Below are positions 1 through 64,000 of a DNA stretch of 64,000 bases, one piece after another. The stretch lies in NCBI GenBank assembly GCA_021773075.1, contig JAJFKT010000012.1, positions 248,001-312,000 on the forward strand, read 5' to 3'. Source of the stretch: Woeseiaceae bacterium. GTDB taxonomy: Bacteria; Pseudomonadota; Gammaproteobacteria; Steroidobacterales; Woeseiaceae. Position 1 is the stretch's first letter; each line of letters opens with the position of its first letter. Made by a program: the position numbers and the translations under genes. The notes under the pieces are model-generated. The model was given only the letters and a program-made list of their open reading frames with translations, ran no database searches and was not told where the DNA came from.

Positions 1-312
1 GCACCCCCACGCCCTGCTGGATCCCCGAATTAGCGCTGCTGACAATGCCGTCCTCCAGGGTCAGCGAGTTATTGCGCGAATGCTGAAAGTAGAGATCGGC
101 GGCGTCGGCACCACGTGATGTCAGCTCCGACATCACTCTGGCGACGACCGATTGATCGACCCCGAACCAGTCCATAAATGGGTTTTCAGGCGTTGCAGTT
201 GCGATTGCGGTCGCAGTTTGCACACCGCAGCCGGATAGAAATCCCGGCATCGTAATGATGGCGCTTCCTGCGGCTACAGTACCGAGAAAGTCTCTGCGTT
301 TGATGCTCATAA
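1..312 (-). CDS. TldD/PmbA-family protein, N-terminal part (truncated by window edge), Tat-type signal
   Basis: Reverse-strand reading gives MSIKRRDFLGTVAAGSAIITMPGFLSGCGVQ...ADAADLYFQHSRNNSLTLEDGIVSSANSGIQQGVGV; twin-arginine RRDFL signal and TldD-like 'SLTLEDGIVSSA..G..QGVGV' motif. Confidence 0.7.
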
Positions 313-392
313 TAAACCCCCTATCTCTTGGTTAACCCCTTTTAGATGCAGCGGGGGTCTGAAACGTTGCATTATAGCGACCAGTCCGTCCA

Positions 393-1037
393 TTAGCCGC
401 TGCGTCTCTTGCCCCAGTGCCTGATCAATCCGTAGCCAAACAACATACCGCCCAGATGAGCAAAGTTCGCGATGCCATTGTTGACGCCACTAAAACCGAG
501 CGATAGCTCGAAAAGCCCCAGCAAAATCACAAAGTACTTGGCCTTCATTGGTATCGGTGGAAACATCAGCATGATCGTTCGATTCGGGAATGCCATACCG
601 TAAGCCAGAAACACGCCGAACACGCCTCCGGATGCTCCGACAGTCGGAAAGCCCCCTCCCTGAACAACACCGACCAGCAATTGCACCAGACCGGCGCCTA
701 TGACGCAGGTCATGAAGTAGGTAAGAAACCTGCGTGGCCCCATCAATCGCTCAATATCGCGACCGAACATCCACAGCATCAACATGTTGAAGATGATGTG
801 CATTAAATCACGCGTGTCGTGCATGAACCCGTAGCTCGCGAGCTGCCATGGAATAAATGACGGAAACTGATAACCCGGTGCGTCGACCAGTGGTTGCAAT
901 GCGAACAGTCGTTGCACAGGCCCAGGCATGAATTGCTGCATCGCGAATACGAGTCCGTTGATGATCAAAATGATGAAAATCACATCCGGTATCACACTGT
1001 TATCAGTCGGTCGCCGACTGTATATCGGTTGGTTCAT
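393..1037 (-). CDS. Rhomboid family intramembrane serine protease
   Basis: 214 aa multi-TM protein; catalytic GASGGVFG motif, HIIFNMLMLWMFG segment, AHLGGMLFGY. Confidence 0.9.
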   Translation of the reverse strand: MNQPIYSRRPTDNSVIPDVIFIILIINGLVFAMQQFMPGPVQRLFALQPLVDAPGYQFPSFIPWQLASYGFMHDTRDLMHIIFNMLMLWMFGRDIERLMGPRRFLTYFMTCVIGAGLVQLLVGVVQGGGFPTVGASGGVFGVFLAYGMAFPNRTIMLMFPPIPMKAKYFVILLGLFELSLGFSGVNNGIANFAHLGGMLFGYGLIRHWGKRRSG

Positions 1038-1061
1038 TGGTTTCCTTTGATCACTCTGGTA

Positions 1062-2798
1062 TCACCAGCCACCGCCTCCACCACCGCCGCCGCCGCCACC
1101 CGACGAACCGCCGCCTCCGCCGCCTGACGACGACCCGGGTGCAGCAACTGACGAGCTGACGGCAGAGTTCAGTCCGCTGGAAAGGCTATTGGTCGTCTTG
1201 GACAAATTTGAAGAACTCCACTTGCCGTCGTACCACGATGGACTGTATGAGTCGCCATTCGGTTCCCTGATCGCCGCTAATACACTGGCAAATCGTTCAG
1301 ACCACTCCTGATCGACCCCCAACGCCAATGCAAATGGCAGGTATGCCTCGAATAATTGCGGTGTCTTCTCGGGCGGATTTCGAAGATTGAGTTCTTCCTT
1401 CTCGGCGATTTCAAGATAGTCTTTAAAGCCGAGCATTTCGTCGAGTAATTGTCGGCCACGCATCGTCGGTCGTTTCATGATGATCGCGAAGAAGATCATT
1501 ATTAGAAACATTGCTATGACTGTTGCAATGACCATGACCGTCGGACCACTTCCCATAGACAGGGCGAGCCCAGTGGCAAGCAGAACGATTACGATTGCCG
1601 GAATATTTAGTGCACCATTCGTTCGAAAGTATTTTTGCTTGTAATCATTCTGCAGAGACGCTCGATGATCGGCACGCGCCTTGCCGAGCAATTCATGATT
1701 GAAGTCTTTTAGCGTCACCACGTCGTCTTCCTTGAACAAGGCAGCTAACAACTCCTGCTCTCCGGGCGCGAGCCGAAAATCAAGCGGGGTCTGACCCCTT
1801 TTCGGACCCCTTTTCGAATCAAGTGGGGTCTGACTCCTTTTGAGAGAGTGAGTGCCGCCCTTGGTCTTGATCTCGAGGTAACCCTTGACCGCCAGGTTAA
1901 CGATGGCAGCAGTCATTACTTTGTCGTCGTAATACATCTGCCGGATATAACGTAATGATGCGGGCGAAAAGTTTTCCGGCGGTTCGTAGCGAGTAACGAT
2001 GACACCTTCTTCCGGATCCTTGCCCTGTTTTCGCCAAACGGGTAGGTAATACGCAAGTAGCAATATCAAACCGATAACGGCGATAAGAAGATTGCGGTTG
2101 TCTTTCATAACCCAGCCAATCCGCCGCATCGCGCTCGGCTCCACGACGAACCCCTTTGGCCAGCCAACGACAATGGTGAGCCCATGCGCTGATGGCAAGG
2201 AATTGTTGGCGACAAAATGAACTGCGCCCGCCTCGTCGAGAAATCGCCCGTACTCCTGGGCCTTCGAGCCGGCGCGGCCGGTGTAGCCTTCAACCATGAG
2301 CGCATTACGAGGTGCGTCAAATTGCAAGGTGACAGTCGCACTCGCCTTGTCAATCGGAAATACCCAGCGGCTACCGGTCACGTCCCAGTAAAGCTCGTCA
2401 TGCTCCTCGAAAAAACCGAGCATTCTGTTGGCACTGTAGCGATAGGTGTAGGTGTGAATACCGTTCTCGATAAATCGATCCGAGCGACCGAAATAGGTGC
2501 GGATATCACGCCCGCTACGCACCGTCTTAAATGCTTCCGGCATCTCGTTTCGAAGTACGGTCTGTGGCCCAATCCTTATCCTGTAGTTGTTACCCAGTCG
2601 GTCTTCGTATTCCACCGGAAAGTCGCGATAAATGCCGCGGCGGATCTGCTTGCCCTCGGCACGAACCTGTATCGTTTCCGTGACGTCGATCGTGCCATCA
2701 GGATAGACACGAATATCGCTGTGAAAACTCAGAATACGTTCGTCAGCAAAAGCCGCCGTCGACAAGAGCAACGACAAAACCAGGATTAGTTTTTTCAT
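1062..2798 (-). CDS. DUF2207 domain-containing membrane protein with Gly-rich C-terminus
   Basis: 578 aa; N-terminal secreted domain 'ILSFHSDIRVYPDGTIDVTETIQVRAEGKQIRRGIYRDFP', TM segments, C-terminal SGGGGGGSSGGGGGGGGGGGW typical of DUF2207 proteins. Confidence 0.9.
   Translation of the reverse strand: MKKLILVLSLLLSTAAFADERILSFHSDIRVYPDGTIDVTETIQVRAEGKQIRRGIYRDFPVEYEDRLGNNYRIRIGPQTVLRNEMPEAFKTVRSGRDIRTYFGRSDRFIENGIHTYTYRYSANRMLGFFEEHDELYWDVTGSRWVFPIDKASATVTLQFDAPRNALMVEGYTGRAGSKAQEYGRFLDEAGAVHFVANNSLPSAHGLTIVVGWPKGFVVEPSAMRRIGWVMKDNRNLLIAVIGLILLLAYYLPVWRKQGKDPEEGVIVTRYEPPENFSPASLRYIRQMYYDDKVMTAAIVNLAVKGYLEIKTKGGTHSLKRSQTPLDSKRGPKRGQTPLDFRLAPGEQELLAALFKEDDVVTLKDFNHELLGKARADHRASLQNDYKQKYFRTNGALNIPAIVIVLLATGLALSMGSGPTVMVIATVIAMFLIMIFFAIIMKRPTMRGRQLLDEMLGFKDYLEIAEKEELNLRNPPEKTPQLFEAYLPFALALGVDQEWSERFASVLAAIREPNGDSYSPSWYDGKWSSSNLSKTTNSLSSGLNSAVSSSVAAPGSSSGGGGGGSSGGGGGGGGGGGW
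1779..1843. repeat. In-gene GGGGTC(T)GACCCC palindromic repeat, two copies
   Basis: tcaagcGGGGTCTGACCCCttttcggaccccttttcgaatcaagtGGGGTCTGACTCCtttt; perfect 13-nt inverted repeat plus a second copy with one mismatch. Confidence 0.8.
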
Positions 2799-3361
2799 TC
2801 GACGCTGCCCAACTTTACCAAAGGCACATTCGCGGCTTCGTCTGAGGTTTTCTGAAAGAATTCTTTTTGTTCGAAGCCGAACCAGTTTGCAACAAGGTTA
2901 CTTGGAACAACATCTGTCAGTGTGTTGTAGTCGCGTACGGAGCCATTGTAGTAACGTCGCGCGAACTGTAGATAGTTTTCAGTTTCGACCAGTTCACTCT
3001 GCAAACCAAGGAAATTCTGATTGGCTTTAAGGTCCGGATAACTTTCCGCGAGAGCAATGATGCGCCCGACACCAACGCTGAGTTTTTCCTCAAGCTTTCC
3101 CCGGGCCTGAACATCGGCCACCCGCATTGCTTCGCCACGAAGCGCCGTGACGGCTTCGAGCGTTGCACGCTCATACTGTGCGTATTGATCGACCGCTGTT
3201 ACGAGCCTGGGTATCAGGTCATGACGACGTTGTAGTTGGACGTCGATATCACTCCATGCAGTAGCGACACGATTACGACCACCGACGAGGCGGTTGTACA
3301 TCACGACACCTGCTCCCAGGATTAATAGCAAGACAACAAAGACGACCGTCATCATATGCAC
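2795..3361 (-). CDS. LemA family protein
   Basis: 188 aa; 'YNRLVGGRNRVATAWSDIDVQLQRRHDLIPRLVTAV' LemA signature; overlaps the DUF2207 start by 4 nt (ATGA). Confidence 0.93.
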   Translation of the reverse strand: MHMMTVVFVVLLLILGAGVVMYNRLVGGRNRVATAWSDIDVQLQRRHDLIPRLVTAVDQYAQYERATLEAVTALRGEAMRVADVQARGKLEEKLSVGVGRIIALAESYPDLKANQNFLGLQSELVETENYLQFARRYYNGSVRDYNTLTDVVPSNLVANWFGFEQKEFFQKTSDEAANVPLVKLGSVE

Positions 3362-3437
3362 GTGACTCCGTTTTCACCGGAGCACATCGTATCATTGAAG
3401 GCGCGACCAGCGGCCGCGATCGCGTGGGATTCCCTGG

Positions 3438-4580
3438 CTAATACCAGAAAGAGAAGAAGATCTGAAAGACACTTGCGTCGAGTTGGTAAAGCGGCTCACT
3501 ACCGATCGGCGCGAGTGGCCTCAGGTCCGTGAAGTTGTCGTAGTCGATCTCGAGTAGATGCACCGACGCCGAAACCGATCCTTTCTTAATAAAGCCCCAG
3601 TCATTGCCGTTGTCGCTCAGGAATTCGTAGGTGGTTTTCAGCTTGAACGTATAACTCGTCAGATCGCTGAGCTCTTTGTCACGAGCGCGGAAATTGGTTG
3701 CTTCCGAGCGCGAAAACAGGTCGCTATAAAAATCTGCGCCGGTCTGCGTGTGATAACGGAATTTTCCCGTGAAGGTGAAGTCGCCCCACGGATGGATATA
3801 GGTCAGCGAGCCCGTATTTCCCTCTATGCCCCAGGTATCGACATAGAAGCGATACTCGCCCTCTATTGCCGCCCGGTAGGGCAGATAGTATCGGGCCCGA
3901 AGTCCAACTGCATTGCTGGTTTTCGTATTCGGATAAAGCTCCGGCTCAAAACTGTAGCCAAGCGCACTGCCTGAATCGGCATATCGAACCGAGCGGTACG
4001 GATTGTTGAGAAAACCCTCGTCAGTGATCGTCTCAACATTTAGCGTGGTGATTAAGTTCTTGGTCAGGATCTGCGTGATGCCGACGCTGTACATCTGTTT
4101 GTCGAGCTTGCGCTCAAACGTCGGATCGTCAGAGCGGCGCACCAAATCATCGCCCAAAGCGTAACCCAGCGTCAGTGTCGTCAGGTCACCAAACATGTCC
4201 TGGCTAACAGAAAAACTAAATGTTTCGGCGTCGTAATCGGATTCTTCACTACTCACATAGTTGATACGCATCGTGGTATTGCCACGCAGATAGTCCGCGC
4301 CCAGTGACCATTGCGTGCGCTCTTCAGTGTAGGGGCTCGCCGTCGTCACCACATCGATCGACGCAGAGGTGACCATATCGACATAGTAATTGCCGACCAC
4401 CGACACGCTTTTTCCGACTTTTTTTCGAACCAGAATCGACGGGCCGTCAATCTCAACGCCGCCACCGTCGTATAGGTGATACAGGACATCGGTTCGATCC
4501 TCGGGCAACACCCCTGCAACAGCAGATCCGGCCATCGCCAGAAGCAAGCTAATTAGGGATATGCGTCGAAACATCATCAC
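3438..4580 (-). CDS. DUF3570-like outer-membrane protein
   Basis: 380 aa, signal peptide, C-terminal beta-barrel-like strands ending in FSFWY; sequence style of DUF3570 proteins next to a DUF4266-like lipoprotein. Confidence 0.75.
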   Translation of the reverse strand: MMMFRRISLISLLLAMAGSAVAGVLPEDRTDVLYHLYDGGGVEIDGPSILVRKKVGKSVSVVGNYYVDMVTSASIDVVTTASPYTEERTQWSLGADYLRGNTTMRINYVSSEESDYDAETFSFSVSQDMFGDLTTLTLGYALGDDLVRRSDDPTFERKLDKQMYSVGITQILTKNLITTLNVETITDEGFLNNPYRSVRYADSGSALGYSFEPELYPNTKTSNAVGLRARYYLPYRAAIEGEYRFYVDTWGIEGNTGSLTYIHPWGDFTFTGKFRYHTQTGADFYSDLFSRSEATNFRARDKELSDLTSYTFKLKTTYEFLSDNGNDWGFIKKGSVSASVHLLEIDYDNFTDLRPLAPIGSEPLYQLDASVFQIFFSFWY

Positions 4581-4588
4581 AAACGTCT

Positions 4589-4831
4589 CTAGTTACAACC
4601 GCAGCCGCCGCCAGCGCCGCCTTCACCGCCACGCGCACCTTCACGAGCCTCATAGACGTGCTGAATATAGGACGTCGACACCGCATCGGCATCCAGCGCC
4701 ATGATCGGATCGGCCAGCCTGTCGCGCTCGTAGGGTTTTACCCATGGCTCAATCGGGCCACACGCGGACAGTCCGCCAAGCGTCAGTGCCAGCAGCAAAA
4801 CTCGTCCAGTTGATCGAATATTCATTGTCAT
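4589..4831 (-). CDS. DUF4266-like small lipoprotein with C-terminal GGGCGCN
   Basis: 80 aa; lipobox LSACG; 'VKPYERDRLADPIMALD' motif; ends GGEGGAGGGCGCN. Confidence 0.8.
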   Translation of the reverse strand: MTMNIRSTGRVLLLALTLGGLSACGPIEPWVKPYERDRLADPIMALDADAVSTSYIQHVYEAREGARGGEGGAGGGCGCN

Positions 4832-4878
4832 AATTCCTACTTTAGCGCCACTGTCCGTTTCGATATGTGACCGCTGCC

Positions 4879-5559
4879 TCAGAAGAACACCGTAAGCCCG
4901 ATATGACCCTCAAGATTGTGAGCTGTCTTCTCTTCGCCAAGAATATCGATGTCAAACAGATGGTCGCGGAAATCAAGGTGCAGCGCGATCGAATCGTTTA
5001 GCAAAAAGCGATAGCCAGCACCAACGTTGACTGAGAAGCGGTCATCACCCGCGAAACGCGTCGACCCCAATCCCGCAATCAGATACAGATTCGTATTAAA
5101 CGCGCGACCTTCGCCAATAAACACTTCGCCCGGTAAAATGTTGTAGCCGAGACTCAGGTTGTAATACGTCATCTGTCGTTCGCTTTCGGTGATCAAACTA
5201 GCACCACCGGACAGAATCTCAAAACTCGTCAATCCACCATCCGATTGACCAACAGTGCCTTCAACGAAGAAACCTTCCGTGATGTGGTAGGCCAGACGCA
5301 CGCCATAAGACACGTTAGAACCGAAGTCCTCAATACTCATGACGCCAACGTAGCCACCGATTTCGAAGTCTTCACGATCGATATCCGGCTCTTTGATCTC
5401 GCGCCGTTCAACCTCAGGATCAATCACCTGACCTGGTGGTTCAGCCGACGGAGGCGGCGCCTCGTCCCGGCCAAAACCGAAAAGATTTTTTGTTGCGGCA
5501 CAGCCCGACAGGCCAAGAATCGCAACAACTAGAAAAAGAACGCGAAACCGACTTTCCAT
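4879..5559 (-). CDS. Outer membrane beta-barrel domain lipoprotein
   Basis: 226 aa; lipobox LSGCAA; repeated amphipathic beta strands, C-terminal GLTVFF. Confidence 0.75.
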   Translation of the reverse strand: MESRFRVLFLVVAILGLSGCAATKNLFGFGRDEAPPPSAEPPGQVIDPEVERREIKEPDIDREDFEIGGYVGVMSIEDFGSNVSYGVRLAYHITEGFFVEGTVGQSDGGLTSFEILSGGASLITESERQMTYYNLSLGYNILPGEVFIGEGRAFNTNLYLIAGLGSTRFAGDDRFSVNVGAGYRFLLNDSIALHLDFRDHLFDIDILGEEKTAHNLEGHIGLTVFF

Positions 5560-6407
5560 TCTTCTACTTCCTCATTTTCATCACGGCTCGTGAAAACCAC
5601 GTAGCTCTTGTATTCCGCCCGCAACAGGAATCGTCGCGTTGCATAAATCCTGAATCCGCCACCAACATGTCCGATCTGATCAGTGCGGTCCTCGCCCTGG
5701 ACGATCGTCGATTTAGGCTCTGTGCGTATGACACCGGCCCCCAAGGTAAAAAATGGCGACACGCGCCACTCTGGAAATGCTTCGTGAACCAGGTTCACGC
5801 TGCCCATCCAACCATTCGAGAAATTTCCAAGGATTCGTGAGCCCCAAAGCTCGACCGAAACGTTGGGATTTAGCGAATAGCCTCCATACAAGGAAACGAT
5901 ATTCGCACCGCCGAAATCGCCCGCGAGAACGCCGAGTTCCCACTTGGCATTTGTAAGATCTTCGAGACTTACATCATCAAAACTGGTTGGACTTCCATCG
6001 GGCTGTAGCGTTAGCTCCATTTGCGAACGCGCGACCCAGCCTTCTTTGCCGTTGACGGCACGCACGAGATACCACTCGGTACGCTGTTTTAGTACCTCTA
6101 CGAACTCGCCACGATCAACGACATTGAAGATTGGGTAACCACGGCCGGGACCCGTATGCATTTCCAGGTAGGGATCGGCGACGGTTACAGAGCGATACTC
6201 ATCGGCAGCCTGGGCCGACGCTGCCAGAAAAATCTGCAGTACGACGGCAACCAGGCATCCTAGCCACAGGGCCTTAGTTAGCTGGGGCGTCGAAGGGATT
6301 GTTGTAATACTGGGCTCCGATATCCACCCATTCCGCGATGAGACGAAGCTCCGCTTTGGATAAAGTATTGAAGTGAGTAAGATCGTTTGGGTTGCTAAAT
6401 CTGTCAA
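5529..6407 (-). CDS. SH3-domain plus outer-membrane beta-barrel protein (start uncertain; the real start is probably downstream of the listed ATG)
   Basis: SH3-like 'VTVADPYLEMHTGPGRGYPIFNVVDRGEFVEVLKQRTEWYLVRAVNGKEGWVARSQME' followed by beta-barrel ending VGFAFFF; ORF start overlaps the upstream gene. Confidence 0.75.
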   Translation of the reverse strand: MTDLATQTILLTSILYPKRSFVSSRNGWISEPSITTIPSTPQLTKALWLGCLVAVVLQIFLAASAQAADEYRSVTVADPYLEMHTGPGRGYPIFNVVDRGEFVEVLKQRTEWYLVRAVNGKEGWVARSQMELTLQPDGSPTSFDDVSLEDLTNAKWELGVLAGDFGGANIVSLYGGYSLNPNVSVELWGSRILGNFSNGWMGSVNLVHEAFPEWRVSPFFTLGAGVIRTEPKSTIVQGEDRTDQIGHVGGGFRIYATRRFLLRAEYKSYVVFTSRDENEEVEEWKVGFAFFF

Positions 6408-9084
6408 AAAAGTCGCTCGACGCCCTTGCGCTGCCCGCTATTGCCGACGGTGCGAAGGGTATATTTTCAACGATGTCGACTCCATTCGCATCCTGACCAA
6501 TCACCCGCGTTGCATCTACAAGCATACCGCCAACGTCCAATACCTGAAGATTATCAGTAACTAACAGCTCGCGATAGGCGTTCTCGTGATCAGCTTCGTC
6601 TAGCGAAGGGCCGTCCGCCAGATCTAGCTGCCCCGCCGGTACCCTCGGTGCCGCGTTCGCAGGATCGATCGGCGTATGGCATTGCAAGCAGTTGTTGCTA
6701 ACCTGGGCGCCATTGGCATCGAGCACTGGTATTTCCGGAGTAGAGGGATCATTGTCGTCGTCAAAAGTGACCAGGCGCGGTGCGTTCCAAAGTGGATGAA
6801 TCACGTCTAAATAATTGATCATGATGCGACATCGCCATTGCCAATCCTGCTGACAGGAAAGCGATGTCGGCGCGCCCGTGGTCAGGTCACGATACAGATA
6901 GTCAAAACCGGCGTTCACAGGATTAACCGGCTGACAGGTCACAGGATCAACCGAAGTTGCGCCCCAAACATCACGATAAATTACGTCCATCGATGGCTCG
7001 ACCGAGGTACAAGGCGTTCCGTTTGTCAGTTCCGCGCGAACCTCGGCCATCGTGTCGCCCACATCACCAACAAAATACTGTGGGTTGGAATTCGGGAAGG
7101 ACACGCCAGCGGTCGGTGCGCCGGCATAGGCGCTATCAAACGCATCGAAGCGGCCGTGCGACACACCGCTATTGGCATCATGACAGCCGTTGCATTTTAG
7201 CTCCTGGCCAGCAGCTACTGATATCCAGTTTTGGTGTCGTTGCGTGATCTGCATCGCGTTCTCGTCAACGATGCTGAGCATCAACGCCGCATTCGCCGGC
7301 ACTTTGGTAATGACAGAGCCGTCAGGTTCAATCATCGCGTAGCCCACGATTTCCTTCATACCAAATTGTGTTGTTACGCCAAATGCTGTGTTATCTATGT
7401 CCCGAATATCGTCGTTCGGTTGCGAGACCGCCTTCTCGATTCTCAAAAAACGCGCCGGACGATCTGCTGCCAGAGTCAAAAGCGGGTCGGCCAATACCAT
7501 CGGATCTATGCCGGGCAGAAACGCACCGTCAAAGTCATAGACGTTGCGTATGTTCAGTACGCCTTCGCCGACATCACCCAGTGTTGAATCGAGCGAGAAA
7601 TCATTGAGGCCATCCTGAAGGACAGGTGGCACCGGTCGCGGATCAGCCGACACAACCTCGGTGAACATGAAGCCTTCTTCGCCGGCCACGATGGGTAACT
7701 GAGTATCTTCTCTCGGATCGTAAATCCAGATACCGTATAACGGCTGAGCGACCAAAAAGTCACCAGGAGCCGGCGTCGGCGGATTTTGATCCGCAGGGTC
7801 GACGAACAGGAAGTTCAAGAGGTTGTCATCGGTACAAGCGACAATTCGCTCATCGAGGGTGTTCGCATCGCCATCATCCGGCAAGATTTCTCTCAGGCGG
7901 CACTGACTCCAGCTAACCATCAAACGGCCCGTACCGTCCTGAATCGGATAAACGGAAGAGTAACGTCCACCTATCGATGGCATGCCAGGCACAGTTGATA
8001 CCTGGTTTATAGTGGCATCTTCCTGCGCCGGTCCGGACAGAACACCAATATTGTCTTTAGTCGGCTGCGTATTTTCGAGATATTGCGGCGTATCTATAAG
8101 AATCAGCTCGCCGCCACCTTCCGTGTCGGTAAACGGGCGTGCCAGTATCATAATGCGTCCGTCGTCAATCTGACGAGGCTGCATGAACTGAATCGTTTCG
8201 CCGTTCGCACCCGTGTCATGACTCTGCTGTCCGTAGAGCAGTTCGTGGTTCGATCCATCGGGGTTCATTCGATACAGGTTCACGGCATCATTTGTTTGAT
8301 TGTGATCCCAGCGACTGTAGACGATTTGTCCGTTGGCAAGCACTGACGGATCAAGGTCGTGACTTTGGTTGAAAGTGACTTGCTTCAGGTTGCTGCCGTC
8401 ATCGTTCATGACGTGAATATTAAACGCAAACTCGTTGTCGTCCTCGTCTTGCGCCGGGAAACCACCCTTGCCCTCATCGAGCAACAGTCCCTGTGACTGC
8501 GTCTGACGCGTGGAAGAAAATACGATTCGACCGTCCGGCAAGTACTTCGGCATAATGTCATGACCAATTTCGGCGGTCAGCGGTGACGAAATAACTCGAA
8601 TCAACTCATCTGTTTCGAACGTGTATTGCCAGATATTCCAGGTTGCGACCTGATCTTCGATGTCGACGCCGGGTTCAAATGGCATTCGCATTGAGAACAA
8701 CAGGCGGCTACCGTCATAATCGATTTCGACGTCGCGAATCCCTGCCAGTCCGTTCGACACGCGTTCTGTAATATTGACAGGCAAAGCTCCGACCGCGGCG
8801 CGATCGCGAAAGAATAGATCAGCGCCGAATTCGAAAGTGATTTGCTCCCGCAGATCTTGCTGCTGGAATATACCGTTGTCATCGGTGGGCAGCGGAGACT
8901 TTATATAGGCGATCGGAAAATCAATCACCACAGGGTCAGGCGTCTGGCCATTTCCCAGCTGCACGCCATCACCCTTGCTGCAAGCAGCAATTGAAATACT
9001 CACCATAGACAACACGACCATCCTGGTCAGTTTTCTGGCAAATCCATTTTTAGTTTGTTGCGATAGCTTGTACATAGCTCTCAC
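6274..9084 (-). CDS. Hydrazine-synthase-alpha (HzsA)-like diheme beta-propeller lipoprotein
   Basis: 936 aa; lipobox SIAACS; TolB/PD40-like repeats (PDGRIVFSSTR, MNDDGSNLKQVTFNQSHDLDPSVL, MNPDGSNHELLYG); CNGCH and CLQCH heme motifs. Confidence 0.7.
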   Translation of the reverse strand: MRAMYKLSQQTKNGFARKLTRMVVLSMVSISIAACSKGDGVQLGNGQTPDPVVIDFPIAYIKSPLPTDDNGIFQQQDLREQITFEFGADLFFRDRAAVGALPVNITERVSNGLAGIRDVEIDYDGSRLLFSMRMPFEPGVDIEDQVATWNIWQYTFETDELIRVISSPLTAEIGHDIMPKYLPDGRIVFSSTRQTQSQGLLLDEGKGGFPAQDEDDNEFAFNIHVMNDDGSNLKQVTFNQSHDLDPSVLANGQIVYSRWDHNQTNDAVNLYRMNPDGSNHELLYGQQSHDTGANGETIQFMQPRQIDDGRIMILARPFTDTEGGGELILIDTPQYLENTQPTKDNIGVLSGPAQEDATINQVSTVPGMPSIGGRYSSVYPIQDGTGRLMVSWSQCRLREILPDDGDANTLDERIVACTDDNLLNFLFVDPADQNPPTPAPGDFLVAQPLYGIWIYDPREDTQLPIVAGEEGFMFTEVVSADPRPVPPVLQDGLNDFSLDSTLGDVGEGVLNIRNVYDFDGAFLPGIDPMVLADPLLTLAADRPARFLRIEKAVSQPNDDIRDIDNTAFGVTTQFGMKEIVGYAMIEPDGSVITKVPANAALMLSIVDENAMQITQRHQNWISVAAGQELKCNGCHDANSGVSHGRFDAFDSAYAGAPTAGVSFPNSNPQYFVGDVGDTMAEVRAELTNGTPCTSVEPSMDVIYRDVWGATSVDPVTCQPVNPVNAGFDYLYRDLTTGAPTSLSCQQDWQWRCRIMINYLDVIHPLWNAPRLVTFDDDNDPSTPEIPVLDANGAQVSNNCLQCHTPIDPANAAPRVPAGQLDLADGPSLDEADHENAYRELLVTDNLQVLDVGGMLVDATRVIGQDANGVDIVENIPFAPSAIAGSARASSDFFDRFSNPNDLTHFNTLSKAELRLIAEWVDIGAQYYNNPFDAPAN

Positions 9085-9723
9085 CTTAAGTCTCTTGGGA
9101 GGTTACGCTGTATTGCCGCACCCTTACCGTTAACGCGTTCACAGTGTCGAATTATACGAGAGACGAATAAGCCGATGTAATGTCTCAAATGCACGACACC
9201 CACTATATGCTAAACAGTACTTTTCGCCGCCTGGTCTTTACACGCTTGAGAATCGGATAACGTTCCCAGCAGAAAATTAGCGCAAAAAAAATCGTCCTTT
9301 TTTCGCCACAGTGAGAATCCGCTTTAGCTTTGCTCTGTTGAGCGTTGTTGTTTGGATGTGTCGAACCCGGTCACCCCTGTCTCTCATCGGAGACAGTTGC
9401 ACAAGTCTTCACAATCAATAACTTAAACGTTCTGGTCATAAAGTCTGTGCGAAACAGCCGACAGTCACTTGACATATCCTCACTTCGGTTTATGCGTACA
9501 CCATCGTCGTAAGTTTATGTTTTATAAGATTTTTTATAGCTAGTTTCAGCGCTGCGTCAAGACTGGCACAGCACTTGCTTTAGTGATTACACATCATCTG
9601 AATTCGCGAAGTTCGGGCACAGGAATTTCAAGGACTGTGAGTGCATTCACGGTGACGGGGCAAAGAGTCTGGCAATATTTGGCGGCCGGGCTCAAACGAA
9701 TAACTACTGATGAGCAGATCGAT

Positions 9724-10974
9724 ATGAATAACAAGATATGGACAAAACTCATGGACGACGTTTTAAGAATCATGTCTCGCTTTGCATTGGCAGGACTGCT
9801 TGCAGCAGCACTTGTAGCACCGGCGAATGCGGGCGACAGTGAAAAGGCAAAACGCATTCACGACCGTTTGGCCGGCGTTCCCCCGACAGCTATTGTGCTG
9901 CAGGAAATGGAAGATGCTCTCGCTGGCACCAATCCGGAGTGTTCGAATTTCACTCTGTCTGGTATCGACAATGGTGCGGAATGTGCGGCCTATATAGCAA
10001 TGAAGAATAAGGACTTCTACAACGTGACGTTGAAGAATTTCGCGGCTACCTGGACCAACCGTGACCAGTCAGTTTTTGTTCCTTTAAATGACTATATCGC
10101 CACAGTCATTGGCATGGTCCGCGACGACGAGCCGTTTAACGAGCTGTTGTCCCGCGACATTACTTACGTTGGTCGCCCGGGTGTTGTCTCAACAGCACCA
10201 TCAGGGAGCAACAACGATCACTATCAGCAACTTGAAGACAACAATGTAAACCTGCGCGACGAGCTACAGTTTAGTCTGCAGTCTCAGGTTAACAATCTGC
10301 CAGCGAATGCGACCGCCGGCGTGTTGACGTCACGAGCGGCATCCGAGTCGTTCTTTGTCGCCGGCACGAACCGCGCGATGTTCCGATTCACCATGCTGAA
10401 TCATTTCTGCAACGATATGGAGCAACTGCACGATCCGGCATTAACGCCCGATCGCATCCGCCAGGATGTAAGCCGCAGCCCGGGTGGCGACAGCCGCCTG
10501 TTCCTGAATAACTGCATCGGCTGCCATACGGGCATGGACCCTATGACGCAGGCGTTCGCTTACTACAATTACGACGAGAACACGGGTGCTCTGCAATATA
10601 CCGACGGTGTAGTTCAAGCGAAGTATTTCAACAACGATCTGAATTTCCCGCAGGGCTACAGAACGCCGGATGATCATTGGGATAACTACTGGCGTAGCGG
10701 TCAGAATGCCTATCTTGGCTTCGATAATGCGCTCCCGGGTTCCGGAGACGGTGCAAAGTCTCTCGGCGCTGAGCTCGGCAATAGCGACGCATTTGCCGTT
10801 TGTCAGGTAAAGAAAGTATTCAAGGCGGTTTGTCTTCGCGATCCCGACATCGGCGATCTGGTCGACGCGGGCGACAGTAACGCGGTTAGCCGAATTACAA
10901 ACACATTCAAGACCACCGGATATCGGTTGAAGCAGGTTTTCGCCGATACCGCTGTTCACTGCATGGGCCAGTAG
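9724..10974 (+). CDS. Secreted cytochrome-c-like protein with one CXXCH
   Basis: Signal peptide MSRFALAGLLAAALVAPANAG; CIGCHTGMDPMTQAFAYYNYD motif; ORF extended to 9583 in track but ATG at 9724 precedes the signal peptide. Confidence 0.65.
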   Translation: MNNKIWTKLMDDVLRIMSRFALAGLLAAALVAPANAGDSEKAKRIHDRLAGVPPTAIVLQEMEDALAGTNPECSNFTLSGIDNGAECAAYIAMKNKDFYNVTLKNFAATWTNRDQSVFVPLNDYIATVIGMVRDDEPFNELLSRDITYVGRPGVVSTAPSGSNNDHYQQLEDNNVNLRDELQFSLQSQVNNLPANATAGVLTSRAASESFFVAGTNRAMFRFTMLNHFCNDMEQLHDPALTPDRIRQDVSRSPGGDSRLFLNNCIGCHTGMDPMTQAFAYYNYDENTGALQYTDGVVQAKYFNNDLNFPQGYRTPDDHWDNYWRSGQNAYLGFDNALPGSGDGAKSLGAELGNSDAFAVCQVKKVFKAVCLRDPDIGDLVDAGDSNAVSRITNTFKTTGYRLKQVFADTAVHCMGQ

Positions 10975-10980
10975 GGAGAC

Positions 10981-13626
10981 ATGATAATGAATAAAGCAAT
11001 CGGAATTGCTGCCCGGGCCCAAGACTTGGGATCACTGCGCACTCTTGCTGTGGCAGTATTTGCCAGCACGCTTCTCGCCGCTTGTGGCGGGGGTGCTGCA
11101 ACAACTGACAACCCTCAATCGCAGGCACCCGGTAACGGCAACGATTCAGCGTATACCGGACCCGCCGCAGAAACACCGGAAATCCTCAAGTTTCAACAGG
11201 AGTTCTGGTCGAATGCCAAGACCAGCAATCGATGCGGCAGCTGCCATAACGAGACTGTCGGCCAGCTGCCGATGTTCGTCCGCAATGACAATGTCAACGA
11301 GGCCTATGCTGCTGCGATCACCGTTGTCGATCAGGGTCAGCCTGGCTTGTCGCGGGTAGTTGAAAAGGTCGGCTCTATGACTGAACGGCATAACTGCTGG
11401 GTCGAAGATCCCGGTGTGTGTGGCACGATCATGACGACCTGGATTGAAAACTGGGTGGGCGACACGGCCGGTGGTGGGCGTGACATCGTCCTAACGCCGC
11501 CGCAATCTCAAAACCCCGCAGACAGCAAGAACTTTCCGGCGACTTCCGATTCGTTCCAGCAATTGGTCTACACGCCGATCCTCGAGCGTTACTGCCAGGG
11601 CTGCCACAGCTCCGAGTCTGCAACCGCACAGCAACCCTATTTTGCCGATCCTGATATAGACGGTGCCTATGAGGCGGCCAAGTCAAAAATTAACCTCGAC
11701 TCGCCAGTCGATTCTCGCTTCGTCATCAAGGTAAGTTCGAATCCCGCGAGATCAGGTGAGTCGCACAACTGCTGGAACAATGATTGCGTAACTGCCGAGG
11801 CAGAAATGCTCGCGGCCTTAACCGCATTTGCCAATGGCATTAGTGCGACGGTGGTCGATCCTAACTTGCTCACCAGTAAGGCGATTCGTCTTATTGACGG
11901 TACATTGGCTTCCGGCGGCAATCGCTACGAAGACGCGCAGATTGCACTCTGGGAATTCCAGACCGGAAACGGCTTGACAGCCTTCGACACCAGTGGCGTC
12001 GATCCCGCGATAGATCTGAATTTCTCTGGCGATGTCAGTTGGTTTGGCGGTTGGGGCATCAGTATTGGTGCGAACGCCGCGCAAGGCCCGGGTAAAGCCC
12101 AGGCCTCGACTATTGCCAGTTCCAAGCTGCATGAGGTACTGCAGGAATCGGGCGAGTTCTCAGTTGAGGCATGGGTCGTTCCGGCCAACGTAACCCAGGA
12201 AATGGCGCAGATCATCAGCTATTCAGCAGGTCCGACGGCGCGCAACTTTGCTGTGCAGCAAACCTTGTACGATTACGACTTCCTGTTGCGGCACAATGCA
12301 GTTGACGGCAACGGCGCACCACTGATGGGACTGGACGGAGACCCCGCGCATTCCACACCATCAATGGATGAGATTTTGCAGGCTACCTTGCAGCACGTGG
12401 TTGCAACTTACGACCCGATTAACGGCCGAAGCATTTACGTTAATGGCGTACTGGTCACCAACGCGGACCCGATACCGGGTGGTACGCTGATTGACTGGCA
12501 GAACAACTTTGCCGTGATTCTTGGTAACGAAGCATCAAGTGACGGCTTGTGGGAAGGTACGTTCCGCCTGGCCGCAGTTCACCGCCGCGCTTTGACTCTG
12601 GAACAAATCACGCAGAACCTTGACGCAGGCGTCGGCGAGCGTTTCTTCATGCTGTTCGATGTTTCGGAGCGCATTGGCGCGCCGGTAGATACATCGTTCG
12701 TATTGTTCGAAGCACAGCAATTCGACAGCTTTGCATACCTGTTCGACAAGCCACATTTCGTAACACTGGACGGCGTCGACAGGGATGGTGTTGATATCAA
12801 GGGCCTGCATCTGGCGATGAACGGTCAGGAAGTCAACGTGGGCCAGTCGTACGCGAACATGGACGAGACGACCGATTCGACCCTGAACGCCGAACTTGGT
12901 CAGCCGCTGTCCGTTCTTGGGGCGGTCATTCCGCTCGAGAAAGGACCCGAAGACGACCAGTTCTTCCTGACCTTCGACGACATCAACGGCACCGTGTATA
13001 ACCGTCCGGCGAATCCGACCTTGGTTGTTTCACCAACGGATCTTGTCGACGCATCGAGAATTGGTATACGGACCTTCGATGAAATCGATGCGACCTACGC
13101 AGCGGTTCTCGGCGTTGATCGACTGATGGTGTACACGGCGAATGGCGTCACCACTGATCATGTCAATGAGACATTCCAGGAGCTCAGGCAATCACTGCCT
13201 GCCATTGAGGACGTTAATACGTTCCTGTCGTCGCACCAGGTCGCCATCGCTCAGCTCGCGATTCAATATTGCGATGCAGCGATCGGCAGCAACGCAAACC
13301 CGAACCCGAATGCTGAGAGTGTTGTCTGGACATCGTTTGACTTCGATCAAGCCGCGGGCACGGCGTTTAGTGTCGCCAATCGCAGCAATTTCGTCGATCC
13401 TTTGATCGCAAGAGCGGTCGGTCAGGTTCCGAGCTCCGCACAGCTGTTGTCACAACCGACTTATACGAGTGTTTACGACGAGGTTGCAGCGGCCACTTCA
13501 GTTCCGAATGGCCGACCCGACAACCTTATTAAAAGGCTACTCGACGCAAACGCCAGTGACACGCGCGCAATTGCCAAGGGTGTATGTGCCTCCGTACTCG
13601 GAAGCGCGGCCACTCTGGTTCAGTAA
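10981..13626 (+). CDS. LamG-domain, diheme (CXXCH x2) lipoprotein
   Basis: 881 aa; lipobox LLAACGGG; CGSCH (11233-11247) and CQGCH (11593-11607); LamG-like 'EFSVEAWVVPANV...HVVATYDPINGRSIYVNGVLV...AVILGNEASSDGLWEGTFRLAAVHRRAL'. Confidence 0.75.
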   Translation: MIMNKAIGIAARAQDLGSLRTLAVAVFASTLLAACGGGAATTDNPQSQAPGNGNDSAYTGPAAETPEILKFQQEFWSNAKTSNRCGSCHNETVGQLPMFVRNDNVNEAYAAAITVVDQGQPGLSRVVEKVGSMTERHNCWVEDPGVCGTIMTTWIENWVGDTAGGGRDIVLTPPQSQNPADSKNFPATSDSFQQLVYTPILERYCQGCHSSESATAQQPYFADPDIDGAYEAAKSKINLDSPVDSRFVIKVSSNPARSGESHNCWNNDCVTAEAEMLAALTAFANGISATVVDPNLLTSKAIRLIDGTLASGGNRYEDAQIALWEFQTGNGLTAFDTSGVDPAIDLNFSGDVSWFGGWGISIGANAAQGPGKAQASTIASSKLHEVLQESGEFSVEAWVVPANVTQEMAQIISYSAGPTARNFAVQQTLYDYDFLLRHNAVDGNGAPLMGLDGDPAHSTPSMDEILQATLQHVVATYDPINGRSIYVNGVLVTNADPIPGGTLIDWQNNFAVILGNEASSDGLWEGTFRLAAVHRRALTLEQITQNLDAGVGERFFMLFDVSERIGAPVDTSFVLFEAQQFDSFAYLFDKPHFVTLDGVDRDGVDIKGLHLAMNGQEVNVGQSYANMDETTDSTLNAELGQPLSVLGAVIPLEKGPEDDQFFLTFDDINGTVYNRPANPTLVVSPTDLVDASRIGIRTFDEIDATYAAVLGVDRLMVYTANGVTTDHVNETFQELRQSLPAIEDVNTFLSSHQVAIAQLAIQYCDAAIGSNANPNPNAESVVWTSFDFDQAAGTAFSVANRSNFVDPLIARAVGQVPSSAQLLSQPTYTSVYDEVAAATSVPNGRPDNLIKRLLDANASDTRAIAKGVCASVLGSAATLVQ

Positions 13627-13652
13627 CAGACAGGACTTAAAGGAAGAATAAG

Positions 13653-15269
13653 ATGACTAAGAGACGAAATGCACGGCACTGGGATGCGCCGCAGCTTCAT
13701 GGAGATCATCCGCGTCCTGTCACGCGACGTGAATTCGTAGCGCAGGGCTTTATGTCCGGCGCTGCCTACACGGTCGGTGCGGGCGCTTTGAGTATGTTGC
13801 CAGCAAGCGCGCTGGGGGATTTGTCACCAGACATCGACGATCTGCGTCTGAACACCTGTCAAATCACTGACGGTGCGGGCAAGATTCCGTTCATCTGCTT
13901 TGACCTCGCCGGTGGCGCGAACATCTCGAACTCCAATGTATTGGTCGGCCAGTCAGGCGGTCAGAACGACTTCCTGAGCACAGCAGGCTACGACAAAATG
14001 GGACTCCCCGGCGATGCCGTGCCTGGCCTCAATGACGCGAACGGTAATCCTTTTGCGAACTTCGACCTCGGCCTTGGCTTCCATTTTGACAGTGCATTTC
14101 GCCGCGGCATGCTAGCGAGTATGACTCCGGGAACGGAGTTAAACGTGAACGGCGCTGTAATTCCGGCACGTTCGGACAACGATACGGGTAACAACCCGCA
14201 CAATCCGATGTACGGAATTGCACTGGCTGGTGCAAAAGGATCGATCTTGACGCTCACCGGTTCCGAGAATTCGGACTCTGGGGGTAACTCAATGTTACCG
14301 GCCATGCTCTACGATCCGGAATTACGTCCGACCAAAGTTGATCGTCCCAGTGACGTAGTCAATCTGGTCGACACAGGCGATCTTGTGGGGATTCTTTCGA
14401 AAGCAGACGCCACAGCGGTGATGGAGTCTATTTATCGACTCAGTGAGGCCAAGATGGGCCGCGTCAGTACGCAGATTTCCGCCGATGCCGCGATCAAGCA
14501 GGCCGTGAATTGCGGTTACGTAAAGGCCGCGCATATCGCCGAAGCCTTTGGTGGCGTGCCTATTGATCCAGCCCTCGATACCGATATCGTCGCAGATGAT
14601 GGGTCCGCAATCTTCACAACTGCCGAATTTACCGACGGTAGCCGTAGCGCACGCGAGTTCCAGAAAACAGCATCGGTCATGAAGCTGGTTATGAACGGAT
14701 TCGCAGGCGCAGGCTGTGTGGAAATGGGCGGCTACGATTATCATGGCGGTGCCCGAGCCGAAGGTGAGGTCAAAGACTTTCGTGCCGGACGCTGTATGGG
14801 CGCAGTACTTGAGTATGCAGCACGCCTTGGAAAACCGGTGATGATGTACGTTTTCAGTGACGGATCAGTGTCCTCGAACGGCGTTATCGATAATTCTACT
14901 GATGGCCGCGGCAAGGGCGAATGGGCGAGTGACAACTCGTCGACCGCTGCAGCGTTCTTCCTCGTCTACAACCCGACTCGGAGACCGGTACTTCTCGGCG
15001 GCACGCCGGATCAACAGGCGCTGCACCAACAAATTGGTGCGATGGATGCTGGCGGCTCGGTTATGCGCGCGGCAACTCCGATGGCGAACAACGTCAATCT
15101 GCTGGTTAACTCTGTCATCCTGAATTACATGGCACTGCATGGCGAACAGGGCAACTTCGCGAATCTATTGTCGCCGAACTGGAACCATGGCCTCGGCAGC
15201 GGCGGTCAGCTGGATGCCTACACAGCGTTCGAACCGATCGTGAGCGGGACGATCGCTACTCCTGTCTAG
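13653..15269 (+). CDS. Tat-exported DUF1501-like protein
   Basis: 538 aa; TRREFVAQGFMSGAAYTVGAGAL twin-arginine signal; general architecture of DUF1501/sulfatase-like proteins that accompany cytochrome-type proteins. Confidence 0.5.
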   Translation: MTKRRNARHWDAPQLHGDHPRPVTRREFVAQGFMSGAAYTVGAGALSMLPASALGDLSPDIDDLRLNTCQITDGAGKIPFICFDLAGGANISNSNVLVGQSGGQNDFLSTAGYDKMGLPGDAVPGLNDANGNPFANFDLGLGFHFDSAFRRGMLASMTPGTELNVNGAVIPARSDNDTGNNPHNPMYGIALAGAKGSILTLTGSENSDSGGNSMLPAMLYDPELRPTKVDRPSDVVNLVDTGDLVGILSKADATAVMESIYRLSEAKMGRVSTQISADAAIKQAVNCGYVKAAHIAEAFGGVPIDPALDTDIVADDGSAIFTTAEFTDGSRSAREFQKTASVMKLVMNGFAGAGCVEMGGYDYHGGARAEGEVKDFRAGRCMGAVLEYAARLGKPVMMYVFSDGSVSSNGVIDNSTDGRGKGEWASDNSSTAAAFFLVYNPTRRPVLLGGTPDQQALHQQIGAMDAGGSVMRAATPMANNVNLLVNSVILNYMALHGEQGNFANLLSPNWNHGLGSGGQLDAYTAFEPIVSGTIATPV

Positions 15270-15296
15270 CGAGTTTTCGCTTAAGCAAAAATATAC

Positions 15297-15326
15297 GGCC
15301 AGTCGGCGCTTCGACTGGCCGTTTTT
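15297..15326 (+). terminator. Rho-independent terminator of the cytochrome/LamG/DUF1501 operon
   Basis: GGCCAGTCG-gcgctt-CGACTGGCC followed by GTTTTT. Confidence 0.9.
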
Positions 15327-15344
15327 GTTGCATAATCCAAATCC

Positions 15345-16712
15345 ATGACCAATCTCGCCGCCTTTCTCGCCTGTCCGCGCTGTGACAAGACGCCACTTGA
15401 ATCATCCGACGACGCTTTGCATTGCAAAGCCTGCAAAGTCGATTTTCCGATTCTTGAGGGCATGCCATGGTTGTTCTCCGAACCACAGGCAGCTCTTGGC
15501 GAGTGGCGCGGCCGCCTGCAATTTTCCTTACAACAGCTCAGCCATGAAATAGCGGGGCTTGAGAAGGAACTGCAAGGCAGCAACCTGAGGCCGCTTTCCC
15601 AACGTCGCGTCGAACGTTACGCCAAGGCACTCGAGTCACACAGGCGCTCGCTGCAGAAACTCCTGCATCCGCTCGAGATGCAGTCCCTGCAAGGCAACTA
15701 TGAGAGCTATCTCGCGCTGCGAACGCGGCTGCCCTCGGATCAGGGCCTAAATACTTATTATCCGAATATCCACCGCGACTGGGCATGGGGCGAGGAAGAG
15801 AACACGGCCTCACTCAAACAGATTCGCGCAGTGCTGCACGATCATGCAGAACTCGGAGATGTGCTCGTTCTCGGCGCGGGTGCTGGTCGACTGGCCTATG
15901 ACATTCACACGCAGCTCAACTGTACCGCGACGCTGGCGATGGACTTTAATCCATTGCTGATGCTGGTCGCTAAAGCAGTTACGTCCGGCGAGAGCCTAAG
16001 CCTATATGAGTTTCCCATCGCACCGCTTGCGCTCGATGACGACGCCGTTCTCAGAAAACTGGGTGCACCGGATGTCGCGGACGAAAATTTTCACCTGCTT
16101 TTTGGTGATGCGTTGCGCGCACCATTCCCCGAGAAGACGTTCGACACGGTCGTTACACCGTGGCTCATCGACATAATCAGCGAGGACTTGCCGGTCCTGG
16201 CTGCGCGAATAAACAATCTTCTGAAAGACAATGGCCGCTGGGTAAACTTCGGCTCGCTGGCGTTCTCGAGTCCCGAAAGAACACGTTGCTACAGCCCGGA
16301 AGAAACCAAAGCGATCGTCGCGGAGAACGGTTTCTCAGACCCCTATGTCTCGCAGGCAACAATCCCCTACATGAGCTCGCCCGCCAGTCGACATGGCCGG
16401 CAGGAACGTGTGTTTTCATTCTCAGCCTACAAGGAACGTAATGCCGACAAACCGGAACGTCATTCGGCATTGCCCGAGTGGATTGTTACCGGCAAAGATC
16501 CGGTGCCGCTTTCACCGTCGTTCAGGCAGCAGGCCATGACCACGCAGATCTACTCTTTCATCATGTCGCTCATTGACGGCAAACGCTCGATCAAGGACAT
16601 GGCGATCGTGCTTGAAAAGCAGAAACTCATGACGAAAGAAGAAGCCGAACCCGCAATTCGTTCATTCATGACCAAGATGCACGACGATTCAAATCGATCA
16701 TCGAGTTTCTAG
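15345..16712 (+). CDS. Class I SAM-dependent methyltransferase with Trm112-like N-terminal zinc ribbon, N2227/carnosine N-methyltransferase-like
   Basis: CPRC...CKAC N-terminus; VLVLGAGAGRLAYDIH SAM-binding motif; 'NPLLMLVAKAVTSGESLSLYEFPI'. Confidence 0.7.
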   Translation: MTNLAAFLACPRCDKTPLESSDDALHCKACKVDFPILEGMPWLFSEPQAALGEWRGRLQFSLQQLSHEIAGLEKELQGSNLRPLSQRRVERYAKALESHRRSLQKLLHPLEMQSLQGNYESYLALRTRLPSDQGLNTYYPNIHRDWAWGEEENTASLKQIRAVLHDHAELGDVLVLGAGAGRLAYDIHTQLNCTATLAMDFNPLLMLVAKAVTSGESLSLYEFPIAPLALDDDAVLRKLGAPDVADENFHLLFGDALRAPFPEKTFDTVVTPWLIDIISEDLPVLAARINNLLKDNGRWVNFGSLAFSSPERTRCYSPEETKAIVAENGFSDPYVSQATIPYMSSPASRHGRQERVFSFSAYKERNADKPERHSALPEWIVTGKDPVPLSPSFRQQAMTTQIYSFIMSLIDGKRSIKDMAIVLEKQKLMTKEEAEPAIRSFMTKMHDDSNRSSSF

Positions 16713-16741
16713 CCGCCTGTGAAACAATAGTTCGGAGGCTG

Positions 16742-17638
16742 CTAGGCCAGCGACTGGATATAAGCGCCCATTTTGTCGATAGCCTGGCGTGACTCCGGCA
16801 TCTTGCCAACGAACATCTGGAACACGTGCCACATCTCTGGCCACACTTGCAGCTCAACCTCGATCCCCGCAGCAACGCACTGATCTGCAATACGCTCCGA
16901 GTCGCTGAGCAGGATTTCATCGTCGCCGACCTGAATAAACATCGGCGGCAAGCCCTCTATATCAGCGAATACTGGTGATACCAGCGGGAAGCTGCGTTGA
17001 TGCGGTTCGCAATAGTGGTCGGCAACTATTGCCAGGTCCTTCTCACGAAACCAGGGATCTTGCTCAGCACGTGTTTTCATTGACTCTCCACTTCCCGTGA
17101 CATCGAGAAATGGCGACAGTAAGACCGCCGCCGCTGGCAGCGGATCGCCCGCGTCGCGCAGCGCAAGCAGTGTTGCGACTGACAGGCCACCACCCGCTGA
17201 ATCCCCTGCAAAAACAATGTCTTGCGGCTTCAGACCCATCTTGAGCAGGGAGCGATACACAGCGACCGCATCGTCGATCGCCGCCGGAAACTTGTGTTCC
17301 GGTGACAGGCGATACTCAGGCAGAAGTGTAAGAATTCGACCAGCGCGTGCGATATGACTCACCATTTGTCGGTGCATGTCGCAGCCACCGACAATATATC
17401 CACCACCGTGCAAATACAGTAGTAGTTTGCCTTCCATGTGGTCTTTGGGCGTCAGCCACTCCGCATACAGGCCATTGATTTCGTCACGCTCTACACGAAC
17501 ACCGAATGCGGTGATCATCAATCGGCCGAGAAAATCCCAGAGGCGACGGATCTTCTTAAAGTCCACATTGGCAACATCAACGCGCCGTATATATGCACTG
17601 GTGATCCAACGAATAATTTTGGCGCGAATGCTGCTCAT
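16742..17638 (-). CDS. Alpha/beta hydrolase, hormone-sensitive-lipase family
   Basis: HGGGYIVGG oxyanion motif and GDSAGGG nucleophile elbow. Confidence 0.9.
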   Translation of the reverse strand: MSSIRAKIIRWITSAYIRRVDVANVDFKKIRRLWDFLGRLMITAFGVRVERDEINGLYAEWLTPKDHMEGKLLLYLHGGGYIVGGCDMHRQMVSHIARAGRILTLLPEYRLSPEHKFPAAIDDAVAVYRSLLKMGLKPQDIVFAGDSAGGGLSVATLLALRDAGDPLPAAAVLLSPFLDVTGSGESMKTRAEQDPWFREKDLAIVADHYCEPHQRSFPLVSPVFADIEGLPPMFIQVGDDEILLSDSERIADQCVAAGIEVELQVWPEMWHVFQMFVGKMPESRQAIDKMGAYIQSLA

Positions 17639-17677
17639 TAAGGTCTATGATAGCGGCTGAAGTTCAAGAGTACACGA

Positions 17678-18571
17678 GTGATGACTGCACTGCGCACCCC
17701 CGATTCGCGTTTCGAAAATCTGCCTGATTACGATTTTGAACCACATTACCGTGAGATCGACGGGTTGCGTATGCACTATGTTGACGAGGGCCCGAGGGAT
17801 GGCGAAGTCATCCTGTTACTGCACGGTGAGCCGAGCTGGTCCTATCTCTATCGGCACATGATTCCGCCTCTTCGTGATGCCGGGTTTCGCGTCGTAGCAC
17901 CAGATTTGATCGGCTTTGGAAAATCGGATAAGCCCGCCAGCAGAGCCGACTATTCATTTGCCGGCCATGTCGACTGGATGGCGAAATTCATTGTCGATCT
18001 CGCCCTTAACAACATCACTATGTTCTGTCAGGACTGGGGTTCGCTGATCGGCCTGCGTGTTGTGGCGGAATACGAACAGCGCTTCGCCCGTATTGTCCTT
18101 GGCAACGGTGGTTTGCCAACCGGCGACAGAAAGTTGCCCATGGCGTTCAAGGTCTGGCAACAATTCGCTCGTTTTAGTCCGTGGTTTCCCATTGGCAGGA
18201 TCATCCAGCTATGGACGGTTATGGATTTGCCCGACGATGTGGTCGCCGCTTACAACGCACCCTTCCCGGCGGCGAAGTACAAGGCTGCGGCGCGCACCTT
18301 CCCACTCCTCGTCCCAACGCATCCGAATGACCCGGCGAGCGCTGCAAATCGCGCCGCCCTGGCGTTTTTCGAGCAGTGGGAAAAACCGTTTCTGACGGCG
18401 TTTAGCAACCGAGATCCGGTCACCCGAGGCGGTGAAAAAAGCTGGCAGAAATACGTCCCTGGCGCGCAAAATCGGAAACACGTGACGATCAGAAATGCAG
18501 GTCACTTCCTGCAGGAAGACAAGGGGCCGGAGTTGGCCGCAGCCATAATTAAGTTTGTCGCGGAGAGCTAG
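17678..18571 (+). CDS. Haloalkane dehalogenase
   Basis: 297 aa; '[20 protein letters not shown]', nucleophile elbow [10 protein letters not shown] with Asp nucleophile, '[11 protein letters not shown]' catalytic His. Confidence 0.88.
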
Positions 18572-18891
18572 CGCTCCAGATACTTCAGTTTGTCCGTAAC
18601 CTCACGCCACTCGTCAGCGTCGGCAGGGGCGTCTTTCATCTCCGTAATGACGGGCCAGTCCTGTGACAGATCCTCATTGAGTTTGAGGAAGTGCTCCTGG
18701 CCCTTCGGCAGCTCATCTTCTGAGTAGATAGCCTCAACCGGGCACTCAGGCTCACACAGAGTGCAGTCGATACATTCGTCTGGATCGATAACGAGAAAGT
18801 TGGGGCCCTCGTGAAAACAATCCACAGGGCAAACTTCGACGCAATCAGTCAATTTGCACTTGATACAAGATTCTGTAACGACGAATGTCAT
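18568..18891 (-). CDS. fdxA: 7Fe/Azotobacter-type ferredoxin
   Basis: 107 aa; [18 protein letters not shown] and [16 protein letters not shown] cluster ligands. Confidence 0.93.
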
Positions 18892-18968
18892 TTTGCTACC
18901 TCAATTTCCAGAGCGCGTACGCTATGCGATGTCGCGCGGCGAATCAAGCCGTGATTCACGCATACAGG

Positions 18969-20108
18969 TCATGGCTCGCCGACTGACGCTCCAAACGGAT
19001 CGCCTTCGAAATTGCACTGGTCATAACCCGACAGCGCGCGCAGGCGCTCCGCTTCGGAGGATAAGCGTTTCATGGCAGCCGCCTCGCCGAACACGTCCAT
19101 ATTTTGCAGATACTCGCGCAGGACTCTCTCGTCATTTGTCATCAAGTTGAACCACTCAGCATTCGAAGCTGCCGATCCCATGGTTCGACGTATCTCGGTC
19201 TTCTTTAGTTCGAGTTCCTGCAAGCCCCGCGAATCACCACGATTGGCTAGCGCATGGCCTTGGACAGCTGAACCCAGCATTTGCGTCATTATGTCGGAGC
19301 CGTCAACGCGCATGCGTTCTCCTAATTGATCACACAGCTCAAGCCAGACCCCCGTTTGCTCGTCATCGCATTTCCGAGCCAGAGCATTCATTCCCATTGG
19401 CGTCGCCGCGGCGAAACCAATTCCAGTGATAACCCTTTCGGCGAGGGAGAGGTCTGATGTGGCCGCTAAAGCGCGTTCGATCATCATGATCTGCTCGAAA
19501 TAATAGCTATCGAATTTGGGGGCTGAAATTGCCTGCCGCATGGCCTCGATTGCCTGCTCATCATTGCTGTCTTCGAGCCGTAGGCCGACCAGCTGCACCC
19601 ACATCGCGCCGTTCTTGCTATCGGCTCGTATCGCCTCCTGTTCCAGCGCTCCGAAATCACAAGCCAGCTGAGCCCGTTGTCCACAAATGATCAGCGCTGT
19701 CCACGCGCTGAGCGGGCTGTTGGACTCCAAAGCGACTAACTTCTCAAGCTGTGCCAACGCCGCTTGCGGGTCACTCCAGCGGCGCATCAAGGCCGCGGCG
19801 AGAAGGTGTTCAGGATCGCCACTGGCCAGTAAAGAGGACGTGGCTGACTCGACGAGTCGTTTCTGCTCCTCGTTCGTCCGAAGAAATCTGCCAGAATTGT
19901 CGGGACAGTCGATGTCGTTGCTCTCAGCGTTGCTCACACCCTCTTCGCTATCCGCTGCGGATTGCGCCCGCCGCACGACGGCCTCCTGCTCCGCAGCCAC
20001 AATTGAGACCTCTGTGGGTTCAACAGGACTGTCGCGATCATCCGTTCGCAAGAATAGCCAGAGCAGCAGTGCTGCTACCAGCGCCGCCGAGATAGCGACT
20101 GCTTTCAA
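18969..20108 (-). CDS. Hypothetical membrane-anchored protein
   Basis: 379 aa with a single N-terminal TM helix; consistent coding with adjacent minus-strand genes; no family recognised. Confidence 0.6.
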   Translation of the reverse strand: MKAVAISAALVAALLLWLFLRTDDRDSPVEPTEVSIVAAEQEAVVRRAQSAADSEEGVSNAESNDIDCPDNSGRFLRTNEEQKRLVESATSSLLASGDPEHLLAAALMRRWSDPQAALAQLEKLVALESNSPLSAWTALIICGQRAQLACDFGALEQEAIRADSKNGAMWVQLVGLRLEDSNDEQAIEAMRQAISAPKFDSYYFEQIMMIERALAATSDLSLAERVITGIGFAAATPMGMNALARKCDDEQTGVWLELCDQLGERMRVDGSDIMTQMLGSAVQGHALANRGDSRGLQELELKKTEIRRTMGSAASNAEWFNLMTNDERVLREYLQNMDVFGEAAAMKRLSSEAERLRALSGYDQCNFEGDPFGASVGEP

Positions 20109-20118
20109 GAAAGAGCCT

Positions 20119-21831
20119 TCATCCCTTTACGACGATTTCGGGATAGCGCGGCGTCCAGCGCAGTTTGCTGACAGCATCCTCGACCTCATTGACCTTCAAG
20201 CCTGACGACACGCCGTCATCAATCGCCTGCTTGGCGACTGCGACTGCGACGGCGCCACAAATTTCCCACAGTCTGTTTGTCTCCGGCATCAGACACCGGC
20301 TATCGACATCCGACTGATCCAGCGCATTCGCCAGCGATGTCGCCGCGGCGCTAATCATTCCATCCGTTATCGTTGAAGCACCAGTGGCGATCGCGCCCAG
20401 ACCAATTCCCGGAAATACGAAGACGTTATTCGCCTGCCCTATCCGCCGCCGCGATCCTCCAATTTCCACTGCATCAAACGGGCTTCCCGTCGCCACCAGT
20501 GCGTTGCCGTTTGTCCAGTTTAGAATATCCGCAGGTACCGCCTCGCTAATCGAAGTCGGATTGGACATCGGCAGGATCACCGGGTTCTCGGCGTTCGCAT
20601 GCATTTCCCGAACGATGCTTTCGGTGAACGATCCAGCCTGACCAGATGCGCCTATGAGAACCGTTGGTTTGTAGGCGCGGACGACGGATAAAAGATCTTT
20701 TCTTTCTTCCGCTGTAAGGCCGAGCGACGCTGCCATATCGACGGGCCACGCCATTTCCTGTTTGTATTCATCGAGCTGCTCGCGGTCCGCAATGATCACA
20801 CCACGACTGTCCATCACCAAAACAGAGCGGCGCAAGCGGTCACCACTCAGCCCCGCACTTGCTAATTGCACATTGAGTTGTCGTGCGATGCCGAGACCGG
20901 CTGCCCCCGCGCCATAAATGATAATGCGGCTTTCGTCGATGGCGCTACCCGAAATGAGTGACCCGGCACACACGCCTGCCGCCGCGACGGTGCCGGTACC
21001 TTGAATGTCATCGTTAAATGACGGCACCACGTCGCGGTAGCGATCCAGGATCATCAGCGCGTTGTCTTTTCGGAAGTCTTCCCACTGTATGACGACCTCT
21101 GGAAACACTGCCTTCGCGGCAGCGACGAACTCATCGACAAACTCGACATAGGCATCGCCTCTCAGGCGTTCGTGCGGCCAGCCCAGGTAAAATGGGTCTG
21201 CGAGTAACTCTTCGGTATTCGTTCCGACATCCAGACTTATCGGCAACGTTCGCGCAGGATGGATGCCAGCACCCACACAGTAGAGCGCCAGCTTGCCAAT
21301 ACTGATCGCCATGCCACCCGCGCCCTGATCACCGATTCCGAGAATTGACTCATTGTCGGTTACTACCATCAGCTGCACGCCGCTGAATGGGGCTGCCTTA
21401 CGAAGAACCTGTTCGATTCGACCCGTATGTTCAGGTGTAATAAAAACACCTCGCGGCCGCCTAAATACGCGTGAGAAGTACTGCGTCGCTTTGCCAACGG
21501 TCGGTGTGTAAACGATCGGCATTGTATCTTCCAGATTCTCGGCCAGCACCTTGTAGAACAGTACTTCGTTGCGGTCCTGCAGCGACGCAAGTCCGATGTT
21601 GCGGCTGACCGGATCCTCATTGAAGAATATGGATTTGAAAATTCGCGCGGCCTGTTTGTCAATATCATTGTGGCGCGCAGGTAACAGCCCTTCTATCCCG
21701 AGGCGTTGCCGCTCTTCCAGCGTGAAGCCAGTACCCTTGTTAAGCAGAGGGTACCGCAACAGTTCACCACCAAACTTGCCAGTCGAAAGAACGTCCCCAT
21801 CGGGTGCCATACTGATTTTAAAATCATCCAT
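20119..21831 (-). CDS. maeA: NAD-dependent malic enzyme
   Basis: 570 aa; 'GNPLLNKGTGFT..ER', 'YTPTVGKATQYFS', 'VVTDNESILGIGDQGAGGM', 'IQGTGTVAAAGV'. Confidence 0.93.
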   Translation of the reverse strand: MDDFKISMAPDGDVLSTGKFGGELLRYPLLNKGTGFTLEERQRLGIEGLLPARHNDIDKQAARIFKSIFFNEDPVSRNIGLASLQDRNEVLFYKVLAENLEDTMPIVYTPTVGKATQYFSRVFRRPRGVFITPEHTGRIEQVLRKAAPFSGVQLMVVTDNESILGIGDQGAGGMAISIGKLALYCVGAGIHPARTLPISLDVGTNTEELLADPFYLGWPHERLRGDAYVEFVDEFVAAAKAVFPEVVIQWEDFRKDNALMILDRYRDVVPSFNDDIQGTGTVAAAGVCAGSLISGSAIDESRIIIYGAGAAGLGIARQLNVQLASAGLSGDRLRRSVLVMDSRGVIIADREQLDEYKQEMAWPVDMAASLGLTAEERKDLLSVVRAYKPTVLIGASGQAGSFTESIVREMHANAENPVILPMSNPTSISEAVPADILNWTNGNALVATGSPFDAVEIGGSRRRIGQANNVFVFPGIGLGAIATGASTITDGMISAAATSLANALDQSDVDSRCLMPETNRLWEICGAVAVAVAKQAIDDGVSSGLKVNEVEDAVSKLRWTPRYPEIVVKG

Positions 21832-21834
21832 AAT

Positions 21835-22686
21835 TTACTCTTTCGCCTCGCTTAGCGACCAGACATTTCCGGCCTGCACTGCCGCCTGATCCTGTTCCAG
21901 TTTTAGAAGATGTGCCAGTAATGACCGCTCCGCCCATCCGTATAGCTGCTTGTCCACATCTTCGTAAACGTGCGGTACAAGTTCCAGGGATGACAGGCCC
22001 GGGTTATCAGCCAACGCTGCAATTACTTTATTTTCGCGCTGCAGGCGGTGATCAATAATCCAGTTAATCACCCGCTCCGGGTCATGAATGATCTCTCCGT
22101 GGCCTGGCGCGAGCGCAACGGGGACCCTATCGCGGACACTGGCCAGCGATTCCAGATAGTGCTTCATATTGCCGTCGGGCGGATTGATAACCACCGTCGA
22201 GCCATCAATGACATGATCACCAGTGAAAATCCAGTTGAGTTCGCAGTGCCGGTAACAAAGGTGGTTCGAGGCATGGCCGGGCGTGAGTATCGCTTCAATT
22301 GCCACGCCATCGACAATAAGCTGATCTCCGTCGTCCAGTACACGGTCAGGAATAAACGATCTGTCCTGATGCTGACAATCGGTGGGCGGAAGCCGGCCCA
22401 GCAACTCAGCGCCTGTCGCCTTCGCCAAGGCCATTGCGGCTGGCGAATGGTCGGGATGCGTGTGTGTGACCAGGACCCAACGAATCGGCGCGCCCGCAAT
22501 ATCCTGAATCGCCTGTAGGTGACTCTCGATAATCGGGCCCGGGTCCAGCACTGCGATTTCTTTGCTACCGATCAGGTAGGTATTCGTGCCCGGTCCGGTC
22601 ATCATCGACGGATTGGGAGCAAGTAGTCGGCGAAGCCCGGGAGCCAACTCGGTGAGGCTTGGCATTGTTGGACCAAATCCCGTCAC
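21835..22686 (-). CDS. MBL-fold metallo-hydrolase (LACTB2-like)
   Basis: 'GTNTYLIGSKEIAVLDPGP', THTHPDHSPAA, 'LTPGHASNHLCY', 'PGHG'. Confidence 0.9.
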   Translation of the reverse strand: MTGFGPTMPSLTELAPGLRRLLAPNPSMMTGPGTNTYLIGSKEIAVLDPGPIIESHLQAIQDIAGAPIRWVLVTHTHPDHSPAAMALAKATGAELLGRLPPTDCQHQDRSFIPDRVLDDGDQLIVDGVAIEAILTPGHASNHLCYRHCELNWIFTGDHVIDGSTVVINPPDGNMKHYLESLASVRDRVPVALAPGHGEIIHDPERVINWIIDHRLQRENKVIAALADNPGLSSLELVPHVYEDVDKQLYGWAERSLLAHLLKLEQDQAAVQAGNVWSLSEAKE

Positions 22687-23477
22687 GACTTTGCACCCGG
22701 ATAGTTTTTATCACCGGGAAGGACTATCTCGCGTTTGCCGTTGCGCTTGATGACGGCCGGGATCATTGTAGTGATGCCCCAATCCACGCAGGACTTCGCC
22801 CATTCCACCAGGTCGCCCAAAGTCTTGTGCCTCGCGACGCTCTCGAGGGTCTTGATCGTTGGAAAAATCATGTTGACACTGCCGCTGCGTTCAGCGGCAA
22901 GCATGTCTGTTGCGGTTGTCCAGCGCGATTCCGTCAGCTCGCCGCCGCAATGCACAGCTACTTGCCCACGCGGCAATACGCTAAGGAAAAAGCGCGTTGA
23001 ATATCGACGTGGTTCGGAGTCAGGCGTAACCCAATGACTGATGTAGTGCAGCTGATCACAGTGCAAGCTCAATTCGTTTTGTTGTACGAAATCGGCCCAG
23101 CTCAACGACTGTTGATTGAGTGCATCGCGAATCGCTGCAAGCTCTTCGTCGAGGTTTGAAAAATCAGCGAGTAGCACTCCCGACTCTTCGAACAACTCTC
23201 GAATAGCCGCGCTGTAATAATCGAGACCACGGTCTGCAATGCCTAATCGCAAATTCGCATCGGCACTTTCAAACTCTCCACAAAAATCGTGCACTTGCCC
23301 GTCTTCAGCATCGACAACGCCGCCGGGAAACGCGAACGCGTTTCCAAACGACGTTTCTGCATGACGGCGCACCATAAATATCTCGGGGTCTGCAACGCCT
23401 TCCCGGGCGAGGACAACGGTTGCGGATGGTTTGGCGGCATCGAATTCAGCCAACGTCGTCGCCAGTTGACTCGCCAC
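22683..23477 (-). CDS. NUDIX hydrolase (NUDT19-like)
   Basis: 'FMVRRHAETSFGNAFAFPGGVVD' and 'AAIRELFEESGVLL' Nudix box. Confidence 0.85.
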   Translation of the reverse strand: MASQLATTLAEFDAAKPSATVVLAREGVADPEIFMVRRHAETSFGNAFAFPGGVVDAEDGQVHDFCGEFESADANLRLGIADRGLDYYSAAIRELFEESGVLLADFSNLDEELAAIRDALNQQSLSWADFVQQNELSLHCDQLHYISHWVTPDSEPRRYSTRFFLSVLPRGQVAVHCGGELTESRWTTATDMLAAERSGSVNMIFPTIKTLESVARHKTLGDLVEWAKSCVDWGITTMIPAVIKRNGKREIVLPGDKNYPGAKS

Positions 23478-23997
23478 CTTCTATTTGGGCCTTCAATCGC
23501 GCGAGAGCATCGCCGATCACATAATCAACCGGCCCCGCCAGTTCTTCGAGACCGCCCGGTCGATAGCCACCGACGGCGTAGGTAAATATGACCCTCGTAC
23601 CCGCCTCCATGGATTCAAACTCCCAGGTCATATTCCCCTGTACACCAAGGACGCCCAGCGGCCCCAGTCCGCCGGTTAGTCGAATTACGGCGCCTGGACT
23701 AACCATGGTCACAGTCAGATGCACGAGCCCGGCGCCCTCACCAAAGCTTTCACAGAAGCAACCCTGCGGCACCGCCGTGATACTGAGGCGCTCGGAGTCC
23801 CCGGAAATCGTGTGGTCCGAATTCCACCATGTACCAACTTCACCCACCGCGATTTGCCAAACTACCGCGCGATCAGCATCAAATAATTCCTCATGAACCG
23901 TCGTGAACCCTGCATTAGCGGAATCCACGACCTCGGCAGAGGCAATGGCCACAGTAAGGGAAACCGCAAACAGGCCAGCGTGAATAAGATTCTTCAT
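23446..23997 (-). CDS. SRPBCC-family protein with signal peptide
   Basis: 183 aa; ATPase-homolog/SRPBCC-like 'WWNSDHTISGDSERLSI...MTWEFESMEAGTRVIFTY'. Confidence 0.75.
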   Translation of the reverse strand: MKNLIHAGLFAVSLTVAIASAEVVDSANAGFTTVHEELFDADRAVVWQIAVGEVGTWWNSDHTISGDSERLSITAVPQGCFCESFGEGAGLVHLTVTMVSPGAVIRLTGGLGPLGVLGVQGNMTWEFESMEAGTRVIFTYAVGGYRPGGLEELAGPVDYVIGDALARLKAQIEGGESTGDDVG

Positions 23998-24089
23998 AAG
24001 TGCTCCTTTGGCGGCTGCCTAGCTTACCGCAAATTTGAATTTCAGCCGCGCTGTCCCTATATAGGAAAGTCTGTATTGTTGGACACATC

Positions 24090-24968
24090 ATGAACGAAGA
24101 CCTGCGCGTTGTATTCGAAAGTCGTAATCGGCAGAGCTGTGCCGATCGCGCGCTGGTTCTAACGTCGATACAAATTCCGCATCAACTCGTCGACGATGGT
24201 GCGTCTTGTGCGTTAGTCGTACCCGCTTCCGTGTCTGCAAGAGCGATGACAGAAATACAGCTCTACGATGAAGAAAATCCACCCATTCAACCGAAACCAG
24301 TACAACAAGTTGAGTATCAGAATGCGGTACCCGGCCTGGTCACTTACGTGTTGGTCATTTGCCTGGTTGCAGGTATGGCCGGCTATTCTTTTTTTCAAAG
24401 CAATTGGTTCACAGCGGGACGCGTCGACGGCGAGCTTATTCGCAACGGTGAATTGTGGCGTCTCTTTACAGCGCTGACACTGCACTCCGGTGTCAAGCAT
24501 TTGCTCAGTAACCTCGTCTTCGGCATCTTTTTCGGTCTGTTCGCCGGGCGACTGCTGGGGTCGGGCGTCGCCTGGCTTTCGATTGTCCTTGCCGCTGCCA
24601 CGGGAAATGCGCTGAACACCCTGTTACTCGAATCGACACATCGATCAATTGGTGCATCAACGGCCGTTTTCGCGGCACTGGGCATCATCGCAGGCTATGT
24701 CTGGTCCGGTAAGCTTATGGCGCAGGACCGCTGGTCAAATCGCTACGGACCCATCGTCGGTGGTTTGGCATTACTGATGTATACCGGAACCGGCGGCCAG
24801 AACACGGATGTTGGCGCGCACCTTCTCGGCTTTGTCTGCGGTTTCGGTGCCGGATTGCTGCTTATCCGCCTTGGCGATATCCCAAAAGACGCGAAAACCC
24901 AGTTGCTGGCCGGCGCTACAGCATTTGGGCTCATCGTCATCAGTTGGGTTGTTGCACTTGTAGTCTGA
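24090..24968 (+). CDS. Rhomboid family protease with N-terminal DUF2007-like domain
   Basis: 'RLFTALTLHSGVKHLLSNLVFGIFFG', GASTAVFAALG catalytic motif, 'VGAHLLGF'; about 90-aa N-terminal extension resembling DUF2007. Confidence 0.8.
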   Translation: MNEDLRVVFESRNRQSCADRALVLTSIQIPHQLVDDGASCALVVPASVSARAMTEIQLYDEENPPIQPKPVQQVEYQNAVPGLVTYVLVICLVAGMAGYSFFQSNWFTAGRVDGELIRNGELWRLFTALTLHSGVKHLLSNLVFGIFFGLFAGRLLGSGVAWLSIVLAAATGNALNTLLLESTHRSIGASTAVFAALGIIAGYVWSGKLMAQDRWSNRYGPIVGGLALLMYTGTGGQNTDVGAHLLGFVCGFGAGLLLIRLGDIPKDAKTQLLAGATAFGLIVISWVVALVV

Positions 24969-25030
24969 TATCCGCGCGCAATCATGTAGAATTTTGGCTA
25001 TGGGGAAATTCGTAAGGCCCAGCAGCTAAG

Positions 25031-26149
25031 ATGAAAAAAGTTCTGCTGTTCCTGATCATCGTACTAACTATCATGGCGACCACGCTTCGTGTGCGTCATG
25101 GTGGCGGTATCGATTACCCAAATCTTACGAGTACGCCTGAGCTCAGTGCCGATGTTCTGGAAGAAGTTGTCGCGTATTCAGAACCCATCGGAAACGTCGC
25201 GGTTAGTAGCAGCGGTCGCGTTTTTTTTACTGTGCATCCGGAATCACGCCCGAGCGGCAACAAACTTCTGGAATTTGTGAACGGTGCGTCGGTTCCGTTT
25301 CCGTCACTGCAAAAGCAGGCCGAGTTATTCGATACTCCCCTTGGGCTCGTCATAGATCGCTACGATCGTCTTTGGGTTATTGATCATGGCAATCACGGCA
25401 TGCGTCCTCCTCATATCGTCGCCATTGATCTTGTCATCGGCGATGTCATTCGCAATCAGCATTTGGATAAAACAGTAGCGCCTGTCGGATCGATACTGCA
25501 GGACCTGCAGGTAAGCGCAGATGGGCGCACCATTATCATCGCCGACGCGAGTTTCTGGCGCAAGAGCCCGGCGCTCATCGTTTACGACATTGAGACAGGC
25601 GAGGCTCGACGCGTACTTGAGGATCATGAGTCGGTACGCGCTGAAAATTACAAAATCAGAACGCCAACCAAAGATATGGAGTTTCTTGGCGGAATAGTCG
25701 CGCTACGTGGCGGCGTCGACGGCATTGCGCTTGGACCCGAATGGCTCTACTACGGCGCTCTGAACGGCTCAGGCCTGTACCGTGTGCGACTTAAAGACCT
25801 CAGAGACACATCATTGCCCGCTTCGCAGCTGGCAAATCGAGTCGAACGCTACAGCGATAAACCGCTAAGCGATGGGCTGAGCGTTGATGTCGAGGGTGGC
25901 GTCTACATCACGGACGTGGAACACAACGCCATTTTTAGAGTTGATGCCAGTGAGGGCTTGTCGACTCTCCTCCAGTCGCGCAAGATCCGCTGGCCAGACG
26001 CGCTTTCATTCGGTCCGGACGGCTACCTTTATGTGGCAGACAGCGCGCTGCCCGAACTTATTCTGCAATCATCTGAGCACATTCAAAAACAAGGCCCGTA
26101 TCAAATATTCCGATTTCAGACGGGTGTGAATGGCGTTCCAGGGCAATAA
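25031..26149 (+). CDS. Major royal jelly protein/L-dopachrome tautomerase-related beta-propeller
   Basis: 'DTPLGLVIDRYDRLWVIDHGN', 'DLQVSADGRTIIIADAS', 'SDGLSVDVEGGVYITDVEHNAI'. Confidence 0.82.
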   Translation: MKKVLLFLIIVLTIMATTLRVRHGGGIDYPNLTSTPELSADVLEEVVAYSEPIGNVAVSSSGRVFFTVHPESRPSGNKLLEFVNGASVPFPSLQKQAELFDTPLGLVIDRYDRLWVIDHGNHGMRPPHIVAIDLVIGDVIRNQHLDKTVAPVGSILQDLQVSADGRTIIIADASFWRKSPALIVYDIETGEARRVLEDHESVRAENYKIRTPTKDMEFLGGIVALRGGVDGIALGPEWLYYGALNGSGLYRVRLKDLRDTSLPASQLANRVERYSDKPLSDGLSVDVEGGVYITDVEHNAIFRVDASEGLSTLLQSRKIRWPDALSFGPDGYLYVADSALPELILQSSEHIQKQGPYQIFRFQTGVNGVPGQ

Positions 26150-26161
26150 CCGAGAGAGAAA

Positions 26162-27022
26162 ATGGACGAAGACACAACAACAGCACTTACAGGATTTGAC
26201 TGGACGACAATACCGCAGCTTTTACAGGACAAGGGCGTAGATCTGGGCATGGAGTTTGGCCTCAAGCTTGTCACCGCATTAGCGATTTTTCTGATCGGAA
26301 AGTTTGCAATTCGATTGGTGGTCAGCGCGATACGCAAGGTCATGAACAAACAAAAGGTCGACAAAACGCTCGAAACCTTCATCTGCAACCTTGTGGGAAC
26401 ATCGCTTCTGGTCGTGGTCATTATCGCGGCGATTGGTGCGCTTGGGGTCGAAACGACATCCTTTATCGCGATCTTCGGTGCCGCTGGTCTTGCAATCGGT
26501 CTGGCCTTGCAGGGGTCGCTGTCAAATTTCGCCTCTGGCGTATTGATCGTCCTGTTCCGGCCCTATCGCGTTGGTGACTTCGTCGAAGCGGCTGGCATCG
26601 CAGGTTCGGTCGAGCAGGTTCAGATACTGACGACGATTTTAAAAACGGGCGACAACAAACAAATCATCGTTCCAAATAGTCAAATCATGGACAGCATAAT
26701 CACCAATTATTCTGCGAACGATACCCGCCGTGTCGATATGGTCATCGGCGTTAGTTATGACGATGATCTGGACAAGGTTCGCAAAACGATTGAAGAACTG
26801 CTCGCGGCTGAAGACAGAATTCTGCCGGAGCCAGCGCCAAAAATCGCGGTGTCTGAGCTGGGCGATAGCAGCGTCAACTTCATCGTCAGACCCTGGGTAA
26901 ACACCCCAGACTACTGGGGGGTCATGTTTGATCTGACCGAAGCAATCAAGAAACGTTTTGACAAGGAAGGCATTTCCTTCCCGTATCCGCAACAGGACGT
27001 GCACCTATACAAGCAGGCCTAA
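26162..27022 (+). CDS. MscS-type mechanosensitive ion channel
   Basis: 286 aa; 'AAGLAIGLALQGSLSNFASGVLIVLFRPYRVGDFVE'. Confidence 0.93.
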   Translation: MDEDTTTALTGFDWTTIPQLLQDKGVDLGMEFGLKLVTALAIFLIGKFAIRLVVSAIRKVMNKQKVDKTLETFICNLVGTSLLVVVIIAAIGALGVETTSFIAIFGAAGLAIGLALQGSLSNFASGVLIVLFRPYRVGDFVEAAGIAGSVEQVQILTTILKTGDNKQIIVPNSQIMDSIITNYSANDTRRVDMVIGVSYDDDLDKVRKTIEELLAAEDRILPEPAPKIAVSELGDSSVNFIVRPWVNTPDYWGVMFDLTEAIKKRFDKEGISFPYPQQDVHLYKQA

Positions 27023-27044
27023 AGTCGCTCAGTCCAGTTGGCGC

Positions 27045-28004
27045 TTAGTCCTCAACATCGGGTTCGACGAAACACCATTTCAGCTTTGGCACGCGCGCTT
27101 TGAGCTCACGTTCAAGCGCGTTGATGCTTGCCACCGCTTCTTGGATGTTCATTCCTGAGCGCATCTTGATCTTGGCCGCCAACATGGTGTCCGGACCGAA
27201 CTGCATCGTGATCGTATTGAAGCAAAACTCGATGCCTTCCTGATCAGCAATGACGGCGTCGATCGCTTCCTGAATTTCCGGATCAGCGGAGCGGCCGACC
27301 AGAAGAGATCGAATTCGCCACGCGACGAATACCGAGATGACGATCAGGATCACACCGATGCATATCGATCCCATTGCATCGTATACAGGATTGCCAGTCA
27401 TTTGCGCCACGACGAGGAATCCCAATGCGATCACCAGACCGAGTTGGGCGCCTATATCCTCTCCAAGCACGACGACCAGTTCAGAGTTTCGCGTGTGCTT
27501 AAGCCATTCCATAAAAGGCCGCTTGCCGCGTATCTTGCCAATTTCCCGGATCGCCCCGAGAAGGGAAAATCCCTCAAGAATAATAGCCAGGATCAGTACA
27601 ACGATAGCTATCCAAACCTGAGAAAGCGGCTCAGGGTGTTGCAACTTGTGCACGCCTTCGTAAATCGAGAACAGTCCGCCGAGACTGAATAGCAGGATTG
27701 CGACGATGAAACTCCAAAAATAGCTGAGTTTTCCATATCCGAGCGGGTGTTCGGCATCTGCGGGTTTCTGCGACTGTTTGAGTCCCAGAAAAAGCAGCAC
27801 CTGGTTTCCGGTATCCGCGTAGGAGTGAATCGCCTCGGCCAGCATACTGCCGGAACCTGTCACCCAGGCGGCCCAGGACTTCGCTATCGCAATACCAAAA
27901 TTCGCCATGAAAGCGTACATAATTGCTTTGGCTGTGGACTCGTGTGTGGATGAAACCATAGGTAAACCAATCTCTTGCTCGTGCGATAGTGGAGTATACG
28001 GCAC
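27045..28004 (-). CDS. Cation diffusion facilitator family transporter
   Basis: 319 aa; 'SMLAEAIHSYADTGNQVLLFLGLKQS', 'HPLGYGKLSYFWSFI'. Confidence 0.92.
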   Translation of the reverse strand: MPYTPLSHEQEIGLPMVSSTHESTAKAIMYAFMANFGIAIAKSWAAWVTGSGSMLAEAIHSYADTGNQVLLFLGLKQSQKPADAEHPLGYGKLSYFWSFIVAILLFSLGGLFSIYEGVHKLQHPEPLSQVWIAIVVLILAIILEGFSLLGAIREIGKIRGKRPFMEWLKHTRNSELVVVLGEDIGAQLGLVIALGFLVVAQMTGNPVYDAMGSICIGVILIVISVFVAWRIRSLLVGRSADPEIQEAIDAVIADQEGIEFCFNTITMQFGPDTMLAAKIKMRSGMNIQEAVASINALERELKARVPKLKWCFVEPDVED

Positions 28005-28015
28005 GGACTACTTAC

Positions 28016-28186
28016 ATGAATAACTCGAAAGTACTACTGACATTATGGCTCGCCGCTGGCTTTAGCGCTCGGGCCGCTGGCGGCGCGTTTATTGGTGCGC
28101 CTCGCTCGGGGCTGGATGCCGACCGGGATAAACAACGTGTCTTCAAGCGCTGCCTGCGTGGTCGAGGTTACAGGGTGCTCAACTAA
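28016..28186 (+). CDS. Small exported glycine-zipper-like protein (possibly degenerate)
   Basis: 56 aa MNNSKVLLTLWLAAGFSARAAGGAFIGAP...FKRCLRGRGYRVLN; C-terminal 'CxRGRGYRVL' tail. Confidence 0.4.
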   Translation: MNNSKVLLTLWLAAGFSARAAGGAFIGAPRSGLDADRDKQRVFKRCLRGRGYRVLN

Positions 28187-28278
28187 AAGCGGCGCTCAAG
28201 AGGAAATTTGCCGGGCCAGCCGCTTGACCCTGGTAGCGCTCCAAAGTACTGTGCATTCATACAGTAGTGAGGACGCTC

Positions 28279-29343
28279 ATGGCAGCAACACATCACAAGG
28301 GTCGCGGTGCGATATCGGCACCTGAGGGTCGTTTCGCGACTCACAGCAGAGAAATCGACGCCGAGGAAGCCAATCTCAGAGCATCCACAGCACCTGAGAC
28401 GGTCCTTAAGGCCATGCAGGCCGGTCGTATTATCAGCAGTAACAACTCGCCTGACGTGCCGTTCGATCGCTCTATTAATCCTTATCAGGGCTGCGAACAC
28501 GGTTGCATCTACTGCTATGCCAGGCCGAGCCACAGTTATCTCGGCCTGTCTCCCGGACTGGACTTTGAAACCCGGATTTTCTACAAACCGAACGCGGCCA
28601 CTCGACTCCTCGAGGAATGGCAGAAGCCCGGTTACGAGTGCAAGCCAATCACGATTGGCGCAAATACAGACCCTTACCAGCCTGCCGAGAAATCGCTGCA
28701 AGTGACGCGGCAATTGCTAGAGCTTTTTGCCGAGTACCGACATCCGGTAAATATCATCACCAAGAGCCACCTTGTTTGCCGTGATCTCGATCTTCTGAGT
28801 GACTTGGCCAAAGACGGCCTTTGTTCGGTAGCCGTCAGTATCCCGACAATGGACGCCGCGCTGAAACGCATAATGGAACCTCGGGTACCCGCCGCAAAAT
28901 CGCGTTTGAACGCGATTCGAGAGTTGAGTGATTCTGGCGTTCCTGTCAGCCTGCTCGTTGCACCCGTGATACCCGCCGTCAATGACAGCGAGATTGAGTC
29001 AATACTTGAAGCGGCAGCGAGTGCCGGTGCCAATCAGGCGCGTTACATTTTTCTGCGGCTGCCACACGAACTGAAAGAACTTTTTGAGGAGTGGCTGAAT
29101 ACCCACTTCCAGGATCGAGCCGGGCATGTGATGAGCCTCATCAAGCAAGCTAACGCTGGAAAACGCTACGACCATGGTTTCGGCCACCGACAAACCGGGC
29201 GCGGCCCATACGCGGCCATGCTGGGCGCACGATTCAAAAAGGCCTGTAATCAGTTTGGTTTTGAATCCGAATCCTATCAACAAGCCCTTGATTGCAATCA
29301 ATTTTTGCACCCCGCACAAAGACAGTTGGGATTGGACTTCTAG
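28279..29343 (+). CDS. PA0069 family radical SAM protein
   Basis: 'INPYQGCEHGCIYCYARPSHSYLGLSPGLDFETRIFYK' CxxxCxxC motif. Confidence 0.93.
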   Translation: MAATHHKGRGAISAPEGRFATHSREIDAEEANLRASTAPETVLKAMQAGRIISSNNSPDVPFDRSINPYQGCEHGCIYCYARPSHSYLGLSPGLDFETRIFYKPNAATRLLEEWQKPGYECKPITIGANTDPYQPAEKSLQVTRQLLELFAEYRHPVNIITKSHLVCRDLDLLSDLAKDGLCSVAVSIPTMDAALKRIMEPRVPAAKSRLNAIRELSDSGVPVSLLVAPVIPAVNDSEIESILEAAASAGANQARYIFLRLPHELKELFEEWLNTHFQDRAGHVMSLIKQANAGKRYDHGFGHRQTGRGPYAAMLGARFKKACNQFGFESESYQQALDCNQFLHPAQRQLGLDF

Positions 29344-29490
29344 TTTTCGCAGGTGCGATTGCGCTACCTTCGCCGAGCACCAGTGGGTATAGTGGATTGC
29401 AGCCAAGCTGCCCTGAAATGAAGAACTATTGAGACCGGATTCGGTCTGAAACTAAAACGCTAATTGTCTGGAATCCTACCTCCCAACAGT

Positions 29491-31065
29491 ATGATTAAAA
29501 ATACAAGCCATGCCGCGCTCGCATTACTACTAATAACTCCCCTGGTTACTTTTGCACAGGAGGAGGAGCAAGTAGACGGTGATGTGATAGACGCTGAAGT
29601 CTTCGGCCCTGAATTTGTCGATCCCGGTGAGCAAATTGTACCGGTCGCGGGAGAGGCTGAGGATGAATCCACTCTGCCTGAGGAGGCGACGGTGTTGCCT
29701 CAAGAGGAAGCATTGCGCGGCGTCGAATATGATCCCGATGCCACTCCCGAGGAACGTCTTCTCGCAGAGTTCGATCGCTACAGAAGATTATTGCAGGAAA
29801 ATACGCTTGACGAAGCGGACTCCGCCGCGAAGAAAATAGTCGAATTGGCGATTCAGGTTTACGGGCCGAGATCGCGGGAAACGGCGAACGCGCTGAATAA
29901 CCTCGGCATCGTTCAACACGGCAGCGGACAGTATGATCCAGCCATTCAGAATTTCACATCATCCATCGAAATACTTGAGGCGGTCGAAAACCGGCTCCAC
30001 GGTACGCTGGTCAACCCCTTAAAAGGCCTCGGTGCAGCACAATTGGGCAACGGGCGACCTGATCAAGCCAAAAAGACCTTCACCCGCGCTGCGCACATCA
30101 CTCAAGTGAATGAAGGACCGCACAATCTGGGGCAGGTCGAGATTCTGGAATCAATTGCTGAAGTCCACATCCGCATGGGCAACAGCAAAGAAGCGCGCAA
30201 TACACTCGACCGAATTCACATCATCAACGTCAAGCATTTCGAGAAAAATCCCTTGGGGCTTTTGCCATCACTGATGAGTCGCGCGGAATGGCAACATCGT
30301 GCCGGCTATATCGCGGAAGAACGCGTAACCTACCGGCGTGCGATACGTATCATCGAGACCAGCTCTGGAAGGAGCAACCCTTTACTGGTCGAGCCGCTGC
30401 GACGACTGGGTCAGTCGTATTACTACGTCGACCTGGCTATGTCATCGCCAGTACAGCAGGGACTGATCTCCAGCGGCGAAATTCACCTGAAACGCGCAGC
30501 ACGCATTGCCGATAAGTCTGACGATATGGATTGGCGTGAACGCACCGCAGCGAAGCTCGCGTTGGCCGACTACTACACGTTTCGCGAATCACAGAATCGC
30601 TCCCGCAAGATCTACAAGGACGTTTGGGAAACCCTGTCTGTGAACGAGGAGATGATTGCAACAAGAGACCTATTGTTCAGAGATCCGCAGCCGTTGCGGG
30701 AAGACCCTTTGCCGATCCACGCCGGCGGACCACCGGCTGCCGGAACAACTCCGGGAGAGCTAAAGAAAGGTAGAATCATCGTTAATTATTCTGTCTTGGC
30801 AAGTGGCCGAGTAAGGACCGTCAATTCAGAAGCTATTCCGGCAGAGTTCTCCGATATGCAGCGCATGGTGCACCGCGAGATTCGCAATCGTGTGTATCGC
30901 CCCAGGATTGTCGATGGGGTCGCGGTTAAGGCGGAGGATTTAAGATACGAGCATATTTTTACCTATCTGCAGATCGACCTGGACTCCATACGCAATGCGA
31001 GAAAAGCGACTGATGCATCGACAGCAAAAGCTGACGATAAGCGGGGAACTGCTGAAAGTGAGTAA
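29491..31065 (+). CDS. Tetratricopeptide-repeat protein with TonB-like C-terminal domain
   Basis: '[33 protein letters not shown]' TPRs; C-terminal '[24 protein letters not shown]...[15 protein letters not shown]'. Confidence 0.8.
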
Positions 31066-31072
31066 CGCTCCG

Positions 31073-31636
31073 ATGACTGTAGATCAGACCCACTTTGTAA
31101 ACGGTAACCCCTTGCAAGGACCATTCGCTGAGCACTTGCAACAAGCTGTCTTCGGACTGGGTTGTTTCTGGGGTGCAGAACGACGCTTTTGGCAAGCAGA
31201 TGGCGTTTTTTCAACGGCGGCGGGATACGCTGGTGGCGTAGATGAGAATCCGAGCTACAAGCAGGTCTGCGGCGGCGGTACCGGGCATGCCGAAGTGGTG
31301 CTGGTTATTTTCGACACGAAGAAAACCAGCTACGAAAGCCTATTGAACATTTTTTGGGAAAGCCATAATCCTACGCAGGGAATGCGGCAGGGAAATGATG
31401 TCGGTAGCCAGTATCGATCAGTAGTTTATACCAGCGATGATCATCAGGCCGATGCGGCCCGTCGGTCGGTCGCGGCGTACCAGTCCGAACTTAGCGCCGC
31501 TGGACTTGGCAAGATTACGACAGAAGTTGAACCTCTCTCGACTTTTTACTACGCCGAGGACTATCACCAGCAATACCTGGCCAAAAACCCGGGTGGCTAC
31601 TGCGGGCTCGGCGGCACCGGCGTATCTTGTGCCTAG
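31073..31636 (+). CDS. msrA: Peptide-methionine (S)-S-oxide reductase MsrA
   Basis: [13 protein letters not shown]; '[28 protein letters not shown]'; '[20 protein letters not shown]'. Confidence 0.95.
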
Positions 31637-31682
31637 ACGTTATTGCTAGCCAAAGACCCGCAACGCTCTGTAGTATTCACAC

Positions 31683-32288
31683 GTGGCCGCAAACAAGAAA
31701 AAACAACCCAAGCCTCGTAAGCCAAGCCGCAAACAAGCGGAAGATGCAATCCGCACGTTGTTGCTGTGGGCTGGAGAGGATACACGTCGAGAAGGATTGG
31801 TCGATACGCCGAAGCGTGTTGCTCGAGCCTACGAAGACTGGTTCAGCGGCTATGGGCAAAACCCTGTCGAATATCTTGAGCGGACATTCGAAGAGGTTGA
31901 AGGTTACGACGAGATGATTGTCTTACGCGACATTGCTTTTGAGTCCCATTGCGAACACCACATGGCGCCAATTATCGGTAAAGCACATGTCGGCTACCTG
32001 CCAAGGAATAAGGTTGTTGGTATTAGCAAACTCGCACGAGTAGTTGAAGCCTTTGCGCGTCGCTTTCAGGTTCAGGAAAAAATGACCGCGCAGATCGCTA
32101 ATTGTATTCAGGACGTTCTGCAACCTAAAGGCGTTGGCGTAGTGATCGAAGCCAAACATCAATGTATGACGACCCGCGGTATCCACAAGTCGGACGTTTC
32201 TATGGTAACCAGCCAGATGGTCGGCTCGTTTCGAAAGGACGCGAGAACCCGGGTTGAGTTCCTGCGCATGATCGACGCGAATCGCTAA
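31683..32288 (+). CDS. folE: GTP cyclohydrolase I
   Basis: 201 aa, GTG start; '[22 protein letters not shown]', '[13 protein letters not shown]'. Confidence 0.95.
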
Positions 32289-32292
32289 GCGC

Positions 32293-34020
32293 TTAGTGCG
32301 GCAACAGTGCTGCGTCGCCCAGATACTCGTCGCCCAGCATTTGCTCGCGGATCAACGGAATCGGCGGTGAACCGTAACTCAGGAACGTATCGTGAAACGT
32401 CCCCCAGGACTCCTGACCGCCACGTCCCTCTGTCCAGTCATCGCGTAGCTTGTTGATCATGAGTTTGCCCAGCGTGTAGTTGAGATAGCCAGGGTCGTAG
32501 GTACCGCGATAGGCCTGTTGGCTCGCATTTCCGAAATCTCGAAATGCCTTTTCTTCAAACATTGCCTGACTTTCTTCTACTGTCATACCTTCTGCATGCA
32601 AGCCAATTGCTGACAGGTAGCGAACATTGCGCAGCAGCGTTTTGAGCAGCTGGCCGATGCGAAATCTCGGATCGCCGTCACCGAGCCCTGCATCGACCAT
32701 CATCTGTTCGGTGTAGTGTGCCCAGCCTTCAACGAACGAGTAAGTATAGAAATGCTGGCCGACGTCGTTCTCTGTTCGGTTCGCGTGCAGGAACTGCAGG
32801 AAGTGCCCGGGCCAGACCTCATGTACCGAGGTACTTCGCAGCTCGTGCTCGCCCGGAATGTAGGCGAGCTGGTCTTCTTCTGACCAGCTGGGGTCCGGTG
32901 GTGCAATGGTGTATACGGATGGCAGTCCGGACTCAAACGGGCCCGGTATCTCGATATAGGCAGAATTATTGCGCTTATGCGGTGGCGCCTCGGCTACCAG
33001 TGCTTCCTCGGTGCCCGGAATGCTAGCCAAGCCGTTGTCTTCCACAAATTTCCGAAGATCCGGTAGCTGGCGTTGCGCGCCGGCGACTGCCCCGCCCGGT
33101 GGCTTTTCATTCTGAACCTTGAGGACGCAGTCCCCGGTGCTTTCTCCCGGTGCGAATTCTGCGCATGCGGCGTACAGCTGATTCAGATTTTGCTCGAGAT
33201 TCAGCTCGCCGGCTGCTTTAAGATCGGCCAGGCTAATGTCCACACCTTCGGTCGACTTCAACATCTTGAGAAAGAGCTTCTCCCCCAGCGCAAAGTCATC
33301 CGTCGCCGTGGCGCTCAGACCCTGAAGCCAGGCAGCTGCCTCGGCCGCTGCTTCTGCTGCGCTGGTATTCGCTGCGGTAAACTGGCGTTGCAGCTGCTCG
33401 TCCTCAACCGTTGCAAACAAACCGGGCACGGTATCTGACAGGTATTCCGCCATTCCCGAAAAAATGTTTGTTGCCGTCTTTATGTAGGGCGCTGGCAATG
33501 GTGGCTGCAGGTTCTTCTTCATGGTTTGCAGCATTGCGGGCATTTGCGATACGTAATTCGTATACGCAAGCATGCGATCCGCGAGCGGCGCATACTCTCG
33601 GTCGATATAGACATCGGCACTGATTGTGTACGCATATGAGACCGGGTTATTGATTGAAAATCCCGAATCACGAATCCAAAACAGCTCACCGTGTAGCGCC
33701 ATACAAAGGTAGTCGCGTTCGAAGGCCTCAATGCCCTCGAGGTCTTGATAAGAGCCTGCTTCTGCAAGGACTCCATCAATCCATTGAGCATAGGCTTCTT
33801 TCGCCGCAAGACTGACATCGGACATCTGCCCGTCGTACTCGTGCAGGCCCGCATAAACCGCGTTTTCGGGATTGTTCGCGTAGTAGGTCGTTATTGTTGT
33901 CGCGGCGAATTCTTCCCAGCTTGCTTTGTCCCGGATCTCCACTACCTGCTGCTCATCCGCCCCACCACAGGCGCTCAGAGCAGCGATCGCGATCGCCGCT
34001 AACGCGGCTATCTTCCTCAC
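32293..34020 (-). CDS. DUF885 domain-containing lipoprotein (putative metallopeptidase)
   Basis: 575 aa; lipobox LSACGG; 'TSVHEVWPGHFLQFLHANR' HExxxGH, 'FVEGWAHYTEQMMVD'. Confidence 0.9.
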   Translation of the reverse strand: MRKIAALAAIAIAALSACGGADEQQVVEIRDKASWEEFAATTITTYYANNPENAVYAGLHEYDGQMSDVSLAAKEAYAQWIDGVLAEAGSYQDLEGIEAFERDYLCMALHGELFWIRDSGFSINNPVSYAYTISADVYIDREYAPLADRMLAYTNYVSQMPAMLQTMKKNLQPPLPAPYIKTATNIFSGMAEYLSDTVPGLFATVEDEQLQRQFTAANTSAAEAAAEAAAWLQGLSATATDDFALGEKLFLKMLKSTEGVDISLADLKAAGELNLEQNLNQLYAACAEFAPGESTGDCVLKVQNEKPPGGAVAGAQRQLPDLRKFVEDNGLASIPGTEEALVAEAPPHKRNNSAYIEIPGPFESGLPSVYTIAPPDPSWSEEDQLAYIPGEHELRSTSVHEVWPGHFLQFLHANRTENDVGQHFYTYSFVEGWAHYTEQMMVDAGLGDGDPRFRIGQLLKTLLRNVRYLSAIGLHAEGMTVEESQAMFEEKAFRDFGNASQQAYRGTYDPGYLNYTLGKLMINKLRDDWTEGRGGQESWGTFHDTFLSYGSPPIPLIREQMLGDEYLGDAALLPH

Positions 34021-35699
34021 TGCGAAGCTCCTCCGTCTGACTCCAGTCCGAGTTCGGCGACCCCCTGTTGGAACGTGATATCGACTGGAATGTTGGCGTC
34101 GGTCAGTCGGTCAAGATCTCTCTGAAGCTCGTCTTTGATAATTCCGCGTGACTCCGTTAACTCAGCTGCACCCTCGTAATCTCCGTCGCCTTGCAAAGTC
34201 AGCAGCAAACGCGACAAATCGGTCATCGCAGCGTCCATATTGTCAAAGTCGACATGGTAGCGGCCGGTTTCCGAGTCGCGAACAAACGCACCGCTATCCA
34301 GAAAGAAATTGAAACGCACCATGTTGGCCTTACCGTGCGCACTGGATGCACCGAAGCGAATGGATCGAAACACGCTTGTCATAAACGTGACGTAGTAATC
34401 GCGAAGATCGACCTCACCCAACTCTCCTGCTTTGTGAAGTTCGGTGATCATATACAGGCCCAGTATGTCGGCCTTGCCCTCTTCCATGCTCGACGACAAA
34501 TCGAGCAAGGCTTCACGAACAGTGCCACTGCCATCAATTGTGTTTTTGATGCCCAGGCCATGGGCTACCTCGTGGAACATCGTGTTCGCGAAGAACGCAT
34601 CGAATGTAATGTGATCACGCTGTGATTCATCAATTAATACATCGGCGATCGGTTCGACGATCTTGTCGAACTTCGCTTGCATCGCGTTTTTGAGTTGCAG
34701 GCGTCGAGTGCCGCGCGACAGTTGCACTACTTCATCATTTGGCAGATTGATCGCTATTGTCTTGCCGCCTGCATTTGAGTCACCGGCGTAATACACAACG
34801 TCGTATGCGTTCAAATCCGAGTCCGTGCCGGGGGTTTCCCACTTGTACTCATCCGGGACCGGCAATCCTCTTTGCAGGGCTGGGAGAAACTCCGCAAATC
34901 GACTCAGACGATCGCTCCACTCCAGATCCTTGATCAACACGTAGGCTTCGTATCCGGCACGGTAACCGAATAGAGCGTCTTCGTAGGTCTCGATGGGGCC
35001 AATTACGATGTCGATCTGGTTATCGCGAACATCCATCCAGAACATGTCACTGACCTGGTATTCATCACTGATCAAAGCGGCGGCACGTAGCTTCAGATAG
35101 CTGGCGAATTCCGTGCTGTCAGCGAGTTTCGCAGCCTCGCGCAATAAGTCGGCCGTTGCCTTGAGTTCAGCCGCATATTCGACATGATAGGGAACCAGCT
35201 TCAAAGTCCCCTCCTGATCACGGCGGATTAACGAATACTGTCCGTTCTTGCCCGGAAGGTAGGCCTGATCAAACTCGTCCCTACTCATATCAACAGGATA
35301 GAAATTTGCGCCCGGTGGTTTTGCCCCAACACCCTGGATAAATGGTTTGTTGCCGTCGAGCCTGTCCCAGGGACCGTAATTCAATTCCGCGAAACGACGC
35401 GTGTCGGCATCAGCGATGGACTCCAGCCAGGTTTCGTAGTCCTCGCCATAGGCTTGGCGCCAAAAAAGATCGTCCATTATCTGCGCGGCGTCGATCAGTA
35501 GCCTGACCATCTCGCGCTGATTGTCACTCAGAGCCGTGAGGTCAGCTGTCAGGGTGAAGTCCGCATACACGTCCGGTCGTGGCTCGACGACCTCCAACGG
35601 CTGCATACCATTGTCGGGCGCGGGTTCCGGCGCGCAGGAAATAGCGATCAGTGATACGGCAGCGGCGCCGACGAGGCGCAGTTTTAGGGTGTGATTCAC
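34017..35699 (-). CDS. Peptidase family M49 (dipeptidyl-peptidase III-like) lipoprotein
   Basis: Lipobox ISCAP; 'MFHEVAHGLGIKNTI' and 'MEEGKADILGLYM' zinc-ligand motifs; GTG start at 35699 precedes the signal peptide. Confidence 0.8.
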   Translation of the reverse strand: MNHTLKLRLVGAAAVSLIAISCAPEPAPDNGMQPLEVVEPRPDVYADFTLTADLTALSDNQREMVRLLIDAAQIMDDLFWRQAYGEDYETWLESIADADTRRFAELNYGPWDRLDGNKPFIQGVGAKPPGANFYPVDMSRDEFDQAYLPGKNGQYSLIRRDQEGTLKLVPYHVEYAAELKATADLLREAAKLADSTEFASYLKLRAAALISDEYQVSDMFWMDVRDNQIDIVIGPIETYEDALFGYRAGYEAYVLIKDLEWSDRLSRFAEFLPALQRGLPVPDEYKWETPGTDSDLNAYDVVYYAGDSNAGGKTIAINLPNDEVVQLSRGTRRLQLKNAMQAKFDKIVEPIADVLIDESQRDHITFDAFFANTMFHEVAHGLGIKNTIDGSGTVREALLDLSSSMEEGKADILGLYMITELHKAGELGEVDLRDYYVTFMTSVFRSIRFGASSAHGKANMVRFNFFLDSGAFVRDSETGRYHVDFDNMDAAMTDLSRLLLTLQGDGDYEGAAELTESRGIIKDELQRDLDRLTDANIPVDITFQQGVAELGLESDGGASQ

Positions 35700-35769
35700 G
35701 GCTTCCCCCTGAAGCAAAATCAATCGAACATTATTGCACAGCACAGTGCCCGAACGCGCGAGGCGATCT

Positions 35770-36597
35770 TCAAAGATCGACGAGTTGGACGTCTTCCACT
35801 GTCAATGCTTCGCCGAGGAACTGTCCGCCAACGCGCGCGAATCGCATGGCACCATCGGTCGCCAGTAGTTTCAGTTTCCCACGACCATTACAAGCGACGA
35901 GCCCGCCACTGGCAGTCAGGGTCTCTCGCACGACGGACGCCGTGGTCCCCGCAGAGTCAACAACGGCCACATCATCGCCGGCAATTTCGGAAATCACGTC
36001 GCGAAGTAGGGGAAAGTGGGTGCAGCCAAGGATAATCGAATCGGCTTTGAACTCGCCGTGCTCAGCATCTGCAAGGTAACGTCGAACGATGGAATCGGCA
36101 ATATCACCGTTGGTCCAACCCTCCTCCGCCAGCGCCACGAGCAATTCGCAGGCCTGTTCTTTGACCCGGGCCTTCGGGTCGTGGCGTGAGATCGCTTTGC
36201 CATAGGCGCCCAGTCTAACGGTCGCCTCGGTCGCAAGAACCAGATGCGCCCCTCCGGGTCTTGCAGCCACCGCCGCTAATGCGCCGGGTACTACCACGCC
36301 AATCACTGGAACCGGGTGCATTTGCTCCTGCAGGCTCTCGAGTGCCACTGCCGAAGCTGTGTTGCACGCAATAACCAACATTTTGATGTCATGCTCGAGC
36401 AATTTCGCGGTCGCCTGCGCAGCGTACCGCGCTATCGATGCCGGGCTCTTTGTGCCATACGGCAAACGAGCCGTATCGCCAAGGTAGATCAGGTTCTCGC
36501 TCGGTAGTTCGTCACGGATCGCCTGCAGGACGGTGAGCCCGCCGACACCAGAGTCGAAGATGCCAATAGGCAGTGAAGTGTTGTCGTAAGTTGTCAT
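35770..36597 (-). CDS. murI: Glutamate racemase
   Basis: 275 aa; 'IGIFDSGVGGLTVL', 'VIACNTASA', 'LGCTHFPLL'. Confidence 0.96.
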   Translation of the reverse strand: MTTYDNTSLPIGIFDSGVGGLTVLQAIRDELPSENLIYLGDTARLPYGTKSPASIARYAAQATAKLLEHDIKMLVIACNTASAVALESLQEQMHPVPVIGVVVPGALAAVAARPGGAHLVLATEATVRLGAYGKAISRHDPKARVKEQACELLVALAEEGWTNGDIADSIVRRYLADAEHGEFKADSIILGCTHFPLLRDVISEIAGDDVAVVDSAGTTASVVRETLTASGGLVACNGRGKLKLLATDGAMRFARVGGQFLGEALTVEDVQLVDL

Positions 36598-36671
36598 CAG
36601 CTCATTGTGCCCAATGTGTCGTATCTGTGGAATAATCGCGCCCCACTATCTGAAATTGGAAACCCAATATC

Positions 36672-37685
36672 GTGCAAAAAGTGATCTACGGGATGGGTGC
36701 ATTTCTCGCACTGCTGATCATAATCGGTTTCGCTCTGCCACGAACGAACCAGGTGGAAGTCTCGACCGAGATCGACGCACATCCGGCGACGGTCTTTGCG
36801 CTTGTCAATGATTTCCGCCGCTTTGCGCTTTGGTCACCGTGGGCTCACACCGATCCCAACGCACGATTTCTTTATTCCGGGGCGATTCGGGGCGAAGGCG
36901 CGATAGTGACCTGGGACGGGACTATTCTCGGCACCGGCAATCAGGTCATCACTGAAAGTCGGCCCTATGAGTATGTTGGTATTGCGATGAGCCCTGGAGA
37001 ACCCGGCGAGGCCAAATCGTGGTTCAGGCTGACACGCGGCGTCGGTACGACGATAGTGACCTGGGGTTTCGAGGCCGACTACGGCATGAATCTCGTTGGT
37101 CGATACTTCGCGTCCATGCTCGGCGGTGTTGTCGCTCGCGACTATGAGATCGGCCTAACGGCGTTGCAGGATCTCGCTGAAAGCCTCCCGGGTGCGGATT
37201 TTGGTGATATCAAAATTGAACACATCGTCGTCGAAGCACTGGACATTGCGTACCTGCCCGCGACGTCGCGACCGGAGCCCGCAGCGATCGCAGAAGCGTT
37301 GGGGAAGGCCTATTTCCAGATATTGAGTTTCATCGATACGCAGAATTTGTCGGATGCTGGCGCGCCGTTATCGATCACCCGCAACTTCAATGGCGCCGAA
37401 CTCGCATTCGATGCTGGAATTCCGGTTCGCGGGCTATCAGCAGATACTCCGAGGAACAGTGCGGGTGTGAAAATCACGCAAACCTACGCTGGGCCGGTCA
37501 TTCGGGTCCGCCACATTGGCTCATATCGTCTGCTGACGACCACCCACCGCAAAATATCGGCTTATTTGGCCGCATTGGGGATCGAGCGCGACGGCGCTGC
37601 CTGGGAATCCTATGTGAGTGATCCGGGGAATGTGCCTGAGAATGAGCTACTGACTTACGTCTATTACCCGATCAAAACGAATTAG
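36672..37685 (+). CDS. SRPBCC plus GyrI-like/AraC effector-binding domain protein
   Basis: N-terminal 'VEVSTEIDAHPATVFALVNDFRRFALWSPWAHTDPN' (SRPBCC); C-terminal 'YAGPVIRVRHIGSYRLLTTTHRKISAYLAALG' (GyrI-like). Confidence 0.85.
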   Translation: MQKVIYGMGAFLALLIIIGFALPRTNQVEVSTEIDAHPATVFALVNDFRRFALWSPWAHTDPNARFLYSGAIRGEGAIVTWDGTILGTGNQVITESRPYEYVGIAMSPGEPGEAKSWFRLTRGVGTTIVTWGFEADYGMNLVGRYFASMLGGVVARDYEIGLTALQDLAESLPGADFGDIKIEHIVVEALDIAYLPATSRPEPAAIAEALGKAYFQILSFIDTQNLSDAGAPLSITRNFNGAELAFDAGIPVRGLSADTPRNSAGVKITQTYAGPVIRVRHIGSYRLLTTTHRKISAYLAALGIERDGAAWESYVSDPGNVPENELLTYVYYPIKTN

Positions 37686-37694
37686 GCGAAGAAT

Positions 37695-38105
37695 CTATAC
37701 CGACTTCACGAGAAACGGCGGTACCCGAGCTTCGTCCATCTCAGGCAGAGCCATACTCACCTGCGTATCGTCCTGCAGTCTCGAAATTTCACCGTACAGT
37801 GTCACTATCATGCCCGCCCACTCGCTCGCTTCAGTAAATGACATCTTTCGCACCGACGCACAGATCGGGCCTTCGCCGTTGAGCGGCGTGACGCTGTGCA
37901 TTTCGCGACGCAAGTCGGCGAACGATTGTTTGAGAGCAATCGGCAACTCGTCTTCATTGATTTCTACGAGATTCTCTTCGTAGGCCTTGATAAGTCGTTG
38001 TTTTATATGACCATGCCCAGCCAGCACCGTGAGTGCGGCGTGAAAGCGATCGACGTGGTTCGTCATTGCCACTCCAGCGGTTTTATTTATTGTCTCGCCG
38101 CTCAT
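37695..38105 (-). CDS. Hypothetical protein
   Basis: 136-aa ORF with soluble helical composition, no recognised family; downstream start at about 38066 also possible. Confidence 0.6.
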   Translation of the reverse strand: MSGETINKTAGVAMTNHVDRFHAALTVLAGHGHIKQRLIKAYEENLVEINEDELPIALKQSFADLRREMHSVTPLNGEGPICASVRKMSFTEASEWAGMIVTLYGEISRLQDDTQVSMALPEMDEARVPPFLVKSV

Positions 38106-38336
38106 ACCCTCTCGGCGGCTTGTACGCTTTTTTATTAGAGGCGACTACCTCCTGTAGTCCGGCCCCCTGCAGAGCCGTTGGTCCATCATTAATCTCTATC
38201 TATCAGGTTCTTGCGCAGGTTTTTTATAACAGAGTAGTGGAACCTCGCGCAAGTCGGATATCACCTATGCGAAATTACAGGGTGAGCGTGAACGGCGAGC
38301 ACTTTCATCTGGTAATGACGGCACCTTAGGTTGAAG

Positions 38337-39956
38337 ATGACGAATATGAATTACCGGGTCGTGATCTTGATATGTCTGGCGTCCCTGGCCGACGCCAGGG
38401 CGAACGAACAGCTTGACGATCCAACTCTGGAAAGCTCTGAAGCTGTGGTCGGCAATATCATATTGAACAAGTCCGATGTCTTTGATTTGTCGAATCCGGA
38501 GGAAGACAGGGCACTTTATCGACTGGCCAATCGACTCCACATGGTTACCAAAGACAAGGTCATTGCGCAGCAGTTGCTATTCAGTAGCGGTGACCCCTAT
38601 TCCGAAAGACTGCTCGCGGAATCCGCTCGCATATTGCGCAACAACAGGTATCTCTACGACGCTCGGGTCAAGCCGGTTCGTAAGCAGAACGGAGTTGTTG
38701 ATATTTTGGTGGAGACCAGGGATGTCTGGTCACTGGGGCCGGATCTCTCGGTATCGCGCAGCGGTGGCGAGAACCGCACCCAACTCGGTCTCGAAGAAAC
38801 CAATCTGTTTGGTCGCGGCCAGACAGTGCGCTTCAATCACGAAGAAGATGTCGACAGGGAGTCGGACAGCTTCGAGTTTTTCGACCAGCACCTCGGCCAC
38901 ACTTGGGTTTCCACTTTCCTGCGTATCGCTGATAACTCCGACGGCAAGTCCAACCTGCTGTCTGTTACCCGCCCGTTTTACGCCCTGGATGCCCGCTGGT
39001 CAGCCGGGGTCCGGGCATTGGATGACAAGCGCCGCAGTGCGCTGTATTTAGCGGGTGAAGAGGCGGCAGAGTATCAGCACACGCAGCGCGACTACTCCGT
39101 CTTTCGCGGTTGGTCCAAAGGCCTGAAAAACGGCTTCGCGAAGCGCTGGACTGTGGGTATCACTCAGGACGACAGCCGCTTTGAAGTGGTCCCGAATGCC
39201 ACCTTAGCGACTGTGTTACCCGCCGACCGAAAACTCGTTTACGCGTTTTTCGGTCTTGAAATTGTGCAAGACGAGTTTGAGATCTCCAGTAATCGCGACC
39301 AGATAGGAAGAACGGAGGATTTCCTGATGGGCTCACGCCTGTCAGCAATGCTCGGCTGGTCTGATACGTCATTCGGTTCTGATCGGGACGCTGTGATCTA
39401 CCGTGCATCTGCGAGCCACGGCTTCGGCGCGCTTGATAAAAACGCGCTGCTCTTGTCGGCATCCACCAGTGGCCGACTCGAATCGGGTCATGCGGCGAAT
39501 AACGAACTAACAGTTCGAGCCCGTTACTACAGGACGCAATCTGCGAAACGGCTTTTCTTCGCAACCCTAAGTGCAAGCAGCGGTCACGCGCTGGATCTCG
39601 ATAACCCAACACAAATAGGCGGCGATAACGGTCTGCGCGGCTACCCGTTGCGCTACCAAAACGGTGATTCGAAACTACTGCTAACCGTTGAGCAACGATA
39701 CTTTACGGACTGGTATCCGTTCAGGCTGGCCCGCATTGGCGGCGCTGTGTTTGCGGATGCCGGACGGGTTTGGGGGAGCAATCCATTGGGCAGCGAACAG
39801 CGTGGCTGGCTGACTGATATAGGCTTTGGGCTGCGGATTGCGCCAACCCGGGCGTCATCACGAAAAATGGTCCACATCGATCTCGCGTTTCCCCTGAATG
39901 GCGATAAGACGATCGATAATGTCCAGGTTCTGCTCGAAGCCAAACGCAGCTTTTGA
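38337..39956 (+). CDS. BamA/Omp85-like outer membrane protein (POTRA plus surface-antigen beta-barrel)
   Basis: 'YLYDARVKPVRKQNGVVDILVETRDVWSLGP' POTRA-like; 'GGDNGLRGYPLRYQNGDSKLLLTVEQRYF' VRGF/Y-like motif. Confidence 0.85.
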   Translation: MTNMNYRVVILICLASLADARANEQLDDPTLESSEAVVGNIILNKSDVFDLSNPEEDRALYRLANRLHMVTKDKVIAQQLLFSSGDPYSERLLAESARILRNNRYLYDARVKPVRKQNGVVDILVETRDVWSLGPDLSVSRSGGENRTQLGLEETNLFGRGQTVRFNHEEDVDRESDSFEFFDQHLGHTWVSTFLRIADNSDGKSNLLSVTRPFYALDARWSAGVRALDDKRRSALYLAGEEAAEYQHTQRDYSVFRGWSKGLKNGFAKRWTVGITQDDSRFEVVPNATLATVLPADRKLVYAFFGLEIVQDEFEISSNRDQIGRTEDFLMGSRLSAMLGWSDTSFGSDRDAVIYRASASHGFGALDKNALLLSASTSGRLESGHAANNELTVRARYYRTQSAKRLFFATLSASSGHALDLDNPTQIGGDNGLRGYPLRYQNGDSKLLLTVEQRYFTDWYPFRLARIGGAVFADAGRVWGSNPLGSEQRGWLTDIGFGLRIAPTRASSRKMVHIDLAFPLNGDKTIDNVQVLLEAKRSF

Positions 39957-39974
39957 GCTGTGCATCTATCGACG

Positions 39975-42900
39975 TTACGCGTCCTGCAGGCTGATTTCGA
40001 TGGTCCAGCGTTCTTCCCCGAGTTCCTTTTCGTCTTTGTATCTCGAATCCGACTGACCAACTTGCCAGTTTGTTGCCAGCGTTTCGGCCATCAGGTAATC
40101 GCGATGAACGGCAAGCGCTTTTTCGACAGCGGACGTACCTGAAACGCCGAGAACGATACGATCTGATACCTCCAAACCGGCCTGCTTTCGTGCATCTTGC
40201 ACCGAACGGACGATCTCTCGTGCGAAACCCTCGTTGATCAACTCGTCGTCCAGCCTTGTGTCGAGCGCTGTCAGGAAGCCGGCATCTGTCTCGCAGGAAT
40301 AGCCCTCGGCCGAATGCGTTTCGATTAAGACATCATCGCCCTCTAGCGCAATGATCTGTCCTGCCACCTCGATTTCGAATGCCTCACCGCATGCCGCTGC
40401 ACTTGCGATTGCTCCGCCATCGGCGTCGAGCAAAGCCGCCTTGATCTGTGGCACCAGCTTTCCGTATAACTTGCCGAGCTTTGGCAGATTGGGCTTGATG
40501 TTGTAGCTGACGAGCCCCGCATCACGGGCAATAAATTCGATCGCCTTAATATTAAGCTCTTCAAGAATCTGATCCTGATGGCTGCCGAGGGCTTTTGCCG
40601 CCGCATCATTAGGCGCGCGCACCAGCAACCGGGAAATCGGTTGTCGCGTGCGGACACCAGACTTGGCGCGAGCGGCACGACCCAGACCAACTACTTTTTG
40701 CACAACGCCGACGTCGAACAACAGGTCGTCATTTCGCCAGGCAGGATCGACCTTGGGCCACTTTGTCATATGGATCGATTCGGGCGCGCCTGCATCGACG
40801 CTCCTGACCAGATTCTGGTAAACATTTTCTGCGAGGAATGGCACGAATGGGGCCATCAGCTTGTGGGCTGCATTCAGGCATTCGTACAGCGTCAGGTACG
40901 CCGCTTGCGTATCTTCTGCATCCGTCGATTTCCAGAAACGGCGCCGGTTACGTCGTACATACCAATTACTGAGTTGGTCCACAAACGACTCGAGCGCTTC
41001 GCCCGCGGACTTGGCGTCATAGTTATCCAATGACTCTGTAACGATTGTGATCGTGTCGTGCAATAGCGCCAATGCCCAGCGGTCAATTTCCGGACGATCC
41101 TGAGGCGCAATATCGCGACTCAGATCGACATCATCGAGCCTCGCGTACAAAACGAAGAAGCCATAGGTATTCCAGAAGGTATTGATGAACGAGCTGGCAA
41201 CGTCGGCGACAATATCCACGGAGACACGTTTAGGCACATCGGGTGACAGTCGTGCGAGGAAATACCAGCGCAGGGCATCTGCGCCAACGGTGTCGAAGAC
41301 GTCGTAAGGATTTATGATGTTGCCAACCGACTTTGACATCTTCTTGCCGTCTTTATCGACGATCAGATTCAGGCAAATGCAGTTCTTGTAGGCGACGCTG
41401 TCTGACACAAGCGTCGCGATTGCGTGCAATGTATAGAACCAGCCGCGAGTCTGGTCGATCGCTTCGCAGATGTAGTCAGCCGGAAAGCTTGCTTCGAATT
41501 TGTCTTCATTCTCAAATGGATAATGCCACTGTGCATAAGACATAGCGCCTGAGTCGAACCAGCAGTCGATGACTTCCGGCACACGCTGCCAGGTCTTGCC
41601 ATCTTTCTCGAATGTAATTTCATCCACCGCTGGTCGATGCAGATCGAGCTCGCTGAGCTCGCGGCCCGTTAGCTCTTCAAGTTCCGCAACAGATCCGACG
41701 CAATGAAAATCACCGTCCTCCGTTGCCCAAACCGGCAGCGGTGTTCCCCAGAAACGCTCGCGAGAGAGCGCCCAGTCGACATTGTTTTCAAGCCAGTTCC
41801 CGAAGCGACCATCCTTGATGTGTTCCGGCACCCAGTTAATCGTCTGATTCAACTCCGTCATTCGCTCACGGAATTTCGAAGTGCGGATATACCAGGCATT
41901 CTTCGCGTAATAGAGAATCGGATCCCCGGTGCGCCAACCGAACGGATAGCTGTGCTTATAGCGCTCGGAACGGAACATCATGCCGCGCTCTTTGAGAATA
42001 CGAATCAGTGGTTTGTCAGCATCCTTGAAGAACAGCCCTTTGACGGGCTCGACCTCTTCGATGAAATTGCCATCAAGGCCTACTCCGTGGATGACGGGTA
42101 AGTCGTTCGCTTGTCCGAGAGCGAGGTCGTCGACACCGTAAGCTGGCGCAGTGTGAACAATGCCGGTGCCGCTTTCCGTGCTAACGAAATCCGCCGCGAA
42201 AACCTGGAACGCATTCGGCGCGTCGACATCGATGTAGTCGAAAAGTTGTTCGTAACGGCAGCCCACAAGTTCTGAGCCCTTAACTGTCTTGACGAGCGAA
42301 TGCTCGATATCGCGAAACACCGATTCGCGCAATGCTTCCGCGACAATCAGGGTCTGGCCTTCAGACTCACAATAGCTGTAGTCGATGTCGTTGCCGACCG
42401 CCAGTGCCAGGTTTGAAGGCAGCGTCCATGGCGTCGTCGTCCAGACGAGGAAATAGGTCTCGTCTTCGCCCTGCATCTTGAAGCGCACAGTGATCGACGG
42501 GTCTTCAACGTCTTTGTAACCCAGTGCCAACTCATGTGACGAAAGCGTTGCACCGATACGTGGGTCATAAGGCACGACCTTGTAACCCTTGTAGATCAGG
42601 TCCTTGTCCCAGATCTTTTGCAGCAGGTTCCAGACGGACTCAATATAGGAGTTATTTAGCGTGTAATAAGCTTCGTCGAGATTGACCCAGAAGCCCATTC
42701 GTTCCGTCATTTTTTCCCAATCGGAGATATAGGTCATGACGGACTCGCGACACAGGCGCGTAAATTCTGCAATGCCCACAGTGGCTTCTATTTCGGCCTT
42801 GTCGTAGCTCTCGATCCTGCCCTGCTTCTTCAGAAGTTTTTCGACCTCATGCTCAACTGGCAAACCATGTGTATCCCAGCCCGCTTTTCGCGGCACGTGA

Positions 42901-43133
42901 TATCCCTGCATGGTTTTGTAACGTGGGAAAATATCTTTGAAACTGCGGGCGAGTACGTGGTGGATACCGGGCCTGCCATTTGCGGTTGGTGGGCCTTCAT
43001 TGAAACTGAACTGCGGACCACCCTCGGTTTGATCCAGTGTCTTTTGAAAAACATCATGCTCACGCCAAAACTCCAGCACCTCGGTTTCGAGGACCGGGCC
43101 GTTATAGCGTCCCTGAACTTCTTTAAATGACAC
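39975..43133 (-). CDS. ileS: Isoleucine--tRNA ligase, type-2-like (IleRS2), GTG start
   Basis: 1052 aa; [39 protein letters not shown], IleRS tRNA-binding C-terminus; HIGH motif is GIHH. Confidence 0.96.
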   Translation of the reverse strand: [1052 protein letters not shown]

Positions 43134-43149
43134 AAGCTACTCCAAATAC

Positions 43150-43400
43150 TAAAAAACCCCGGGCGCACAGTGTGCGCCCGGGGCGAAAATTCGCGGTACC
43201 ACCCGGCTTCATGACCCTGCGGTCATCTCATGGATCGTCGTGATCCGTCGCTCGTCTCGTGAGCCACTCGGCCGACCTTAAAGGAATATATCTTTCAGGT
43301 GGCAACTCCGGGGTGATATTCGGCAGATTCAGACCCGGAGCTCACACTGTCCTCCGGTCGCTTTGGCCTGATCAGGCTGCCTACTCGTCCCCATCAACGT
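43150..43400 (-). promoter_or_regulatory. T-box riboswitch (Ile, ATC specifier) upstream of ileS
   Basis: Reverse strand: GGGG-ACGAGTA-GGCAG...CTGCC-GAATATCA-CCCC Stem I (specifier ATC at 43315-43317); T-box sequence GAAGCCGGGTGGTACCGCG (43192-43210); antiterminator CCGGG[UGGUACC]GCGAAUUUUCGC-CCCGG; competing terminator at 43151-43183. Confidence 0.95.
43151..43183 (-). terminator. T-box regulated intrinsic terminator
   Basis: Reverse strand CCCCGGGCGCACA-C-TGTGCGCCCGGGG-TTTTTT: 13-bp inverted repeat followed by six T. Confidence 0.95.
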
Positions 43401-43473
43401 CTTGCCGGGGAAATTAGCGCCCATGCCACAAAAATACAAGTAATATCATCGCAATCGGCAACAGGAGAGCGAA

Positions 43474-44037
43474 TTGAGTTTCTTTGAGTTTGTACTGGTC
43501 CTCGCGTCTGTCATCTACGCCCTTGCCATCGCTCAGCTGCTTGCCGGTGCCAGCCGCGTTTCACAGTCGGATCTGGAGCAACGATTTTATCTCCCGCACG
43601 CAGCCTGGATATCTGTTTTGTTCCTCGGTCCGCTGCTTACCTGGTGGAGTCTCTGGGCGCTACGCGATATCGAATGGACGTTTGCGGCTTTCTTTTTGAT
43701 TATTATGCAGCCGGTCGTCGTTTATTACGCCTGTTCGTTAATTGCGCCGACCGAATGGCCGAAGTCGGTCAGTACGCTCGAGGAACAGTTTTCCCGCATT
43801 CGACGGCCGTTGATGGTCACATATCTAATCAGCCTGACCCTCACATCAACGGATGGCGTCATCTTGCTGGGCGAGCCATTCTGGCACACCGGCAGGTATT
43901 TTCATCTGGTCATGGTCACGGCTTTGTTTTTTGGGTTCTTTGTTGACAGACCTAAGACACGCTCGATTGTCGCTTTGCTTCTCTTGTCGGCGATGGTTTT
44001 CATTATCGTCGTACGCTTTTGGACGCCAGCTGGATAA
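43474..44037 (+). CDS. Hypothetical multi-TM membrane protein
   Basis: 187 aa, several hydrophobic helices, TTG start; divergent to ileS. Confidence 0.65.
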   Translation: MSFFEFVLVLASVIYALAIAQLLAGASRVSQSDLEQRFYLPHAAWISVLFLGPLLTWWSLWALRDIEWTFAAFFLIIMQPVVVYYACSLIAPTEWPKSVSTLEEQFSRIRRPLMVTYLISLTLTSTDGVILLGEPFWHTGRYFHLVMVTALFFGFFVDRPKTRSIVALLLLSAMVFIIVVRFWTPAG

Positions 44038-44047
44038 GCCTCTCGCT

Positions 44048-44410
44048 CTATGCGTTTTCGGCTTCGTTGGCGCAGTCGATGCAAAGAGTAACGGTCGGAT
44101 CGAATTCGAGTCGATTGGGATCTATGTCCTCGTCACACTCCCCGCAACGTCCATAGTCACCATCGTCGATGCGTTTTAGCGCCGCGCTAATGCGCCTCAA
44201 TGTGGCCTGCCGACGATGCCCCGCTGCTTGCGCCATAGATTGGGCCTGCATTGCATCCATCCGCGATAAGCGACCCACTTTGGATTGATCCAGCTCGACG
44301 ACAGCGGATGACTCTGCGTTCGACGCAGCAATGCTCTCGATTTCCGCGCGTAATGTGAGGAGTTTTTCTCGCCACTCGGCACTCATGTGTAGCTGTACTC
44401 GGAATTGCAT
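44048..44410 (-). CDS. TraR/DksA-type C4 zinc finger protein
   Basis: 120 aa; 'GDYGRCGECDEDIDPNRLEFDPTVTLCIDCANEAE'. Confidence 0.9.
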   Translation of the reverse strand: MQFRVQLHMSAEWREKLLTLRAEIESIAASNAESSAVVELDQSKVGRLSRMDAMQAQSMAQAAGHRRQATLRRISAALKRIDDGDYGRCGECDEDIDPNRLEFDPTVTLCIDCANEAENA

Positions 44411-44444
44411 TGCGGACAGTTCGGCAGGCTCATAAGGTCATCAC

Positions 44445-45251
44445 TCAGTTCGCGATCGCAACATAAGCTTCGCGCCGCATGCAGCCGCTGTCGATAAGTT
44501 GAATCTGATCTTCGCGATGCGCTCTTTTCGAGAGCAACTCCTCTTCGCCCAGCAACTCGACGAGCTCTTTTTCGTACTCGTGAGTTCCATCGACCAGTCG
44601 TTGCAGGCTATCGCGGTACTCAGATGTCACGTCGCGACAATTAAATACCTTCCATCCAGAATCTTGCAACATGACGGAGTAGTTTCCATCGAGGCCGATG
44701 AACGGCGGACCGGTTTCGAACACCTTTTGTTGCTGCTCCGCTGACAATCCTTGCGCTGGCAAGATAACCGAAAAATGCATACGCGCACTGTTGCGGGCGA
44801 CTCGCCTGGACTCTTTTAGCATTTCGAGTTTTTCCGGCAGGCAACACAAGACATCAGAATGCGTAATACGATCGAAACTTCTGTCACCGAAAGGGATTGC
44901 CGTTCCGCTCCCCGAGACAATACTGACTCTGGCCTGCATACCATCGCTCAACGCCCTTTCTGCCGCTTGTGACAGTGCGTTCAACGGAATATCCAGCAAG
45001 GTTACATTGCAATTCGATAGCTTCCCGAGCAACAAACCAGGCCAACCTGCGCCTGCACCGATATCCAGTAACTGGCTGCCAGAACCCAGTTGCAGGGACT
45101 CGACAATCTCATCGACCTGCTCACGCGTCGTCCAGCTGGTGCCGCCATAGTCACAGCCCAGTGCAAGCTGCTCGAGTCTTTTGATTTCTGGCAATTTCGA
45201 AAGATCGTAACTGCCGGCGAAATCACAACAGGATTCGGGTGAACACGTCAT
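44445..45251 (-). CDS. Class I SAM-dependent methyltransferase
   Basis: 'QLLDIGAGAGWPGLLLGKLSNCNVTLLDIP' motif I; overlaps the next gene by 4 nt. Confidence 0.85.
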   Translation of the reverse strand: MTCSPESCCDFAGSYDLSKLPEIKRLEQLALGCDYGGTSWTTREQVDEIVESLQLGSGSQLLDIGAGAGWPGLLLGKLSNCNVTLLDIPLNALSQAAERALSDGMQARVSIVSGSGTAIPFGDRSFDRITHSDVLCCLPEKLEMLKESRRVARNSARMHFSVILPAQGLSAEQQQKVFETGPPFIGLDGNYSVMLQDSGWKVFNCRDVTSEYRDSLQRLVDGTHEYEKELVELLGEEELLSKRAHREDQIQLIDSGCMRREAYVAIAN

Positions 45252-46630
45252 TCGTCGGATTGTATAACGCCAGTGGACTTGAAATCCTGATTTGAGAAAA
45301 GCCTCGGATTCGAAGCATCCGTGTATCGGTCTGCCAGGAAGCGAACCTTCTCGACCAGCTCGGCCCGCACAGTATGCAAATTTTCGATCTCAGCTCGTAG
45401 TCGGGTCCGACGCAGAATCGATGCCATCGACGCAAGCAAGGTCGCCTGAGCTTCCATCACCCATAACGACGCTGAGAAACTCAGGGTTAGTCCGATAACA
45501 GTGACAAACGCCCATACGGTGCCGAAGTAGTTGCCAATAAGGACAATCACAAACAAATACAGAACCGGCAGTACCGCCATCGTTGCGAAGACCTTCAAGG
45601 TCGCGACATCATCCTGTTCGTAACTAAAGCGCTCACCAACAAACGCGGCCAACCATCCGACGGGTAAATGTAACAACACACCGGGAATGGCGATCGGCAA
45701 CAGCAACATCAGCGAAATTGATCGGGCCATAAGTCGCGATATTGCTTTGCTGACTGAGACTTTCTTGCGCAACTGGTAGTCCTTGAGTCCGAGAGCATCC
45801 AGGCGCGACTGGTAGTCATCCACCAGTTGCCGAAATCTGACCGTTTCGGGCTCATCGGCCGCATCCAGGTAGGCCTTCATGAAGCGGCGATTCAGTTCGA
45901 CATACTCGTTCGGCGTAAGTTTGGCCATTGCCGGCTTGTACAATCGCCGTGCCGTTTGAACGAATCGCAGGGTACTCCAGTCTGGAGCATTCAGTGTCAC
46001 CGCCTTTAACGATTCTGCGAGATGTGCCGTCAACTTTCTTACAGTGGCACGTTCATCGGCCTTGAACTCGTCGATCCATTGCTCATCGATAAGTAGCGGC
46101 TCACCGAACTCGATAAGCACCTGACTCCGGAATCGGTGTCTGTGAATATAATTGAGGCCGCAGGGAACGATGGTCACTTTTACCAAACCGCGGGCGGCAA
46201 CAGACAGTGCGATTCGCGCTGTACCGGTTTTGAGTGTCGACAGTTGTGACTCGGTGTGACTGACGCCCTCCGGGAAAATGCCCATGCAGTTGCCGCTTTC
46301 GATAACTTCAAACAGTTTGCTAAAAGCGTGGCTATTATCGACCTCACCGTCGTGTTCTTCCCGCCGGTTTACCGGGACCGCTCCGGAAGCGTCGAGCATG
46401 CGCCCGAGCATTTTATATTTCCAAAGTTTGGCATTGGCCATGAAGTGCAGCGGCCAGCGGCCGCAACGCGACGTCAACAGCCAGCCATCCATCAAGGCAT
46501 TGGGATGATTGCCCGCGAAAATCACCGGGCCTTCGGTCGGAATATGCTCCTCTCCGACGACGTCGATGCGTCGAAAAAAAGTGTTTGTGATCAGGTGAAT
46601 CATCGAGATGATCAGGCGTTGAGTCATCAC
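45248..46630 (-). CDS. 1-acyl-sn-glycerol-3-phosphate acyltransferase-like (PlsC domain)
   Basis: 'VIFAGNHPNALMDGWLL' (NHxxxxD) and 'GIFPEGVSHTE'. Confidence 0.88.
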   Translation of the reverse strand: MMTQRLIISMIHLITNTFFRRIDVVGEEHIPTEGPVIFAGNHPNALMDGWLLTSRCGRWPLHFMANAKLWKYKMLGRMLDASGAVPVNRREEHDGEVDNSHAFSKLFEVIESGNCMGIFPEGVSHTESQLSTLKTGTARIALSVAARGLVKVTIVPCGLNYIHRHRFRSQVLIEFGEPLLIDEQWIDEFKADERATVRKLTAHLAESLKAVTLNAPDWSTLRFVQTARRLYKPAMAKLTPNEYVELNRRFMKAYLDAADEPETVRFRQLVDDYQSRLDALGLKDYQLRKKVSVSKAISRLMARSISLMLLLPIAIPGVLLHLPVGWLAAFVGERFSYEQDDVATLKVFATMAVLPVLYLFVIVLIGNYFGTVWAFVTVIGLTLSFSASLWVMEAQATLLASMASILRRTRLRAEIENLHTVRAELVEKVRFLADRYTDASNPRLFSNQDFKSTGVIQSDE

Positions 46631-46697
46631 GGCCCTCCGCTTCTGTGTCGGATACGCCCACTTTGCGATCCGGCGTAGTTTGCTGTCAAATACATCG

Positions 46698-47636
46698 ATG
46701 TTTCCGGACCCTCATTTCGTTACCAGCAACGGTATTCGCATGGCCGTTTACGAGGAAGGCGAAGGACCTGCTGTCATTATGGTGCACGGCTTCCCGGAAC
46801 TCGCGTTTTCCTGGCGACATCAGCTGCCCGCGCTTGCGCAGGCAGGTTTCCGCACAATTGCACCGGACATGCGTGGCTATGGCCAGACCGAGTCGCCAGC
46901 CGGCGTCGATCAATACACCGTGGCGAAGTTGATAAGTGACCTACAGGGCCTGCTCGATACCCTTGAGATTTCGCGAGCAACGTTTGTCGGTCACGACTGG
47001 GGTGCATTCGTACTTTGGCAAATGGCGATGCTCGCGCCCGAACGGATCGACGGTTTGGTCATACTGGGTATTCCGCACTACCCACGATTACCCATCGACC
47101 CTATTGCGTTGTTTCGGCAGAAGTTTGGTGACGATTTCTACATCGTGAATTTTCAGGATTCCGATGCCGCGGACAAAGCATTCGAAAAGAACCCGGGGCA
47201 TCTGTTCGACATGATGATGCGCAAGAACCAGATCACGCGACAGCAGTTTGAGCAGCTGCCGCCGCAAATGAGGGTACTGAGCCTTTTGAAAATGATGGAG
47301 CGAACGGAGTCCAGCGGCGAAGCATTGCTGTCGGATGACGAGCGAAGCTATTTTGTTGACGCATTCACGAACACCGGTTTCACCAATCCGATCAACTGGT
47401 ATCGAAACTGGAGCCGAAATTGGCGCGAGCTTGCGGGTATTAACCAGATCATCAATATTCCGACGCTTTTTATCGGCGCCGCCGATGATGTCGTCATTGC
47501 GCCCGAGCAGATTGAGGCGATGAAACCGCTGGTGTCGAACCTCACCGTCGAGATGCTCGATCCTTGCGGACACTGGATCCAGCAGGAGCGTCCAGAGGAC
47601 GTCAATCGGCTTATTATTGATTGGTTAGGCCGATAA
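46698..47636 (+). CDS. Alpha/beta hydrolase, epoxide hydrolase-like
   Basis: 'VIMVHGFPELAFSWRHQLPALAQAGFRTIAPDMRGYGQTESP', nucleophile elbow GHDWGAFV. Confidence 0.9.
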   Translation: MFPDPHFVTSNGIRMAVYEEGEGPAVIMVHGFPELAFSWRHQLPALAQAGFRTIAPDMRGYGQTESPAGVDQYTVAKLISDLQGLLDTLEISRATFVGHDWGAFVLWQMAMLAPERIDGLVILGIPHYPRLPIDPIALFRQKFGDDFYIVNFQDSDAADKAFEKNPGHLFDMMMRKNQITRQQFEQLPPQMRVLSLLKMMERTESSGEALLSDDERSYFVDAFTNTGFTNPINWYRNWSRNWRELAGINQIINIPTLFIGAADDVVIAPEQIEAMKPLVSNLTVEMLDPCGHWIQQERPEDVNRLIIDWLGR

Positions 47637-47990
47637 TTGCCTTAACGTCCTGAAAAATCGCCAAAATCATCATTAAGTACTGGGTTTTCTCGTTTCTTGA
47701 GACGATTGTCCTACGTAGAATAGGAAGTAGAATACGATCCCAGTTTTTGAGTTTTTTTCGGATTTTTACTGGAAATAACGGTTTTATGGTTAGTTTTCCG
47801 GATATTTTTTCGATCATCTCGTGCCCGCTCAACTTTTTCCTCGACTACAATAGGAAGGACCGAATCACCAATGCACCAATATTCGGTTTAGATACTCAAA
47901 ATAGTCGGCTTTTCTCTCATAATCATCGAAGTTGCCGGTAACGTGCAATACCTTTCAACCCATTTGTTCTGATGTTCTCCGTCTTAGAGT

Positions 47991-48398
47991 TTATCGCCAT
48001 GGGTCGGTTTTTTCGATTTTCGATGCTTTTAGGACCCTAATCCCCTGAAGATAGGATAAGTAGGCGATCCCAGCGACGATTATGAAATTAATGATCTCCT
48101 CCGTCGTGACAGAGTCCCTCCCCGACTCAATCATCTCGTCCGTCACCACCATGACCCGGACACCCATGGATAGGGTCAGCGCCACTACTGCGACCAGCGA
48201 CTCGACGATACCGATGATAAGGACCCAGGCTGGACGCCACAGCATTAGGCCGAGGCAGGCGTAGCAGAATACGTAGTAGACCAGTCTAGCCATAGGATAG
48301 GGATCGAGGAAAGCCGCCCTGATACTGATTCCCAGGAAAAAGTCGAGCAGGACGAAGATAATTGTCGCCGCATAATAGAGCGTGATTGGCCGGTCCAT
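47991..48398 (-). CDS. Hypothetical membrane protein
   Basis: 135 aa with 3-4 hydrophobic helices; no recognised family. Confidence 0.55.
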   Translation of the reverse strand: MDRPITLYYAATIIFVLLDFFLGISIRAAFLDPYPMARLVYYVFCYACLGLMLWRPAWVLIIGIVESLVAVVALTLSMGVRVMVVTDEMIESGRDSVTTEEIINFIIVAGIAYLSYLQGIRVLKASKIEKTDPWR

Positions 48399-48484
48399 GA
48401 ACTGAGCATTACGCGATTTTTCAAGCGTTGCAATAATCGGGCTTTAGATCTGGTCTAATATGGAAAGGCCACAGGGGTGTCAAA

Positions 48485-49444
48485 GTGCTAATTAGAAAAT
48501 CGAGCGACATTCGTCCGTCGGAAATAACGAGCGAGGCAAATTACATCAATCGCCGCGACTTCATTCGCGCCGGCGCAATCGCGGGCAGTTCCCTTATTGC
48601 ACCCGGCGCCATTGGCGCCGTGATCCCGGATGGCCGCCTGGCGAGCTTACCGAACGTTACGAAGAGTCCACTGAGCACTGACGAAGCGCCAAACAGCTTC
48701 GAAGACATTTCCACGTACAACAACTTCTACGAGTTTGGTCTGGGTAAGGGTGATCCCTTTGTGCAGGCTGAAAATTTCAAGCCGCGGCCCTGGACAATCG
48801 AGGTGTCAGGCGAGGCAGAAAAAACCGGCAGCTTCGATTTCGATGACTTCATGAAGCCGTTCGATCTAGAAGAACGCATCTATCGAATGCGCTGCGTCGA
48901 AGCCTGGTCAATGGTAATTCCCTGGGTCGGCATTTCGCTGGCTGACGTTGTTAAGCACTTTCAACCGACATCGAAGGCACAGTACGTCGCGTTCGAAACA
49001 TTGAATGATCGCGAGCAGATGCCTGGTCTTCGCGGCCGGTCATTAGATTGGCCCTACCGGGAAGGACTTACCATTGCCGAAGCAACCAACCCGCTGGCAA
49101 TTTTGGCGGTCGGTATCTACGGCAATGCGATACCGAATCAAAACGGCGCGCCAATTCGACTTGTCGTGCCATGGAAGTACGGCTTCAAGGGAATCAAAAG
49201 CATCGTCAAGATCAAGTTCATGTCGAGACGCCCGAAGAACAGCTGGAATATGGCGATTCCCACCGAATACGGTTTTTACGCGAACGTAAACCCGGAAGTA
49301 AGTCATCCTCGTTGGAGCCAGGCGCGTGAGCGACGCATAGGTGGAAGCTTGTTTGCCAGCAAGCAGGACACATTGATGTTCAATGGCTATGGTGAACAAG
49401 TCGCGCATTTGTACAAAAACCTCGACCTTCGCCGTAACTTCTAA
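48485..49444 (+). CDS. msrP: Protein-methionine-sulfoxide reductase catalytic subunit MsrP (YedY)
   Basis: Tat signal NRRDFIRAGAIAGSSL; 'RMRCVEAWSMVIPWVGISLADVVK' molybdopterin site; followed by msrQ. Confidence 0.95.
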   Translation: MLIRKSSDIRPSEITSEANYINRRDFIRAGAIAGSSLIAPGAIGAVIPDGRLASLPNVTKSPLSTDEAPNSFEDISTYNNFYEFGLGKGDPFVQAENFKPRPWTIEVSGEAEKTGSFDFDDFMKPFDLEERIYRMRCVEAWSMVIPWVGISLADVVKHFQPTSKAQYVAFETLNDREQMPGLRGRSLDWPYREGLTIAEATNPLAILAVGIYGNAIPNQNGAPIRLVVPWKYGFKGIKSIVKIKFMSRRPKNSWNMAIPTEYGFYANVNPEVSHPRWSQARERRIGGSLFASKQDTLMFNGYGEQVAHLYKNLDLRRNF

Positions 49445-49450
49445 GCTACA

Positions 49451-50077
49451 TTGAACACGTTGCAACAAATTCGGTTCGTCTGGAAACCGATCGTCTTCCT
49501 GATATGCCTGATACCCGCACTGCTGGTCGTTGCAGCTACAGTCGGTATTAGTGGTGACCTTGGTGCGAATCCGGTCGAAGCAGTTTTGGATCGATTCGGC
49601 AACTGGGCTTTGGGCTTCATCATGATTACGCTAGGGGTAACTCCGCTACGACGCATCACCGGGTGGAACTGGTTGTTGCGCTTTCGCCGCATGCTAGGCC
49701 TGTTCACCTTCTTCTACGCCCTGATGCATTTCGTAACCTGGTTGGTTTTGGACCGTGAGTTACGTTTAAGTGACATCATCGAAGACCTGACCGAGAGACC
49801 GTTCATCACGCTCGGCTTTACTGCAGTACTGTTACTCACCGCCATGGCAATAACGTCGTTCACTGCCTTGCGCCGCCGCATGGGTCGCAATTGGCAAAAG
49901 CTGCATTACTCCGCCTACGCTGTTGGTGCTCTGGGAGTTTGGCATTACTGGTGGCAGGTCAAGAAGGATGTTACAGAACCACTAATCTATGCCGCCGTCC
50001 TCACTGTATTACTTGGCATCCGCTTGCTCTGGTCACTGAAGCATAAAAAACCGGGGCGACATCGGCCGCCCCGGTAA
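49451..50077 (+). CDS. msrQ: Protein-methionine-sulfoxide reductase heme-binding subunit MsrQ (YedZ)
   Basis: 'GLFTFFYALMHFVTWLVLD', 'LHYSAYAVGALGVWHYWWQVK'; adjacent to msrP. Confidence 0.95.
   Translation: MNTLQQIRFVWKPIVFLICLIPALLVVAATVGISGDLGANPVEAVLDRFGNWALGFIMITLGVTPLRRITGWNWLLRFRRMLGLFTFFYALMHFVTWLVLDRELRLSDIIEDLTERPFITLGFTAVLLLTAMAITSFTALRRRMGRNWQKLHYSAYAVGALGVWHYWWQVKKDVTEPLIYAAVLTVLLGIRLLWSLKHKKPGRHRPPR
50045..50075 (-). terminator. Terminator of the Hsp20 gene overlapping the 3' end of msrQ
   Basis: Reverse strand ACCGGGGCG-gccgatgt-CGCCCCGGT-TTTTT; stem 50050-50058/50067-50075. Confidence 0.85.
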
Positions 50078-50095
50078 CCTCACACTGGCGCGTCG

Positions 50096-50593
50096 CTAGG
50101 CGACTTTTATAGTGTGACGTTCAGCTACCTCAAGTTTGGGCAGCACGATCTCCAAGATGCCATCGTTGAGTTCAGCGCGGATATTTTCTGCATCCACCGC
50201 TATCGGCAAAGCGACAGTTCTCATCAATTTGCCGTAACCAACCTCATGACGATAGTAAGCATCCTTTCGATCTTCTTCCTCAAACTCTCTTTCAGCCTCA
50301 ATCATGAGTCGATCGCCCATGATCGTGACCTCGATGTCGTCTTTCTCGACACCGGGTAGCTCACCGCGGACAATGAGCTCCTTTTCGTGGTCGATAACGT
50401 CCAGGCGAAAACTGCGCTCGTAGTCAACACCCATCGGCCATCTCCATCCAAGTGGCTCAAACGTCTCCATCCAGCGGCGTGGTGGGAAGTCCTCAAAGAA
50501 CTCCTCCATGCTGTGGGTGAGAGGCGCTGCCCGCTTTACATCAACAAACCTCCTGCGAGGTTCGAATTTGCTAAGAATGGACATCTCAATCAC
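50096..50593 (-). CDS. Hsp20/alpha-crystallin family small heat-shock protein
   Basis: 165 aa; 'LDVIDHEKELIVRGELPGVEKDDIEVTIMGDRLMIEAERE', 'GILEIVLPK'. Confidence 0.93.
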   Translation of the reverse strand: MIEMSILSKFEPRRRFVDVKRAAPLTHSMEEFFEDFPPRRWMETFEPLGWRWPMGVDYERSFRLDVIDHEKELIVRGELPGVEKDDIEVTIMGDRLMIEAEREFEEEDRKDAYYRHEVGYGKLMRTVALPIAVDAENIRAELNDGILEIVLPKLEVAERHTIKVA

Positions 50594-51184
50594 CTCCTTC
50601 CCTTTGCGACACTGACGAACCCGCGTCAGCAGATCCTTTATAGACCTACCTCGTCAATGCGCAATTCGGGCTTGTTCGGATTGACATGATTCTGGCAGTA
50701 CCCGGCAAAGTGACAGTCCAGGTGAAATCAACTCAGCTTTCGTTTACTGACGTCCATATACCATTGCTCCGAACAAGGCTGCTGGCCAGGATCAGAGGTC
50801 GGCGCAACCCGACAGGAGCAGACGATGAAAATGCAAAGCGGAACAGATAATCGAATCACATTCACAATATCTTTACTCGACGGCTGAACGATTTAATGAA
50901 GATGTTGCGTTGACCGGTTGAAAACGCAGACATTAGCCGTCGGACGGCTCCAGTGCATGCGATCGACGCAGAACGACTAAGAGCGGTCGTCTGTCCATGT
51001 CAGTTAGGCGAACGGACGAGTACCAGCCTCTTGACAGGCGGGAGGTGCCCGTTGCGAACATTCAACGATTGATCCAGGTGGACCTCGGTAAACCCCTTGT
51101 GGACAAAATATAACAATTAGACTATCGTCGGCTTGCTTTAAATGGGCAAAAAAGAACAATAATAGACATAAGGAGCACCAACTC

Positions 51185-51796
51185 ATGAGTATGCCAATGA
51201 TTAGCATGCGAACTTCGGTATGCAGAATATTCGCGTTATTATTCGTGTTTGTTCTTACAAGTGGCTGCGCGACAATCATAAAGGGGACGACACAGGGAAT
51301 CCCAATCAACTCAGATCCTTCCGGAGCCGACATTTTAGTTGATGGCATGCTTGTCGGGACGACACCAGCCGACGTTGAAGTGAAGCGGAAACGTGACCAC
51401 CTCATCGTGATCGAAAAGAAAGACTATGCCCCCAAGAGTATCGCTGTAGTTAAGAACGTAGGTGGCGCTGTGTGGGGAAACATTATTGCAGGCGGTTTGA
51501 TCGGCTGGGGAGTGGATGCCGCCTCTGGAGCGCAAAATAATCTTACGCCTAAGACGATATCCGTCAAGCTAGAACCCGTCGGGGAAGGCGGCCAGGCAAC
51601 AGACTCTGGCCAAAACTCATCGGTAGGAATTGGGAAACTCAACGATCTAGATCAAATGAGAGAAGACGACCAAATCTCCGACGAGGAATACACGAGGGCT
51701 AGAGTCGTATTGATCGAAAAGTATTTCCCAGAAATGATACCTGAACCGGACGAAACGGAGCCAGCTGGATCAGGTAGCACTGGGCTAGATCAGTGA
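51185..51796 (+). CDS. PEGA-domain lipoprotein with SHOCT-like C-terminus
   Basis: Lipobox LTSGCAT; 'INSDPSGADILVDGMLVGTTPADVEVKRKRDHLIVIEKKDY'; C-terminal 'LDQMREDDQISDEEYTRARVVLIEKYF'. Confidence 0.8.
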   Translation: MSMPMISMRTSVCRIFALLFVFVLTSGCATIIKGTTQGIPINSDPSGADILVDGMLVGTTPADVEVKRKRDHLIVIEKKDYAPKSIAVVKNVGGAVWGNIIAGGLIGWGVDAASGAQNNLTPKTISVKLEPVGEGGQATDSGQNSSVGIGKLNDLDQMREDDQISDEEYTRARVVLIEKYFPEMIPEPDETEPAGSGSTGLDQ

Positions 51797-51836
51797 CGCA
51801 GTACTTTTGTTTTCGGAATTGATACCAGTATTACAG

Positions 51837-51858
51837 ACCCCGCTTCGGCGGGGTTTTT
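51837..51858 (+). terminator. Rho-independent terminator
   Basis: ACCCCGC-ttcg-GCGGGGT-TTTT. Confidence 0.9.
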
Positions 51859-51931
51859 GTTAGCCGAAAATGACCACTCTTGTCTAAAGCATAATGACCG
51901 AACTGCTGATTAACTAGAGGGTGCCAACAGC

Positions 51932-52339
51932 ATGAATGTGTTTTTTTACGGCCTTTTTATGGACGGAGGCCTTCTCGCAGAGAAGGGGATAACGCCGAGT
52001 AACGCGGAGGTCGGATACGTTGATGAATTCGCGCTCCGTATCGGAGAGCGGGCAACACTTGTAAGCTCTGCCGGTGCCCGCTCGTACGGCGTCATGATGA
52101 ATATTTCTTCCGATCAAGCGAATGAGCTGTATTCGGATAAGAGCGTCGCGGACTATGTACCAGAATCAGTAATCGTAGAACTCGTCGGTGGAAGCAAGGC
52201 CGAAGCCGAATGTTACAACTTGCCTGTTGACAGGGTCACTGGGACCAACAAGATCTACGCCGAAGCTCTGTTGGAGATAGCGAGCAAGCTGGGCTTGCCT
52301 GAAAGTTATTTGCTCGAAATAAGTGAAGCTGCAATCTAA
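51932..52339 (+). CDS. Gamma-glutamylcyclotransferase-like protein
   Basis: 135 aa; N-terminal 'MNVFFYGLFMDGGLL' and 'SYGVMMNISSDQANELY' reminiscent of GGCT/AIG2-like fold. Confidence 0.6.
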   Translation: MNVFFYGLFMDGGLLAEKGITPSNAEVGYVDEFALRIGERATLVSSAGARSYGVMMNISSDQANELYSDKSVADYVPESVIVELVGGSKAEAECYNLPVDRVTGTNKIYAEALLEIASKLGLPESYLLEISEAAI

Positions 52340-52402
52340 GTTCTTGATTCCAGCGGAACGACCGGTAAGGTTGTACAAACTAATCTGAGCTATTCACTGG
52401 GT

Positions 52403-52918
52403 GTGGAGGCGCGAATGAAACAAGAGGATAAACAACGGAATTACGAGTTGGCCGAAAAACTGCTTTCGGAGCAGAACTTCGCTGCAGCCGTCATTGCGGG
52501 GGTTATTGCTACGCTTCTCGCTGCTGCTTTCTACAGTGTCATAGTCGCAACTTGGAATTTTTCGTATGGTTTCGCGGCGGCGGGCATTGGAATCGCAGTT
52601 GGAATACCAATGCAATATCTCGGACGCGGAATCGAAATGAAATTCGCTGTGGCGGCTTCGGCATGCACGATTGCTGGCTGCCTCCTCGGCAACGTGTTCA
52701 GCGTCGTATTGAATCCGGCGCAGTTATTTTCAATCTCACCATTTGACGCTTTCCAGAGTATTGAATTTTCGGTGCTCACCGAGCGGACGCTTTCCAATAT
52801 TTCGTTTGTCGATCTTGTTTTCTGGTTTATTGCGGTTTTTGCTGCGGTTTTTCTCACGATGAGGCCGCTATCTCGCTCCGATAAATTAGCTATTGGTATG
52901 TACAAATTGAAGGCTTGA
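52403..52918 (+). CDS. Hypothetical membrane protein
   Basis: 171 aa, several TM segments, acidic/basic N-terminus; no recognised family. Confidence 0.55.
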   Translation: MEARMKQEDKQRNYELAEKLLSEQNFAAAVIAGVIATLLAAAFYSVIVATWNFSYGFAAAGIGIAVGIPMQYLGRGIEMKFAVAASACTIAGCLLGNVFSVVLNPAQLFSISPFDAFQSIEFSVLTERTLSNISFVDLVFWFIAVFAAVFLTMRPLSRSDKLAIGMYKLKA

Positions 52919-53020
52919 ATCCATAAGCTGATTGCTGCTGCCACAGAGCAGACGCTCAGAACAGAAATAATTCGAATTTCTAACGGCTGTTAGGATGACA
53001 CCATCGGTGATTTCAGATAA

Positions 53021-53150
53021 CACTTCTTCGAAGCAACACTGCGTCACGGCGCGAAAGCGTTCACGATCTACAACCACTCGTATATGCCGCCCTGTTACTC
53101 GAGCCCGGTTGAGGAATACTGGAGTCTCGTCATGAGCGGGTCGACCGACA
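53021..53150 (+). pseudogene. Remnant of a GcvT-family aminomethyltransferase N-terminus
   Basis: Reading from 53021: HFFEATLRHGAKAFTIYNHSYMPPCYSSPVEEYWSLVMSG..., typical of the GcvT/DmdA-like 'PFFEATLRHG.KAFTVYNHMYMPT.Y.DPVAEYW' region; stop codon directly upstream (53018-53020) and no continuing domain. Confidence 0.55.
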
Positions 53151-53157
53151 CACCGCC

Positions 53158-54603
53158 CTATGCGCTGATCAATTTCTCCACAACTCGAAGTCCGTCGATA
53201 AGCTCTGTCGAATTTTGATTGGCGAAGCCAAGCCGGATGTGGGTACCGGTGCCGGGCGTCAGCTTGTAACTGCTTTCAACCTGCAACAACACGCCGCGCG
53301 CTCTTGCCCGCTGCGCTAATTTCTCAGTGTCCTCGTGCATGTTGATCCATACGGCCATCCCCCCATCCGGTACGGAAAACGACAAGTTCCGGCCCTTTTC
53401 ACGTAGTTCGCTTAACGCTGTCACCACCAGGTCGCGTCGTTTCCGATAGAGCCGCTGCATCTTCCACATGTGCCGTTCAAATCCGCCGTCACGCATCCAA
53501 AGTGCGGTTGCCTTACTCAGTATTTGTCCTGGATTGCCCATTGCCAGCTGTCGATAAGCTAAGAAATGATCCGCAAATTCTGGTGGGCTCATCAGCCCGC
53601 CTATCCTTAGCGAGGGAAAAGCCAGTTTCGACAAACTAAAAACGTAGAAGACAATCTGGCCGGGATCTGTGCTGGCCATCGGTGCCAATGGCGTTCGGTT
53701 GTAATGAAACTCGTGATCGTAATCGTCTTCCAGTATCGCGATCCGATGTTTGCGCGCTATTCGGTAAATTTCAATACGTCGTTCAAGCGGCAATGTCGCA
53801 GTGGTTGGAAATTGATGCAGCGGCGTCAGGTAGATAAGTCGCACGTTAAATTTGCGTACGGCACTCTCCAGCGACTCGGTGATAATGCCGCATTCATCTG
53901 TCTTCAAAGGCACCAGATTCGCGCCTGCGGCCCTGAATGCGCGCCAAGCTGGCGGGTAACCGAGTGGCTCAACGGCAACGCATGCCTTGTCGTTCAACAG
54001 CAATCTCGATACCAGGTAAATCCCCTCTTGCGCGCCGCTGGTCAATATCAAGCGTTTGTCGGCCACGCTCCGCACCCGAGAAATATAGCTCTGTAGCTGT
54101 GCAGCCAGTTCACTGCATCCATCGGGAGCTGCGTAATCGAGCGTAGGCACGCAGTCTTGGCGCAGGCATTGCCCGACCAGGCGGCGATACTCAATATTTG
54201 GAAATTCACGAAGGTCGGGGGATTCGGCCCGAAACGCATAATCGAAGTCTCTCGGATCTGGATCAACGTCAATTTCTGTGTCGCGAAGGACAAGCTCTAA
54301 GTCGCTGGCGTTCGCCTTGGAAAGGGTCGCATTTTTTGGCCGGAGCTTCTCTGTTGGAAGCGCCGAGTTAACTTCATAACCGCGTCGCGGATGGGAGATG
54401 AGCCAACCCTGTGCGACCAGTTCAGCCAGTGCCGACATCACCGTCTGACGATGTACATCGAAGCTTGATGCGAACTCGCGGGTCGACGGCAGCCTCGAGC
54501 CCGGCAGCAGTCGCCCATCCTTTATTGCGATAGTCACTGCGGTCGCTATCCGAATGTAAACCGGGTCGCTTGATACAGGAAGTTGTAGTTGCAGAACCTT
54601 CAT
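53158..54603 (-). CDS. MocR/PdxR-type GntR-aminotransferase transcriptional regulator
   Basis: N-terminal 'IKDGRLLPGSRLPSTREFASSFDVHRQTVMSAL' wHTH; aminotransferase domain 'ILEDDYDHEFHYN', 'YVFSLSKLAFPSLRIGGL'. Confidence 0.93.
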   Translation of the reverse strand: MKVLQLQLPVSSDPVYIRIATAVTIAIKDGRLLPGSRLPSTREFASSFDVHRQTVMSALAELVAQGWLISHPRRGYEVNSALPTEKLRPKNATLSKANASDLELVLRDTEIDVDPDPRDFDYAFRAESPDLREFPNIEYRRLVGQCLRQDCVPTLDYAAPDGCSELAAQLQSYISRVRSVADKRLILTSGAQEGIYLVSRLLLNDKACVAVEPLGYPPAWRAFRAAGANLVPLKTDECGIITESLESAVRKFNVRLIYLTPLHQFPTTATLPLERRIEIYRIARKHRIAILEDDYDHEFHYNRTPLAPMASTDPGQIVFYVFSLSKLAFPSLRIGGLMSPPEFADHFLAYRQLAMGNPGQILSKATALWMRDGGFERHMWKMQRLYRKRRDLVVTALSELREKGRNLSFSVPDGGMAVWINMHEDTEKLAQRARARGVLLQVESSYKLTPGTGTHIRLGFANQNSTELIDGLRVVEKLISA

Positions 54604-54692
54604 CTGGTCGAAATAAAATTACTTATCTGGTTGTTTTCAACTACCCAGACGCGATTGTACCCTAAGATGGAAATAAAGCTTAGGAACCCCTT

Positions 54693-55193
54693 ATGAAGCA
54701 TCCTGGAGTGCTAATCGTTGCTGCTTTCACCTGCTCCGGCTATCTCGAAGCGCACGAGCTTGACCACACGCCCGCGGCGAGCACCGCCGCACGTCAAGCC
54801 ACTAGCGGCGGTGGCGATGGTTTGCGCCTGCAACTGTTATTAAGTTTCGAAACTATCGGCAGCGACGGCCTTGAAATCGCACACCTTACCTTGCCCGGTG
54901 GCGATGGTGTCACGTGCGCGAACAAACCCTGCCAGGCGCACCAGCATCCGGTGGACGAGATTATGTTCGTACTCCAAGGTCAGTTGGAGCACGTTGTCGA
55001 AGGCGATGCCCAAATTATCGCGCCTGGAATGCTGGCGGTTGCGCCAAGAAATCGGAATGTTGCCCATAACGTTTTATCCGAGGAACCATTAGAAGTATTG
55101 ATCGTTTGGCCAGCGACAGGCGAATTCGATCGACTTGTTCGCCACTATGGCTGGTCGGAAACCATGATACCCCGCTCGGAGAGTGACCATTGA
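54693..55193 (+). CDS. Cupin-domain protein with signal peptide
   Basis: 'HQHPVDEIMFVLQGQLEHVVEGDAQIIAPGMLAVAPRNRNVAHNV'. Confidence 0.85.
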   Translation: MKHPGVLIVAAFTCSGYLEAHELDHTPAASTAARQATSGGGDGLRLQLLLSFETIGSDGLEIAHLTLPGGDGVTCANKPCQAHQHPVDEIMFVLQGQLEHVVEGDAQIIAPGMLAVAPRNRNVAHNVLSEEPLEVLIVWPATGEFDRLVRHYGWSETMIPRSESDH

Positions 55194-56155
55194 GGGCCTC
55201 CACTACGAGTCTGGGCATGCAGGCGACGATGCTGTTTCTGTTCGGCGTGCTCACGCAAACGGGCACCTCGAACGCTGCACCGGCTATCGCGGTCGGGCAT
55301 CCCTCGCCTCACTTCGAGGTTACAACGATGAGTGGGCGCCGTATTAGCGCGGCCATAAAAGGAGATGCGAAACCCATGTATCTCAAGTTCTGGGCGACCT
55401 GGTGCGCAGCATGCATTGCTGAAATGCCACATTTCGTCGATGCACACGAGCGATTCGGCGCAAACATTGAATTTGTTGCCATCAACGTCGCAATCAATGA
55501 CAGCCCGGAACGAATTGAACGCGCACGATCGGAGTACAATCTTGAAATGCCGATCGTGTTTGATCAGAGCGGTGAACTGTGGTCCAAATTCGATATTTTC
55601 GGAACACCGACCCATGTCGTCATTGATGCGTCAGGCGAAATCACCTACATAGGCCATGCCGCGGGCGAAGCGCTCGACCAAGCGCTTGAGAGTGCCTACT
55701 CAGGAACACCAACGGCTGACAAAGCACCCGACTTCAGTATTGAGACACTGGATGGAGAAGTCTTTTCGCTTTCCAAAGAACTTGCTGGGGCAGGTACTGT
55801 ATCCATCTTCTTTTTCTCGCCATGGTGCGAATCCTATGTAAAAGACTCCTACCCGGACATGGCGCGTGAATGTGTTGAAGCACGTCAAAACATTGCAGAG
55901 TTGCATGAAATGCTCGGTGACAGAGTACGTTTTGTCGGTATCGGATCACGGTATAGCGCGAGAGCAGAGAGCACGCAGTTTTATCGCGACAAGCACGACA
56001 TCAAGTTCCCACTAGCATTCGATGCCACGGACCAGGTATTTCGAGCCTACAAGGTCAGACACTTTCCGACGATTATAATTGTTGGTCGAAACGGCGTGAT
56101 TCGCCATCGCGTCGAAGGTTCGAACATCGGCCTCGCGGCGTTCGACAGCACCTGA
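55190..56155 (+). CDS. Redoxin/TlpA-like protein with two thioredoxin-fold domains
   Basis: First domain 'PMYLKFWATWCAACIAEMPHFVDAHE'; second 'APDFSIETLDGEVFSLSKELAGAGTVSIFFFSPWCESYV'. Start may be ATG at 55217. Confidence 0.82.
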   Translation: MRASTTSLGMQATMLFLFGVLTQTGTSNAAPAIAVGHPSPHFEVTTMSGRRISAAIKGDAKPMYLKFWATWCAACIAEMPHFVDAHERFGANIEFVAINVAINDSPERIERARSEYNLEMPIVFDQSGELWSKFDIFGTPTHVVIDASGEITYIGHAAGEALDQALESAYSGTPTADKAPDFSIETLDGEVFSLSKELAGAGTVSIFFFSPWCESYVKDSYPDMARECVEARQNIAELHEMLGDRVRFVGIGSRYSARAESTQFYRDKHDIKFPLAFDATDQVFRAYKVRHFPTIIIVGRNGVIRHRVEGSNIGLAAFDST

Positions 56156-56264
56156 TTTTTTAACGGGCGGGCGAATTCGAGCATGTGCTCGATGCGTGCC
56201 CCATTGTGCCTGCACCAGTAACGGCCGCTGTCTTGATTTCGTACACTAAATCAGGTTCTTTGAT

Positions 56265-57071
56265 TCAGGATGAGGGGTTATTCGCGAAGATGAAATCGCG
56301 CAATAGTTTGCGGCACTCGTTTGGCGCTTCGATTGGCAGCATGTGGCCGCTATTTTGAATAATACTCAGCTCGGATTCTTCGAGATGATTATGCAATTCC
56401 GTGCCTGCTTTGCGCGGCGCCATGCGGTCGTTGTCGGCGAGAATGACTTGCTTTGGTGCAGCGACTGCCGCTGCGGCGGTCTTACCGTTCTTGTAGGCAT
56501 CGCAAGCCCTGAGGTCGGCCGAGAGGGCATCTGTATTACCGAGCATGACTCTACGGCCGCTGGCGAGCGCCGAATTACCCGCAATCGGATCTTGATGAAA
56601 TTGCCCTGCGTCGCCAAAACCCCATGACAGCATCATGGCTACAGCGGCATCTGGTTTCTTCTCCGCCGCTTCGATGAGGTCGGGATTCACAGGTGTTGCG
56701 AGTCCGCTCGCGATAAACGAGACACTATTTAGTTTGTCCGGATAACGCGATGCATATTCGAGTGCAATCAGACAGCCCTGCGAGTGCGCAACGATTGATA
56801 TATTCTCAGCGCCCAAGATACCGAGAACTGCGTCAAGCCAGTCGGCCATCACTTCAATAGTCGCGATTGCCGGTCCCTCAGAATTGGTATGCCCCGGCAG
56901 GTCGAGTGCCAAAACCGAATACTCGCGGAAGGCGAAGAATCTCGAATGCAGTCCCCAAAACGTATGGTCCAGCCCACTGCCGTGCAGGAACACGACGACG
57001 GGAAGATGGTTGTCGAAAGGAATCCCACCGGTCGCTGCAAACACCTGCTTGCCGCCAACATTGAAATACAT
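56265..57071 (-). CDS. Alpha/beta hydrolase
   Basis: 'VVFLHGSGLDHTFWGLHSRFF', 'SIVAHSQGCLIALEYA', 'NSGHMLPIEAPN'. Confidence 0.9.
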   Translation of the reverse strand: MYFNVGGKQVFAATGGIPFDNHLPVVVFLHGSGLDHTFWGLHSRFFAFREYSVLALDLPGHTNSEGPAIATIEVMADWLDAVLGILGAENISIVAHSQGCLIALEYASRYPDKLNSVSFIASGLATPVNPDLIEAAEKKPDAAVAMMLSWGFGDAGQFHQDPIAGNSALASGRRVMLGNTDALSADLRACDAYKNGKTAAAAVAAPKQVILADNDRMAPRKAGTELHNHLEESELSIIQNSGHMLPIEAPNECRKLLRDFIFANNPSS

Positions 57072-57148
57072 TGTTACCTGCCTGCGTCGTCGTTGATTTG
57101 ACGGACATGTGGCGACAGCGTTTCGAAATGCCTGAAATCCGACATTGT

Positions 57149-58300
57149 CTAAACCAGTTCAAGTGCCTTATCCAGCGCCTCAATCAGGTCTTCAGCGTCC
57201 TCGAGTCCAACGGACACACGAACCAAACCATCGATAATGCCGACTCGAATTCGCTCAGCCTCCTCTACCGCTGCATGTGTCATTGTGACCGGATGAGTGA
57301 TGAGCGATTCAACCGAACCGAGATTCTCGGCCAGACTGAACACGTCGATGTTGTCCATGAGTTTCTTGCCTGCGACGAGGCCGCCTTTCACTTCGAACCA
57401 CAGCATCGCGCCATAGCCACTTGCCTGCGTGCTGGCCAGCTCGTGTTGTGCGAACGACTTCAGGCCGGGATAGCAAACCTGTTCAACCTTGTCATGGCTT
57501 TCAAGATACTCAGCGATAGCCATCGCATTCGCAGACTGCGCGTCCAGTCGAAGCGACATGGTTTTGCAACCCTGCAGCGTGAGCCAGGCGACCTGCGGCG
57601 ACATGATGCTGCCGGTGCTGCCCTGTATGAACCGCACTTCGTCCGCTTGCTCTTGCGTCGCGCATACAACAGCGCCGCCAACAGTCGCGTTGTGGCCGTC
57701 CATGTACTTGGTTGTGCTGTAGATTGACATGTCCGCGTCAAGTTCCAGTGGCCGCTGGTAGTAAGGCGTCAGGAACGTGTTGTCGACAGCGTGCACTGCT
57801 CCTGCGGCGCGGGCGATCTTCGACGCGCCAGCGATATCAGTACACTTCATTGTCGGATTGGCGGGCGTCTCGGTGAGAAATAACTTGGTGTTATCACGAA
57901 CTGCTGCCGCCACTTCATCTAGATTTGAGCCGTCGACAAAGGTGAATTCAACGCCGAATCGACTAAGGATTTTCGTGCACAAGCGGTAAGTACCACCGTA
58001 AGCGACATCGGAAATTATCGCGTGATCGCCAGCGTTCAGAAACGCAAGCATCACCGCCTGAACCGCTGCCATGCCGGTCCCGAAACAAATGCTATCGGTG
58101 GCATCTTCGAGACCTGTCATTTTCAATTCAAGGGCTCGTACTGTTGGATTACCCGAACGTGAGTATGAAAAGCCTTTGGCGAGATACTCATCGACCGAGT
58201 CCTGTACGTAGGTCGTCGTTTGATAGATCGGCGTCAGAATAGAGCCGGTTAGTGGATCAGGAGTTACCCCTGCGTGAATCTGTTTGGTACGAAAGCCCAT
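57149..58300 (-). CDS. Trans-sulfuration PLP enzyme (cystathionine gamma-synthase/lyase family)
   Basis: 'TKQIHAGVTPDPLTGSILTPIYQTTTYVQ', 'YSTTKYMDGHNATVGGAVV' PLP-Lys motif; downstream of the MetA-like gene. Confidence 0.93.
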   Translation of the reverse strand: MGFRTKQIHAGVTPDPLTGSILTPIYQTTTYVQDSVDEYLAKGFSYSRSGNPTVRALELKMTGLEDATDSICFGTGMAAVQAVMLAFLNAGDHAIISDVAYGGTYRLCTKILSRFGVEFTFVDGSNLDEVAAAVRDNTKLFLTETPANPTMKCTDIAGASKIARAAGAVHAVDNTFLTPYYQRPLELDADMSIYSTTKYMDGHNATVGGAVVCATQEQADEVRFIQGSTGSIMSPQVAWLTLQGCKTMSLRLDAQSANAMAIAEYLESHDKVEQVCYPGLKSFAQHELASTQASGYGAMLWFEVKGGLVAGKKLMDNIDVFSLAENLGSVESLITHPVTMTHAAVEEAERIRVGIIDGLVRVSVGLEDAEDLIEALDKALELV

Positions 58301-58378
58301 GAATATTTTCCTTCCAGGGAAGATCAATTAATCAGGCGATTCTCTCACGTGCCGAGTGGCGACGGAACCCGCGCAGGA

Positions 58379-59452
58379 TCAGGTTTTTCTTAAGCCAATG
58401 GGGTCCTCTGGATCGACCCCTTCCATGAACTGCCGGTGGCGATCCAGGTCAGTGAGCCGATAGACAAGGCCCAACCAGTTATTGACGATAGCCTTGCCGG
58501 TGTCGCCCCAGGTATTGTCGACCAGCGCCGTCAATTCCGCTTCGGGGAAATCTGGCAGATCGTCACCGCGCTGTTTTGCGAGCGTGGCCGCATCAATATA
58601 GACAGAAGCAACCGCCGCGGCACGATCGTCAAAATAATTCTCCGGAAAGCGAGGCTTCGTGTCACGAATGTCGGTGAAGAACCGCAAAATCTCACGCTTG
58701 TACTCTTTCAATAGGCTTATCGCGTCATATTCAGGGTGGCCCTGGAAATAGACCGTACGAAACTGATCGGGGCTAACAGCCAAATGGACACCGGAGTCTT
58801 CGCTTTCGGCGAGAACGGTTAACCCGGCGTTTTCTAATTGGTTTCTACTGACGTCGTTATACCGAGAATGGGGCGCGTCGAACCGCGAATTAATCTCCCA
58901 CGTCAGCGGGTGCTCAGGCACACTGATTCTATGACTGAATACGCCCCACTGCTTCTCCGCTAGGCGTTGCCGCGAAATACCATGATGAGCTTGTACCAAC
59001 GCATGGGTGGCGAGACACGAACAAAGAACCGACGCGACGTTTTCGTTCGCCCATTCAACGATCTCCATCAGCGGGTCGAAGAACGACTCATCCTCGAGCA
59101 CGGGGTTGACCGGGTTTGCACCTGTAATGATGAGTGCATCGAGCCCCTGTTCCTGCAGAGCAGAAAAATTGAAATAGTGTTGTTTGATTCTCTCCTGCGC
59201 CTCCCGGCCGCGCTCCTGCTCCGGAATCGCGAACGGGTAAACGTAGAATTGAGCAATCTGATTACTCGCGCCAACCAGCTTGATGAACTGCCGCTCCGTC
59301 GCACCCAGCACCGCGTCCGGCATCATATTTAGTAATCCAATATGAAGCTCGCGAATGTCCTGGTGTCGGGCACGTTCCATCGACAACACTTCCTGCCCGC
59401 GGTCACGCAGGCGTTGAAAGGACGGCAAGTCATTATGTGCGACGAGAGGCAT
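58379..59452 (-). CDS. metA: Homoserine O-acyl(succinyl)transferase, MetA family
   Basis: 357 aa; 'IGLLNMMPDAVLGATERQFIKLVG', 'SVLCSCLATHALVQ', 'VYFQGHPEYD'. Confidence 0.9.
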   Translation of the reverse strand: MPLVAHNDLPSFQRLRDRGQEVLSMERARHQDIRELHIGLLNMMPDAVLGATERQFIKLVGASNQIAQFYVYPFAIPEQERGREAQERIKQHYFNFSALQEQGLDALIITGANPVNPVLEDESFFDPLMEIVEWANENVASVLCSCLATHALVQAHHGISRQRLAEKQWGVFSHRISVPEHPLTWEINSRFDAPHSRYNDVSRNQLENAGLTVLAESEDSGVHLAVSPDQFRTVYFQGHPEYDAISLLKEYKREILRFFTDIRDTKPRFPENYFDDRAAAVASVYIDAATLAKQRGDDLPDFPEAELTALVDNTWGDTGKAIVNNWLGLVYRLTDLDRHRQFMEGVDPEDPIGLRKT

Positions 59453-59454
59453 TG

Positions 59455-61395
59455 TTACTCCGCAGGTTTCCTCAGGTAGGTATCCAGGAATTTCGCATAG
59501 GCCTCGGAGGCAGCGATGCGATTGTCCTTGTTTAGGAAACCGTGACCCTCGTCTTCAAATACAAGGTACTCGACGGGCACCTCATTTTTCTTGACCGCCG
59601 CAACCAGCTCGTCACTTTCAATTTGCAACACTCGCGGATCATTCGCTCCCTGAACGACCAGCAATGGTTTAGTTACGTGTTCGGCATGAAATAACGGCGA
59701 TATCCTGCGATGTCGCTCCGCGTCTGTTTCCGGGTCGCCCATTTCGTCGTACAGAGCCTCTTTAAACGACTCCCACCACGGCGGGATGCTCTGCAACGTC
59801 CGCTCCCAATTCGTAACACCGAATATGTTGATTCCGACGTCGAAAGCTTCCGGATGAAATGTCAGCGCGGCGGCCGTCATGTATCCGCCGTAGGAGCCGC
59901 CCATTACGCCTATGTTGTTCTTGTCGACCCAGTCCAGAGATTCGAGGTAAGTACGACCGTGAACGATATCCAGGAGATCCTCTTCACCATGGCGCTTGTC
60001 ATCCAAATGAAAGAACGTCTTTCCGTAGCCCGAGGAACCGCGGTTGTTAGCGCCCAGGATCGCGTAACCCTGATTGACGAGATGCTGGATCGTGGCGCTG
60101 TATCCGGTCCGCGTTTGGCCACCCGGACCGCCGTGAACCATCACTAAGGCCGGTGCCGGATTGTCAGCGCTGGCATCAAGCGGTTTGTACAGAATCGACG
60201 GAATTTCGAGGCCGTCAAAGCTCGGGTATCGAATAACCTCGCTGACCGCTAGATGTGCCGCATCGATCTCGGGGCTAAGCGCACTGGTCAAGCGTTGCGA
60301 AGTCGTCGCGCCCAAGTCAATGACGTGAATATTTGATGGTGAATTGTCGGCATTTACGATCAGGGCTACCTGGTTTTCGTCTGCCGAAAAGCGGAGGTTT
60401 CGCAGATCGCCCTTGGGCAGATCCGGCAGAGCAACGCTTTCACCTGATTTCGCATCGACGATAGACACCTCTGTTCTGGCATCCGCGTTTACACCGGAAA
60501 CGCGATATTTTCCCGTGGGCGAAAAACTGACGTAGCTGACATCCCAGTCAGCGCTCACCAATGCCTGCTTCTCACCACTCTCCAAATTGTAGGTCCACGC
60601 CTGATTGAACTCTCCGTGCTCATCCGTCGAGTACACGAGGGCAAGGCTGTCGGGAGTGAAGTCGTAAACGTCGTAGGCGATATTGCCATCGTGCTCAGAA
60701 ATCAGTGCCGGTTCTTTGTCGGCTGATGCGAGATCGACAATGTAAACATCCGAATCAGCACTGGTTCGCGGCTTGACCAACGCGAGCCAACGCTCGTCGC
60801 GACTCAGCGCTGCGATAGCAAAGCCCGGATTCTCGTACAGCAACTCACGGCTGTAGTCTTCGCTGGAGTAGCGATACAGGTCGAAACTCGATGAGTCCCG
60901 CTCGTTCGAAGTGACGTATAAATGGTTTCCGTCGCTGCTCCAACCGTCAAAGCTGGCCTTTATGTTATCGCCAGGAGTTAGATCATGAAAGCTGCCGTCA
61001 AGTTCGCGCACAACAACGTGATCGAGTTCATTGCCGCCGTTATCAAAACTAAAAACGATGCGCTCATCGTTCGGAAACCAGCTTTCGCCAAACATCGCAT
61101 TCGAATCGGACTCTGTCAGTGCCGTCGCCTCGCTACCGTCAACCGGCAACGCAAAAACATTAAAAATCCCCGACTCGTCGGAATTGATCAACAACTTCGA
61201 ACCATCCGGTGAAAACGCAAATCCACTCGAGCTCGCCAAACCATAGCTGGTGGTCGCGAAAAATACAGCGGCAGTGTACTTAGGTGTTTCGGCGGCAGCT
61301 ACCGATGCAGCTTCTTCGTTATCAGCATCGCAGCTGATCATTGCAAACGTCACGACAACGAGAAGCGAGGATTTGAAGCGAGTCAGATAATTCAT
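59455..61395 (-). CDS. S9 family prolyl-oligopeptidase-type lipoprotein
   Basis: Lipobox MISCDAD; beta-propeller repeats; 'GVMGGSYGGYMTAAALTFHPE' catalytic Ser, 'DEGHGFLNKDNR' catalytic His. Confidence 0.92.
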   Translation of the reverse strand: MNYLTRFKSSLLVVVTFAMISCDADNEEAASVAAAETPKYTAAVFFATTSYGLASSSGFAFSPDGSKLLINSDESGIFNVFALPVDGSEATALTESDSNAMFGESWFPNDERIVFSFDNGGNELDHVVVRELDGSFHDLTPGDNIKASFDGWSSDGNHLYVTSNERDSSSFDLYRYSSEDYSRELLYENPGFAIAALSRDERWLALVKPRTSADSDVYIVDLASADKEPALISEHDGNIAYDVYDFTPDSLALVYSTDEHGEFNQAWTYNLESGEKQALVSADWDVSYVSFSPTGKYRVSGVNADARTEVSIVDAKSGESVALPDLPKGDLRNLRFSADENQVALIVNADNSPSNIHVIDLGATTSQRLTSALSPEIDAAHLAVSEVIRYPSFDGLEIPSILYKPLDASADNPAPALVMVHGGPGGQTRTGYSATIQHLVNQGYAILGANNRGSSGYGKTFFHLDDKRHGEEDLLDIVHGRTYLESLDWVDKNNIGVMGGSYGGYMTAAALTFHPEAFDVGINIFGVTNWERTLQSIPPWWESFKEALYDEMGDPETDAERHRRISPLFHAEHVTKPLLVVQGANDPRVLQIESDELVAAVKKNEVPVEYLVFEDEGHGFLNKDNRIAASEAYAKFLDTYLRKPAE

Positions 61396-61490
61396 TTGCT
61401 CAACCTTTTCTTGTTTTGGAAATAAGCGGTACGGAAAGATATCACGGAGTTCGGGCCGAGTATTGATATTGCTACGGGAAATGGCAGCCA

Positions 61491-61520
61491 AAAAAAAGCC
61501 CGACAGAAGCCGGGCTTTTT
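61491..61520 (-). terminator. Terminator downstream of groL (potentially bidirectional)
   Basis: AAAAAAAGCCCG-acagaagc-CGGGCTTTTT; A/T tracts on both sides. Confidence 0.85.
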
Positions 61521-61543
61521 GATCTTGCTTGAAAGCAAACGGC

Positions 61544-63202
<1,659 letters not shown>

Positions 63203-63206
63203 TCAA

Positions 63207-63497
63207 TTAAGCTTCGATTACCGCCATGATGTCGTCTTCCTTCATCACGAGCAGTTCTTCACCTTCGACCTTGACCTCTGTTCCGGCGTACTTGCCGAAT
63301 AGGACCTGGTCGCCAACTTTGACATCGAGAGCACGGACTTCGCCGTTCTCGAGGATTTTGCCGTTACCCGCAGCTACAACTTCACCCTTAATGGGCTTTT
63401 CTGTTGCAGCGTCAGGAATGACGATTCCGCCGGGCGATGTGCGCTCTTCTTCCATGCGCTTAACAATGACCCGATCATGAAGCGGACGCATCTTCAT
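63207..63497 (-). CDS. groS: Co-chaperonin GroES
   Basis: 96 aa; '[29 protein letters not shown]'. Confidence 0.98.
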
Positions 63498-63563
63498 GGT
63501 GCTTTTCTCCTGTAAACTATTGATTTATAACCGACTTGTGGCGGTTTTCCCGACCGACACTTG

Positions 63564-63590
63564 TTAGCACTCGGTCGCAAGGAGTGCTAA
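63564..63590. promoter_or_regulatory. CIRCE element (HrcA operator) upstream of groES
   Basis: TTAGCACTC-ggtcgcaag-GAGTGCTAA, a perfect 9-N9-9 match to the CIRCE consensus. Confidence 0.95.
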
Positions 63591-63750
63591 TCATAGTCAC
63601 GCCGCGAAGGAATTCAAGTGTCAGTTCTCTAACAGGTGCGTAAAAAACCGGAACTGGGTCGATGACACGGTCGACCAATCGCGTAACATTCATTGCTTCT
63701 GGCAGGTCCAATTGTCTGCAACGCCACAATATTTCCCAGAGCTACGCCTT

Positions 63751-64000
63751 ATGACCCTGTTTCACAAAGCATTTACAAGCTTCGCAATTCTCCTGCTGTC
63801 TGCGACCACGCTGGCAGCCAACGATCGGCCTGCGCCGCCGCAGGAGGTCTTTAAATACGTCGTCTTTGATGCTGGCGATGCGCTTGAAATCGACTGGTCG
63901 GTTGAAGACGGCGCGTATATGTATCAAAGCGAATTTAGTTTCGCCATCAACGAGGCAGCTATTGTTCTTGGAGAGGCTGAACTACCCGAAGGCGAGATTC
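63751..64000 (+). CDS. DsbD-like thiol:disulfide interchange protein, N-terminal part (truncated by window edge)
   Basis: MTLFHKAFTSFAILLLSATTLAANDRPAPPQEVFKYVVFDAGDALEIDWSVEDGAYMYQSEFSF, like the DsbD N-terminal domain. Confidence 0.7.
   Translation, partial: MTLFHKAFTSFAILLLSATTLAANDRPAPPQEVFKYVVFDAGDALEIDWSVEDGAYMYQSEFSFAINEAAIVLGEAELPEGEI

Follow-up and report, generated by a model that had tools for sequence, protein, structure and literature searches.

The window, a stretch of 64,000 nucleotides on a 389-kb contig of a 4.09-Mb Woeseiaceae assembly, carries on its minus strand, at 39975–43133, the gene ileS for a type-2 isoleucyl-tRNA synthetase (IleRS) of 1052 amino acids (TIGR00392, 942 bits). 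The gene starts with a GTG codon at 43133, 6 nt downstream of a Shine-Dalgarno sequence GGAG (43140–43143), and is preceded on the same strand by an RNA leader that extends from about 43406 to 43151, terminator included. T-boxes are tRNA-sensing RNA switches found chiefly in Gram-positive bacteria, and Woeseiaceae are common in marine sediment. The sequence-only reading of this DNA had proposed a complete transcriptional T-box ahead of ileS; every segment that it named lies where it was placed, and the check that it put forward, a search with the Rfam T-box model RF00230, matched the entire 219-position model at 43176–43406 (88.2 bits, E 5.1e-20). Because this score is slightly under the gathering cut-off of 93 bits, a default Rfam scan of the window at the gathering score reported no T-box, while a scan by E-value did. 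The predicted fold of the leader is more stable than those of dinucleotide shuffles (z -4.3). Weak small-RNA matches over the terminator (NsiR1, sX11 and others) were dismissed, since only a hairpin and a U-tail lie behind them.

Just 5' of the leader is a putative promoter, TTGTAT-N17-TAATTT (43411–43439, minus strand). A scan with the sigma-70 consensus gave no site there, and the block scores poorly against that consensus. By eye, most Woeseiaceae copies have a CTTGTnTTTT-N17-GCTARTTT block in this position, directly 5' of the leader, and it is likely to be a promoter. Further upstream of ileS, at 44048–44410 (minus strand), the window encodes a short protein resembling DksA/TraR zinc-finger proteins, under the family cut-offs; by eye, a similar reading frame is also found upstream of ileS in two other Woeseiaceae genomes (G236 and G214).

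The leader has the full set of T-box elements. Stem I (43305–43400) comprises a kink-turn region, the specifier loop, an AG bulge and an apical loop, with the segments GGGG (43389–43392), AGTA (43382–43385), GGCAG (43377–43381), CTGCC (43322–43326) and CCCC (43310–43313). The earlier description of this stem had these segments in the right places; its abbreviated form left out the distal and apical helices, which are also present. The specifier codon is AUC, for isoleucine (43315–43317), and the anticodon of the genome's tRNA-Ile is GAU. Then follow Stem II (43271–43303), with a GAA/UA, S-turn-like interior, and the Stem IIA/B pseudoknot (43250–43270; CG/CG plus GCUC/GAGC). The next region (43211–43246) holds a variable hairpin (43232–43246) and Stem III (43211–43226). 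At the 3' end, the antiterminator (43178–43206) bears the 7-nt bulge UGGUACC (43195–43201), the textbook form that had been claimed for it, and the intrinsic terminator (43151–43184) has 12 Watson-Crick pairs and a closing G.U pair followed by U6, which bears out the 13 base pairs and six T's of the original description.

Does the leader act on transcription? The strand 43178–43184 is common to antiterminator and terminator, so that the two structures are mutually exclusive, as the sequence-only reading had also said. Folded alone, the antiterminator sequence gives a helix with the exact 7-nt bulge (-10.8 kcal/mol), but the terminator hairpin is far stronger (-27 kcal/mol) and prevails when both sequences are present; without tRNA, folding thus favors the terminator. 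A switch that is off by default and is turned on by tRNA is what a T-box requires. The terminator is conserved in relatives, with two-sided changes, and its U-run is interrupted in many of them (CGTTGTT, for example), in which termination may therefore be leaky. The weak U-run of some relatives, together with a hairpin end that lies only a few bases from GGAG, could be taken to mean that control is mainly translational, by sequestration of the Shine-Dalgarno sequence instead of termination. In the window, however, an uninterrupted U6 follows the hairpin, which leaves GGAG uncovered, and mainly translational control is highly unlikely.

The structure was compared across 30 leaders (26 RF00230 finds in Woeseiaceae, the window included, and four from related loci) that were aligned by MAFFT without structure. 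Because a T-box model served to recruit the members and the window sequence was the template for the structure, the counts lean towards the structure: 42 of the 56 pairs have two-sided changes, such changes occur in 219 cells versus 69 in shuffles, and 90.9% of cells are paired, against at most 49% when partners are slid by one base. No variation occurs in the AUC specifier or in the UGGUACC bulge in any of the 30, and the AGUA/GAA core of the specifier loop is altered in only a few. The helices of Stem I have two-sided changes. Stem II is the weakest helix (76% of cells paired); six of its seven pairs have two-sided changes, and most sequences do not form the two pairs in the middle. In the pseudoknot, IIA is invariant, and IIB is 92% paired with two-sided changes at four of four pairs. 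The variable hairpin and Stem III (85% and 92% of cells paired, respectively) have such changes at every pair.

How widespread is the leader? The sequence-only reading had suggested a survey of relatives, and in an order-level sample of 247 genomes, RF00230 matches were found in front of ileS in 58 of the 65 Woeseiaceae (one, G214, only partial) and in one of the 182 genomes outside the family (G065, of family f6). Only 11 of the 59 matches reach the Rfam gathering cut-off. All 57 genomes with both a leader and ileS have the two on one strand, with a spacing of 38–148 nt in all but one. In a class-wide sample of 369 genomes searched with strict filters, matches were confined to the window's genus. 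The leader is also present in metagenome-assembled genomes (MAGs) labelled Arenicellales (L014), Gammaproteobacteria (L007) and Proteobacteria UBA7447 (L008). In the Arenicellales MAG, a gene that by eye resembles a glutathione S-transferase gene lies between the T-box and ileS (L014:2555-3501), which suggests a T-box operon of two genes. Downstream of ileS, SAH riboswitches (RF01057) occur at L008:8065-8145 and L009:5732-5814, in both cases between metK-like and ahcY-like genes (named by eye).

Three Woeseiaceae genomes have the start of ileS without a working leader. In G149, an internal deletion has removed the specifier region, and what remains of the leader (L157, G149:C16, just above 15615) is the 5' beginning of Stem I plus the antiterminator/terminator region. 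In G236, the leader is absent before ileS. In G214 (L136, G214:C23:20841-21017), a repeat, of which a similar copy lies upstream of the leader, has taken the place of the T-box 3' half and forms with the end of Stem I a long hairpin followed by T6. Placed ahead of ileS, this hairpin resembles a constitutive terminator. Since it has been lost or broken in these genomes, the leader is dispensable. Together with four loci or genomes in which no leader was found (L009, L010, G084 and G109), these cases could indicate a relic in decay, which came with the gene but has stopped switching, and constitutive expression of ileS. Yet about 57 Woeseiaceae keep a full-length leader, and an invariant specifier and bulge, coupled to covarying helices, imply selection. 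It is thus very improbable that the leader is a mere relic.

The host assignment made earlier also stands: the NCBI taxonomy places Woeseiaceae within Gammaproteobacteria. The assembly (G000) has an estimated contamination of 6.96%, which would allow the ileS contig to have come from a phylum in which ileS T-boxes are routine. This explanation has next to no probability, being already contradicted by the family-wide pattern: the contig is long, and the same gene and leader recur in the 58 family genomes, including one (G066) that is a single contig of 4,059,891 bases and 100% complete. A genome-wide RF00230 search found one T-box in the window's genome, and a search of that genome for a second ileS found none. 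Other IleRS-like matches, on other contigs and below cut-off, were set aside as probably valS, leuS, metG and cysS, in view of their different frame lengths and sub-cut-off scores. Two tRNA-Ile(GAU) genes, of which one may derive from contamination, are among the tRNA genes fetched from the genome. Because both end in ACCA, their discriminator A fits the UGGU of the bulge, in agreement with what had been expected from the leader.

Where did the leader and its gene come from? Among enzymes of solved structure, the window IleRS matches IleRS2 and Thermus IleRS better than type-1 enzymes, the type-2 status of the solved entries being in part general background. For some of these entries it follows a published assignment (PMC10485003). 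In an IleRS tree, in which a very long branch divides type 1 from type 2, the clade of T-box-linked enzymes joins those of Chloroflexota (support 99/98), with Ktedonobacter, Chloroflexaceae and Roseiflexaceae nearest (91/99). RF00230 leaders also lie in front of ileS at nine Chloroflexota loci (L015–L017, L020, L022, L024, L041, L053 and L071). Leader and ileS were very probably acquired together, since the clade's Chloroflexota neighbors in the tree have ileS T-boxes themselves, which supports the joint acquisition that had been proposed. The donor would be Chloroflexota or a nearby lineage; in AU tests, neither a monophyly of Chloroflexota that excludes the T-box ileS clade (p 0.25) nor a kinship with Actinomycetota (p 0.12) was rejected. 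The acquisition appears to be old, as the element is family-wide and the native type-1 gene is gone, and it would predate the divergence of the sampled Woeseiaceae.

The occurrence of T-box and type-2 ileS in other gammaproteobacterial genomes (L007, L008, L014 and G065) might alternatively reflect descent, with both being ancestral in the line that led to Woeseiaceae and lost elsewhere, and no transfer involved. This is very unlikely: few genomes in the order-level and class-wide samples have a close relative of the enzyme, and the four further members of the order that were checked encode type 1. Moreover, the remaining type-2 enzymes of Gammaproteobacteria (L140–L150) form a separate clade that groups with Rhodothermota/Balneolota enzymes; an AU test rejected joining the two gammaproteobacterial sets (p 2e-53), and no T-boxes were found before ileS of this second set. 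Type 1 has been named as the usual IleRS of proteobacteria (PMC4861432). In G065 and G084 the type-2 ileS lies directly behind ribF, the site of type-1 ileS in G001, and this position points to a replacement in place in that family. In the window's genome and G066, ribF is located away from ileS. The native type-1 gene would have been lost in Woeseiaceae.

The class I HIGH signature of the window IleRS is swapped, with RPGIHH, a GXHH form, in the N-terminal part, around GPPTANGRPGIHH. The motif probably arrived with the gene, because Chloroflexota enzymes bear the same one. In IleRS2, G/AXHH makes mupirocin resistance up to a thousandfold higher (PMC10485003), and resistance has been proposed as the driver of ileS2 transfer (PMC4861432). 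By analogy with the motif described in PMC10485003, the window IleRS is predicted to be mupirocin-hyper-resistant.

Compared with class I RF00230 leaders, such as those of Firmicutes ileS, the Woeseiaceae leaders share Stem I, the specifier loop, Stem II, IIA/B, Stem III, the antiterminator with its UGGN bulge, the competing terminator and an aminoacyl-tRNA synthetase target. They differ in their gammaproteobacterial host, in scores mostly below the gathering cut-off and, in most copies, in the extra variable hairpin between IIB and Stem III. Actinobacterial ileS T-boxes are generally understood to be translational and to have a short Stem I. Those of Mycobacterium and Nocardia, which are of this kind (PMC7583486), share with the window leader the specificity for isoleucine, Stem II and the IIA/B pseudoknot, whereas in the window leader Stem I is long and a terminator is present. 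The ileS T-boxes of Chloroflexota (the nine loci above, and Dehalococcoides in PMC2494555) belong to the same RNA family and have the same type-2 target and the nearest gene relatives, but in another phylum and with an IleRS about 50% identical to the Woeseiaceae enzyme. The T-boxes of Geobacter and Pelobacter (PMC2494555) are similar in having a host then classed as Proteobacteria and differ in their leuA target and deltaproteobacterial lineage. The published range of T-boxes covers Firmicutes, Actinobacteria, Chloroflexi, Deinococcus-Thermus and Geobacter/Pelobacter (PMC3766115, PMC2494555), as the sequence-only reading had listed it. A literature search that covered few subscription journals found no earlier T-box report for Woeseia or Gammaproteobacteria. 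The mechanism would be ordinary, and the host lineage new as far as the searched literature goes.

A standard transcriptional T-box mechanism is well supported by the sequences. The AUC specifier of the nascent leader would read the anticodon of tRNA-Ile(GAU). If the tRNA is uncharged, its 3' ACCA would pair with the UGGU of the bulge and stabilize the antiterminator, and RNA polymerase would continue into ileS; with charged tRNA, the stronger terminator would form and transcription would halt. It is very likely, all in all, that a class I Ile T-box controls the genome's only ileS, and that leader and type-2 gene were gained jointly and the native type 1 lost. The horizontal transfer, with Chloroflexota or a neighboring lineage as its source, would be older than the split of the sampled Woeseiaceae, and type-1 ileS would have been lost. 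More specifically, a cassette of T-box and hyper-resistant IleRS2 probably displaced the native ileS in the ancestor of Woeseiaceae, and probably still functions with the polymerase and tRNA-Ile of a Gram-negative host.

A conserved T-box in an abundant gammaproteobacterial family widens the accepted range of these switches (PMC3766115), and the few matches that pass the Rfam cut-off mean that it conceals real T-boxes. The family would offer a traceable case of an RNA switch that crosses phyla with its gene and displaces a native essential gene, a displacement possibly selected by natural mupirocin-like antibiotics. If true, the cassette replacement would amount to a tRNA-sensing switch transplanted between phyla in nature and present in several gammaproteobacterial lineages.
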